This document shows, piece by piece, positions 1-64,000 of a stretch of DNA of 64,000 bases (the first letter of the stretch is position 1; each line of letters opens with the position of its first letter). The DNA comes from Ipomoea triloba (taxonomy: Eukaryota > Streptophyta > Magnoliopsida > Solanales > Convolvulaceae). A program made the position numbers and the translations under genes. Under the pieces are notes generated by a model. The model ran no database searches. It was not told the origin of the DNA and saw nothing but the letters and a program-made list of their open reading frames with translations. The stretch lies in NCBI RefSeq assembly GCF_003576645.1, contig NC_044922.1:21451368-21515367 (forward strand). The letters are read 5' to 3'.

Positions 1-227
1 GTCACGGCGCGCCCAGCGCACCCGGTGCGCGGCTGAGCCGCGACCTGGCGCTACCTCGCGTCGGCCAGGCCGTGGTTTGGCGCCACCCCCGTGCTGGCGG
101 GGTTATGGGGGGTCGGGTGGCGTGCGTGCGTGGGCTAGGTGGCACGCGTGCGTGGACCACGTGGCGCAAGGAGCTGGAATGAGATCTGAAGCGTACGCGT
201 GGGCGAATCTGAGAGGGGGGGAGCTAG

Positions 228-235
228 TATAAATA
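228..235 (+). promoter_or_regulatory. LTR TATA box
   Basis: TATAAATA, followed by a G-run. It is repeated in the 3' LTR at 13852-13859. It is the only good TATA motif in the LTR and marks the likely U3/R boundary about 30 bp downstream. Confidence 0.7.
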
Positions 236-284
236 GGGGGGCTCGGGTATTCATCAGACACATCAGAAACAGGGCAAATACTAC

Positions 285-335
285 GGTCTAGTGGTATCGC
301 TCCTTATTCTCAACTCCCTGTCGCGGGTTCGATTC
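285..335 (+). promoter_or_regulatory. tRNA-like A box/B box pair in the LTR
   Basis: GGTCTAGTGGTA (285-296) matches the D-arm/A box of plant glycine-type tRNAs, and GGTTCGATTC (326-335) is a perfect B box. Spacing fits a Pol III internal promoter. The intervening anticodon-arm region does not fold into a standard tRNA. The 3' LTR has the same motifs at 13909-13920 and 13950-13959. The pair lies just downstream of the Pol II TATA box, so inside the R/U5 transcript. Function is unknown. Confidence 0.6.
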
Positions 336-428
336 TTATAGTTACTTTTGTAACCGCCTGGGTCCTAATCTGTTAGACCCGGCCCTCTGTATCCGGTTTA
401 TGGTGGACCCGATCCGTTAAAACCATCA

Positions 429-446
429 TTGGCACCATCTGTGGAG
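429..446 (+). other. Candidate primer-binding site
   Basis: This 18-bp stretch begins TTGGCACC directly after the LTR end, where the tRNA primer site is expected. TGG at the start fits pairing with the CCA tail of a tRNA. The primer tRNA was not identified. Confidence 0.6.
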
Positions 447-508
447 ACTGATACTGAAAGTACGTGCTCTTTACACAACCCCTCAAGGGTTAGTTGGTTC
501 CTTGTACA

Positions 509-2819
509 ATGGTTGTCCCACCTACTGAACAGCCAGGGGGCCCAGCCCCTGGAAGAAACGGGGGAGGCGATGAAGTATTGGTCTCGGTTCGAGCGGAGGA
601 GCACCCTACCCTCCCGGAGGGCAGAGGACACGGGGATCGCGCTGCACAAGGAAGCCAACCTAATGCGGCCTAACCCCCTAATGGAAGACGACAGGACATC
701 ATTGTCCCTCGCCCTTCCCAAACAGACGTGCGAGGGCAACACGTATCGGGGGATGTTAGTTTGGAAGGAGAGGGCGAAAGCGTCTATCGCCCAATGGAAC
801 GTTGGGATAACCGACCAGCCGATCCCCGCGAGGACTGGATCCGCAGGATCGACGCAAAGATGGAAGAGTTAATCCGGTGGAAAGAGTTGGGAGACCATCC
901 GGTCGTACCCAAAATAACAATCACCCCCCCATTTACCTCGGAGATCATGGGCGAACCTCTCCCGCCCAACTTCAAACCGCCTAACGTGAGGAGGTTCGAT
1001 GGAACTGGTGACCCGCAAGAACACATATTGTCCTACCTCGATGGAACTGGTGACCCGCAAGAACACATATTGTCCTACCAGGCCGCCATGATGCTGATGG
1101 GGTCGTCCGAGGCGGCCATGTGCCGAGCCATGATGCTGATGGGGTCGTCCGAGGCGGCCATGTGCCGAGCCTTCTTCTCCACGGGGTCGTCCGAGGCGGC
1201 CATGTGCCGAGCCTTCTTCTCCACATTGGCCGGAGGGGCTCAGCGTTGGTTCACCAACTTACCCGGCGGATCGATCGGTTCATTTCACGAATTGGCGATG
1301 AAATTCATCACCTGTTTCATGCGGGGGAGGAGGTGTAAAAAACATTTCACACACCTCGCGAGCTTAAAGCAAGGGAAGAATGAGACCCTGATGGAATTCC
1401 TTGTCCGTTGGCGAACGGAGGAGGCCGAAGTGGAGGACATGGATGACAGGTCGGCCATTGTCATGTTCATCTCCGCCCTGAGGGCGGGGGATCTATATAA
1501 AAGCCTACGCCGCAAAACGCCAAGGACCTACACCTCGCTGATGATGAAAGCCGACCGTTATGCGGAGGCGGAGGAAGCGAACCGTCTAAAACACCTGGAG
1601 GAGGAAGGAAGCAAGAGGTCGCGCACGGAAGGGTCCTCAAAGTCCGGGGGTAGCATGACCTCCCACCCCCGAAAGGGCATGGAAGAAGGGAAACCCAACC
1701 CAGGGAACAAGTCCCACGCGGGTTCTCGTATGCCACCCTGGGCACCAGCACCCCCCTCGGGCAGGACGCCTCACTTGGTACCCTTCACCCCTCTGAGAGC
1801 CCCGCCAAGCGACATATTGGCTTACGCCGAGGAATGTCACCTGGTGAGAACACCAGACCCGCGCCCCGACCCCTCGGGGGCGGACATGTCAAAATATTGC
1901 AAATACCATCGTTGCCATGGGCACAACATGAACGACTGTCAAGCGTGGAGGAAAGAAATAGAGAGATTGATACAGGCCGGCAAGTTGGGTAACTTTATAG
2001 ATTGGGACAGGATGGCCAAAAGGGACACGCGGGGAAGGGGTGCAACACCCCAAATACCGCAAACCGGAAAAGAAAAGGATAGAGACGAACCCAATCGACC
2101 AGTAATTAACGTCATATTTGGCGGGGAAGCCTTAGGGGAACAGGCCTTCGTGGGGGCTGTCGATGACCGCCCGGCCACGAAGAAGCCTCGACGGGAACCC
2201 ATCTGGTTCTCGGACAAAGACCTCCCGGCGAGGTCAACTGCCCCGAAGGACGCCCTCGTGATCTCGATGGTGGTCAACGGCGCTTGCGTAAGGAGAGTAC
2301 TAGTCGACACCGGAAGCAGCGTCAACGTCATGTACCATGACGTATTCCTGAAGCTGGGGCTCAGCGAGGACCAACTCACACCCGTACGGACCCCGTTGGC
2401 CGGGTTCACTGGAGACACGGTGGAAACGGAAGGTTCAATAACTCTGCCAGTCGAGCTGGGCACCCCACCCCGCGTTCGAGAAATGCACATGGAATTTGTT
2501 GTAGTCAAGGTGACGTGTACCCACAACCTCATCTTGGGGAGACCAGGGCTGGTCGGCTTAGGAGGACTCATCTCGATGGAGCACTTGTGTCTAAAATTCC
2601 ATACGGTGGCAGGAGTGGGGACCATTAGGGGAAACCAGCACTTAGCTCGAAAATGTTATAGCACGGCATGTGAGAAACTGGTGGCAAGCCCCCTGCCGGT
2701 TCATACCGTAGAGCCGGAGAGGGAGAGAAGTACTGGACCAGAACCTGCAGTAGAGCTAGAAGAAATCCCACTACACCCAAGTCGCCCCGACAGGTGTGTT
2801 AGAATAGGTAAAGGACTCG
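509..2819 (+). pseudogene. gag-protease, first (duplicated) assembly copy
   Basis: Retrotransposon capsid-type gag followed by an aspartic protease. The likely original start is ATG at 509, in frame with the long open stretch from 728, but a TAA at 671 breaks it. Visible parts: the gag core with a FHELAMKF motif near 1290; a CKYHRCHGHNMNDC zinc-knuckle-like motif near 1900, in the shape usual for Tat gag; and the protease motif VDTGSS near 2305. Three exact 42-bp tandem duplications occur between 996 and 1230. The reading stops at an N at 2820. Bases 1183-2819 appear identical to 2831-4467, so this block is probably the same DNA assembled twice rather than a second gene. Confidence 0.85.
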
Positions 2820-2820
2820 N
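2820..2820. other. Assembly gap base (N)
   Basis: A single N sits exactly where copy one of gag-protease ends and copy two begins. It marks an unresolved join, not a biological boundary. Confidence 0.95.
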
Positions 2821-2830
2821 TGATGCTGAT

Positions 2831-5222
2831 GGGGTCGTCCGAGGCGGCCATGTGCCGAGCCTTCTTCTCCACATTGGCCGGAGGGGCTCAGCGTTGGTTC
2901 ACCAACTTACCCGGCGGATCGATCGGTTCATTTCACGAATTGGCGATGAAATTCATCACCTGTTTCATGCGGGGGAGGAGGTGTAAAAAACATTTCACAC
3001 ACCTCGCGAGCTTAAAGCAAGGGAAGAATGAGACCCTGATGGAATTCCTTGTCCGTTGGCGAACGGAGGAGGCCGAAGTGGAGGACATGGATGACAGGTC
3101 GGCCATTGTCATGTTCATCTCCGCCCTGAGGGCGGGGGATCTATATAAAAGCCTACGCCGCAAAACGCCAAGGACCTACACCTCGCTGATGATGAAAGCC
3201 GACCGTTATGCGGAGGCGGAGGAAGCGAACCGTCTAAAACACCTGGAGGAGGAAGGAAGCAAGAGGTCGCGCACGGAAGGGTCCTCAAAGTCCGGGGGTA
3301 GCATGACCTCCCACCCCCGAAAGGGCATGGAAGAAGGGAAACCCAACCCAGGGAACAAGTCCCACGCGGGTTCTCGTATGCCACCCTGGGCACCAGCACC
3401 CCCCTCGGGCAGGACGCCTCACTTGGTACCCTTCACCCCTCTGAGAGCCCCGCCAAGCGACATATTGGCTTACGCCGAGGAATGTCACCTGGTGAGAACA
3501 CCAGACCCGCGCCCCGACCCCTCGGGGGCGGACATGTCAAAATATTGCAAATACCATCGTTGCCATGGGCACAACATGAACGACTGTCAAGCGTGGAGGA
3601 AAGAAATAGAGAGATTGATACAGGCCGGCAAGTTGGGTAACTTTATAGATTGGGACAGGATGGCCAAAAGGGACACGCGGGGAAGGGGTGCAACACCCCA
3701 AATACCGCAAACCGGAAAAGAAAAGGATAGAGACGAACCCAATCGACCAGTAATTAACGTCATATTTGGCGGGGAAGCCTTAGGGGAACAGGCCTTCGTG
3801 GGGGCTGTCGATGACCGCCCGGCCACGAAGAAGCCTCGACGGGAACCCATCTGGTTCTCGGACAAAGACCTCCCGGCGAGGTCAACTGCCCCGAAGGACG
3901 CCCTCGTGATCTCGATGGTGGTCAACGGCGCTTGCGTAAGGAGAGTACTAGTCGACACCGGAAGCAGCGTCAACGTCATGTACCATGACGTATTCCTGAA
4001 GCTGGGGCTCAGCGAGGACCAACTCACACCCGTACGGACCCCGTTGGCCGGGTTCACTGGAGACACGGTGGAAACGGAAGGTTCAATAACTCTGCCAGTC
4101 GAGCTGGGCACCCCACCCCGCGTTCGAGAAATGCACATGGAATTTGTTGTAGTCAAGGTGACGTGTACCCACAACCTCATCTTGGGGAGACCAGGGCTGG
4201 TCGGCTTAGGAGGACTCATCTCGATGGAGCACTTGTGTCTAAAATTCCATACGGTGGCAGGAGTGGGGACCATTAGGGGAAACCAGCACTTAGCTCGAAA
4301 ATGTTATAGCACGGCATGTGAGAAACTGGTGGCAAGCCCCCTGCCGGTTCATACCGTAGAGCCGGAGAGGGAGAGAAGTACTGGACCAGAACCTGCAGTA
4401 GAGCTAGAAGAAATCCCACTACACCCAAGTCGCCCCGACAGGTGTGTTAGAATAGGTAAAGGACTCGACCCTGAGTTACGGGAGCAGGTAATGGCCGTCC
4501 TAAGGGCATACTTCATAGTATTCGCTTGGGGCCCGGAGGACATGCCGGGCATAGACCGCTCCATTATCACACACAAATTGGCAGTGGATCCGAGTTTCCG
4601 ACCCATTAAGCAGAAACGCCGCCACCTGTCGGCTGATCGAAGAGCTTTTGTGAAAGCGGAGGTAGACACGTTGTTGGCAATAGGCCATATCCGAGAAGTG
4701 ATGTATCCAGCATGGCTAGCCAACGTCGTGCTGGCCCCAAAACCCCCCACATGGCGAATGTGCGTGGACTACACGGACCTCAACAAAGCTTGCCCTCAGG
4801 ATCCCTTTCCCCTACCCCGCACCGACCAGCTAGTAGACGAAACCGCCGGGTGCCAACTGCTCAGCTTCATGGATGCGTTTAAGGGGTATCACCAGATATT
4901 CATGGCGAAGGAAGATGAAGAAAAAACGGCGTTCGTCACCCCGGATGGTGTATATTGCTATAGAGTCATGGCTTTCAGCCTGAAAAATTCGGGCGCCACC
5001 TTCACCCGCATGGTGGCAGAAGTATTTAAGGAATTACTTGGCAACATCATGGAGGCCTACGTTGACGATATGCTGGTAAAAAGCAAGGAGGCCTCGACCC
5101 ATCCGGAGTATCTAGCCAAGTGCTTCGAGATCATGAAGCAAAAGAACCTGCGCCTAAACCCAAAAAAATGTGCATTCACAGTAAAATGGAGGAAAATTTT
5201 TAGGCTTCATGGTCACCCATAG
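2831..5222 (+). pseudogene. gag-protease-reverse transcriptase, continuous copy
   Basis: This copy lacks the 42-bp duplications and runs from gag through protease (VDTGSS near 3952) into reverse transcriptase. RT motifs in order: RMCVDYTDLN near 4755, LLSFMDAFKGYHQI near 4857, and the catalytic AYVDDMLVKS near 5057. The order fits Ty3/gypsy pol. A frameshift near 5185-5195 takes the ribosome out of frame just after the YVDD region: the conserved GKFLGFMVT stretch continues in another frame from about 5190. The protein is therefore truncated before RNase H. Confidence 0.9.
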
Positions 5223-6162
5223 GGGAATCGAGGTAAATCCTGAAAAGGCACAGAGCATCTTGCAAATGAGACACCCCACCACGGTGAAGGAGGTCCAGCG
5301 ATTGAACGGGAAGTTGGCTGCACTGAGTAGATTCATGTCAAAACTGGCGGAAAAATCATTACCCTTCTTCCAGGTGATGAAACAGAAAAATGGTTTCGCT
5401 TGGACCCCTGAATGCCAGGAAGCCTTCGAACAATTCAAAGCATACCTAGCATCGGCGCCCATCCTGTCGAAGCCGGAGAAAGGCGAGGTGTTATATGTAT
5501 ATTTGGGGGTGGCGCCAGCCGCCATTAGCTCGGTATTGGTGAGAGAGGAAATGGGAGTCCAAAAGCCCATCTATTACGTGAGCAAAGCCCTGCACGACGC
5601 TGAGTTAAGATACACTCCCCTTGAGAAGACGGTGTACGCCCTCATCCGAACCGTGCGAAAATTGGTGTACTACTTTCAAGCGCATCACGTGATAGTACTG
5701 ACAGACCAACCCTTAGGGTCGATCCTAAGAAATTCGGTATCCTCGGGTCGGATGGTGAAGTGGGCGATGGAACTCACGCAATATAGCCTGGAATACCGCC
5801 CGCGGGCAGCTATAAAAGGTCAAGCATTGGCAGACTTTATAGTGGAATGCACCATCCCCGATGAGCCGGGAAAATCAGATAGGAAGTCCAGAGACTGGGA
5901 AATGTACACTGACGGGGCGTCTAGCAAGAAGGGGTGCGGGGGCGGAGCAGTACTTATATCCCCGGAAGGTTTTAAGGCTTACCAAGCCTTCAGGTTTAAC
6001 TTCCCGGTGTCCAACAACGAGGCAGAATACGAAGCCTTGGTAGGCGGGTTGAAATTGGCCAGGGCACTCCAAGTGAGCAACCTGACAATCCGATCCGACT
6101 CCAGGCTCGTGGTTGGGCACGTAAACAACCAATTCGAAACTCGAGAGAACCGGATGAGATAG
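5209..6162 (+). pseudogene. RT thumb, gypsy RNase H and start of a second, archaeal-type RNase H
   Basis: Continues pol after the frameshift. The first RNase H (about 5400-5850) has the gypsy-type WTPECQEAF start and the YTPLEKTVYALI segment. A second, separate domain follows: MYTDGASSKKG near 5900, NNEAEYEALVGGL near 6015 and IRSDSRLVV near 6087. These match the archaeal-type RNase H gained by Tat-lineage elements. It ends at an in-frame TAG (6160-6162); the same frame continues with the rest of the domain, including ENGEADLLSR near 6232. Confidence 0.88.
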
Positions 6163-6759
6163 TACAAGGAGGTGGTACAAAGGTTATTGGCCGATTTCGA
6201 GCGATGGGAGTTGGTTCAAATCCCTAGAGCAGAGAACGGGGAAGCCGACCTTCTGTCTAGAGTCACGCAGGGATTGGAGGACCATTTGGGGTATGTCTCC
6301 CAGATAATCACCACTGTCGATGTAAGCGCGCCCAGCATCGAGAGGGAGGAAGTATGTGCCATCCACCCCGCCCCGGACGAATGGATGCAGGAGATGATTC
6401 TTTATAAAAAACACGGGACTACCCCGAACGACTCGACGAGGGCACGTAAAGTGGTAACTATGGCCCCATCGTACCAAATAATAGATGGCAATCTATTCAA
6501 GCTATCCTTCGGCGGGCCGCTACTCCGCTGCCTAACTAAGGTCGAGGCAGACGAAGTACTGGCTGAAATGCACGAAGGGGTGTGCGCGGCCCACCAAGGA
6601 GCCCAGACCCTGGCACGAAAAATCATCCTCCAGGGATACTATTGACCCCGCCTGAGGGCTGATTGTCTAGAGTATGTGAAGAAGTGCCCCGCATGCCAAC
6701 ACTTCGCGATACTCCCCGGACGACCGGCGTCTTACTATACCCCGGTGACATCCGCCATC
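6163..6759 (+). pseudogene. End of second RNase H and integrase N-terminal zinc domain
   Basis: In frame with the preceding piece apart from the TAG. The integrase zinc-binding region is visible: AAHQGAQTLARK near 6590, then a TGA at 6643-6645 where a tryptophan is usual, then KKCPACQ near 6680. The reading is cut at 6759 by the solo LTR. The five bases ccatc at 6755-6759 are repeated on its far side, and the frame continues there. Confidence 0.85.
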
Positions 6760-8414
6760 TGATGGACAATTTTAAATAGTCCTCGCAAGTGCACCAGTCG
6801 ATTGTAGTGATAGTGTGCAAAGGCAAGGGTCGAACCCACAGGGAATTGATACAATGCAATTTAGACAATGCAATTTAATGACTTGAAAAATAAAATAACG
6901 AACTTACAATTCAAAATGCTCGAAACAAATATCAAAGATGAGAATAAACTCAAATGTAAAATAATTGAATCAAATCTTAGGAAAGTAAACAAATAAACAG
7001 AACCAGAATATCGAATAACAATCAAGCTGGAAAAACCTAGGAACATGAATCAACTACCATAACTAGTTTTTGCAGATTAGTTCAACTTGCCAATCAAATA
7101 AGGGTTCGTTCTAACTATTATCTGACTAATCCGTATGGCGTCCAGATTCAGTCACGTATTCTAATGGTTCATACGCTTAAGACGTTTATTTAAACCATTA
7201 GAACCCATTAAGCCAGGAAGAATTTACGGAATACCCGATTTATGAACCAAATAAACAATTTAATAAGACAACTAAATTATTTATCTTCTTATCTTACAGA
7301 GTATTAAATTACTAAGCATTGGTGCGTACTTAATAATTCTCTCAAACAGACTAATAAAAGCTAAACTGGCCAAATTCAACTTAATTAATCGTAACCCAAA
7401 TTATAAGATAAAACTTAGTTAATTGGCAAGATTAAACATAAACTAATACATAGATGTTATGGCAATATCATCATATTCCTAGATTAACAAATTTAACAAA
7501 TCATTCTTTTAATCAATAATTAAGTAAAGCAACAGTAATAAAGCTTAACAATTAGTACCAGAATCTAGATTTCTCAAAGCAATCTCCCCTCACGCACAAC
7601 TTGAAAATTAAAGAATTAATTAATATTTGCAATGAATGGAAGGAAAAAGAGAGAACCAGGGAACAATCTGCTGCAAAATAAATTAGCTGCTGGACCGATC
7701 TTCGTGAGAAAGTCGATGCCGCCGGAGTTGATTGCAGATTTGTGTTGTTGTGCTGGAAAATTGACGCCGCACAGATATTAATACTGCTGTCGGAATTAAT
7801 TCGTAGAAGCTGCTACTGCCCCGCTGACCAGATCGCACCTCCGCCGAATGGAGTATTCACCCGCTCACAACCACCGAAATTGGACCGGAGTGTAAAAGTG
7901 ATTCCCTGGTGGACGGATTGGATCCTCCTTTTATAATGTTCAAGCTCCACACTTTCTCCGCTTACACAGACGCAATTCATGGCCTCAATTTGCAGAGGGA
8001 CGAGAACCGCGGATCGCCATCGAAGACTATTTCTTTCAACGCTTGCTGTACACTTGTTCGTTCAGGGGGTTTCTGTTCGTTGAGCGGATCCGATGCCAAG
8101 CCGAGAAATTCTGCGCCTCTGTTCTTTGTTTGTCGCTGCTGACTAGAGGACCATATCCGTATGTTCATTGCAAAAGGATGAATTCTTTATTTACTTAAAT
8201 TACAAAAGTAAATAAAAGTCCAAATAAAACTAGTCTACTTATTAATACTAACCTAACACAAACTACATTATTATCATATTAATTTATTTATAATTATTAG
8301 ATAAATATAAAGCAAACACAAATGAGATAATAAATAAGAATAAGCAAGAAAAATATACTAAAAATTATTAAATAAAAAATAATAAAATAAAGTGTACAAA
8401 ATGCGCTTATATCA
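6760..8414. mobile_element. Solo LTR nested in the integrase (1655 bp)
   Basis: AT-rich DNA that begins TGATGG and ends ATATCA, flanked by a 5-bp target duplication ccatc (6755-6759 and 8415-8419). Removing it rejoins the integrase frame exactly. No gag, pol or internal region is present, so a solo LTR left by LTR-LTR recombination is the simplest reading; a non-coding LTR-like element is an alternative. A GGGTCGAACCCACAGGG motif near 6827 resembles segments seen in other plant LTRs. Confidence 0.85.
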
Positions 8415-9358
8415 CCATCCCCTTCGCGCGTTGGGGCATAGATCTGCTAGGGCCTTTTCCCAGGGGTGTGGGCGGCCTGAAGTTCATAATAGTGGCGGTA
8501 GACTACTTTACCAAGTGGGTAGAGGCGGAGCCCCTGGCCTCGATCACAGAATATCAGTGCCGAAGATTCGTGTGGAAGCACATATTCACAAGGTTTGGGG
8601 TACCTCTACACATAGTTTCGGACAACGGGAAACAATTCGACAATAAAAACTTCACTCGCTTCTGCGCATACCACGGGGTGGAACACGTCAAGGCAGCAGT
8701 AGCATACCCCTAGGCTAACGGGCAAGTAGAAAACGTGAACCGCACCCTCCTGGATGGCATAAAAAAGAGAGTAGAGACCGCCGGGTCTGCGTGGTACGAA
8801 GAGTTGCCTACTATATTATGGGCATACAGAACCACCCCCAGGAAAGCCACCGGAGAAACACCCTTCGCCCTAACCTATGGGTGCGAGGCTCGAAATCCTC
8901 TAGAATCCGCCATACCCACCGAGAGGAGTAAGCGTTACAACTCTGGGCGGAATGACGAGAGCATGAGAGTTGAGTTAAGTCTTTTGGAGGAAAGGAGGGA
9001 GACGGCTAGTCGACATATGGCTGCATATCAAAGGACAGTAAAACGTTACCACGATTCGCGGGCACGACCGAGGGGCCTCCAGGAACGTTACCACGATTCG
9101 CGGGCACGACCGAGGGGCCTCCAGGAGGGCGATTTAGTCCTACGTAGAAGGGAGGCTAGCAAACCCCTACAAGGTGGCAAATTGGCACAAAATTGGGAAG
9201 GACCATACAGAATTCGCCAGGTGGTTCGGGAAAATACTTACAAATTGGAAACAATGCAGAGGGTCCCAATCGACCGGGTGTGGAATACCCATCATCTGAA
9301 GAAGGTCCCAATCGACCGGGTGTGGAATACCCATCATCTGAAGAAGTTCTTCCAATAG
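8415..9358 (+). pseudogene. Integrase catalytic core and C-terminus
   Basis: DDE integrase core: WGIDLLGPF near 8433 (first Asp), VSDNGKQFDN near 8618 (second Asp) and ANGQVENVNRTL near 8714 (Glu). A TAG at 8711-8713 replaces the usual Gln before that last motif. The C-terminal domain runs to a TAG at about 9356. Two exact 42-bp tandem duplications (near 9044-9127 and 9262-9346) lengthen the C-terminus by 28 residues and are probably assembly errors. No chromodomain is seen, as expected for Tat elements. Confidence 0.88.
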
Positions 9359-9539
9359 GTGAACAAACGAGGTAAATAAGTCATTCACTCGGAATTGATC
9401 CGAGAAAGGCACTTGGCGAGTTTTCCATCGAAATGGCAATAAAACTACCCACCCCGGCGGTGCACAGGTGATACACTCTTCATAATTGTGTGCGCGGGTG
9501 GTACACTCTTCATACTTTCCTCTCTTACTTCAATAAAAC

Positions 9540-10345
9540 CCACACGCGCATGAGACCGCCTGGTGGTCCATGCGTTGGTTAAATAGGTTGCAGGGAGGCA
9601 ACCCACACGGACCTGCAGGGCAGTTGGTCCAGGCGAGCGGGGCGTGTGAGTTGCGTGGAGGCAACCCACATGCGCGCATGGGACCGCCTGGCGGTCCATG
9701 CGTTGGTTAACTATAAGGTGGGGCGTGTGAGTTGCGTGGAGGCAACCCACATGCGCGCATGGGACCGCCTGGCGGTCCATGCGTTGGTTAACTATAAGGT
9801 GGGCCGTGTGAGTTGCGCGGAGGCAACCCACATGCGCGCATGGGACCGCCTGGCGGTCCATCCGTTGGTTAACTATAAGGCGGGCGTGTGAGTTGCGTGG
9901 AGGCAACCCAGCATGGGACCGCCTGGCGGTCCATGCGTTGGTTAACTATAAGGCGGGGCGTGTGAGTTGCGCGGAGGCAACCCACATGCGCGCGTGGGAC
10001 CGCCTGGCGGTCCAGGCGTTGGCTAATTAGGATGCTTGGAGGCGCATCGGACCCAAGGTGGTTGGGCCATGACGCAGTGGATAAGGCGAGCGGGGCGTGT
10101 GGGTTGCGTGGAGGCAAACCACATGCGCGCAAGGGATCGCCTGGCGGTCCATGCGTTGGTTAATAAGGCACGTAGGTTGCATAGCTCGGGGCAACCCACA
10201 CGTGCAACGGACCCGGGTAGGTGGTCCAGGTAATAAGGCGATAAGGCGTGGGTAAATGAGTTGCATTGCTTGGAGGCAACCCATGGACCAGTGTGGGTGT
10301 GTGAGGTGCATCGACAAACCCGCAGGGAGAGCAGTCCACGCGGGG
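9540..10345. repeat. Tandem repeats of about 81 bp between integrase and antisense gene
   Basis: Units starting CGTGTGAGTTGCG lie at 9643, 9724, 9805, 9885 and 9959, with a diverged one at 10096 and partial units on both sides. Spacings are 81, 81, 80, 74 and 137. Each unit holds short palindromes: CATGCGCGCATG, and GGACCGCC-T-GGCGGTCC. Tandem repeats at this position are known from the variable 3' untranslated part of Tat/Ogre-type elements. Confidence 0.9.
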
Positions 10346-10510
10346 TTAAGGAGGCAGATGAGTGTGAGGCAAAAAAAAAAAAAAAATCCTTGCTGGCGAA
10401 ACATGTCTTATAATTCATACATGACGGGAATGTGGAATAAAATACGACGAGCTAACAAAAACAAAAGAACATCTATGCTAAAGGAAGCTGGAAATGTTGG
10501 AAAACTATCC

Positions 10511-12980
10511 CTATGGAGCTGCAGAACCTGCGGCTGATCCGGAAAAACCAGACCCAGACGTGAAGTGGAGACTCACAGACGGATCCACACTCCCAACGGC
10601 ACTTGAGCCTCCTACCGGATCTGACGGCAAGGCCACGGATGATGTCCCCCCGGCTCTCTCCGGGCTCATAAGGAATCCATCTGCAGGGGTGGTAGTGGAG
10701 GTGGGCATGACTGGAGCAGGAGGACGACGGAGGGGAAGATACTCTGGCAACTTCCACCCCGCAATACTGAAGGAAGTGAAGCGACGACGCAGCTTACCAT
10801 ATAGCTGGTCCTGCATATCTCGCTGCCCCAAGTAAAAGGCCGCCTCACATTCTCGCACAACCCTCGCGTGCCCTTCGTCAGTATCTCGCAACCAAACTTC
10901 TGCAACAGGCCCCATAGCAGACTTACCCCCCGCAGTAACCGCCCACTCCTGGAGAACTTGCACGAGAGGTGGGCCCAAATACGCCTGATAATCTTGTGCA
11001 TCGTGCCATCCGGACATGGCATCTACCATAGCTTGACCAGAGCGCTCAGGAGAAGATAACCAATACCTGAGCAGGGCATACGCGAACAAGCATAATCGTC
11101 AGCCGCGCGGGAGAAATCCTCCGTCCCCTGCCAATCCTCTATGGCATGCGCCTTGGCACGCTCCAGGGCGCTGGCATGGGCGACCTGCTGTTCCTCGTGT
11201 TCGCCCTGGAGAGTCGAGTGGGCAAGTTGCAGATTCGTGTGGGCAGTTTTGAGGACATCAAATTCCATCAACGCAGTCTTGAGGGCATCCAGTTCCTTCA
11301 ACGTGGCCTCGTGCCTCACCTGAAGATCTTGATGGCGTTCTCCTAGCTCCCGAAGCGCCTCTTCCGAGGTGGCATAATCCTGAGAAGCCTCCTGCAAACG
11401 CTGTTGAAGCCCGATGGCCTGCATAGAGGCCTAAAAAAAAAAAAAAAAGGGTTAGGACCAGAAAAGCTCTGGGGAAGGGGTACCTTCGAGTAACATTCAT
11501 CAAAGGGTACTCACATTCATCAGATCCCCCACCAAATGCGAACTCAAGGCGTCCATAGGACTGCTGTCCATCCAAAACCGAGTCTGGGCAAGTACCATTT
11601 CTCGCACCCCGCGACGTATGAAGTCGATATGATCCGGGTGGTAAGGGCGAAGTGGCCTGGGACGAGAGGTTCCGCTGTGGCCCCTCGCGAACAGGGGATC
11701 ATGGGGATCGTACTCAATCGATGGAGACCCGGGAGGCCCAGAGGGGCGATCGACCCTAGCAGGGCTGTCGAGAGCGATAACCGGTGGAGCCGCACGGGAA
11801 GGAGAGAAAAGGACACCAGACTCCACGCCATCCAAGGTGGGATCAGCCATCACGCCGACTGAGGACTCCTCATCGTCCGACTGAGTGTGTGAAGGAGTGG
11901 GCTTACCACGTGTATTGTATACCCGGAGCATGCTGGGTGTACTGGAAACAGGGGCTGCATGGCACGCGTGATGAGTGAAAAATAATAATAATAATAATAA
12001 ATAAATAAATGAATAAATAAATAAATAAAAGAGAGAGAGGGGAGAGAGCACTCACGTAAAGGAGGGCCATCGCTGAGTTGATTCACCAACAAGGGGTCAT
12101 GATATCTCCGATGGTCGGATGGGCCATCCCCGCACAGTTTGGCTCGGTCTGCGTCCAACCCCTCATAAGAAGGCGCCGCGAAGGGAACAACGAATTGAAC
12201 CCAGGCAGTGCTGAAACCATATCCGGCTGCCCCAGGGTTGTAGCTCATGTACACAAACTTTTCCTTCCAATTCTTAACCAAGGACGGCAAGGAGGTTATA
12301 AAAGAATACCCGGATATGGGTTGAAGGTGGAGGAAGGGCCCGCTCTGGTTCACATGAAATACGTGCAATAAGAGAGATAGGGAAGGGGCTACCTTAACCT
12401 CTCGGCAACGGGTGATGAAGCAAGTGATGAACCTGTGTCCATTAGGAGTGAGCTGACAAGGTGCGATGTTGTGACTCGCGAGAAAAGCTAGCGTCAGAGG
12501 ATGGGGTGGAAACTGTAAACCCCCCTGGATCGCGTGATAGTGGACTGCCATAACCCGGTTGTCTGGAGGTTCAACCATATTTTGGAGGTCGCGAGGGACC
12601 ATCATCTGCACCCCTTCTCCCAGCTACTCGTCTAGGGAATTCAACTCCGGCTGCGTGAGTTTTGACCGGACGCCACGAGGGACCGTGGGATCCAAGCTGC
12701 GGCCTTGGGTGGAAAATGGAAGCGAAGTATGGGAAGAGGATGGGGGCCTGGTGGGGCGTGAGAGGGTGTCCATAATCGTGGGCATGGTTTGCATAGGAGT
12801 GAAGGGTGAACGGGTGATCCCGAAGGATCCAAAACCAGTGTTGGGAGGCGAAATAATCATGGGCTCGTTGGGTGTCAAGGGGCGGGGTATGTCTTGCGGT
12901 GGTGAGGCGAGGAGAGACCGCGGGGAGGCGGCCGGCGGTGGGGCGGCTCGGGCAGGCGAGGAGGCGCTGTTCGGCTGCAT
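10511..12980 (-). pseudogene. Antisense spliced extra gene of the Tat element
   Basis: A coding structure opposite to gag-pol. Exon 1: 12980-12056, opening with MQPNSASSPARAAPPPAA, Pro/Ser-rich, then a globular part with MVPRDLQNMV, LASHNIAPCQLTPNG and VKNWKEKFVYM. Exon 2: 11954-11515, acidic and Ser/Pro-rich. Exon 3: from 11430, a Leu/Glu/Gln-rich coiled coil (LKELDALKTALMEFDVLK). Intron 1 (12055-11955) and intron 2 (11514-11431) have GT-AG ends (GTGAGT donors, a T-run before the second acceptor), and the reading phase closes across both. The globular part resembles the putative gypsy-type domain of plant retroelement antisense ORFs (Pfam Transposase_28), judged by eye. Defects: an in-frame TAG at 12624-12626, and a frame change near 11060, after which the C-terminal part reads on to 10511. 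A TATA-like motif on this strand lies at 13329-13338. Confidence 0.65.
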
Positions 12981-13483
12981 CGCGATGTGGCCGTGCGGTG
13001 CGGATGGGCGACGCGGGCTGCAGATCGCGGTGGCCGTGCGGGTGCCGCTGGGCGACGGGTGCGGACCGGCGTGACCGTGCGGCTGGGCGACGCAGGTGGT
13101 GCGGATTGGCGTAGCCGTGCGGCGGGGCGACGCGGGTTGTTGCGGATCGGCCGAGCGGTTGCGGTGAGGGGCGCGGGCGTAGCGCGGTCTGGCGGCGAGG
13201 GGCGATGTGGCGGATCGGCTGGAGGACCGTGCGAGCGTGGGAGGTGCGGGCGTTTGCGGCGTGAGGCGGCGCGGCGGCAGTGAGGTAGGGGAGAGATTTA
13301 TGGTTCAGGGGTACTATGGATGGATCAGCTTTAAATAGGGGAGGAGGTATGGGAATTTTAGGGTTTGGGTTTAGTGAGTGGATGGATTGGCTTTAATTAC
13401 GGAGATGGTTCCTGAAATCTGGGCATGCAATCCGATTCTGATTCAAAGACTTATTCTTACTTCATTTAGGAATAAATTACCTA
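12981..13483. other. GC-rich leader of antisense gene
   Basis: Very GC-rich up to about 13290, then AT-richer. Open frames here are low-complexity Arg/Ala/Gly strings and are not credible proteins. Its place upstream of the antisense ATG suggests promoter and 5' UTR of that gene. Confidence 0.5.
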
Positions 13484-13501
13484 AATAAAGTGGGGGACTC
13501 G
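13484..13501 (+). other. Polypurine tract
   Basis: AATAAAGTGGGGGACTCG lies immediately before the TGATGG start of the 3' LTR, the position that primes plus-strand DNA synthesis. Confidence 0.8.
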
Positions 13502-14052
13502 TGATGGGGATATTGGGTGTGGGCTAATTTATTGGGCTTGTGATGGTAGGCTGGATGGAGGTGTCCACGGAGGGGTGGGCCCGGGTCAGTGAGGGTGTCG
13601 CCGGCGGGGGCGCTGGCAGCGCCCGGTCACGGCGCGCCCAGCGCACCCGGTGCGCGGCTGAGCCGCGACCTGGCGCCACCTCGCGCCGGCCAGGCCGTGG
13701 TTTGGCGCCACCCCCGTGCTGGCGGGGTTATGGGGGGTCGGGTGGCATGCGTGCGTGGGCTAGGTGGCACGCGTGCGTGAACCACGTGGCGCAAGGAGCT
13801 GGAATGAGATCTGAAGCGTACGCATGGGCGAATCTGAGAGGGGGGAGCCAGTATAAATAGGGGGGCTCGGGTATTCATCAGACACATCAGAAACAGGGCA
13901 AATACTACGGTCTAGTGGTATCGCTCCTTATTCTCAACCCCCTGTCGCGGGTTCGATTCTTATAGTTACTTTTGTAACCGCCTGGGTCCTAATCTGTTAG
14001 ACCCGGCCCTCTGTATCCGGTTTATGGTGGACCCGATCCGTTAAAACCATCA
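13502..14052 (+). repeat. 3' LTR of Tat element (551 bp, complete)
   Basis: TGATGG...CCATCA. It has the TATA box at 13852-13859 and the tRNA-like boxes at 13909-13959, as in the 5' LTR. The flank at 14053 reads gtatc, the predicted target duplication. Confidence 0.95.
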
Positions 14053-14185
14053 GTATCTCATATCTAGGTATCAAATGAACAGCCACATAATGCATGTGCA
14101 GTTGATTTGAGACAGGGTTTCTAGATAACAAACTCTGAAAGCTGTGAATTGAGACAGTTGAATCCAAGTACTATGAATATCTATA
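14053..14185. repeat. Direct repeat, copy 1
   Basis: AT-rich sequence starting GTATCTCATATCTAGG. It is repeated with scattered differences at 14689-14830. The Tat element sits exactly at its left edge. The rest of 14186-15135 is AT-rich intergenic DNA with nothing recognised. Confidence 0.75.
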
Positions 14186-14688
14186 TATAACAAATCGTCA
14201 ATGGTTCAATACATTGGTGTAATATGTTATTCAAAACATGTGCAGATAATTTCTAAATTCAATTTACTCTATTTTATTATTCTCAATTTTTTAATTAAGT
14301 TTCCTAGATAATTGATTGACGAGTAGTCAAGTTGTTAATTATCATTTTCATTTATTTTTCTTTTAGGTGTTGATAACAAAATTTAGAAAATTAGCTGCCT
14401 AAATGCATAATATTGACAGCATAATACAATATTTAATTATTATGTTGTGAAGTTGTATGAAGGAATAGTAATTTACCTAAATTTTAATTAATTTTTTTAA
14501 TTCGTAATTTACCCGTTACTTCGACAATACTTTAGAGTTTTTGTTAAAAGCATAATTTGCCAAAACAATGGTTCTTTTTAAGTATATTCACTTAATTCAC
14601 TACTAAAATGTCTTCTTCAAACTTTAATTTAAGTTTATTTTATTCTTTATGTTGTTATTTACAAATTCATCATATTTCAACAACCTTT

Positions 14689-14830
14689 GTATCTCATATC
14701 TAGGTATCAAATGAGCAACAACATAATGCATTTGCAGTTAAATTGAGACAAGATTTTTGAATATCAATTTGTGAAAGTTGTTGAATTGAGATAGTTGAAA
14801 TCAAATACTATGTGTATCCACATATAAATA
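14689..14830. repeat. Direct repeat, copy 2
   Basis: Second copy of the 14053 repeat, 636 bp downstream in the same orientation. Here the sequence left of GTATC is intact, so it may show the pre-insertion site of the Tat element. Confidence 0.75.
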
Positions 14831-15135
14831 TGAATTTATAAGGGATATATATCTAATTAGAAGAAGACTACATTTAAACAAATTTTATTCATTTTCAAAG
14901 ACAAAAAAAAGGTTGTAATACAACGTTGAGTATCCTTAGAATTACAGGGGAATATATTAATCACAATGAATTTGAACTTGTGTTAATTTCAAATACATAC
15001 ACAACAAAAATTTTACTTTAATATCTATGAAACTTCGACAACTAAAAAAACGCATTATATCTATTTCAAAATGATTTACTAACCGAGTTTAAATATTGGG
15101 CACAAGTTGTATAGAAAAAACTAGTAATAATATTA

Positions 15136-15599
15136 GAGTGTGTTTGGTAGCCTGGAAAATGATTTATGGAAATCATTTTCCGGGCTTTTAGTGTTTGGCA
15201 GTGCCTAGAAAATGCAGTCAACGGAAAATGATTTCCGTTGACCAAGGAAAATGAGGTCATTTTTCCGGAAAATGACTTCCGAATTTTTGTTTCGGAAGTC
15301 ATTTTCCGGACTTGGCTTCAACAATTTTTTTGGCCAAAATGGCCACATATGTTACTTTTTAAAAGAAATATTATTATTTTATATATTATTATTATTATTA
15401 TTATTATTTTATATTTAAAAAAAATAATTAAAATGTAAAATTATACAATTTAATTCATTTTCTAGAAAATGAACCAAACACACAAAGACAGTTTTCCAGA
15501 ATGCAACCAAACACCGGAAATGAAACTGTTTTCCGGAAAATGACTAATTTTCCAGAAAACATTTTCCAGAAGTCATTTTCCTGCTTTCCAAACACACCC
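15136..15599. mobile_element. MITE with GTGTGTTTGG-type inverted ends
   Basis: Left end GAGTGTGTTTGG and right end CCAAACACACCC are inverted copies. The interior is full of GGAAAATGA and TCATTTTCC runs, so the element can fold on itself. Flanks show TA on both sides (TTA left, TAA right), so a TA or degenerate TTA/TAA duplication is possible. No ORF. Confidence 0.75.
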
Positions 15600-15630
15600 T
15601 AAGTTAAATAGGACCAAATAAAAAAATATG

Positions 15631-16351
15631 GAGTTAATTCCATTTTTGGTCCTAGATTTATAGGTGACAATCTACTTTTAGTCTTTTTTTACTAAAATAT
15701 TTTTATTTGGTCCTAGTATTATTGTGGCATGACCAATTTTAGTCCTTCAGCAACAAAATTGTTGAAATATCGTTAAATATAAAGACATTTCAATCTTTTT
15801 TATACAAAGTATGTTGAACCGGTATATTTTTTATGTTTATTTTTTTTTTTGAAAACATTCATAATTGAATATCGAAATATCCTTGTATTTAACGATATTT
15901 AAATTATTTTGTTGATAAAAGACCAAAAATGATTATGTCACAATAATACTAAGACTAAAAATAAATGTTCTAATAAAAAAAGACTAAGGCCCTGTTCGGT
16001 AAATAATCAGCCTATCAGCAAATTTTGGCTTATTTGACCACTATTAATTGGTAAATAATAAACTTTTTGTAACTCCAAAATGTTAAAATTCAAAAGACTA
16101 CTCAAAGCAGCCTTTTCAATTAGCTTTTTGAGAAAAGAAATTATTTTTTTGGTGTTAGAGAAAAGAAATTATATCAAACAACTATCAGCTAACAGCTAAT
16201 TTATCAAACAACTTTCTACAATCAGCCAATATTATCAACAAATCATAACTTCTAACCCAAACAGCCAACCCAATCAACTAACAGCCATTTACCAAACAAG
16301 GCCTAAATAAATTGGCACCTATAAATATAACACAAAAAATTGAATTAACTC
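15631..16351. mobile_element. Long-TIR MITE family A, copy 1 (10-bp TSD)
   Basis: Ends GAGTTAATTCC and GAATTAACTC, with inverted arms of about 160 bp. Flanks are aaaaaatatg (15621-15630) and aaaaaagatg (16352-16361), a 10-bp duplication with one mismatch. About 402 bp without the nested MITE at 15988-16303. Long arms and an 8-11 bp duplication fit a Mutator-like non-autonomous element. Copy 2 is at 46214-46922. Confidence 0.85.
15988..16303. mobile_element. Tourist-like MITE nested in family A copy 1
   Basis: Ends GGCCCTGTTCGGTAAAT and ATTTACCAAACAAGGCC are inverted copies, flanked by TAA on both sides (15985-15987, 16304-16306). GGCC ends with a TAA/TTA duplication are the mark of PIF/Harbinger MITEs. 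Confidence 0.88.
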
Positions 16352-16376
16352 AAAAAAGATGTATGCCCATTTAGAC

Positions 16377-16760
16377 CAGTCGTTATACTGTGGACCATGG
16401 GTCATGGTTGATACTGCAGTTGTGTTGAACTGATACTACAGTTGTATTAAAATGATACTACAGTTGTGTTGAAAGGGAACTGCAGTTGCGCAGAACAAAG
16501 GCCATGTCATCCATCTGAAACTGCAATTGTGTTGAACGGATACTGTAGTTGTATTGAAAAGATATTGCAGTTGTGTTGAAAATATATTGCAGTTGTGTTG
16601 AACGGATGAATGAACTATGTTCCGTACAACTGCAGTTTCGTTTCAACATAACTGCAGTATATTTTCAACACAACTGCAATATCCGTTCAATACAACTGCA
16701 GTATCAGCTATGATCATGGTCCACAATGATTGTGGACCATGGTCCCGAATATAATTTGCG
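16377..16760 (-). mobile_element. PstI-hairpin element, copy 1 (9-bp TSD)
   Basis: Flanked by catttagac at 16368-16376 and 16761-16769. The left half repeats a 21-22 bp unit with CTGCAGTTGTGTTGAA; the right half is the inverse (TTCAACACAACTGCAG). Ends carry a TGTGGACCATGG-like inverted motif. No ORF. Three more copies lie at 24921, 29810 and 30157. Confidence 0.92.
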
Positions 16761-16951
16761 CATTTAGACAAAGGAGTGTAGGGACCAGTTTCAATCGTGT
16801 TTGGACAGGTAGGTTAGGACTAGAAGTCTAGTCTAGAAGTAGAAGTAGAAGTATACAAAAACCGGAATTGATGCTCGCTCCCTCCCTCCCCACGACTCTC
16901 ACCTCCACGCACTCACACAGACGCAGAATCCAAGAAACGGCGTGAAATCAG

Positions 16952-17410
16952 ATGTCGTCTACTGTGGAGAGCCTGTGGAGATCAGTAACGGGTTCCAATC
17001 CAGACCCCTCAGACTACTCGGGGATTGAGTTCTGGTCCAACCCGGAGCGGGCCGGGTGGCTAACCAAGCAAGGCGACTACATCAAGACCTGGCGCCGTCG
17101 TTGGTTTGTTCTCAAGCAGGGAAAGCTTCTGTGGTTCAAAGACCCTTCCTCCGCCTCCACTCCCGACGCCGTCCCGCGCGGCGTCGTCCCCGTCAACGAG
17201 TGCCTCACCGTCAAGGGCGCCGAGGACGTCCTCCACAAGCCCTTTTCTTTCGAGCTCTCCACTAGCCGCGACACCATGTATTTCATCGCCAACTCCGAGA
17301 AGGAGAAGGAGGATTGGATCAATTCCATCGGCCGCTCCATCGTTCAGCACTCCAGATCTCTCGCCGACTCTGAGGTCATCGATTACGATAGCAGGCAGGC
17401 GGTAGTTTAA
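16952..17410 (+). CDS. PH1: Pleckstrin homology domain protein, PH1-like
   Basis: Single open frame of 152 aa, close to the size of the small plant PH1 proteins, which are little more than one PH domain. Residues about 29-135 form the domain: ERAGWLTKQGDYIKTWRRRW starts strands one and two, with the basic loop that binds phosphoinositide heads; KPFSFELST lies mid-domain; and KEDWINSIGRSIVQHS is the C-terminal helix with its invariant Trp. It would bind membrane phosphoinositides in the cytosol. The ATG at 16952 is the first in frame after a CT-rich leader (16880-16950). The coding part is GC-richer than its flanks and has no breaks. A 3' UTR intron is possible: CAAG-GTATTC right after the stop and TTTGCAG at 18791-18797. 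That is a guess. Confidence 0.93.
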   Translation: MSSTVESLWRSVTGSNPDPSDYSGIEFWSNPERAGWLTKQGDYIKTWRRRWFVLKQGKLLWFKDPSSASTPDAVPRGVVPVNECLTVKGAEDVLHKPFSFELSTSRDTMYFIANSEKEKEDWINSIGRSIVQHSRSLADSEVIDYDSRQAVV

Positions 17411-19215
17411 CAAGGTATTCTATTCTGCGCCACTATTGTATTTCTCCTTTTCAAACCAATTTTATCTCAATCATTTTAACTCCGAGTCCATAATCTCAAT
17501 TGCGTTTATCAATTATTGCAACAATTAATTGCTGTTTTTTTTTAAATTTAATTTTATAAATGTTGTAGTTGTTCATAGTATTGGCTACTAATAGGAACAT
17601 ATGTTCCCTTTCTTGTGGATGAAAATTTCCTTCAAGTTATTCAAATGCACTTGATACTTATGATATACATTGTTATTATGGTTTATATGAATTATGGTTG
17701 TGGATTGGGAATAATCTCTAATCAACTTTCAAGTTACTAATGAATTAGTGTTCTATGTAGTCCATAATCTTTAGGTGTACACACAGGATTTTGTTATCTA
17801 CATGCTATTTACCAAACACTACTTGGATCTAAAGCACAAGGGATGTATACTTTGTTGTGTACATGATCAGTGAACAGGGGGGGCATTTATGTTGGTTAAT
17901 TTGTCTTCATGTTCACCATTTTTTAGTTTTGAATCTTCAAAGAATGGTTTTCTACATTTTTTTTTTCTTTGAAATGGTTTTCTTTGAAATGGGATTATCT
18001 ACATGTTACCTAGGCTGGTTTTCAGTTTACTATGGACTTTCTAGTGTGATTAGTCCAAACACTATGTCGTGAGAGATTTAAACCTTGAGAGATCTTGCCA
18101 ACTGATTGCTAGTAGGAAATCATAGAATTTAGCCATTTAATAAAAAAAAATTCCAAATAGTCAAAGTAGGTGACATATAAGGATGGTATCACAAGTGACC
18201 CACAATCCATCCCATTCTAGTTGGCCCCGAAGGATTAATGCTGAATGCCCCAATGCCACAAAGAATCAGGTAGCAGGATATTAAATCAATGGCTCATACT
18301 GATTGGAACTTTAGGATATTACCCCTTCTAGGATATTACCCCTTCTAGGATATTTTGGTTCAGACAAAGGTACTGGTTGAGGACTGTACACGGCACCCTA
18401 TGACACATCATCCCTTTCAGCTCATTCAGGAACGTATTAGTGTCAACCTTTTGTATTAAGTGGATCTTTGCTTTTAAATAAGTTGTGGGTTTCTAATGAG
18501 ACTGATTCGTAATGCTGAAGAACTTGTTACGACTGTTAATTCATTTCTAAGAGAGACATATATTAAACTTTAGTGATTAGCATTCTTGCATCTGCATCTC
18601 CATCCCTGTAGCGTTCTTTGCCATATAATAGTTAGCTTATGGTATAATATTGTTGTTGGGTTTGCATTCTGTGTCGGTAAAATGTTTCACTGATAATTTA
18701 ACCTCTGGCACCAAAAGGGTGGAGGGTTGCACACTCTATAATGAGCATTGATCACTTGTGAATACTGAAGTTGTTAATTTGCTAGTTTACTTTGCAGATA
18801 AACATTGCGAATCGATGACGTTGCAAAAATGCACAGTGCTGCTGCTAGTCATTGACGCACCAAGTGTACCTGTTGTTTGAGACTCGAGTCATCTGGCGCC
18901 GGGAGTCTTTTCTTTTGTTTTTTTTTTTTGGTATTAGTTAACGTGGTAGATGGTGTATGGAAATGTGTATTAATCGCATAGAGTAGGTCTAGTTCAAGTA
19001 ATGGAACAGTGGTTACTGGTTCTTGTTATTTGTCAAATTTCTTTTCTTCAACTGAGATGTCATCACAGCTTGGATGAATCCGAAACTAAACAATTTCCTC
19101 TGCCTTTCTCTCTTATTGTAAAGGTATATATAAATTCTTTTCATTTTTTTTTTTCAAAAAATGAAAAATTAGAGATAAAAAATAGAGAATATGTTTTTTT
19201 TTTTGTAAATTTTTT
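17411..19215. other. 3' region of PH gene and intergenic DNA
   Basis: AT-rich. Holds the possible 3' UTR intron and last UTR exon (from 18798), and a short triplicated motif near 18313-18350 (GGATATTACCCCTTCTA units). No coding sequence seen. Confidence 0.5.
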
Positions 19216-19224
19216 TAATTTAAA

Positions 19225-20070
19225 AAATGAGCAAATTTCACTTTTAATCATCCTATTGCGGTATTGTCACATTAAGTTTTATTCTTTTAATTTTTCCATA
19301 TTACATCTTTAACTTTGAACAACTTTAATTTGGTCATCGATTATTGTGATATTGTCACATTTAGTTACATTCTTTTAATTTTGTCATATTACACTAATGA
19401 CTTTGAACAACTTTCACATTTAGTCCTCGATTATTATCGCATTTTCATATTTAGTCATATTTTTTTAAATTTTGTCATATTAAATCCATGACTTTCATTT
19501 GATTACACACATATCATAGCTCATATTTTGAAAACATTAGAAATATGTTTGAAAAATAAGTTACGATATAGAAATATAGTGATATCCTTAAATTAACATA
19601 TAACAAAAATCCTTATACATATCGTAACACATTTTTCTATGAGTTAAGATATTACATCCTTTGATATTTACGTTATTTCTAATGTATTCGAAATATGAGT
19701 TACAATATGCGTAAGTATTTTTTCTTTTGTTATTTGTCAATTCTAATGTTAAATAATGCAATTTTTAACGGAAGATTAATGGTGGCAATCAAATGAAAGT
19801 CATAGATGCAATATGTCAAAATTAAAAGAATATGACTAGATATGACAATGCCATAATAGTCGAAGACTAAAAATGGAAGTTGCTCAAAGTCATGGATGTA
19901 ATATGTCGAAATTAAAAGAATAGGACTAAATGTGACAATACTCAATAGTTGAGGTCCTGAGGACTAAACGTGGGAGTTATTCAAAGTCAGGAATGTAATA
20001 TGACAAAATTAAAAGAATATGACTAAATATGACAATGCCACAATAGTTGAGAACTAAAAAGGAATTTACT
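19225..20070. mobile_element. Foldback element with three tandem units per arm
   Basis: The left arm (about 19225-19505) repeats a roughly 90-bp unit containing GTCATATTA and CATTTAGTC. The right arm (about 19770-20070) carries the inverse (TAATATGAC, GACTAAAT) about three times. Arms are diverged. The spacer is AT-rich and non-coding. Confidence 0.75.
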
Positions 20071-20344
20071 TTTTAAAAAATAGAGAACAAAGAATTATAC
20101 AACATAATATTTTTAGCGCAATTTGTAACCAAACCTAATTATTACACAACCAAACTCATCATATTAATTAGGGTTTAGGTGAGGCAAGTATCTAATTTTA
20201 CCTACTTGTATCATCTCTATTCAAGATAGTTATTGGGTATTATGATTAGAATCATTGAGATTTAATATATTGGATATATTTTTTATTTAATTCTGTAAGG
20301 GGATACCCAAATAACAAATCAAAAGTACTAACTATTACAACAAA

Positions 20345-23163
20345 CATTTCACCAACATTGATAACCAGCAGTATCATCCTCTAGTTGGTCTAGGACTGCA
20401 TCTAGGGGGTTTTGGAGCACATGCATACCCCTTGAATAGCTTCTGAATAGGCCAGCCAATGCATCTGCCAAAAAGTTTTGTTCTCGTGCTATTAGAGTTA
20501 CCTACCAACTCTCAAGAGCTTGAAGTTCCTGCTTGCAGGCTTTTAAGATATTACAAACAACATTGCTTAGTTTGTTGGGGCTGTCAAGTCCTTCAACTAC
20601 TCCCTTTGAGTCACTTTCAAAAATCACTTTTTTGTAACCCATGTGTTTTGCAGTTTGGATGCTTCTTAGGAGAGCTCAGGCTTCAGTTTGGATGGGAGGG
20701 CAAGTCCCAATATTACATACAAAGCCTCCTTTCCACTTGCCATCGCAGTCTCTTAGTGCACTACCGCATCTTGCTTCGTTTGAAGAGATATCAACTGCAC
20801 CATCTATATTCATTTTCACAACTTCAGGTTGAGGTTTAACCCACTTTAACTCTCTCTACGTGTTTGGATCATGCCCCTGATGATTTTTTGCTCTTTTAAA
20901 TGCCTTGTTGATTTCCTCAAACCGAGTCATAATCCATTTATGTTTAACCTGCAATGGGCTCATCATATTATTGAAAACTGCATCGTTAAGCCATTTCCAG
21001 ATCCACCAAAGTGTGATTGCAAATAGTGTATTATCTTCACTCGGTTTGTTGCCCGAGTTTCTGATGTTGATGCCATCATCACCCCATTTTAAGAATGGAC
21101 GAGTTGCATATCTCGCGTGAAATCCCGAGAATAAAGCTGTCCACATTTCATTCGCTATAGGGCATAATCGCAATACATGTTCAACATATTCTATTTCGTT
21201 GATGCAGCCTGTTAGTACTCTTCTAGCTTTGTTGCTGTTTGTCAGGATTCTATCGTGCCTTACCAAACAAATGAAGGTTTTAATTCGGCTTGGAACTTTA
21301 AGTTTCCAAATATTGTTCTGTTTTGCAGCTTCTACCTGTGACTCATTTTTTGTTGCAACATCATAAGTTGATTTCACAGTGAAGGACTCATGTGGGCCTT
21401 CCCTCCAACCAATGGTGTCCTTATCTCCTTGGACGTCGAAAATGATGGTTGCGGCTAACTTGCTCAGGCATTCAACAGAGAGCGGCCACTTCTAGCCTGC
21501 ATGTGGATCCCAATAACTTGCAACTGACTTCGAAACTTCAGAGTGAGGGATCAGGTTAAAAGCAAGATTCTCAAGTGCGCAATCCCCCAACCAAACGTGT
21601 TTCCAGAAAAGGGTGTCTCTTCCATTTGTTACTAGGCTTCTCATACTTTGTTGGACGGTGGGCACTGCTTTAAAGATCTCTCTCCAGGCATTGGACATAT
21701 TGTTTTTGGGGCGCCAAGTAAAGCAATCTGTGGATTGGATTGCATACTTCGCTTTGAATATACGTATCCAGAGGTTGTCTTCATTCTGAATAATTTTCTA
21801 GGCTAATTTAGCAAGGAACGCTATGTTCATCTGCTCCATTCTTCGGATGCCCAATCCGCCACAGTCTTAATTTCTGGTGACCGTGTCCCAGCTAATCAAA
21901 TGACATTTTCTAACCCCATCTGAACTTCCCCAGAGGAAACTTCTAATCAACCTTTCGATGCTTGCTATTACACCAACTGGTAATAGTGTTGTTTGCATTG
22001 TGTAGTATGAGATTGTAGTCAGCACTAATTAAACAAGCACGTGTCTGCCGGAAAGGGATAAGGTCCCAGCTTTCCAGCCTGTGACTGGCAAATGAACCAC
22101 TCTTTAGTCTTCCACGTATAGATGGAATGCCTAAGTACTTGCCCAAGTCTGAAACTTTGGGGACCCCGGTCAACTCAACTATCTTTGTCTGGATCTCCAG
22201 CAAAGTATTCTTTGAGAAAAAAATGCTTGATTTCTGAAGATTAACTCTTTGCCCTGAGAACTTGAAGAATAGTTCCAAACACTTCTTCATCTCTTCAACC
22301 TGTTCCAAAGTAGCTTCCCCGAAGAGGAACATATCATCTGCAAAAAACAAATGTGTTAAGTTAGGGTCTTGCCTAGTTAATTTTATACCTTTCCAGTTAT
22401 CGCTAAGCACAGAGTCGCTTATAATATGGCTAAGCCTTTCAATGCACAATACAAAAAGTAATGGTGAGATGGGGTCTCCTTGTAAAATCCCCCGTCCCGG
22501 TTTGAACCAATCAGATTGTTTCCCATTCCAGGTTATTGCTAGTCTTGATGAGGTTACACAAGATAGAATATTCCTTCTCCAACTAGCATTAAAGCCGGTT
22601 TCCGCTAGAGTATCATCAATAAAATTTCATGAAATCCTATCATAGGCATTTTCTAAATCTATCTTCATGATCAACCATCCCATTGCTCCTTTCTTTGATT
22701 TCATTGAGTTAAGGACTTCCTAGAAGACGAGGATGTTGTTCGATATTTGACGTCCAGGAACAAAACTGGTTTGGTGAGGGCCGATCAGTTTTTTAGAGAT
22801 GCCTTTGAGTCTTGATGTCATAGTTTTAGTCAGTAGCTTGTAAGAGACATTACATAGACCAATTGGGCGCAATTGATTTACTCCTTCCGGGTTGGGAACT
22901 TTTGGAATAAGGTAGATTAGTGTATCATTACATTCGCTTGGTAATTTCCCTGTATTAAAAAACTCCATTACAAACTTGATCAGAGAATTTCTTGTTATGT
23001 CCCAGGTTTTCTAATAGAACCCTGCGTTGAAACCATCAGGCCCAGGTGCTTTGGCTAGTTCCATTTCGAAGAGTGCTTATTTAACTTCTTCACTTTGGTA
23101 TAGCCGGTTGATCTCCCGCCAATCTTCTTCGCTGATTATGGGGAAGCTATTGTTAGTAAGCTG
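20345..23163 (-). pseudogene. LINE (non-LTR retrotransposon) RT to RNase H, decayed
   Basis: Read on the minus strand from 23163 down. An APGPDGFNAGFY motif opens the RT near 23040; TLIYLIPKVPNPEGVNQLRP follows near 22880; MKIDLENAYDRI near 22660; and the catalytic HLFFADDMFLFGEA near 22340. A zf-RVT segment (WKLKVPSRIKTFICLVRHDR) lies near 21290, and an RNase H with MNIDGAVD and FESDSKG at about 20815-20600. Several stops and frame changes break it. The endonuclease is missing, which fits the 5' truncation usual for LINEs. The 5' edge abuts copia gag at 23163. The 3' edge near 20345 was not precisely found. Confidence 0.85.
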
Positions 23164-24440
23164 TTGAGGATTTGGTAGAGGTCGTGGAAGAGGAAGAGGA
23201 CGTGGTAACTCTAACCAAGGAAGAGGTGGAGGTAATACCAAACAATGTAAATTTCCATTTCATTGCTACAATTGTGGCAAGTATGGGCACAAGATTGCAT
23301 ATTGCTGGTATAATGAGGACAATCATGAAAATCAAGCAAACATTCTTGAAAAGTCTGGTGAGAGTTCTGAAACCTTACTTTTGGCCAGTAATAGTTTTTC
23401 TACAAATGAAAACATATGGTTCTTGGATACTGGGTGTAGTAACCATATGTGTGGGAAGAAAGAATTGTTTTCTGAGCTAGATGAATTGGTCTGGTCTGAA
23501 GTGACATTTGACAATAAGTCAAAAGTGTCAATTTTGGAAAAAAGGTAAAATCTCTATTCAATTGAAAGATGGTACTCACAATTTTATATCCAATGTGTTC
23601 TATGTTCCTGAACTACACCAAAATTTATCATGGGGCAGTTATCAGAAAAAGGATATAAGATAAATATTACACAGGGGTGTTGTACCATTGTAGATGCTAA
23701 GGGAGTTTTGATTGCAAAGGTAAATATGTCCCAAAATCGACTATTTCCTTTGAAAATCAATCATGCAATTCTTGTTTGCTTTAATTCTGAAATTTGTGAT
23801 GATAATTGGTTATGGCATATGCAATTTAGACATTTCCATTTCTCTGGATTAAACTATCTAGCGAAAAGGGAGCTTGTTTCTGATTTACCTGTTGTGAATG
23901 CCCCTGATCGTATTTGTGAGATTTGTGAAGCATAGAGATCCCTTCATTGTTGGCAAGTCAATGAGAGCTACAGTTGGAGATTATTCACTCAAACCTATGT
24001 TCATTGGAGGTTACCTCACATGGAGGTTGTAAGTACTTTGTTATTTTCATTGATGCTTTCAGTAGGAAAACATGGGTTTACTTTCTAAAGAAAAAGTTTG
24101 ATGCGTGTGGTGTTTTTAAACAATTTAAGACTTTTGTTGAAAATTAGAGTAGTTATGAAATCAAAATCTTGAGAATTGATAGAGGTACATACTTGTGATG
24201 ATTTTCTGAATGAGAAGAGTATTCAACACTAGATGATAGCCAGATACACTCCACAACAAAACGGAGTGGCTGAGAGGAAGAATAAATCTATCATGGATAT
24301 GGTGAAGTGCATGTTGAAATCTAAAAATCTGTCTAAGCCTTTTTGGGTAGAAACTGTTGGTTGTGTTGTCTATGTGTTGAATAGGTGTCCAACGTGTGTG
24401 ATAAGATACCCGAGGAAGCTTAGAGTGGGACAAAATCCCC

Positions 24441-27080
24441 ACTATTATAGAATGTTTCTTTGTAATCTTTTGTAAATTGCTCCTTGTTCATTAAAATTCA
24501 AATCTATTCTAAGTCTAAATTGTGAATAAATGTGAAATTATCTTCTTTGTTTTATTTTCCTACCTTTCTTTGTTAACCCAAACCCTTAGCCCCATTACAA
24601 GCCTAATAAAAGTCCTAATTGATCTTTGCATGCAATCTTAGGTTTGAACTAGTAAGAGTATGAAGGGCACACCACTTTTGTATAAACTCAACTTAGAATG
24701 TGCACACTAGATTCACACACACTTAAATGGCAAAGGTGCTTGGTTATTGGCTTGAGAATGGAACTTGTGTGTCAATCTAAGGTGATTCTTGAAACAAGTT
24801 GAGTTGTGACAAGTTTGGTTTGTGGTATGATTGGTTGTACAAAGAGGAGTATGAACAACTTCAATTTTGATTTTCAATTTGTTCTTTGTGTTTGCTTGAG
24901 GACAAGCAAAGGTTTAAGTGTGCAAATTATATGGTGGACCATGGTTCACAATGCATTGTGGACCGTGATCATGACTGATACTGCAGTTGTGTTGAACGGA
25001 TACTGCAGTTGTGTTGAAAAGATACTGCAGTTGTGTTGAAAGGAAACTGCAGTTACGCGAAACAGAGGTCGTTTATCCGTTCAACACAACTGCAGTATCC
25101 ATTCAACATAACTGCAGTATCCGTCCAACACAACTGCAGTATCAGTTCAACACAACTGCATTTACAGACGGATGAAATGACCTCTGTTCCGCGCAACTGC
25201 AGTTTCTTTTCAACACAACTGCAGTATCCGTTCAACACAACTGCAGTATCAGTTCAACACAACTGTAATATCAGCCATAACTCATGGTCCACAATGCATT
25301 GTGGACCATGGTCCATGGTATAACGACTGGTTTAAGTGTGGGGGAATTGATAAGTGCCTATTTGTCTATATTTTCACCCCATATATAAACCTATTTTGAA
25401 TAGTAAATACTTTGGTTTTATGCAAAATGTGCCTTAATTAATTTGTTTATATTCTTAGGTGCATAAATTGTTGAATTGAAGATAATGTATGTCTTTCGGG
25501 ACATTTTTGAATGAATCTCAAGCCAAAGGGGAGCCAAGGTGAAGCTAAGATGATGGCTAAGATGATGAGCCAAAGAGTTGCACTTTCAATGGATTTGATC
25601 ACAAGAACAAAACAAAGGAAAAGTGGAGCAAAAGATTCCCACAACCATGGCGACATCTCAGTAATCGGACCATATCTCTTTCTAGGAATATCCAAATGAG
25701 ATTATTCTTAAGCCATTGGAAAGAAGACTTAAAGGGCTACAACTCTTATGAAGACATCAAAGTATAGATCAAAAGGAAAAATGGTCAAAAGATCAAAAAT
25801 TTGTAATTCCAGCTAAATATGGAGACACCTCGGTAATTGGATCATATCTTAGCTTAGGAAAATCCAAATGAGATAATTCTTAAACCATTGAAAAGAAGAC
25901 TTCAAGGGATACAATTCTTATAAAGACATCAAAGTGTGATTCGAAAGGAAAAAGGGTCAAAATCAGGCTGCAAGTTGGAACTTCGTCCTAGGCAGATTTT
26001 CACCGCGGTGAAAGTCCCAAAATCTGGGCAGAATGTTTTTGGGCTGGTTTCTCGCCACAGCGAACTTCACATTCGTCGTGGCGAAAGTTGTAGATCTACG
26101 ATTCTGCACTTTTTAGAATTGCCATTTTTGCGCCCCATTCTCCACCCACTATAAAAAAACATCATTTCTTCTCAACCCTAATAGGCTTGGCTGCGGATTT
26201 TGGACAAAGGAGTGCAAGGAAAGGAAGCTCTCATCTTCTCAAAGAGCTCAAAATGGAAAATCAATTGGAGAAGAGAGATCAAAGAGAAGAGCTTGGAGGC
26301 ATCATTCGGGAAAATATCTTCCTCTCTTTTCTACTTTAAGCTTTATTGTATATTTGTTGAATCTATTTTAGCCATGCTAGGCTAAACTTTCCTTTGGGAT
26401 TTTTGGGTATAAAAGTGTTTATGAACCTATGTGCCTAGTTCTTAATTTGTTTGAATGAAATTTCTATTTGGGTTTATTACTTGTGTTGCAATTATGTTTT
26501 ATGTTGTTGATACTTGTAATTAGATGCATATGATTACTTGTACCCTTGCTAGATTTGTCTATGAATTAGAGCACCCACAAGTGCACTTGATTCTTGTACC
26601 TCGAGAGAGGACATGTTGATTAAGGGATTTACTGTGAATAGTTCACGAGAGTGAGTATTCCAATTGTGAATAGCCCACGAGAGTGGGTATTCCATTTATT
26701 GCTTGTTCTTGATTATATGTTGTGAATAGCTCACGAGAGTGAGTATTCCAATTACCTTATTTTGGGTTTGAATTATGAGAGTAATCTTTCCCTTTTTTAT
26801 TGCAATCATCCACACTTGTTTTAACCCGAATGCTTATTTCACTTTAGATTGGCACTAGGTGATTAAACATTTTGACCCCCAAAAATCCCGCTCTTAAGCT
26901 CTTGTATATAAAAGTCCGTTTGCCTTGCTTCATTTATTTTGTTTTCATAATTATAGATAAATACCCATTGTTAACGTAGGAATAGCTTCTCGTGAATTAA
27001 TTAGTAACTAGTGCTTGATACCCCGCTTCCCTTGTGGATCGATAACCACGGAATACTCTGGGTATTTGCTTGTCCCTAAA
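24441..27080. mobile_element. 3' end of another LTR retroelement inside the copia remnant
   Basis: GAGGACAAGCAAAGG near 24900 and the purine tract GTGTGGGGG (25336-25344) precede TGATAAGTGCC at 25348, the usual 3' order of a gypsy-type element (tract then LTR). The LTR would run from 25348 towards about 27080 (non-coding, about 1.7 kb). Its exact 3' end and any target duplication were not resolved. A PstI-hairpin element is inserted at 24921-25329. Confidence 0.6.
24921..25329 (+). mobile_element. PstI-hairpin element, copy 2 (9-bp TSD)
   Basis: Flanked by gtttaagtg at 24912-24920 and 25330-25338. Starts TGCAAATTATATGG and ends TATAACGACTG. Internal CTGCAG units invert at the centre. It is inserted directly upstream of the purine tract of the host LTR element. 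Confidence 0.92.
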
Positions 27081-27699
27081 AGCTACAACCAAAGTTGGAT
27101 GATAAAGGTGAGAAGTGTATATTCATTGGTTATAATGACGCTTCAAAGTCTTATACACTATACAATCCTAAAACCAAAAAGGTTGTTATAAATCATGATG
27201 TCACTTTTGATGAATATGGTGCATGGGATTGGTCAGTTAAAGATGAAATGTCAGTTGTTGTTCCTGTTGTTCAAAATATTGTTGATGACCAACCGATTCC
27301 AGATAATGTCTAGTCTCCTTCACAACTAGAGTCATCAGTTCGATGATCTCAACGCGAGCACTACTTACCAACTCGCTTGCAGGATTATGTTACGTTTTGG
27401 GTCATGCTAATGACCTAGCTATCTGATGAAGAGATTGTTCAATTTGCTCTTTTTGAAGATTATGACCCTCTATCCTTTGAGGAGGCTGCTACAGAAACTA
27501 ATTGGCTTAAGGGGATGGATGAAGAGATACTTGTCATTGAAAAGAATGGTACCTGTGAGTTAACAGAATTAACTCCTGGAAAGAAGCCAATTGGAGTAAA
27601 GTGGTTTACAGAACAAAATATAAGTTAACATATCCAACTTGAAGACGGAGACAAGATATTGGGATGACCAATATATCCAACTTGGTTTAAAGGAGACAA

Positions 27700-28047
27700 T
27701 GTTAGAATAATAATATTATTATTATAATATTAAACCAAGTTAGTTAGTTATATTTTAATTAGTGAGATTAAGTTAGTGGGTTAATGGGTAAAGTTAGTGG
27801 GGTAATGGGTGTTAGTTATTTTTAGTGGTTTACATGTTAATTAGTGAGTTAGTGGTTAATTAGTGGGTTGGTAATGATAATTAGTGGGTAGTTATTTTAT
27901 ATTCATTATAAATAGGGTATGCATTACTACTTTTCAATTGTCAAGCAATGCAATAAAAATCATTGAGTTTTCTTTCTCTTTTCTCCTCTCAAATTATATA
28001 CATAGATATATTAAATTTAAGATATATTATATTTAATATATCTTACA
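27700..28047 (+). repeat. 3' LTR of the copia element
   Basis: Preceded by the polypurine tract TTTAAAGGAGACAA. Starts TGTTAGAATAATAA and ends TCTTACA, typical copia LTR ends. A TATAAATAGGG promoter motif lies near 27910. The 5' LTR is not in the window. Confidence 0.8.
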
Positions 28048-29800
28048 CAGATGGATCTAATGATACATTGATCACGTGACAATGTAAATTTTGGTCCCTA
28101 AAACAAGATTATTGAATAATACATATTCACAGTTAAGAGAAATTGTTATTCCAAAACGAAATGGATCTTTCATTTTTCTTCAAAGTGTAACATGATTCTA
28201 ATAAATTTTGTATAGACTACTAACATTTGGTACGCATTGATCTTTAATTTGATGAGATCTCCGATACTTTTATTTGATTGACGTTTAACTTATGTAGGGG
28301 AATTTTTAAAAATTTGAAATAAAATTCATAAAAATCCAGTCCAAAGAAAATTCAAGACCGTGTGCAAGCTAAGGCAGAGTTTTTATGTTAAACAATTCAA
28401 ATTTTTTTAAAAAGTTCACTAATACTAACCCACAATCCTTTCCAACCCGATTTTTCAAAGTAAAAAATATATCAAATTCATCATCTTAGCTAAAAGAATC
28501 CGAATCTGAATCCACTTTGATCCAACCCAAATCGATAATTTACCCATTGAAAATTAACTACAAAATGACAGTTTTAAATCTCAATTATTGCTAATGTATC
28601 CAACAAAGGGAGATATGCAAGCGTTTTAATATCAACTATATTTAGAGTATATGCAGACCATTTCGACCCTCCGTCAAGATTTCGCATGCATGAGAAATGG
28701 ACTCCCAGCTGGTTGTTTGTTTACTTTGGTTTTTGCTTATTAATTTAGACTTTTGTCATGCTTGTTATGGTTTGAACATTTGTGTTGGATTGAAAAATTG
28801 GTGTAGTTTTATTCTCCTATTCTACCTTTATTTCGTCCTTGCCATTTGATATTTGACTTTTTTTTTTGGTATGTTCACGGGGTCTTTCTCTGTCCGCGTT
28901 TAACGGTCTAGATCCACCTACGTTCGCTCCGGGAGACACGGGAGCTAGCCCAAGGGAATCGTCACTTATGGGAATTGAACTTTTATTAATTACTTTTGAT
29001 ATTGCACGTGTATAGTGCAGTTAGTGCTCTAGTGCTATTCGTACTATGTAGTTCATTTTATGCTTTTACTAAGAGCATTGCTATAAGTGCTTTTTCTCAA
29101 ACTTTGGAACAGTAAAAAAAAAACAATGTTGAGTTGGTAGCTGATATGAGCCTCACTTTTTGGCAAAACTTTATCCCTACAACAATTGGTATTTTGCCAG
29201 AGTCTCAGCTTCCCTACCACTCTCAATCTTATTTATTTTATTTTTCTTTTGATTTTCATTCTGTTTTGTATTTCATGGTGTCTTTTTTTTTTTCATTTAA
29301 TTTGTTTGATGTTTATTGTTTTATTATTTTTGTTTCAATATTTTTTATAAAATACCAAATTTAATATTTTTTTAATTAAATCTTGAATGATTTAATTATA
29401 ATTAAAATTTAAAATGATTAAATTAAAAAGAGCAACAACGAAAATTAATTTAAATAATTTTTGTAATTATCATTTTAAATAATGTAGGTATGTTTATTTT
29501 AATTAATTTTTATAATTATAAATTTATAATTCAAATAAATATATAAATAATTAAAATATAGGATAGAAAATGGTGGGTCCACAAAAAAACTGAGAAAAAA
29601 CTTTAATCTAGTGGAGAAGAGTTTTTGTGATTGAGTGAGATAGTGGATGATGAAGTGGATGCTGGGACCCACAAAAAACTAGAGAAAAAACTCCAATTGA
29701 TAAGGATGTTCTAATCACCCTTGATTTTGTTGTGTATTGATTGATAAGCAAGGGAAACAGGTGTAGATTGCTCGGATCTTAAACAGGTCGAGGGGATTCT
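28048..29800. other. Intergenic DNA
   Basis: AT-rich. Apart from the SINE fragment at 28872-28990, no gene or clear repeat is seen. Confidence 0.5.
28872..28990 (-). mobile_element. SINE fragment, family S1
   Basis: On the minus strand: CCTTGGGCTAGCTCCCGTG, then a segment ending AAGACCCCGTGAAC and an A-tail (a T-run on the plus strand near 28860). It shares these blocks with 36750-36885 and 58543-58641. Confidence 0.7.
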
Positions 29801-29809
29801 CTTCGAATG

Positions 29810-30135
29810 CGCAAATTATACTGTGGACCATGGTCATAGTTGATACTGCAGTTGTGTTGAATAAATACTGCAGTTGTGTTGAAAAGATACTGCAGTTGTG
29901 TGAAAGGAAACTACAGTTGCTCGGAACAGAGGTCGTTCATCTGTTCAACACAACTGTAGTATCTTTTCAACACAACTGCAGTATCAGTTCAACACAACTG
30001 CAGTTCCTGACGGATGAAACGGTCTGTGACTGCAGTTCCCTTTCAACACAACTGCAGTATCCATTTAACACAACTGCAATATCAGTTCAACACAACTACA
30101 GTATCAATCATGACCCATGGTCGGTAGAAGGCCTG
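29810..30135 (+). mobile_element. PstI-hairpin element, copy 3 (9-bp TSD)
   Basis: Flanked by cttcgaatg at 29801-29809 and 30136-30144. The left end CGCAAATTATACTGTGG matches the family; the right end is altered (GGTAGAAGGCCTG). Internal CTGCAG repeats invert at the centre. Confidence 0.9.
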
Positions 30136-30156
30136 CTTCGAATGCTCATCTTCTTA

Positions 30157-30538
30157 CGCAAATTATATTGTGGACCATGATCATGGCTGATACTACAGTT
30201 GTGTTGAACGGATAGTGCAGTTGTGTTGAAAAGATACTGTTATGTTGAAAGAAAACTGCAGTTGCGCGAAACAGAGACCGTTCATCCGTTCAACACAACT
30301 GCAGTATCCTTTCAACAGAACTGCAGTATCCGTTCAACACAACTGCAGTATCAGTTCAACACAACTGTAGTTCCAGACGAATGACACGACCTCTATTCTG
30401 TGCAACTGCAGTTCCCTTTCAACACAACTGCAGTATCCGTTCAACACAACTGCAGTATCAGTTCAACACAACTACAGTATCAGTCATGATCCATGATCCA
30501 CAATGCATTGTGGACCATGGTCCACGGTATAATGACTG
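30157..30538 (+). mobile_element. PstI-hairpin element, copy 4 (9-bp TSD)
   Basis: Flanked by atcttctta at 30148-30156 and 30539-30547, only 12 bp from the edge of copy 3. Ends CGCAAATTATATTGTGG and GGTATAATGACTG. A perfect 18-bp palindrome TCCACAATGCATTGTGGA sits near the right end. Confidence 0.93.
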
Positions 30539-30547
30539 ATCTTCTTA

Positions 30548-32184
30548 AGGGGTTCCCTAAATTCCTTCATTTATTACCAAAATTGACCAAAATGCCCTTG
30601 AAATAGTCATGTTTGCCTATAATGTGCAAAACTGCAAATACGACCAAAATTAGTGCTTGATTATAAATCTTAGCAAATTAAACCATTCTAAAAACACAAT
30701 TGCCAAACTCAATCAAGTATGCCAAAATTAATGTTTGATTCTAAATCTTAGCAAATTAAACCAGTCTAAGCACACAATTGGCCAGCTCACTCACAAAATG
30801 GCCTTGCACTATGCTTACATGCTTACTTTCCAGTGGGTCACCTATCTTGTAAGTCAAGCACGCTTAATCACAGAATTCTTCGAGTGTGTGGTTGTCATAT
30901 ATCTTACTTAAAATCACATTCCTCCATAGTAAATCAGAGTGTCACGTCTCGAATAGTTGTGTCGATCATGAATAAAAGGTATATTTGTAATCTATTAAAG
31001 ATAGATTATTTGAGCACTAAAGATACATTATTTGAAAGTATATTATTTGAGTATTTAAGATATATTTTTTATATACTATCAAATAATGTATATTCAGTAC
31101 ATAAATAATGTATATTTAGTATATTAAAAATGTATAAAATTTTGCTTGTATTTCAGGTTATTTCAAATTGATTTTTCTATAAGTATTCTATTTCTTGAAT
31201 TTGGGATTAGATTTTACCAAAGGGCCATAACAATACAAAGTATGTAAGATTCACATCTCTCTCATAACTCTTCTAAATGGCCTATTGGCTCTGGTTATGT
31301 ACATGTACTATTTTCTAAATTCACTCTTTAAAAAGAAGTGAATTGAGACGCACATAGTAGAAGTTAAAATGAATAAAAAGATAAATTGGAAGAAAAAAAA
31401 AAAAAAAAAAGAAAGGTCAGTCATTTGTAAACTAGAAAAATAGACATTAATTTATTATAGACAAATAAAGTGAGATTGAGAGAAGTAATTCATTCTACAT
31501 GGATTTGAATTGATAATTTGGTATATGATGGGTTGAGAAAATTCAAGTGAATAATTATTTACAAACTAGAGTTAATGGCACATGAAGTTCTTTGAGTATA
31601 GTGATTTTGTCACATTTAGTTACTACAAAGAACCCGAAAATACTTTGGTCCGACTCAAATTAGAAGTAGATCCCACGTATACTTATAAATTTTATGAACA
31701 TTGCCTTAGCTTTGGACAATGATCCACACGATATAATGATTGTTATTTTATGGATATTTTAATAAATATTTATTTTAAATGAAATAAACATCATACCAAT
31801 TGTCAATGACTTTGTACTTCAGTAGGGCTTTTTTTAATCGCACAGCCAAAAGTTTCTGACAATTTACAGAACTTACATCATACCAAACAGAAGTCAAGTT
31901 CACCAAATTCACGTATTGATAATATATAGATTCATTGTTCATATATTGGGATATTTCTCAATCCATTAGGCTCAGTTCTGGTGGGCAAAAACGTCCATAG
32001 CATTCAAAGGGGGAGAGTACGAGCAAAACATTGATGAAATCACTGAGATTTGCATTGCTGGGGTCATTCCCTCTAAGCATTCTAAGAACAACAAAAAAGA
32101 CCTATCATCCCTTCACTCTCCTAACTTACTTTTTTCGCTGTATTTCATGGCTAGAAACCACAACCTCTACACTAGTCCAAGATA
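30548..32184. other. Intergenic DNA downstream of ASA
   Basis: AT-rich with a poly-A run near 31390-31410. The last few hundred bases before 32184 should hold the ASA 3' UTR. No other gene seen. Confidence 0.5.
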
Positions 32185-35100
32185 CTATTTCTCAACAAAT
32201 GAAGACTCTGCGAGATCAATGGCTCTGGCAAGAGCTGCAGCTTTGTTTTCACACTCTCTTTGTTCATCACCAGGATCACTATCGGCAACTATACCCGCTC
32301 CAGCTTGGAGATGAGCAACCCAATCTCGTCGCTTATCCACATCCTTGTAAGAGTACATAGTGTCATGACGCATTCCAGTGGGGAAAACGATGGTTCTCAA
32401 AGCTAAGGCAATGTCCATATCACCAGAAAAGGAAATGCCTCCAAATCCACCACTATATGGTCCTCGCCTTGTTACTTCCAGCTCATCAATCAATTCCATG
32501 GCCTTCACCTATTTTACAGCAATCACAATGGAAAGAAGTTAAGTATATGCCCCATTATAAAAAAAATGACAGCACAAAATCTCAGTAGTAAACTTTCTTC
32601 ACGTTGAGCTTCTCGTTCAATGGAGTGGTTAACTCAGTATTACCATAGAAAATTTCAAATTGAATCATGAGATGAAGTGTAATGACCATTTAAATATCAT
32701 GAAGCACAACAAACAAGATAAAGATTATTAAGAACCTTAGGAGCCCCGCTAACAGTTCCAACAGGCAGTGCAGCCCGCAAAGCATCCCAGCTACTTAAAT
32801 TTTCCAGTATATCTCCAGTGACCTGCAAAGTTTGGCATAAGAAGCAGAATCAACAACATGATTCAACCACATCCACTTTCTACATGTTTTTTCACAGTGA
32901 AAAGCAGTAAAAGAGATGGCATGGCTCACCTCAGTTTTAACTTAATGGTTCTATGCTCTTCTTAAAAGTACCTAATATCTTTAGTGACAGTACGACAGAT
33001 TATTCTAACAAGTATACCAACTTTCCATCTAAACGAGTATAAATTTTTATTCTAATTATAAGATGCATAATAATAAGATGCATATCAGGCTGAAGAAGAA
33101 CAAACCGTGGAGCTGATGTGCATGACATGGGAATAGCGTTCAATGTTCATTAGTTTCTCAACATTCACTGAACCAAATTTAGAAACCTGATGAATTAAAA
33201 AAGCCTGCATTAGTGAAAATGATAACAGCAAGGAAACATAGATATTTGGAACATTGGAGAGGTATTGATGTTGAAGGCATGAAAAGGAAAAGCAATCAGC
33301 ATTTTCAAAGAACTTAATGAGTAAAATATAATCAAATGAGAGATGCTGATTGCTTCTCTTTATTAGATGGGAATACAAAGGATCGCTCAAGAGGATGTGG
33401 TGCATCCTCAATTCCTTAACAATCAGCTTCCAAGCAGTTTATATAAACAGAATTGGAGAATGTTTAATAGGATTAATGAACAGAAGTAACATGAAAAATC
33501 AATAATTAGATGTTTACAAAAAGTAAGCTCATTATCAGGAACAAATAGTCACATACACTTTGATCCTTCAAGATTCTAATGAAGCAATTTGAAGATTAGC
33601 AAGAATCACAAAACACACAAACAAAGTGTAATCTAAAGAATCTCAGAATGTCCAATGATATACACAAGCAATTTGAAGATAAAAATCTAGAAACTCTATA
33701 ATGGAGGAAATGAGCTCAAAGCCATTCATATGAGTATGCTTTTTCATTATTTATAAATTTAGACATTCATATTAGGAAACTAATTACGAATACGTTTAAA
33801 AAGTTGATCATGGTTCTGGAAATTGGCTTTGAAAAGATTATCTACTTGATGTTTCTTGGTATATATTGAGTAAAGTCAGATTTAAAAAGCACTTAACCTT
33901 TCCCACATCATTTCTTCCCAAGTCAACCAACATTATGTGCTCTGCACACTGCTTTTGATCATTCAAAAGAATCTTTTCCTGCATATGGTCTTCTTTAGGT
34001 GTTTTTCCTCTCCTGACAGTCCCTGCTAGTGGTCGATTTGTGATTTTTCCCTAGAAGAATGATAATGCTGAGGTTATTGAAGAGAGCTGATCTAAAGGAT
34101 AAGTAAATAAGAGATGCCATATAAAGCTGAAAATGAATTTAAGGAAACAAACATGAGATTAGTTCAGAAATTAAGCAAAACAGGTTTATTTACTTACTAG
34201 CAATTATATTGATTACCTTCTTAACTCTAGTAAGAATCTCAGGACTTGAAGCAACTAAAATACACCCCCTAGCCTGAATAATAAAATATAATTAGAATTG
34301 TTACATAAATATATTTGATTCATATGTACGCACACACAGATTAATGAAATCCAAGAGACAGATTTTGCTGAAAGAAAAAAGCATACAAACCTGTAAATAA
34401 GTCATATACGGGCTGGGGTTTACAATTCTCAATGCCCGGTATACCTCAAATGGATCAGCGAATGTTCTCCTTTCAAACCTTTGACTGAGAACTATTTGGA
34501 AAATGTCCCCAGCTATGATGTGCTCTTTTGCTTTCAAAACAGCCTTCTGATATTCTTTGCTAGACATTGTTGAGTTCTTCAATTTAGAACCAAAGAGGCC
34601 AGTATGTAAATTGATTGATCCCGCAGCCAGCCTAGGACTGAAATTAATATGTCAAATATACTTAGTCATAGCAACAACAACAAAGGCAGCCACATGGCCT
34701 ATCAAAAATGAAGTAGACAACTTACGGCACTATATCGTGCACCCTAGACATAAGAGCTTCCAGCCGGTTCATTCCATCATTATAGGCCGCTTCAACTGAA
34801 GAAAAACGATCCAACTGCACCCAGTGTATGACATATGCTTTCTGATATTTAAAAACAGAAAAAGAAGTAAAAGTAAATTATTAAACACCTTAATAGCTGC
34901 AATAATTATCAATCTAGCTACACTGATGTTCCTTAAACAAAGGCAGAAGTGAAATTTTGATTATTGGAAAATACTGCATTATTTTATTAAAAAATCTACG
35001 AAGGTAATCCTAAATGGGGAAATACTAAGCAAAATTTAAAATATATATATATATATATATATTCATAAAAAATATTTAGGATTCATCAAAATGTCGGCAT

Positions 35101-36516
35101 TCAAAGGGAAACAAACAAACAACCAAAAATACAGAAGAGAAATAGTAGTTCCAAAAAACTGCTGTTAATATTATGAGTAAGACATAACATATCTATGGAA
35201 ATGCTAAACATTTAGGATATAAGATATAACCTTTTCCACACTATCAAACACAATAATATCATCATAAAGTCCTATATGAAGGTCAGGAAGGTTTCGATCA
35301 TCCAGAGGGGCTTTTGAGAATGGCAGTTTCTTCTTCTCAACATAGCGTACTGTATCATAAGAGAAGTAGCCAACCCAACCACCTGTTAGAAAAAGAATGC
35401 AATGTCAAATAACTGTAAATCACCATGAATAACAATTCTGAAGGCAGGTGATGTCCAGTATGAACTATAAGCTAAACTATGTTTTCACTCTGGTGCAAGT
35501 GCTACATATACACAAGCTGTGCTATATATACAATGTAAATATAGGAACATAAAATCAATACACCAAATGGGGCATAAAATCCTAGGCGAGACGAATTAAA
35601 AGGTTAAAGCTTCTTTCACAGTACTAACTCAGATGCTTACAGATTTTCCAGAATAAACACAAGCTTCACAAAAACATACATAAAGAGTAAAGACAACAGT
35701 CCATTACCACAAAATGCCTCAGGGAGTTCATCCAGTCGTTGAGGGTTCCAGTTCTCCATAATCCTACGGGGAATGACCATCGGATCCTCTGCATATTCTT
35801 CTGTCCTTTTTCCTTGATGGTGGTCCATAATAGTCACCATATTTTCTTTTGCAACAATCTCCATAGTTGGCTGAGCACCAATCACACTATACCTCCCCTA
35901 ACATAATGAATTCATTGTTACACAAAAGATTAAGTTGCTTTTTTTTTTTCTTCTTTAAATTTTTTCTCTCTACACGAACTAGATACCGAAATGACAGGAA
36001 TATTTAAGCAACTTATTGTTGTTGTTATCATCCTGCATTTTCTCAAAGAATAAGGAGGGAGACTAAATGAAACTTACGACAGCAGAAGCATCAAGACCAG
36101 GCTCCACAGACTCGAACAAGAAGCTGGGCGCATCCCTGTCATCTTCCTTCACCAAACATCGGTAAGCAAGCACCGGAGTCAAGTGATCAGAGAAAATTGA
36201 CCTGAAGAGAGGAATCAAATTCCCGTGCTGCGCAGCCTCCTTGAATTTCTCCGAATGGTCGACTGCAAAAGCCGCAAGATTTTGAAACAACAAACGGACG
36301 AATCATCAAATCGAAACAAACACGAGCAAAACGCAAAGAGAGAGTACCTAATGAGGGAGGGGCAGAGATGGCGGCGCATTTGATAATCGGGAAGCGGGCG
36401 GCCGAGGAGGAGGCGAAGTGAGAGAAAGTGGATTTAGAGGCAGTGCGGTGGCGGGAGGTAATGCCGGAGCTGTGGGCGGAGGTGAGCGGAAAGCGAGAGA
36501 GAGCTAGGGTTTCCAT
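32185..36516 (-). CDS. ASA: Anthranilate synthase alpha subunit, chloroplastic
   Basis: Makes anthranilate from chorismate, the first step of tryptophan synthesis, in plastids with a glutaminase beta subunit. Exons: 36516-36348, 36262-36078, 35897-35708, 35382-35231, 34841-34726, 34637-34391, 34273-34217, 34050-33898, 33186-33106, 32822-32736, 32508-32185. All ten introns are GT-AG and every phase closes: 1761 bp, 586 aa, the size of plant ASA. The first ~50 residues ([17 protein letters not shown]) are Ser/Thr/Arg-rich like a transit peptide. FLFESVEPG is the region homologous to the LLES element of Trp feedback inhibition. Chorismate-fold motifs: [64 protein letters not shown]. No break seen. 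A short TA repeat lies in intron 4 (35042-35063). Confidence 0.96.
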
Positions 36517-36749
36517 TTTCAAGTCAGAGCATTTGCAAGTTCAAAACTGGGATTTTATATGGGAGTTGCAATGCACAGAATGAGCAGCGCACAAGGATTT
36601 CTGAGAGAGAAGTTCGCCTTTTTACTTCTACAGGAGTAAGATTTTGAAGGTAGCCACTGGTCTTGCAGTGGGGAATTTATAGGAACCGTTTGGTAAAAGC
36701 ATTTATTGCTCCCTCCCCCTCAAAACTAGTCACGGAAGCAATAATAGAA
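36517..36749. other. ASA 5' flank
   Basis: Contains the 5' UTR and probable promoter of ASA on the minus strand. No motif decisive enough to annotate. Confidence 0.4.
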
Positions 36750-36885
36750 GAATTCCACGCTAACCTAATCGGGTAGCTGAGCTCTTTTTGTGGGGAAGAA
36801 TTTCGGCCTGGGTCAGATCCCATGCCTCCCGGAAACGTGGGTGTATCTGGACTGTTCGACGAACAGAAAAAGATCCCGTGAACTT
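36750..36885 (+). mobile_element. SINE fragment, family S1
   Basis: GGGTAGCTGAGCTC near the left edge resembles a tRNA A box. CATGCCTCCCGGAAACGTGG and GATCCCGTGAAC follow, then an A/T-rich tail from about 36886. Same blocks as 28872-28990 and 58543-58641. Confidence 0.7.
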
Positions 36886-39559
36886 ATAAATAAATAAAAA
36901 TTCCACGATGAAAATTGCATTCATGTGTTAAAATTCATCCCTACTCTTAATTTTGAATTTAAAGTAGAATTTTGAATTAATAATAAACCCATCACCATAA
37001 TTGATCCTAACTCTTATAGAAGAATTTTAAATTAACAATTAATCAATCACATTCTCGTGTTATAATTGAGCCTAACTTTTATAAAAGAATTTTGAATTAA
37101 CAAACAATCAATCACGAATTCACGATATATTATGTGCATCAAAATTTTTTTATAAAAAATAACTCAAATTGGTAGCTAAACTAAATTTCCTTCATTTTTT
37201 TTTTTTTTGCATCAAATAGATTACTATATGGATTTACATAATTAATTCATGGCAGATTCAGTTAATTCATATATTTATTAAAAAAGAAAGAATTTTTTAC
37301 CAAAAAAAAAATTAAAAAAGAAAGAATTTTGAATTAACAGTCAGTCAATAACAGATTCACAATATATTATGTGTATCAAAATTTTTACTATTAAAAATAG
37401 CTCAAATTGTTACCTATTTTTTCATCGAATAGTTTACTATATGGAAATATGAATTTACTCTGTACATAATTAATTCACAATGAGATCAGGTAATTCATAT
37501 GTAACTAGTCTATACTATATATAAAAGCAATATTCTCCTCCAAAATTTTCCCGCCCAAACGTAGGGACATTTTAATAATATGGTAATTATTATGATAAAA
37601 TAATACTCCGTATTAATTATAATTGGTTATAATTCCTTATTAGTGATATGGTAATTATTATGATAGAATAATATTAATTATAATTGATTATTATGATAAT
37701 ATTATAATTATAATAATTATAATTGGTAATATTGCATTATCTACAATATATATAGTAATGCATAACATTTTCCAATTCAGAAATAGGTGCAATATTTTGG
37801 GTCTTGGGTACACGAGATTCACCGCCCACATATTTTAAGACAAACAAATTTACTTCACTTTTCAAGAAATTGTTGATGCATATGGGTGAGTTTCATTGGC
37901 AGGAATTTCACATGTAATTTATATTTTAGTGATGAGAACAAAAATACTTCATATTTAGTAATTAGCTTTGTATAGAGAAGCATTTTTCTTTCAATTGCAA
38001 CTCCATTAATCTCATTTCTTAGCACTGGTAGTCAAGCATTATTTTTAGTTGTCTATATTATTTGATTATTACAAATTGATGTGAATAGCAATCTAGCAAC
38101 TATAGTGTTACATTAGTTTTATTTATCTGATTACATATTGATTCTACATTAATGCATCATTTTATTTTATTACAAAGTTCTTAACGACTGAACTTATTAC
38201 ATATTATTTGGTTTTTAGTAATAATATAATTAATAAAAAAAATTAAGTCAATTAAATATGTGTATATAATAAGAAGAAGAAATCATACCCTATATATCTA
38301 TATACCTGCAAATCAATCAATATATAATTATATATGTACGTTAGGCAATTAGGAATTATTATAATTATATAATTAGAAAAACTATTAATCGGCCATGTAT
38401 GAACAACCATGGAAATGATGGAAGCAAGGTTTTTGAAGAAAAAAAAATTTCTTCCATTTTAATCTATTGGTTAAATAAAAAAATAGATAGCTCTAATATT
38501 AAATCTTCATTTTGTACGCATAATTACGAAAATAATGTGTATTGTCTTTTTATTTAGGAGTACTTATATTTGTTAATTGTTTCAATTATGCTTGTTGGTG
38601 AAAAATTCTAAACATTTTTATTTTATGACATTATATATATAAATTGACGGTAATACCCCTAGATTTAACACCTATTTAACAGAAATTTTAATGGAGGACT
38701 ATTTGTGGTCAAAAATGAAAGTCAAAGGACCATTTGTGGTCGAATCAAAAGTCGATGACTGAAAGGAGTACTAGCCTAATAGTCAGGGGACCATTTGTGG
38801 TATTAACTCAAAAAAAACTTCTCAACTCTTAATACATAAGATAAGGAATTGAATGCCTACACTTCTTGCTGGCTAGAGATATTTATATGGCCTTTCAAGA
38901 GATCTTTTATCTTTAGTCCATATGGGAATATAATGTGATTTTCTACTTTGACTAGGAATTGTATTTTGGCTTATCTTGGTATTTCATTCTTCTATTTTCA
39001 CTAAGATTGGAATTTATATTTTTGTCAACAGTTTAGGACAACTTATTTTGAACCAATAATCTCTCCCTTTGTCAAATTTTTTTACAAAAACTTAGATCCA
39101 TAATTCTTCGTGTTTTGGGTCTGTTCAATTTATTATCTCCCACTTAATTGTTGCTTATTTGATCTTTGGACTTTTAAGGCTTATTTCTCATTGGACTTGT
39201 CCAAGATATGCCTTTCCTTTTTTTTTTTTTTTAATGTTCTAGAATCATCTTCTTCTTCTTCCCTAACATTCTTAGAACATGGGAATGAAGAATTTTGGAG
39301 ATGTTGATAGGAGATTTCCTTTCCACCATCCTCGCCATGACTTCCTTATTGGACACCTTCTGTCTATCACATGTATCTTCCAACCTCTATTTTTTATGTT
39401 GGAACAAGTTTTTCAACTTCTTCTGGTTCTGCTTCATCATTTGTGATTTTTCTTCGTAAACATAATTGTTTTATCAGATAACTGGTAGTGTTCACTACTT
39501 TCGCTCAAAACTTGTGGGAAATTCTTTTGAGTTTGTTCTTGTGGGAGGCCTCGCAATTT
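36886..39559. other. Intergenic, AT-rich
   Basis: Several weak repeats (AATTTTGAATTAACA copies near 36950-37340; GACCATTTGTGG copies near 38690-38790). No gene. A Helitron-like 5' end begins at 37514. Confidence 0.5.
37514..37560 (+). mobile_element. Helitron-like 5' terminus
   Basis: TCTATACTATATATAAAAGC followed by CAATATTCTCC and TTCCCGCCCAAA. TC start and this A/T-rich motif are typical of plant Helitron 5' ends. The matching 3' end was not found on this strand. Confidence 0.55.
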
Positions 39560-39960
39560 ATATTTTCATTGAATTTTTTTTTTCATGAGAGTTAATGTGC
39601 CACATTTGTTGTGCCATAGTTGAGTGCCATTGATTAAGGATTGTTAGCATGTGAGATGATTGGTCTAGATATAACATTTGTTTGAAAACTTTTTTTCTAG
39701 CATGACACACTCTTGATTTTGATTGTTGACTTATGCTAATGAGGTTGGCCTTGAGTCCTGATACTAAAAAAACTTTGGGTAGTCTAGGTAGACCTTGAAC
39801 ATTCAAAGTCCCACTAGCAATGATTTGTCATTTTCCTCCATCTCTAAAGGTCACATATCCTTCCTTTTAGTATTGAATATTTTCCATATTTTCAAGAGTT
39901 CTAGTTATGTGTTTGAAGCATCCACTATCAAAATACCAAACATTGAGGACACGTTTACTA
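39560..39960 (-). pseudogene. Ty1/copia protease to pre-integrase fragment
   Basis: On the minus strand: VWYFDSGCFKHIT (protease active site DSG) near 39940-39900, then NVQGLPRLPKVFLVSGLKAN near 39800-39745. A stop interrupts it between the two. Short, no LTRs recognised; a relic separate from the 23 kb copia element. Confidence 0.75.
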
Positions 39961-40767
39961 ACTGAAAATTTTCTCCAGTTTTATGAAAATTTGGAAAACT
40001 GGAAAACAGAAAACACGTTTACTAACACAGCTTTCCATTTTGAAAACAGGAAATAATTTTCCAGTTTTCTATAAAACTGAAACACTATTAAAAGCTGTTT
40101 TGGGCGGGAAGTTAAAGTTGGGGATATTGTTTTTATTAATAGTATAGATATAGATTGTATTATGAATAGGAATTGTATTACCATATTTTAAAATACTACG
40201 CAAATCTTAACAGTATAGGAGTGTTTTGGGCCGAAAGTTAAAGTTGAGGATATTGTTTTTTATTATTAGTATAGATTGAACTGCAGGGAAATATCTGTAC
40301 TGTACAGTATTATTACGATTATTAATTTTAATCTAGAATTGTAATACGAATAGGAACATATGGAAGAAAATATTTTATTAGGAATTGTATTACCATATTT
40401 TAATGTACAATCGTATTACGAATATGAATTGTATTAATATATTTTAAGATATTACGTAAACCTTAACAGTATAGAAGTGTTTTGGGAGGGAAGTTATAGT
40501 TGAGGATATTATTTTTATTAATAGTATAGATTGCATTACAGGGAAATATATGTACTATATTATTACGATTAGTAATTTTAATCTAGAATTGTATTACGAA
40601 TACGAACGTAGAGAAGAAAATATTTTGTTAGGAATTGTATTATCATATTTTAATGTACAATTGTATTACGAATAGGAATTGTATTACCATATTTTAAAAT
40701 ATTTCGCAAACCTTAACAGTATAGGAGTGTTTTGGGCGGAGAGTTAAAGTTGAGGATATTGTTTTTA

Positions 40768-40945
40768 GGGAAAATGGTCAAATAGACCCCTAAACATTCC
40801 ACGAAAAGTCAATTAGGCACACGAACTTTTGAAAGGTGCAATTGAACACATTAAACTCACAATTTTGAGTCAATGAAACCCATTAACAGGTAACCTAACT
40901 TGTAAATGTCGGTAATTGCACATTTGACTAGCCACATCAGCTTTA
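40768..40945 (+). repeat. Left TIR of Pack-MULE
   Basis: Starts GGGAAAATGGTCAAATAGAC. Inverted partner of 42367-42543. Confidence 0.93.
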
Positions 40946-41092
40946 CTTTGTATTTAAATTGCCGCATAAGCCTTGTTAATTTCCTTTCTCACAAATTGTC
41001 GGCCTAGATAATGTATATAGTATACCAATCACAAGTAGCTAAGTCAACAAAGCCTAAAACTTGTAGTAACAGAGCTCAGACCCCTCCATCAA

Positions 41093-41640
41093 TGGCGGAT
41101 CAAGATTGCAAGCTTCATATATTGATGTTCCCATGACTAGCTTTCGGCCACATGATTCCATTTCTAGAGCTCACGAAGCTCATAGCTCAAAAGGGTCACA
41201 AAGTCTCCTTCGTTTCTACTCCCAGAAACATCGATCGCCTCCCCAAACTCCCCCCGACCCTAGTTCCTCTAATCAACTTCGTCAAGCTCCCTCTCCCGCC
41301 GACACCAAACCTGCCGGAAAACGCAGAGGCCACCATCGACCTCCCGTACGGCGACGTGAAGTACCTCAAGAAAGCGCACGATGGTCTCTGAGAAGCCATG
41401 TCTAAGTTTCTTCAAGAATCGCATCACGATTGTATTTTGTTTGTTTTCGATGCTTACTGTTGGAGGTTGCGTCGAAATTCGGTGTTTCTACGGCTTTCTC
41501 CAGTATCTGTATCGCCGCTTTATTAGGCTTCCTCAGGCTTGGACCGTCGGATTTTAAGTATGAGAAGAGGACAGCGGCGGAGGAATTCACCGTCCGGCCA
41601 AAATACATGGGTGCCGTTCAAAACGCCAGTCAGTGGACCC
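41093..41640 (+). pseudogene. UGT91-like glycosyltransferase fragment (N-terminal part)
   Basis: Captured N-terminal piece of a family-1 UDP-glycosyltransferase. MADQDCKLHILMF starts it at 41093, followed by a TGA where the conserved Trp is expected before [32 protein letters not shown] and [12 protein letters not shown] are typical of the UGT91 (flavonoid/anthocyanin rhamnosyltransferase-like) family. A stop after AHDGL, a frameshift near 41455 (SKFGVSTAF continues in another frame) and one near 41590 (WVPFKTPV) follow. The C-terminal half with the PSPG box is absent. Sugar donor and acceptor cannot be inferred. Confidence 0.85.
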
Positions 41641-41823
41641 ACACTGGTGGTGGGCGGCGCGTGCATGCACGCGCCACGATCTTCATATGCATTTCTTCTT
41701 CGGGATAAAATGAATGGGGTGCTTTCTTTCTTCCTCCCCTCCAACCCTTTTCTTCTTTAAATATTGGAAATGTCCTAATTCTTCATTCTGAGAAAGCAAG
41801 CAAGCAAGCAGAAGAAAAAAAAA

Positions 41824-42357
41824 ATGAAAGAAGCCGTTGAGCTATTTTTCTTCCCAGCACTTGGAATGGGGCACCTCTTATCTGCAGTTGAAATCGCAGA
41901 GCTCCTTATTCACAGAGACCACCATATCTCCATCACCATTTTCATCTTGACACCACCTTGCGACCTCAAAATCACTTCTTTCATCCAATCCCAAACCTCC
42001 GAAAGGCGACTGAAGTTCGTGACACTCCCATTGGACGAGTCGATCTCCATCAATCCCACTAACATTCCGGCCCCCTCGATGATCCCCATAGACTCTTTCA
42101 AGCCTCGAGTCAGAGAATGCGTTAAAGAAACCATCCGTAGCGTACGCCTGGGCGAATTCGTAATCGACATGTTCTCCACGGCCATGATTGACGTGGCGGA
42201 CGAGTTTGGAGTTCCGACCTATGTGTTCTACACCTCCGGCGGCGCCGTGCTCGGCTTCCTGCTACATATGCAGAGAATCACCTTGGAAGGTTTTAGAGCG
42301 CAGCGGGCAGAGGTTCCTGTGGTACTGAGGCGTATGCCGGAAAATGGTTCTCTTTAA
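41824..42357 (+). pseudogene. UGT71-like glycosyltransferase fragment (N-terminal half, open)
   Basis: An open frame of 177 aa: KEAVELFFFPALGMGHLLSA is the N-terminal acceptor-side motif with its GMGH catalytic-loop His; later FVIDMFSTAMIDVADEFGVP and TYVFYTSGGAVLGFLLHMQ. These match the N-terminal half of UGT71-type enzymes. It ends shortly after the captured part at a TAA outside the homology. The PSPG sugar-donor box is missing, so no enzyme activity is expected. About 160 bp upstream look like that gene's own 5' region: TTTAAATATT near 41756 and a purine-rich leader. Confidence 0.85.
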
Positions 42358-42366
42358 ATACAAAAC

Positions 42367-42543
42367 AAAGCTGATGTGGCCTAGTCAAATGTGCAATTAC
42401 CGGCATTTACAGTTTAGGTCACCGGTTAATGGGTTTCATTGACTCAAAATTGTGAGTTAATGTGTTCAATTGCACCTTTCAAAAGTTCGTGGGCCTAATT
42501 GACTTTTCGTGGAATGTTTAGGGGTCTATTTGATCCTTTTCCC
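42367..42543 (-). repeat. Right TIR of Pack-MULE
   Basis: Inverse of the left TIR; ends GATCCTTTTCCC. Confidence 0.93.
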
Positions 42544-43043
42544 TTGTTTTTATTAATTGTATAGATTGCATTACAGGGAAATATATGCACTGTATTATTA
42601 CGATTAGTAATTTTAATCTAGAATTGTATTACGAATAGGAAAATAGGGAAGAAAATATTTTAGTAGGAATTGTATTACCATATTTTAAAATATTATGCAA
42701 ATCTTAACAGTATAGGAGTGTTTTGGGCTGGAAGTTAATATTGAGGATATTGTTTTTTATTAATAGTATAGATTGCACTGCAGGAAATATATGCACTGTA
42801 CAGTATTATTACGATTAATAATTTTAATCTACAATTGTATTACAAATAGGAACTAGGGAAGAAAATATTTTATTAGGAATTGTTTTACCATATTTTAATG
42901 TACAATTGTATTACGAATATGAATTGTATTAATATATTTTAAAATATTACGCAAACCTTAAAGGTATTGAAGTGTTTTGGGAGGGAAGTTAAAGTTGAGG
43001 ATATTGTTTTTATTGATAGTATAGATTATAGTTATTATTTTCT

Positions 43044-43052
43044 CTTTTTAGG

Positions 43053-43131
<79 letters not shown>
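43044..43131. repeat. (TA)n microsatellite
   Basis: About 88 bp of TA. Open frames of alternating Tyr/Ile over it are artefacts. Confidence 0.95.
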
Positions 43132-43132
<1 letters not shown>

Positions 43133-43211
43133 TTCTTTATTATTTATTGATATGTTTTGATATACATAATTATTTCAGTTAAAATAATTTAAATAAATAA
43201 TAAAGAAGTAT

Positions 43212-43260
43212 GTATATATGTATGTGTGTGTGTGTGTGTGTATACACACACATATATCGA
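43212..43260. repeat. Mixed TA/TG/CA microsatellite
   Basis: TATGTATGTG(TG)n then TATACACACACATATAT. Confidence 0.9.
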
Positions 43261-43523
43261 ATTAAATTAAATTATTTTAATTTTAACAATTTTTAATTAA
43301 AATTCAAAAAATAAAACAAATGAAATTAAAAATATCTATGATACAAAAATACTAAGTTGAATAGAAGATTTCAATTTTATCTTATGAGAGTAAATTCAAT
43401 TTGACATATCTATTTTGATTTAGATTTTTTTTATAAATTTTAATAAAATATATTTTTTTTCTTTTTTATAAATTTTATTACCATTAAATTATAATTTGTT
43501 ATTTAATGACTTTAAAAATGATA

Positions 43524-43528
<5 letters not shown>

Positions 43529-43609
<81 letters not shown>

Positions 43610-43632
43610 NTATATATATATATATATATATA
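43529..43632. repeat. (TA)n microsatellite with an N
   Basis: About 104 bp of TA; the N at 43610 shows the repeat length is not resolved. Confidence 0.95.
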
Positions 43633-43930
43633 GCAATATAATGGTGAAAAATAAAATTACAAATAACAATGAGATTTCATTTGATTTATTTTTGTTTTAT
43701 TTTGCACCAAAGCTTACTTTTATGCGCGTGAAAAGTTTGAAAAAAATTATTTCAATATTCGTACGTAATTTAACTATAGAATAAAAAAAAGATATATAAA
43801 TAAATTTGAACCAAATGAAATTATTTTAATTTATTATTTTTTGAATTGAAATTCAAAAATATATATATAAAAAAAATTAAAAATATATATAATATTAAAA
43901 TATTAAATTAAATAAAAGATTTCAATTCTA

Positions 43931-44075
43931 TATAAAAGAATTTAATTTTAATTAATTTAATAGACTTAAAATAATAACATGTTATAATTTTAATTAATTT
44001 AATAGACTTAAAATAATAACATGTTAATTTTTTAATTAATTTAATAGACTTAAAATAATAACATGTTAATTTGGT
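43931..44075. repeat. Three 42-bp tandem units
   Basis: TAGACTTAAAATAATAACA occurs at 43961, 44003 and 44045. Separators differ between units, so this is a natural tandem repeat. Confidence 0.85.
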
Positions 44076-44100
44076 CAAGTATCTATTATATACACACACA

Positions 44101-44131
44101 CTAGTTTTTTTCACGCGCGTTGCGCGACTAG
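44101..44131 (-). mobile_element. Helitron-like 3' terminus
   Basis: On the minus strand: hairpin CGCGC-AAC-GCGCG, then TGAAAAAAA and the end CTAG followed by T. This is the Helitron 3' signature. The 5' end was not found. Confidence 0.7.
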
Positions 44132-46093
44132 GATAATGCTCAATATTTATTTTTAAATAAGTAATTCAAAGTATATCAATACAAGATTATATAAGAGATG
44201 TTCATGCATATGTAATTGAATGTTGAATTTGTTTTTTTTTTAAATCGGTAATTGAACGTCGAATTTGTTTATTTAAATCTGTAATTCAAAGTATATGAAT
44301 GCAAGATAATATATGAGATATTGATTATAATTGTCACTAAAATAAATGTTTCAAATTTTTAAAAACGATAGTCAAAATACTTAGTCTAAAAATGATAGTA
44401 TAAATAAATACTACTTTTGGTAATTAAAATTTATACATTTTAAATCATACGTAGTATTAATAAAGAAATATGATTTGCCTTTAAAGTGAACAACTGTGAT
44501 GTAGTCCAAAAAATAGTACGGGGTAGTTTCTCGCTTCAATTTATTGGGTTATTTGAATGTCTTCTTTGTCAACAAATTCTACCTAAGTAATAAATATGAT
44601 TGGTTTCAAATTATTTTTTTTAAATTTTTTTGTATGTTATTAATAGAATACTTGGTAAATAAATATATAACATTATTTTGTATTATAACATTTATACAAA
44701 ATATTTAATTACAAGATAGTGTAAAAAGAAAACAATGAATAATGTAGTGAATATAATTAATTAATGAATTTTAAATAAAGACAATATAAGTAATGAAATT
44801 ATATCTCTTTTTAAATTTTTTTGATAATGAATAATTTTTATTGTAGAAAATAAAGACTATATAACTAATACAATTAATCTCTTTTTTAATTTTTTGATAA
44901 TAAATAATTTTTATTATAGAAAATAAAGACAATATAACTAATTAAATTATATCTCTTTTTTAATTTTTTGATAATGAATTTTTTTTGAATAAAGGCATTG
45001 TAAACATCTAAATTAAAGAAATGCCTATAAGAGTAATAGAATGAGTACTTAATTTTCAATAATGTACTCTTAACATATTCTTAGTATATGTTTAACAATT
45101 ATACCAGCTTTGATTAGGATGAGATTCGAACCTAAGACCTTTCTTATAGAAATTAATGGGTAAGTTAAAAGTTAACGGAATATTCCGTTACTAAAGTTAA
45201 AAGTTAACGGATTGTGGGGTTATTTAAGCGAATAAAATAATATAATAGAGGGTAAAGAAGAAAAATCATAAAAATTACTAAAATCAAAATAATATGAACC
45301 ATTCGTTTAAGTAAATAATTACACCAACCTTTTTTCCTTCCCATTAGAACTCTAACATTATTGGCTCTTATTAAAATTATAGATGTAGATATATAAATAA
45401 ATAAATATATATATATATATACACACACACCTATGATTTAAAAACTAGAATGCACAACAATGTGCTCAGGAAGGCTTAACTATATGCACTCTAAGGCAAA
45501 ACAATATTCACTTCGAAGGGACAACATTGTGCTTTAGAAGGCATAACAATGTGCTCTGCAAGAAGGGAAAACATGCACTAGAAGAAAAAAAATAACTTAC
45601 TTTCACAAAGTTACCAAAATGCCACCGCATTTAAAAAAAAAATTGTTTCATTTTGACTGTTGATTTGGAATGAATCAGTGGTTGTGATTAAACCATATTT
45701 TTCACCTAAGGCTTCTATTTCACATGATCCGTTATATATGTGTGTGTGAGGAAAATGCTTCTTACCCCTCCTAATTTTTTCTTACTAAAATCCCTCCATG
45801 ACATGTCTTATGATCATTAGGTGCCATGGATTGACTGACCTGATCACCTTTTAATGAAAGGTAAAGTAACCAGTCAAACATTGCCATGTTATGAGGAAAA
45901 TTACTAAGGAATTTTTTTTTTTTAAGGGTGAATAACATTACTCTATATAAAATTCAAGGCAAATTAGTTAAATTAATGCCTAATTTAGTCATTGACTATA
46001 GTGGTTTTTCTCGATTTAGTAGATGACTTTTTATGCTTAATTAGGTCCTAAACATCGATGATTTTACCTAGTTGAGTCTTCTACTTCTGTTGG
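44132..46093. other. Intergenic, AT-rich
   Basis: A diverged tandem repeat of about 78 bp lies at 44800-44990 (TTTTTGATAATGAATAATTT units). A B-box-like GATTCGAACC is at 45124. A short TA/CA run lies near 45405-45431. No gene seen. Confidence 0.5.
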
Positions 46094-46213
46094 CTATTAG
46101 AATCAATGACTAAATCCAGAAAAATCACTATAGTCGAGTAGTAAAATTGATAAAACCACAATTGTTGATAATTAAATTAGGTAAAAATAATTATAGTTGA
46201 TAACTAAATTATG

Positions 46214-46922
46214 GAGTTAATTCCATTTTTGGTCCTAGATTTATATGTGACAATCCACTTTTAGGGTGTGTTTGGTTCGCACATGGGAATCGGAATCGGA
46301 ATGGGTATCAAATAATTGGTAATGGTAATGGGTTTTGGTGAAAGTATTTAGCATGTTTGGTAGTTGGGTGGAATGTGAATGATTATTAATAGTTGATGAA
46401 GAAAAGAGGAAGGGAGATGAAACCCTTATATAATAAGGGTATGGGTTTTCTCATTAATGGTGTATTCCAAACCCATAGTAGCATTCACAAAACCTATCAA
46501 CCAAACACAAGCAATCACTTTCATACCCATTCCTTATGCCTAAACCCACCAACCAAACACACCCTTAGTCTTTTTTTATTAGAGCATCCACTTTTGGTCC
46601 TAGTATTATTGTGGCATGACCAATTTTGGTTCTCCAGCAACAAAATCGTTGAAATATCGTTAAATACAAAGACATTTCAATCTCTTATATACAAAGTATG
46701 TTGAACCGCTATATTTTTTATGTTTATTTTTTTGAAAACATTCATAATTGAAGACCGAAATGTCATTGTATTTAACGATATTTAAACTGATTTGTTGATA
46801 AATTAAAAGACCAAAATTGGTCATGCCACAATAATACTAGGACCAAAAGTGGATGCTCTAATAAAAAAGGACTAAAAGTGGATTGTCACCTATAAATCTA
46901 GGACCAAAAATGAAATTAACTC
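46214..46922. mobile_element. Long-TIR MITE family A, copy 2 (10-bp TSD)
   Basis: Ends GAGTTAATTCC and GAAATTAACTC, long inverted arms, perfect 10-bp duplication ctaaattatg at 46204-46213 and 46923-46932. The tandem unit at 47152-47490 carries the same site empty. A Tourist-like MITE (46264-46564) is nested in the left arm. Confidence 0.93.
46264..46564. mobile_element. Tourist-like MITE nested in family A copy 2
   Basis: Ends GGGTGTGTTTGGTT and AACCAAACACACCC, flanked by TTA at 46261-46263 and 46565-46567. PIF/Harbinger type by its TTA duplication. Confidence 0.9.
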
Positions 46923-47151
46923 CTAAATTATGTATTGATATAAGAGAAATTACCAAGTTATTCTAACAGAAGACTCAATTAGGCAAAATTATCAAAGTTC
47001 AAGACCCAATTAAATATAAAATATTATTTAAGACTAAATTGAGAAAAAGTCATTTAGGACTAAATTCAAAAACTAAATTGGGTATTAACTCCAAATTAGT
47101 TGTTTTGAATTGCTTTACACGTAACACCTGACCAAATCGGCCTTCACTTTG

Positions 47152-47490
47152 CTATTAGAATCAATGACTAAATCCAGAAAAACCACTATAATTGAGTAGT
47201 AAAATAGATAAAACCACTGTTTTTGATAAGTAAATTAAGTAAAAATAATTATAGTTGATAACTAAATTATGTATTGATATAAGAGAAATTACTAAGTTAT
47301 TCTAACAGAAGACTCAATTAGATAAAATTATCAAAGTTTGGGACCCAATTAAACATAAAATACTATTTAAGATTAAATTGAGGAAAAGTCATTTAGTACT
47401 AAATTCAAAAACTAAATTGAGTATTAACTCCAAATTAATTGTTTTGAATTGCTTTACACGTAACACCCAACCAAACCGGCCTTCACTTGG
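47152..47490. repeat. 339-bp tandem duplication, unit 2 (empty site)
   Basis: Diverged copy of 46094-47151 with a single AACTAAATTATGTATTGA at 47269-47286, where unit 1 holds the MITE. Confidence 0.9.
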
Positions 47491-47669
47491 AAATTTTTCA
47501 CAACAAAGGGAAAGTTTGCTTCTACTGTACGATCCGATTTGCAGAAAATTCCCACCGCTGCAAAATTTCCCAAAAATTTTGTTTGCCGCTATTGATTAAC
47601 ATTTTTTTAAAAAAAATCTTTGGGTGATGGGGAACTTGTACTCTATTTCTGATGATGCACTTATTTATC

Positions 47670-47950
47670 GGAGTCTTGGTAAAAACTAAATAGTTAGCTG
47701 ATTGGGTTAGTGAGTTTGACTAGTTGATAACATTCGCTGAATGTAGAAATTAAAGATGTTTAGTAAATTAGCGGTTAGTTGATAGCTAATTACATGCATA
47801 ATGATTTTTAAAAATATTAAAAAAGCTATTTTGAGCAATTTTTTAAAACAATAAGCTATTACAAAAAGCTACTTAATCAAAAGTTCATATTGACTGTTTA
47901 ACTAAATCAAACAACTAATAGTGGTCAAACAAGTCAAAATTAATTGAGCC
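47670..47950. mobile_element. Decayed relative of the Tourist-like MITE at 15988
   Basis: Shares AGCTATTACAAAAAGCTA and GTGGTCAAACAAGTCAAAAT type blocks in inverted orientation, but clean ends are missing. Confidence 0.45.
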
Positions 47951-48539
47951 TAGGCGCCGGCCGACCGACTAGGCCGGTAGGCCGATTATCTATTGTTAAT
48001 TTTTTAATGAGTTATTTTTACTCAATACAACATTGATTTGAGCGAAATAATAATTATGTTAATAAACATGCTATTGTTTTTCCAACAATACATTGTGGTA
48101 TTATAAAAATTGTTATTCATTAATAAATAAATAAATTAAATAAGATAAAATCATGCATATTTCAGCTTTAATAATCATACTTTTAATCTTCAGTCACCTC
48201 TTCATGGAATGTGGCATTTTTGGAGAAATCATGAAGTTTAAAAGTAGACTAACACTATTGTGAGACCGTCACACGGACATGTCGGATGAAAATGAAAATT
48301 TAATATTAATCAAGTTTGTTACTTCTAAGGAAAAGTATATACTTTTGAAGTTAAATATAATATATAATTTATAATTAAGATGTAAAGCTATTATGTTTTT
48401 ATTATAAGTAACAATTATGTATTTTATTTATAATTAATATTATATTTACCTGCATAAATATTACATTTTGAGTAGTATAAGTATTATATTTTCATTTTCG
48501 CTCTCATACAAGTTTTTGTCTGTGTCAAAGTATCTGTGT
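47951..48539. other. Intergenic DNA
   Basis: AT-rich, no gene. Near-inverted motifs TGTGAGACCGTCACACGGAC (48268) and GTCTGTGTCAAAG...GTGTCACGG (48516-48544) may be ends of a small decayed element. Confidence 0.4.
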
Positions 48540-48645
48540 CACGGTATACACTCCCAAATGGATGATGAGAGTGGGTTCGAGCCTGCCTTAGTGGAGGCAA
48601 CTATTGACTCTTTGTGCTTCAGTAGGTTGAGAAAATAGCTATATG
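48540..48645 (+). mobile_element. Possible SINE fragment
   Basis: GGTTCGAGCC (48573-48582) is a B-box match, followed by TGCCTTAGTGGAGGCAA, a stretch of the kind seen downstream of B boxes in tRNA-derived SINEs. No A box found. Confidence 0.45.
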
Positions 48646-48939
48646 AACAGATATTACATTGTAACAGAGTCAGTAGTATATGCATATATTGGCTTAAAGG
48701 TTTGTTGGATGAATGGCGTGAAAAAAGTAGGGAGTAAAAGAAATATAATGAAAAGGGCAGCGAATGATGAGGTGAAGCAATTATCCAGGAACGGAACCGT
48801 TGCGTCAGTCCAATAATATCCAGAAAATCTCGCGCAGTCGTTTGGCTTCTTCCCTCCCTGCAATCCATTCTTTACACGTCTGTATAGTACTGTCACTGCA
48901 AATTGCAAATTGCAAAACCACCTCAGCCACTGCACGTTT

Positions 48940-48947
48940 TAGGGTTT
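48940..48947 (+). promoter_or_regulatory. Telo-box upstream of P0
   Basis: TAGGGTTT (AAACCCTA inverse), 86 bp before the P0 ATG. Telo-boxes are common in plant ribosomal-protein promoters. Confidence 0.65.
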
Positions 48948-49032
48948 CTGAGCGCGCATATATATATATATATCGAATATCTCTTTTTCTCGATCTCTCG
49001 CTGGGGACTGGAAAGCAATATAAGATAATATA

Positions 49033-50488
49033 ATGGCGGTGAAGGTGACTAAGGCGCAGAAAAAGATAGCGTATGATTCTAAGATCTGCAAGCTGCTAGA
49101 TACCTACTCTCAAATACTGGTGGTGAGCGCCGACAATGTAGGGTCCAAGCAGCTCCAGGACATCCGCAGGGGGCTCCGTGGTGATTCCATCATCCTCATG
49201 GGTAAGAACACCATGATGAAGCGCTCCATCCGCATGCATGCTGAGAAGACCGGCAACTCTGCTATTCTCGCCCTCGTTCCTTGTCTCGTCGTCAGTTCTC
49301 TCTCTCTCTCTTCGCACAACCTTTTTCCTCACTTTCTTTATTTTTTTCTTTATTATATGTTATCTATTATATATAACTAACGTCTCCGATGAGCATATAT
49401 GTTATAAAAATCTTGTTAGCATTTCGATCTAGTATATCTGTTATTCGTGTGTATGTGTGTGTATTTGAGCTTTAATTTGCGTTGCGTGGATTATTATATA
49501 TTTTTCATGTAAAATAACAGAACAATGTGGGATTGATCTTCACTAAAGGAGATCTGAAAGAAGTGAGCGATGAAGTTTCCAAGTACAAGGTATATTCAAT
49601 TGGATCAGTGTATTTTTGGGTTTATATATGCAAATTCAATTTAATTTCAAAGGTAGGTATATATAAATGATGGAATATTTGGTTGATCTGAGCATGCATG
49701 AATACAGGTTGGAGCACCAGCAAGGGTTGGCCTTGTTGCTCCAGTTGATGTGATTGTTCCCCCTGGAAGCACTGGACTTGATCCTTCCCAAACCAGTTTC
49801 TTTCAGGTCTTCAATAATTTCTTTCTTTAATTTATTAATTTCCAAGCTAAGCTTAAGCTAATCTTTCCGATCCAATCCGATCCGATCCTTTAATTTGCTA
49901 GCTAGAATAGCTTTTATATATCTCATGCTTCAATTCATTCTTCAGGCCTTGAACATCCCTACAAAGATCAACAAAGGTACAGTGGAAATCGTTACCCCAG
50001 TGGAAATTATCAAGAAGGGTGAAAAGGTGGGGTCGTCTGAGTCTGCTCTTCTCTCAAAGCTGGGCATCAAGCCATTCTCATACGGATTGATTGTGGAGAA
50101 TGTGTATGATGATGGATCTGTGTTTGACCCCAAGATTCTTGAGCTCACAGAAGATGATCTTGTCGAGAAATTTGCTGCCGGCTTGACCAATGTCATCTCC
50201 CTCTCCATGGCTCTTGCATACCCAACTCTTGCTGCAGTGCCCCACATGTTCATCAATGGATACAAGAATCTTCTCTCCTTTGCAATAGCAACAGACTACT
50301 CCTTCCCACTGGCTGACAAGATAAAAGAATATCTAGAGGATCCAACCAAATTTGCTGCTGCTGCCCCAGTGGAAGCAGCTGCTGCTGCCACCACTGAATC
50401 AGCTCCTCCTGCCAAGGAGGATGAGAAGAAACAAGAATCTGAGGAATCTGACGAGGATGACTTTGTTGGTGGATTGTTTGGTGACTGA
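49033..50488 (+). CDS. RPP0: 60S acidic ribosomal protein P0
   Basis: Base of the ribosomal stalk: P0 binds 28S rRNA and carries the P1/P2 dimers that recruit translation GTPases. Exons 49033-49290, 49521-49589, 49708-49806 and 49946-50488; all introns GT-AG (first donor GTCAGT) in phase 0; 969 bp, 322 aa, normal for P0. The L10-type rRNA-binding domain shows [44 protein letters not shown] and [13 protein letters not shown]. An Ala-rich hinge ([16 protein letters not shown]) precedes the acidic tail [14 protein letters not shown]. In most P-proteins the tail ends GFGLFD-like; here a Gly separates Phe and Asp. A telo-box lies upstream. Its 3' end converges with CDC6. Confidence 0.96.
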
Positions 50489-51088
50489 TTATTTAGTAGT
50501 AGTTAATTTAAGGTAGCCATGGCTCAGCTCGCTCCCTGTGATGTGATTGTTAGCTTTGGTGTATGCCTTGCTAGTTATTAGATTTTCATATACATTAACC
50601 TAAATTTGGTTTAGTTTCTCATCAACTAGCAACAATTATTGATCAATCTCCCTTTTGTTTGGTGAAATACACTCACTCCCATCTTCCTGCAATTTATATA
50701 GATTTAATACTCAAAATACTCATCTCTTTTACTTTACTTTATTACCTGCAAACGAATGCGAATCACTGACTAGCAAGAATTATTCATCAATTTCCCTTTT
50801 GTTTAGTGAAATACACTACACACTCATCTTAGCTTCCTGCAAGATTTATATATTACTATACATTTAATTTAACTTCTTTTGTATAGAGCATACATAATGG
50901 TTGGTATACAAGGCTGTGCTCCTCAAATTTATCTATTAATCATAAGCAAATAATACAAGTAGCATTTGACTTTTTGTATAGGACATCCTATATAAATTAC
51001 TCTTCCTTCAATTTGTTAGCAACTAATTCTTCTCCTCTCAATGCACAGCAGCATCGAAGCAAATACTAGATGGTCATTCAGCAGCTTC
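50489..51088. other. Convergent 3' regions of P0 and CDC6
   Basis: 600 bp holding both 3' UTRs. A GATCAATCTCCCTTTTGTTT block near 50641 recurs diverged near 50785. No coding sequence. Confidence 0.6.
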
Positions 51089-54000
51089 TTATTGAAGACA
51101 GTTCCGAAAGAAGCGAATACCCTGTTCCAAAAAAAGTGTAAAATATACAGCCTTATGACATGTAAGTAGAAGAAAAAATGAGGTTGGATTACACCTACCT
51201 GCAAGGCAAAAGTAATGTCTGCTTCATCTACTTTTAAGGTTACTCTTCTTAATTTAACTTCTCGAGATTGTCCCATCTTTAGAAGACCCTGCACCAAGTT
51301 TTTTCTTCAATTTCTTTGCTCTTTTCTCTAAAAAGGCATGAATCTGAGGAAATTATCATTATACAAGGGTGTGGTTTAGTCCTTACCTGGTCAGCAAGCA
51401 CTCTGCACATACTTGACAGTTCCATAACACCAACAGCTGGGACTAAAGTTGATCTACAGACATCTATGTAATATTTGCTCAACTACACCAGTATAACACA
51501 ATGATATCAATATCATATTTTACAAATAAAAAATAATGCTTAAGTTAATATAATTAATAATAAAAGCATTATTTTACCTCGCCTATTGTGCCATCTTTTT
51601 TCCCCCCTCGAAACAGTTTTACAGCAGAGCAAAGAATGATCTGTTACAAAAGATCAATTAAGTAATACATAGCTAATGGTGTGTTTGAAGCAAGTAAAGC
51701 ACCAGCATACAGTGGAGCATGCTAGACAAAATGCGATGAAAACAAATATACCTGTTGATGTTGAGGAAGAGATTGTATGGTGTCCACTGCTGGAGATTTA
51801 TACGCGTTTGATAAGGCCCTAGCAACGTGATCAACCCTTACCTATAAAAGTTACAAATTGGGTTAGAGTAATAGCAGCAAATCAGACTCCTAATTACAAT
51901 AATGCACCTCAATTGACTTACAATATTGTTATCTGGCATCCGCAATATATTGCAAGGGGCATCAGAAACTCCCGTCTCAAGGGAAGTCAAATTTAGGCTG
52001 TTGATAGAGTCTCTAATCTCAGTTTCTAACACCTCAATTGCACTCCTAAAACAACAGTCAGAAAAATACAATATTTAAGTTTCAATGGCTAGTAATAAAC
52101 CATCCACCTCCATATCTGGGAGTAAACTCCTTTTAGGGGGAGGAATTTCTTGCTTTCACTTAATTAATGAAGTTGCTGGAATGTTGTCACCTACCTGCAA
52201 ATTGACAGTGCTTTCCTCATATCTCCAGATGCAGATGCAATTTTCTGTGATTTAAGAAGCACAATGAGTAAATGCACTGTGTCAAAATAATAAAACAAAT
52301 GTGCAGCATAAATAATAAAACAAATGTGCAGCATACATTAAATTCCAGATTGAACTCAACATTTTGGAAAGCAATAATCAGAATGGGTTTCCAGGAAATG
52401 CAGTGTGCCAAATATGAGAGTGGACTATAAATTCAAATGCGGTAAGAAAATGGATGCTAGTGAGCCTACCCTAGCACAAAGCTCCAGTGCTTGAGGCTGG
52501 AAGACAATGTATGGAAGTGCCTGCAGAAGAAAGCAAATGGGAGTATAAATAACTAGGCAAATATTATCAAGATCGCTATCAGACATTATTCTCAAAGAAA
52601 ATTCAACAATGGCAAAACAATGAATATGGTAAGATGTTACTAGTTATAGTAGGTCCCCTCCAAGCCCTGCCTAATTAACGGAGCACATAAGAATAGGATA
52701 TGACCTCTGATTATATTTAAGATTCAGCATGAATTATGTCATGAATAAATTTCATTCAGTTTCACTTGGAATAGAACCCCAAAATCATATGTTTCCATCT
52801 GAGATTACTTGTCTTGATTTAGTATTTATCACAAAGGTATCCAGTAAAAGGCATATGCTTAAAGGAAATTAGAAAACTGAAGCTTAAACTAAGAAAACTC
52901 ATTTTGTAGGTAAAGAAAAGACATAATTACCGCCAATCTTTGTCGAAGAATCATGATGATTTGGTCCTTGGAGTATGCACGAAATGTTATGACCATTGGC
53001 TTGCCTAGTAAAAGAAAGCAGGACATGTTAAATTGTCTAATATAGTACGCAGCATATGTGTTGTATCATCGGAGATGAACTGCAAAATGAAAAGAGGTAA
53101 ACCCAGCATAAAGGTAACTTAGAAAAATACTCACAGTTCAAGGATTGCAGTTTTGGAAGGAATCTATCAGCTAGGTCAATTGCATTAGCAATTCCTGGTA
53201 AGGAAGAAGCCAAAATATGAGCAATCTTAAGCAAAAACAACTTATTACCATCAGCATCAAACATGAAACATGCACATAACTAGAGAAAGAAACATTCTTA
53301 TTTCTAGTACCTAATACAATACATCTGGAGGAAGGAAATGTTGTTAGCATGAATAGATCATGAAGCACAGCTCGGTCTTGGGTTATCAAATAATCCAACT
53401 CATCAGCTATTATTAACCTGTTTAAGAATTAAACATCACTATTAATCATTGAAGAATAGTATCAAACTTCCAGCAGATTTGGAAATACCAAAGGGATTGC
53501 AACTAGCGGAGTTACAAAAACTACATCACTTTTGAGTTCAGAATGTGCCTTACATCATGCTTGTACCGGCTTGCTGCTTAAGAGAGAATAGGTTCTGAAG
53601 AAGCTGCAATGGTGTTGTAGAGCCACTGAGTTTTTTCTTAGGTTGAATCTTTTCAAGTATCTGTAAAAGATATCAAAATGTAAGCACAAACAAGCTTGTA
53701 CCATAATGCATTTGAATGACTGACAATTGACAAACCTTGTTGAAAATTTCAGAAGTCTTTGTCAGAGAAGTGCAGTTGATGGTTAATATATCTGGTTGTT
53801 GAAAGTTCACCTGAATACATAGAAAATAGTTTTTAGAGAACTAGTTTAGGAAGTTGGCTTAATAATATTACTACACATTCATAGTTATATCAAGTTAACC
53901 AGTATGCAAGTATAGACAGATCAAAGACAACATGCTTCCAATACTGTTTACAATCAAGAAATGTAATTTTCTTTAAAAGGAATAAGCAAGGTCTCTAACT

Positions 54001-55074
54001 TGCATACAATCTTACAAAGCTAACAGATGTGATTCACTCAGCAGAATATACACTAATAAACTGAATTACAAACAATGCACATATCATATTTATATGGAAA
54101 AATACTGTTGCTCTCAAACATTGCGCTATATGTGTTCAGACTGCAATGCTCCTCATATTTCAGACTATCTATTATCATCCATGTGATGATGATGATGATA
54201 AGAGCATTACCTTCTTAGCCCAATCAACCAATGCTTCTTTGACCTTTTCAATTGAGAGTGACTTCCCAGTCCCTGGACACCCAGAAACATACAAACTTCC
54301 AGCCTTCCCCTGCTCAACACATTGCTTGCAAAATTCCAGAACACGATTTTGCTCAGCATCTCGACACATTATGGTTGATGGAGCAGTAGATACATGCAAT
54401 GCCTCCTTCACAGCATTTAATTGCTCGGGATCTATTTTTACAGAAGATAAAAATAGTAAATCACGCATCACTAGAGAGCTACAGTGATATTATATCTTCC
54501 AGAACACATAACTAAACAAAATTCAAACTAAAATGAAAAAAAAAACCGTGTATAATCAAAATCAGATAAACCTCACATCATATATCCAATTAAATAGACT
54601 AAGTTAATACTAAATAAATTAAACTTGCCTCTAGAATTCCAGAGCGGTTTCTCAATAAAACTCTCCATTAACCTCCTTTTGACCGGAGATTTACTCATTT
54701 TTACTGCTTTATCACCAGTGTTTTCCCCAATTCCCTATAATCAAGACTCAAGAGTAAGCCTATCAATTAGAGCTGTGTACATGCTTACAGATCTAGAACA
54801 GTAGGCATATCAATCAAATCAATGCAATGAGCATTACCTTTGCGGGACTGCTCGGGCTGTCAATGAGGCATCGCCGAGGCGACTTCAATTTCGCCGGAGA
54901 CCTTTCCACCGGCAGAGGAGTTGAAGAAACCAGACCATTCGTTAGAGAAGAATCGGACCCGAATCTACGTTTCTGAGGAGTAGAGACTTGCATCTCCACG
55001 TTGACGGCCACCGGATCTGCTGCTTTGTTCCCGCCGGCGAGTCTAGGCGAGCGGCGTGTGGCTAAAACCGTCAT
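51089..55074 (-). CDS. CDC6: Cell division control protein 6 (origin licensing ATPase)
   Basis: AAA+ ATPase that, with ORC and CDT1, loads the MCM2-7 helicase at origins in G1, in the nucleus. Exons: 55074-54838, 54734-54629, 54431-54211, 53810-53736, 53660-53554, 53417-53311, 53194-53135, 53004-52931, 52520-52470, 52244-52195, 52045-51922, 51841-51752, 51640-51578, 51482-51387, 51288-51199, 51121-51089. Phases close at every join: 1584 bp, 527 aa, the plant CDC6 size. Intron 2 has a GC donor (AGAG-GCAAGT); the rest are GT-AG. The N-terminus is basic with Ser/Thr-Pro sites (STPQKRRF, RSPAKLKSPRR, DSPSSP), likely CDK targets. Walker A GCPGTGKS, Walker B LIIADELDYL, sensor 2 area SGDMRKALSICR, C-terminal winged helix. 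No break seen. Confidence 0.96.
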
Positions 55075-55195
55075 CTTTAAGCACGTCGTAGAATTGAATA
55101 GCCGGGAATGATCTTCAGCAATTGACGTTTATTGAGCAGATTAATACGGGTTGTGTGTGTATCCATTATATGCATATGGCATCCAGAGATTCTGC

Positions 55196-55203
55196 GCGCG
55201 AAA
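55196..55203 (-). promoter_or_regulatory. E2F-type site upstream of CDC6
   Basis: TTTCGCGC on the minus strand matches the E2F consensus TTTSSCGC, 122 bp upstream of the CDC6 ATG. Confidence 0.7.
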
Positions 55204-55224
55204 GAGGCAGGCATAGCTGGTGTA

Positions 55225-55232
55225 TTTGGCGC
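55225..55232 (+). promoter_or_regulatory. E2F-type site upstream of CDC6
   Basis: TTTGGCGC matches TTTSSCGC, about 150 bp upstream of the CDC6 ATG. Plant CDC6 genes are known E2F targets at G1/S. Confidence 0.7.
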
Positions 55233-55350
55233 CACTTTTTTGGGTGTAATTTTGAAGCCCCGTTTGCCAGTTGCGCGCCGCGATTGGGCAAATTATATCG
55301 CTCCACCTTTAAAACATCTTCATTTTTTTTTATATTAAATACGGAGTATC

Positions 55351-55520
55351 AATTAGGGATGTTAATAGGGCTCGAACCTAATGGGTTAGCCCGACAAAAC
55401 TTGAAATCGATAGGGCTATGGCTTGAATTAGCTCGATAAAAAAATTACTCTGATGAGCCCAAAACTAATAAGTCCGATGGCCCAATAGAGCTAGTCCAAA
55501 ATTAAATGGACTAGCCCGAT
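55351..55520. repeat. GGGATGT repeat, copy 1
   Basis: AATTAGGGATGTTAATAGGG followed by AGCCCGA/GGGCTA-rich DNA. It resembles the right end of 62508-62889, seen in inverse. Probably a MITE fragment. Confidence 0.5.
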
Positions 55521-55709
55521 AACCCGAACTATTGAAATCTATTCTTTATTATAGAAGTGATGTGAAACATAACATACATGGAATTTATAGGGTGAATTCA
55601 TCTTTATTAATTTTTTTATTACTAGGGTACATTTTAAAATAAAATTTTAATAAATATATCACAATATAAATTATTTTTACAATAATAAATAATGAAAAGT
55701 TAAAAACTT

Positions 55710-56637
55710 ACTAGGAATGAGGTGTGTATTCCTTGTTCGTTGTATGCCTCTTTTATTTCCTTTGGCCTTCTGAGGTGTGTTTGGTCTACGAGCTATCTTG
55801 GGTTCGCCCTTGTGGGCTTTTCTTTGAATAGACCATGCCTCAACGTTGGTGCTTTACGGTAAGAAGTTGCACCCTGACCCCGGCTGAACGGTGGTCGGGT
55901 AGAAATTTTTCAAATCCGTTGGCGGTTTGTCCAGAGTCGCTGCTGGCCCATAGTAGTTAATCCCGTTGGGGTTTCTGATTTTGATCTGCTCCCTAGTTTT
56001 TGCCGTTTGCTGGCCTGCGTGTCGATGTATTTTTAGGCCTACGTGCCACTTTTAGTCTATGATGGACTATTCTGTTTAATTGTTATGTTTTCGTATTGTA
56101 TTCTGAGTGGCTTGTGTGCCTATGGGATTGGTGGGCCTGGGTGCCTTGTGCTGTGCTTGGTATGTGTTACACCTGTTTTCCTTGAAGCAGGTGTTATGTT
56201 GTCGGAGTTGCGGCAGGACGGCACATGGTGCTTAGTTCATAGGCATGGTGCTTATATATAGTGCTGGTTTTGGTGTGTGGCAGCTGTTTAGTTTCTGTCT
56301 TACTGGATAGTCCCGAAAACAGTCGTTATGTTGCCGAAATTCCGAGTGCTTATTGGAGGACTTATGCTTCTCACAAGCTCCTCCAGCTGCATTTATTCGT
56401 TTAATTTTTTCTTTATTTATGTTTGGGCTTTAGTTAGCTTGAACAATTCTTTTTAGTTTTCATTCTTTAGACATGGGCTAAATTTCTGGCCTTGGGTCCA
56501 TTCTTTAATTTATTAGTTCATTAGTTAGAATGGGTCTGTTCTTTAGGCCCTTATTTGATTTATGGTCACTTTTGGGCCATCTTTTGTAATACATTTATTT
56601 TTTGGTTACTAATAAATCTTTCTTTCGAAAAAAAAAA
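55710..56637 (+). mobile_element. Possible 3' tail of a plant LINE
   Basis: GC-richer than its surroundings, no long ORF, ending in TTACTAATAAATC, TTTCTTTCG and a 10-bp A-run at about 56627-56636. This ending is typical of plant L1 3' untranslated regions. Target duplication not established. Confidence 0.5.
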
Positions 56638-56640
56638 TTA

Positions 56641-57354
56641 TATTATTGTGTAACTGTGTAAGTATATTAATTATTTTTAGTTAGAATTTAGAAATGCCGG
56701 TTTAGATTAATTGAATTATGTATAAGTTTACATTTATTAGTGTACTAGTTTTTCTTATGCGCGATGCGCAAAAAATAGGTGCCCAATATTAATATTTTAT
56801 ATTAAAATTTTAAATTTATTTAGATTTTAGATATTTAAATTATTGTAAATAATAATAATAATAATAATGTAAAATATTTTTATAAATTTTATATTTATAT
56901 TTTAGGAAATAACTAACATATTACTTTAATATATAATGTGTATATATTATTATCATTGAAGAAAATAAGAAAATATATAGTGGATGCATGTGCATGGTAA
57001 CGATAGTGTAAAAGATAACGGAAGTTATAACGGTATGGGTATGTTTGTCTAATATATTGTAAAGTACAACTTTTATAGCATAATGTACAAAAAAACTTAA
57101 CGGAAAAAACGGACATAAATGAAAGGTATAACTTTCATTCACACTTATTATGTTTTTAGATATGTCCTAATTTGAAATATACTTATAATTTATTTAACAT
57201 TGATATAATTTATATGTAATATTTTATTTTTACTTTATAACTATAATAATATTATTAAGTTATGAAGTTTATAAGAAGAATAGTTTATAACTTTACTTAA
57301 TTTATATAATAAACAAAATTTACATTTTGTTTAATACTACTAAATCTATTACAA
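56641..57354. other. Intergenic, AT-rich
   Basis: Contains the Helitron-like 3' end at 56742 and a long AT-rich stretch. No gene. Confidence 0.5.
56742..56775 (-). mobile_element. Helitron-like 3' terminus
   Basis: On the minus strand: hairpin TGCGC-ATC-GCGCA, then TAAGAAAAA and CTAG followed by T. Confidence 0.65.
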
Positions 57355-57359
57355 TGTAG

Positions 57360-57445
57360 TATCTGTTCACTGAGGCTCGAACCCACCACCTCCCATATAA
57401 AAAGAAAAGTTTGATGCCACTAGACCACAAGGTCATTGACAAACA
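57360..57445 (-). mobile_element. SINE head, family S2
   Basis: On the minus strand: A box TGGTCTAGTGGC (57416-57427) and B box GGTTCGAGCC (57373-57382), as in tRNA-derived SINEs. No full tRNA fold. The region 57446-57894 is AT-rich with nothing recognised. Confidence 0.65.
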
Positions 57446-58542
57446 AAATTTACATTAGTTACATATATAATTATATTAATATTAATATAAAATTACAATT
57501 AAAAGTATTAATTAATACATGTAAAAATTAATAATCATAATATGATGAAATTAACATCGCTCCTTAGGTGAGAATTGCGAAATACAATATAAATGCACAC
57601 AAATCTATCTTGGAGTAGATTGTTTACATTCATGTTGGTTATTACATCCTCACTTATAGGGTGGTTCTCATTTGATTATTAATATGCGTGTATGTGTGTT
57701 ATATAATTATATAAATATATAATGTTAGTAAACGATTTAAATAAATATATTGTTATACAAAAAAAATTAAATAAATTCTTTTAGCATTTAACTGATCTTG
57801 CTAGGTTAAGAATAAAGGAGAAACTAAGAGTTCAATTCTTACTATTAATATTATTTTCAAATTCTAATGCAAAATTATTACAAGCACATCTATATCTATA
57901 CTATTAATAAAAACAATATACTCAACTTTAACTTCCCGCCCAAAACACTCGTATACTATTAAGCTTTGCGTAATATTGTAAAATATGGTAATACAATTCC
58001 TATTCGTAGTACATTAAAATATGCTAATACAATTCCTAATAAAATATATTCTTCCCTGCGTTCCTAATTGTAATACAATTCTAGATTAAAATTACTAATC
58101 GTAATTATACAGTACATATATTTTCCTACAATGCAATCTATACTATTAATAAAAACAATATCCTCATCTTTAACTTTTCGCCCAAAACACTCCTATACTA
58201 TTAAGGTTTGCATAAAATTGTAAAATATGGTAATACAATTCCTATTCGTAATACAATTATACATTAAAATATGCTAATACAATTCCTAATAAAATATGTT
58301 CTTCCCTACGTTCCTGTTTGTAATACAATTCTAGATTAAAATTACTAATCATAATAATACAGTACATATATTTCACTGCAATACAATCTATACTATTAAT
58401 AAAAACAATATCCTCAACTTTAACTTCCCGCCCAAAACACTCCTATACTATTAAGAATTGCATAATATTGTAAAATATGGTAATACAATTTCTATTCGTA
58501 ACACAATTGTACATTAAAATATGGTAACATAATTCCTAATAA

Positions 58543-58641
58543 ACCCAATGGGGTAGCTCAAGTGGCAAATGAGCTCTCTTTATGGGGAAAATTCCAGGAG
58601 AACCTGTGTACGATTCCCCTTGGGCCAGCTCCCGTGCCTCC
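58543..58641 (+). mobile_element. SINE fragment, family S1 (head)
   Basis: A box TAGCTCAAGTGGC (58554-58566) and B-box-like TGTACGATTCC (58607-58617), then CTTGGGCCAGCTCCCGTG. It lacks the 3' half that the 28872 and 36750 copies keep. Confidence 0.75.
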
Positions 58642-60941
58642 CTATACAATTCCTATTCGTAATACATTACAATTACTAATAAAATATATTCTTACAATTG
58701 TTTAATATGCGGTAATAATATAGTACATATATTTCTTTGCAATTCAATATATACTATTAATAAAAACAATATTCTCAGCTTTAACTGAAACACTCCATTC
58801 AATATATCTATACTATTAATAAAAACAATATTCTCAGCTTTAACTCCCGCCTGAAACACTCCATTCAATATATCTATACTATACTATTAATAAAAACAAT
58901 ATCCTCAATATATAAACAGACCTATAATATTATAAAAACAATATCCTCAATCTTAACTTCCCGCCCAAAACAGACCTATAATATTATGATTTGTGTAATA
59001 TTGTAAAATATGGTAATACAATTCCTATCCCTAATACAATTGTAAATTAAAATAGAATTCCTAATAAAATATATTATTCCCTACGTTCCTATTCGTAATA
59101 CAATCATAGACTAGAATTACTAATGGTAATAATTCAGTATATATATTTCTCTGCAATGCAATCTATACTATTAATAAAAACAATATCCTCAGTTTTAACT
59201 TCCCGCCCAAAACAGACTTATAATATTATGGTTTGCGTAATATTGTAAAATATGGTACTACAATTCCTATCCCTGATACAATTGTAAATTAAAATAGAAT
59301 TCCTAATAAAATATATTATTCCCTACGTTTCTATTCGTAATACAATTCTAAACTAGAATTACTAATGGTAATAATTCAGTATATATATTTCTCTGCAATG
59401 CAATCTATACTATTAATCTATACTATTAATAAAAACAATATCCTCAGTCTTAACTTCCCGCCCAAAACAGACCTATAATATTATGATTTGCGTAATATTG
59501 TAAAATATGGTAATACAATTCCTATCCCTAATACAATTGTAAATTAAAATAGAATTCCTAATAAAATATATTATTCCCTACGTTTCTATTCGTAATACAA
59601 TTCTAAACTAGAATTACTAATGGTAATAATTCAGTATATATATTTCTCTGCAATGCAATCTATACTATTAATCTATACTATTAATAAAAACAATATCCTC
59701 AGTCTTAACTTCCCGCCCAAAACAGACCTATAATATTATGATTTGCGTAATATTGTAAAATATGGTAATACAATTTCTATCCCTAATACAATTGTAAATT
59801 AAAATAGAATTCCTAATAAAATATATTCTTCCCTTCGTAATAAAATCATAGACTAGAATTACTAATGTTAATAATTCAGTATATATATTTCTCTGCAATG
59901 CAATCTATACTATTAATCTATACTATTAATAAAAACAATATCCTCAATTTTAACTTCCCGCCCAAAACAGACCGATAGTATTATGGTATGGTTTGCGTAA
60001 TATTGTAAAATATGGTAATACAATTCCTATTCCTAATACAATTGTAAATTAAAATAGAATTCCTAATAAAATATATTATTCCCTACGTTCGTATTCGTAA
60101 TACAATTCTAGACTAGAATTACTAATGGTAATAATTCAGTATATATATTTCTCTGCAATGCAATCTATACTATTAATAAAAACAATATCCTCAGTCTTAA
60201 CTTCCCGCCCAAAACAGACCTATAATATTATGATTTGCGTAATATTGTAAAATATGGTAATACAATTTCTATCCCTAATACAATTGTAAATTAAAATAGA
60301 ATTCCTAATAAAATATATTCTTCCCTTCGTAATACAATCATAGACTAGAATTACTAATGGTAATAATTCAGTATATATATTTCTCTGCAATGCAATCTAT
60401 ACTATTAATAAAAACAATATCTTCAGTCTTAACTTCCCGCCCAAAACAGACTTATAATATTATGGTTTGCGTAATATTGTAAAATATGGTAATACAATTC
60501 CTATCCCTAATACAATTGTAAATTAAAATGGAATTCCTAATAAAATATATTATTCCCTACGTTCCTATTCGTAATACAATTCTAGACTAGAATTACTAAT
60601 GGTAATAATCCAGTATATATATTTCTCTGCAATGCAATCTATACTATTAATCTATACTATTAATAAAAACAATATCCTCAGTTTTAACTTCCCGCCCAAA
60701 ACAGACCTATAATATTTTGGTGTGCGTAATATTGTAAAATATGGTAATACAATTCCTGTCCCTAATACAATTGTAAATTAAAATAGAATTCCTAATAAAA
60801 TATATTCTTCCATACGTTCCTATTCGTAATACAATTCTAGACTAGAATTACTAATGGTAATAATTCAGTATATATATTTTTCTGCAATGCAATCTATACT
60901 ATTAATAAAAAATTCAGTATATATATTTCTCTGCAATGCAA

Positions 60942-61888
60942 TCTATACTATTAATAAAAACAATATGAAAATTTGGCATAATTCAACCCGCAAGGCCAAT
61001 TTTCTGAACGACATTCGTGCATGCAGGTGTCTTTTTAAGTTCATTTTGGGATTTCATTTGCACCCCCCCTGCGCGCGAGAGAGAGCCTCTATGCTATACA
61101 ATTCAATAAGCCTTAGAAAAACTCTTGTATAAGTAGTGGTGCAAACCACTTCTCAAACCAATGTGGGACAAAATTTACTTGAAAGGTTTTTCTCTATATA
61201 TTTCTAACTCAAATGGGTTAACTTTGACAACCAATTTCTCATTCACCAATTATCAGTTTTGAGCGTACAATATCTCAATCTTTTCGTCTAACTACGAAGA
61301 ACACGAATCCACTTTGACCCGACCCAAATCGAAAGTGGGCCCCACATATATTTGTACCACAATATTGCCAGTAAAATGCCATTTTATGCTAATTTTTTTC
61401 CAACAGTTATTTGTCCAGAGAATATCAACGTGTTGAAGGAAGAAGATGATATATAGTGAAGGCCAATATCATCTTCACTATATATCATCTTCTTCCTCCA
61501 ACACAACGCTCTACGGTCAACCAACAATTACTCAACTGATTATCCCATTACTCCCATGTAAATTTTTCTCTAATATAGTTATACTTACTGAATATCAAAA
61601 TATAAGTGTAGCTCAAGATCTTGCAATAACTAACCGACAAGTAATTAAATTAATGAATATGATGCAATAATGTAAATTATCTACCTATTGCATTTATACA
61701 CTTATTTTAGAACACTGAATTTTTGAGATATTTGTTGCATGCAAGGAAGACTCATACTATAATTGCATTTATACACTTATTCATTCTCATATTCGATGTC
61801 ATAATTTATATAATTGTATATCGATTCAAATATTTCTTAAAATATTATAACAAATTCATTCCGTGCAACGCACGGGTGAAAATTCTAG
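60942..61888 (+). mobile_element. Non-autonomous Helitron candidate (947 bp)
   Basis: Starts TCTATACTATTAATAAAA and ends with the hairpin CCGTGC-AAC-GCACGG, GTGAAAATT and CTAG. Flanked by A (60941) and T (61889), the Helitron target. No helicase; interior is non-coding. It contains a long inverted repeat at 61431-61503. Confidence 0.75.
61431..61503. repeat. 30-bp inverted repeat with 13-bp loop
   Basis: Arms 61431-61460 and 61474-61503, one mismatch; loop 61461-61473. Confidence 0.9.
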
Positions 61889-62215
61889 TACTATTAATAA
61901 AAACAATATCCTCAGTTTTAACTCCCGCCCGAAACACTCCTATACTATTAAGGTTTGCGTAATATTGTAAAATATGGTAATACAATTCCTATTCGTAATA
62001 TAATTGTACATTAAAATATGGTAATACAATTACTAATAAAATATATTCTTACCTACGTTCCTATTCGTAATACAATTTTAGATTAAAATTACTAATCGTA
62101 ATAATACAGTACATATATTTCCATGCAATGTAATCTATACTATCTATACTATAACTAAAAACAATATCCTCAACTTTAACTTTCCGCCCAAAACACTCTT
62201 ATACTATTAAGCAAC

Positions 62216-63099
62216 TGAGTTACTAGAGAACGAGCATATTTGCCCAATTTATACAAATCCTAAACAATGATATATAAAATCTCTAAAGTTCCAACACCGC
62301 ATGCGTACATCTACACGTTAGCTATTAATTAAGCAATTATTTGCTGGAATTCAAACAAGGATAACATCAGAGAACATAATCGATCCAAAACATATCTTCA
62401 ATTGCACTATATAATATTTGATGTTATAATTTATATAATTATATATCGATCCAAATATTTTTAATATATTATAAACATTTAAATAAACTTATGATAGAGG
62501 TATAACTAGGGCTGACGGGTTATATGGGTGTGCCCCCGGGTTACATAGGCCATTAGACCAACATGTATAACACGGGTACCCTTTAGGGGCTAAATGGGAC
62601 AAACCATTTAGACTGGATCAGAGAAAATAAAACCCTGCATGCTTAAACAAAGGCTAAATAAGCTCAACTTGACAAATCGGGCTTATTTTTATAGCTCTAA
62701 ATATGGGTACTTACTTTCACTTTCTAATTTTATTTCAGATGGTTCAGCCCGCCCGATTAGCTCGACAACCCAAAGTTTAGGGTTGGGTCAAACTGAACCC
62801 GAAAATAAAATAATAAAATAACCGCTTAGCTCGACAACCCGACAGGGCTAGCTTGAAACCGAGCGGGCTGGCTCGATTGACATCCCTAGTATCAATTAGT
62901 ACTATCATATTTTACTAGTATGATAATAAGAAACATTTGTATTGTTATTTCAAATTTAATTTGAAACACGTAATTTAATTATAGAGGTTATATAGTTTAA
63001 TCGAGAATTTAGATTTTTTTTAAAAAAAATATAATTACAAATTATTAAAAGTTTATTTATAAACAGCGTTAGTAGTTGAAGTACTAACTTTATTCGAGT
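62216..63099. other. Intergenic DNA with a MITE-like repeat
   Basis: 62508-62889 starts CTAGGGCTGACGGG and ends CGATTGACATCCCTAG, weakly inverted ends of a probable MITE related to 55351. The rest is AT-rich without genes. Confidence 0.5.
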
Positions 63100-63790
63100 C
63101 ACTATGTATTAAAATTTTTAATCTTTTTGGATTAGTAATTCGAGAGACAGCAACGAACAATTGACCATGCATAAAAATTGGTTTCTTCAGTAGTTATTCG
63201 ACATGTGATAGCGTTTGTCCTTGACTCTTGTTAATAGTCATTGCATATGATAGCATCAGAGGGAATTGTCTTCTTTGAAACTTGAATGGTAATCGTGGAT
63301 ATGACAGTGTTATTGTCATGCGAGGAACCAATACCTTAGTGTTTGCATCGCTACACTAAGTATCTTGCCTTCAATGATGTGCTGTGAAAGTTTAGTGATA
63401 ACCAATCTTGTACCACTGCATAAACCAAGTGAATGGTCTATGTTTCTCAATAACATGACTGATGAACCAACATTTAACATCAATGAATGATTAGGTACAC
63501 CAGAAGCTCTTATACCATATATGAATTCTAGAGTGGCAGATTTGCCACTATTCCGCTATTTGAATCAGACTTACAAACAGTATTGGAGCTTAAGTACGTA
63601 TTGTTGTCCGCTACATGCAATGCACTCATGTACTCATTTTATAGAGTTAACGACATCAATGGTTGGTGCTAGTATATCACGGCTATCAAGATAGCTTGGA
63701 TCACAATTTCCATTCATAAGCATAGGAAATGTACTTTGCACAATCGTAGCAATAGGGTTAGCAATAGAGGGTAATAACATATTGTGTGGT
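63100..63790 (-). pseudogene. Helitron PIF1-like helicase, C-terminal part
   Basis: Minus strand, read from 63790 down. YLDSRDILAPTIDVVN near 63690; GVPNHSLMLNVGSSVMLLRN near 63500-63440; GTRLVITKL near 63400; then AMTINKSQGQTLSHVE near 63240-63195 and HGQLFVAVSRITN near 63165-63125. These are the C-terminal helicase motifs of plant Helitron RepHel proteins. At least five stops or frame changes break it. The N-terminal part would lie beyond 64000 or is lost. Confidence 0.85.
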
Positions 63791-63896
63791 ATGTTATGAT
63801 ACCCGGTATTTTCTTTTCTTCTTTCCGACTTAATATTCCTTTCCTTCTGTACTCTCTTAAATCCCTTGGGTCTTAAATCTATTTGATCCCTTATAG

Positions 63897-63950
63897 CCCA
63901 TCGTCGTCGTCGTCGTCATCATCATCATTATTATTATTATTATTATTATA
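63897..63950. repeat. Compound trinucleotide microsatellite
   Basis: (CGT)n passes into (CAT)n and then (TAT)n. Confidence 0.9.
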
Positions 63951-64000
63951 TACTACTTTGAGTATAAATATTTAAGTATTATAAATAAATTATTATTTTT

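Follow-up and report, generated by a model that had tools for sequence, protein, structure and literature searches.

A Pack-MULE of Ipomoea triloba carrying fragments of two glycosyltransferase subfamilies, probably captured one after the other

Here we analysed a stretch of 64,000 nucleotides of Ipomoea triloba DNA (the window, hereafter) and confirmed that its segment 40768-42543 is a non-autonomous Mutator-like element, a Pack-MULE. Comparison with the rest of the genome shows that this single element, bounded by terminal inverted repeats (TIRs), holds fragments apparently drawn from two glycosyltransferase (UGT) genes of two chromosomes, and that three copies of it stand between target duplications. 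The history that very probably accounts for these data would be a stepwise one, in which a UGT91 fragment was captured and decayed, a UGT71 fragment was captured afterwards, and the resulting chimera was spread in trans and left to drift.

Ends of the element and its insertion site

An earlier note on this DNA had reported inverted ends of 177 bp; inverted ends are present, but their alignment extends them to 191 bp, with the left TIR (beginning with GGGAAAATGG) at 40768-40958 on the plus strand and the right TIR at 42353-42543 on the minus strand. The alignment, which includes one matching flank base per side, has 181 matches, 10 mismatches and 2 gaps (BLAST identity 93.75% over 192, about 94%). 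Abutting the exact TIR ends are the two copies of the target site duplication (TSD) TTGTTTTTA, at 40759-40767 and 42544-42552, which are identical at 9/9 positions, as had been read before; two random 9-mers drawn from the 2-kb flanks would be identical by chance with a probability of about 0.001.

The insertion interrupts a tandem array of a 250-bp repeat, the left part of which occupies 40157-40767 on the plus strand and which resumes 3' of the element to about 43027. Once joined without the element and with one TSD, the flanks align through to other units of the array. Leaving aside the right flank of the element itself, we found the uninterrupted target TTGTTTTTATTAAT at 40127 on the plus strand and at 15 places on the minus strand between 57.9 and 61.9 kb. 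Because the flanks align through sister units and the unbroken target is found elsewhere, we regard this as the insertion of a transposon whose empty site is still visible. A second array of the same repeat, in the opposite orientation and retaining the uninterrupted target, extends over 57894-62211. Near the start of the window, at 674-5222, two long overlapping frames repeat one gag-pol-like stretch (a retroelement by eye) around an N base, a repeat due perhaps to local duplication within the retroelement or to its faulty assembly.

Long TIRs together with duplications of 9-11 bp mark Mutator-like elements in the accessible text of PMC3310237. Pack-MULEs are recognised by long TIRs (at least about 100 bp), TSDs of 9-11 bp, fragments of host genes and presence at several sites, each of which was found here; no transposase of its own is present in the element, since the TIRs, the UGT pieces and short subterminal stretches account for all 1776 bp. 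The identity proposed in the earlier note is thereby borne out by the TIRs, the TSD, the captured fragments, the missing transposase and the three copies. Alignment to the intact UGT91 gene on C12 (genomic contigs are given as C numbers, and the window lies on C7) places the left subterminal sequence at 40959-40990; the UGT91 capture may begin a few bases to the left of this border, and TIR similarity reaches 40971 in the family members L033 and L034.

The two captured fragments

The first fragment, at 40991-41632 on the plus strand, comprises about 101 bp upstream of an ATG at 41092 followed by about 180 codons, out of the at least 472 of the C12 gene. Its best match among solved structures is 7erx (E 7.6e-23) and its closest relatives in nr are named UDP-glycosyltransferase 91A1-like. 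Compared with the C12 gene it carries a TGG-to-TGA stop, a 4-nt deletion and a 4-nt insertion, all of which are common to 3/3 copies of the element, and the window copy has one further, private stop.

The second fragment starts with an upstream region at 41647-41823, which contains a TATA-like TTTAAATA (by eye) and a 5' leader as judged from alignment to an intact gene on C8, and continues with a coding piece at 41824-42297 whose ATG is at 41824 and which is open over residues 1-158 of 466. A second segment at 42292-42352, with a 1-nt deletion inside, corresponds to residues of about 283-303; all three parts are on the plus strand. The coding piece is identical to the protein P0007 at 147/158 amino acids. 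Its top two structure matches, 8w53 and 8wp5, are named only Glycosyltransferase; of those with a more specific name, UGT71AP2 (E 1.2e-26) and UGT71G1 (E 4.2e-19) match best. Structure and nr matches hence agree with the earlier description of UGT91-like and UGT71-like N-terminal pieces in one orientation. In Pfam the UGT91 piece gave a weak Glyco_transf_28 match below the cut-off (E 0.017) and no family was found for the UGT71 piece; such poor matching is expected of N-terminal halves.

Both UGT71 segments match one and the same C8 gene, about 370 bp apart. In this gene TTTAGAG stands on either side of the joint, giving 7 bp of microhomology across the deletion. The UGT71 part had previously been described as open over 177 codons. 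That reading frame is indeed open in the window, but only its first 158 codons are UGT71 N-terminus, the last 19 lying past the deletion and being read partly out of frame. In the C1 and C10 copies the frame ends at 159 amino acids with a TAG just past the joint, where the window copy has CAG; the 177-codon frame is a later extension in the window copy.

Between the two fragments lies a strip, here called X (41633-41659), which resembles the subterminal sequence of the TIR family and overlaps the start of the UGT71 similarity at 41647. It matches DNA near one end of the UGT-free family members L033 (C15) and L034 (C13) over 27 bp at 92.6% (E 9e-5), and, being 27 bp long and G-rich, would by itself be weak evidence.

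Donor-like genes and copies in the genome

The genome searched comprised 461,989,178 bases in 17 contigs; only best-scoring candidates were taken, and the copy counts are lower bounds. The UGT91 part (40959-41632) was found at at least 8 places, namely the window, C1, C10 (two), an intact gene on C12, C3 (76%) and C5 (two, 69%). The C12 gene is 90% identical over 40991-41599 of the window and showed no stop in the 472 codons read. The UGT71 part (41633-42352) was found at at least 12 places: the three copies of the element, the C8 gene (two places), a second C8 gene (two, 89%), C11 (83%) and C1/C2 (four short, weak matches). The first C8 gene encodes 466 amino acids and has 95% DNA identity to the UGT71 piece; the I. 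triloba protein P0008 matches C8 at 467/467 residues. A search for parental UGT genes, suggested in the earlier note, was thus productive, and the closest intact genes are on different chromosomes, although those on C12 and C8 may be close paralogues of the true donors.

The chimera is present in at least three copies with differing flanks, in the window, at C1:30372980-30374699 over its whole length (TSD 8/9) and at C10:13606783-13608414 with a 149-bp deletion in UGT91 (TSD 9/9). Substitutions amount to 2.0% between the C7 and C1 copies, 3.6% between C7 and C10 and 3.9% between C1 and C10.

For the TIR family, the best 40 of 972 candidate matches to the left TIR were scored, the window's own two included, and 12 TIR pairs picked by eye from these 40 (two of the pairs being chimera copies) were compared for TSDs, end shifts of up to 3 being allowed. 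A 9/9 duplication was present without shift in 8/12 and only with shifted ends in 2/12, one of the latter in poly-T; the others were one 8/9 (the C1 copy) and one of 6/9 at best. Recent movement of the family is suggested by L033 and L034, which are 98.9% alike over 1427 bp and whose 9-bp duplications differ. Among the best 150 of 892 candidate places for the PF10551 transposase, the nearest is 18 kb from any of the best 40 of 972 TIR places, and no link between a transposase and this TIR family emerged among them. Two further family members contain reading frames of their own. That in L041:1092-2628 has 96 residues without a match in Pfam or PDB, and we take it to resemble a piece of CYP707A; that in L037:1064-2586 matches BCAS3 weakly (E 0.0015), scoring 17.6 bits where the Pfam cut-off is 26.3.

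Order of the captures

The position of the subterminal-like strip X between the UGT91 and UGT71 pieces fits two captures better than one and, together with the location of the closest genes on C12 and C8, supports the two separate captures that had been proposed. Protein models of related species bear on their order. P0014 of I. batatas contains the UGT91 piece and the UGT91-X junction (11/15 amino acids, in a frame-shifted reading), and past the junction runs into subterminal MULE sequence in translation (27/38 amino acids, E 1e-15), without UGT71; it is a gene model seen without its DNA or any TIRs around it, and no match to its first 117 residues was found among the loci compared. In another I. 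batatas model, P0134, a cyclophilin piece comes after the UGT91-X junction (best PDB match a cyclophilin, E 3e-6), and P0133, P0135 and P0136 of the same species combine UGT91 and cyclophilin parts, X not being shown in them. The parts of P0136, which carries the name DDR4, gave 13 genome matches: to UGT91 genes (C12 best), for residues 87-116 to C9 and C1:28083850, and for the tail to C1:9747837-9748249. P0133-P0136 look like models covering another Pack-MULE. P0001 of I. trifida includes both UGT pieces. Besides the UGT91 piece, P0006 of I. batatas includes an out-of-frame reading of X and of some UGT71 upstream sequence; P0001 and P0006 alike have the frame of the 4-nt deletion as in the window element.

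Because X resembles subterminal DNA and P0014 runs from UGT91-X into subterminal DNA without UGT71, UGT91 was probably captured first and UGT71 second, an order that appears well supported and that rests partly on the protein model of a relative. A single UGT91 capture followed by different second captures would be the simplest history, the relatives being known from gene models. Rather unlikely, in our judgement, is a broader version in which the UGT91-bearing MULE served as a scaffold for repeated second captures, of UGT71 in I. triloba, I. trifida and I. batatas or of cyclophilin in I. batatas (P0134), and in which RNA from the double-UGT copies could act on two UGT families at once.

The earlier note had also suggested comparing the divergence of the two pieces. 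Relative to the intact genes, the UGT91 piece of the window copy is the more diverged one at positions 1+2 of its codons (25/338, compared with 8/316 in UGT71, p 0.006), but the two do not differ significantly at 4-fold sites (12/67 against 7/72, p 0.22) nor in the upstream parts, where the direction is opposite (3/98 against 13/165, p 0.18). Figures for the C1 and C10 copies are similar. Divergence alone does not date the captures, as the tests disagree. In the UGT71 piece, 11 synonymous and 3 nonsynonymous differences from the C8 gene are fixed, against 6 and 13 that vary among copies (Fisher p 0.013), and the latter are compatible with neutrality (expected synonymous fraction 0.29, p 0.80); from this pattern the piece looks to have been constrained before capture and free afterwards. 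The corresponding counts for UGT91, made under a laxer gap rule, are 20 and 21 for fixed differences and 6 and 10 among copies, and the fixed differences of the two pieces compare at p 0.067. UGT91 has perhaps drifted longer than UGT71.

Placing these results into the stepwise history, a MULE would have acquired the 5' part of a UGT91 gene, and this copy would have decayed by one stop and two 4-nt frameshifts. The 5' part of a UGT71 gene would then have been acquired between a subterminal remnant and the right TIR, and an internal stretch of the UGT71 sequence would have been deleted at the 7-bp microhomology. A transposase acting in trans would have carried the chimera to three or more sites, where 9-bp target duplications were formed, and the copies would now be drifting. 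We infer the decay of UGT91 before the UGT71 capture, the transposase, and the biochemistry of capture, which may have been template switching or gap repair. Template switching is discussed in animals in the accessible text of PMC8277862.

Alternative explanations

The two pieces belong to one superfamily, share one orientation and are both 5' ends, as would be the case had they come in a single capture from a tandem UGT locus, or were this a plain tandem UGT locus that later gained inverted repeats. The earlier note had named as the mark of such an origin the occurrence of both pieces side by side at a locus without TIRs; none was found in the whole-genome searches of the assembly, the pieces being together only in the three TIR elements, while their closest intact genes are on C12 and C8, MULE subterminal-like sequence separates them and the element-free site is visible in sister array units. 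We dropped both readings after these searches and consider them very improbable. A capture of UGT71 first, or of both pieces in one template-switching event, is unlikely in a lesser degree: the larger divergence upstream of UGT71 and the lack of a significant difference at 4-fold sites would go with it, but P0014 passes from UGT91-X into subterminal MULE sequence with no UGT71, P0134 has the same junction ahead of a cyclophilin piece, and the small shared lesions are located in UGT91. A search of the I. triloba genome for an element with UGT91 only found none. An assembly artefact is the least credible of the origins considered, and we give it almost no weight; the window does contain 2 N bases, but those noticed are in the retroelement near its start, and the chimera exists in three copies with different flanks and TSDs and as protein models in two other Ipomoea species.

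Compared with the stepwise history and its drifting copies, it seems distinctly unlikely that the chimera works as a gene or gives rise to small RNAs controlling the two donor UGT genes. The sugar-donor binding motif of the C-terminal half of UGTs is the PSPG box. Both pieces lack this half with its motif, and the residues present are 1-158 and about 283-303 of the 466 of the C8 gene and about 180 of the at least 472 codons of the C12 gene. Enzyme function would be unlikely because the C-terminal half is missing, UGT91 is broken and the UGT71 changes among copies appear neutral. A working chimeric protein was considered as well; the stops and frameshifts weigh against it, as do the neutral pattern and the absence of the C-terminal half, and the UGT91 and UGT71 pieces do not form one open reading frame. 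Two database models that cover this chimera, P0001 of I. trifida and P0006 of I. batatas, would favour a working gene, but they are predictions only, and UGT71 has no residues past 158 save the short second segment. As regards small RNAs, the element shares exact 21-mers with a 5-kb region of the C8 gene (195), with the second C8 region (132) and with a 7-kb C12 region (109), and its internal part shares 0 with eight other family loci; cross-talk between the element and the donor genes may be possible in principle.

Relation to known elements

The original work on rice Pack-MULEs is reportedly that of Jiang et al. in 2004. Over 3000 such elements in rice are given in the accessible text of PMC8903248 and PMC4858842, where they are described, like the element studied here, as non-autonomous MULEs with captured gene fragments, some of them from multiple loci. 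The present case differs from them in that its fragments stem from two subfamilies within a single superfamily, and in that a one-capture stage seems to be visible in the protein model of a relative. According to the available portion of PMC4858842, 5-10% of the putative chimeric genes derived from MULEs in Oryza draw on at least two parental genes, so that material of two genes in one MULE is shared with our element; those chimeras were, however, called from annotated ORFs, whereas the pieces here form no single ORF. The tomato PM-ZIBP Pack-MULEs resemble it in being from a dicot and in having several copies with different TSDs, and differ in having one captured gene (a zinc-ion binding protein) and, in some copies, inner TIRs, as far as the available text of PMC3310237 goes. 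Pack-CACTA and other Pack-TYPE elements are likewise TIR transposons with multi-locus captures, although of other superfamilies (PMC8903248 and PMC13317346, accessible parts).

Fragments from multiple loci are known in Pack-MULEs and Pack-TYPE elements from what is accessible of PMC8903248, PMC4858842 and PMC13317346. Multi-gene Pack-MULEs are already known, and this element is a good added example, not a new kind. Searches of titles and the openings of abstracts returned no report of it or of UGT capture by Pack-MULEs, and the accessible text of a sweet potato transposon paper (PMC3946583) has the term Pack-MULE once, glucosyltransferase never and no mention of this element. A search of viral contigs gave no result. 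Our impression from the accessible literature is that multi-gene Pack-MULEs have mostly been described as finished products. The present case allows a finished chimera to be set beside a leftover strip, a one-capture model, a model in which the second gene is another one, and intact donor-like genes, and therefore the order and the joints of serial gene capture become testable. For annotation these results carry a warning, as several UGT models of sweet potato and I. trifida seem to be pieces of transposons, namely P0001 and P0006 and probably also P0014 and P0133-P0136.
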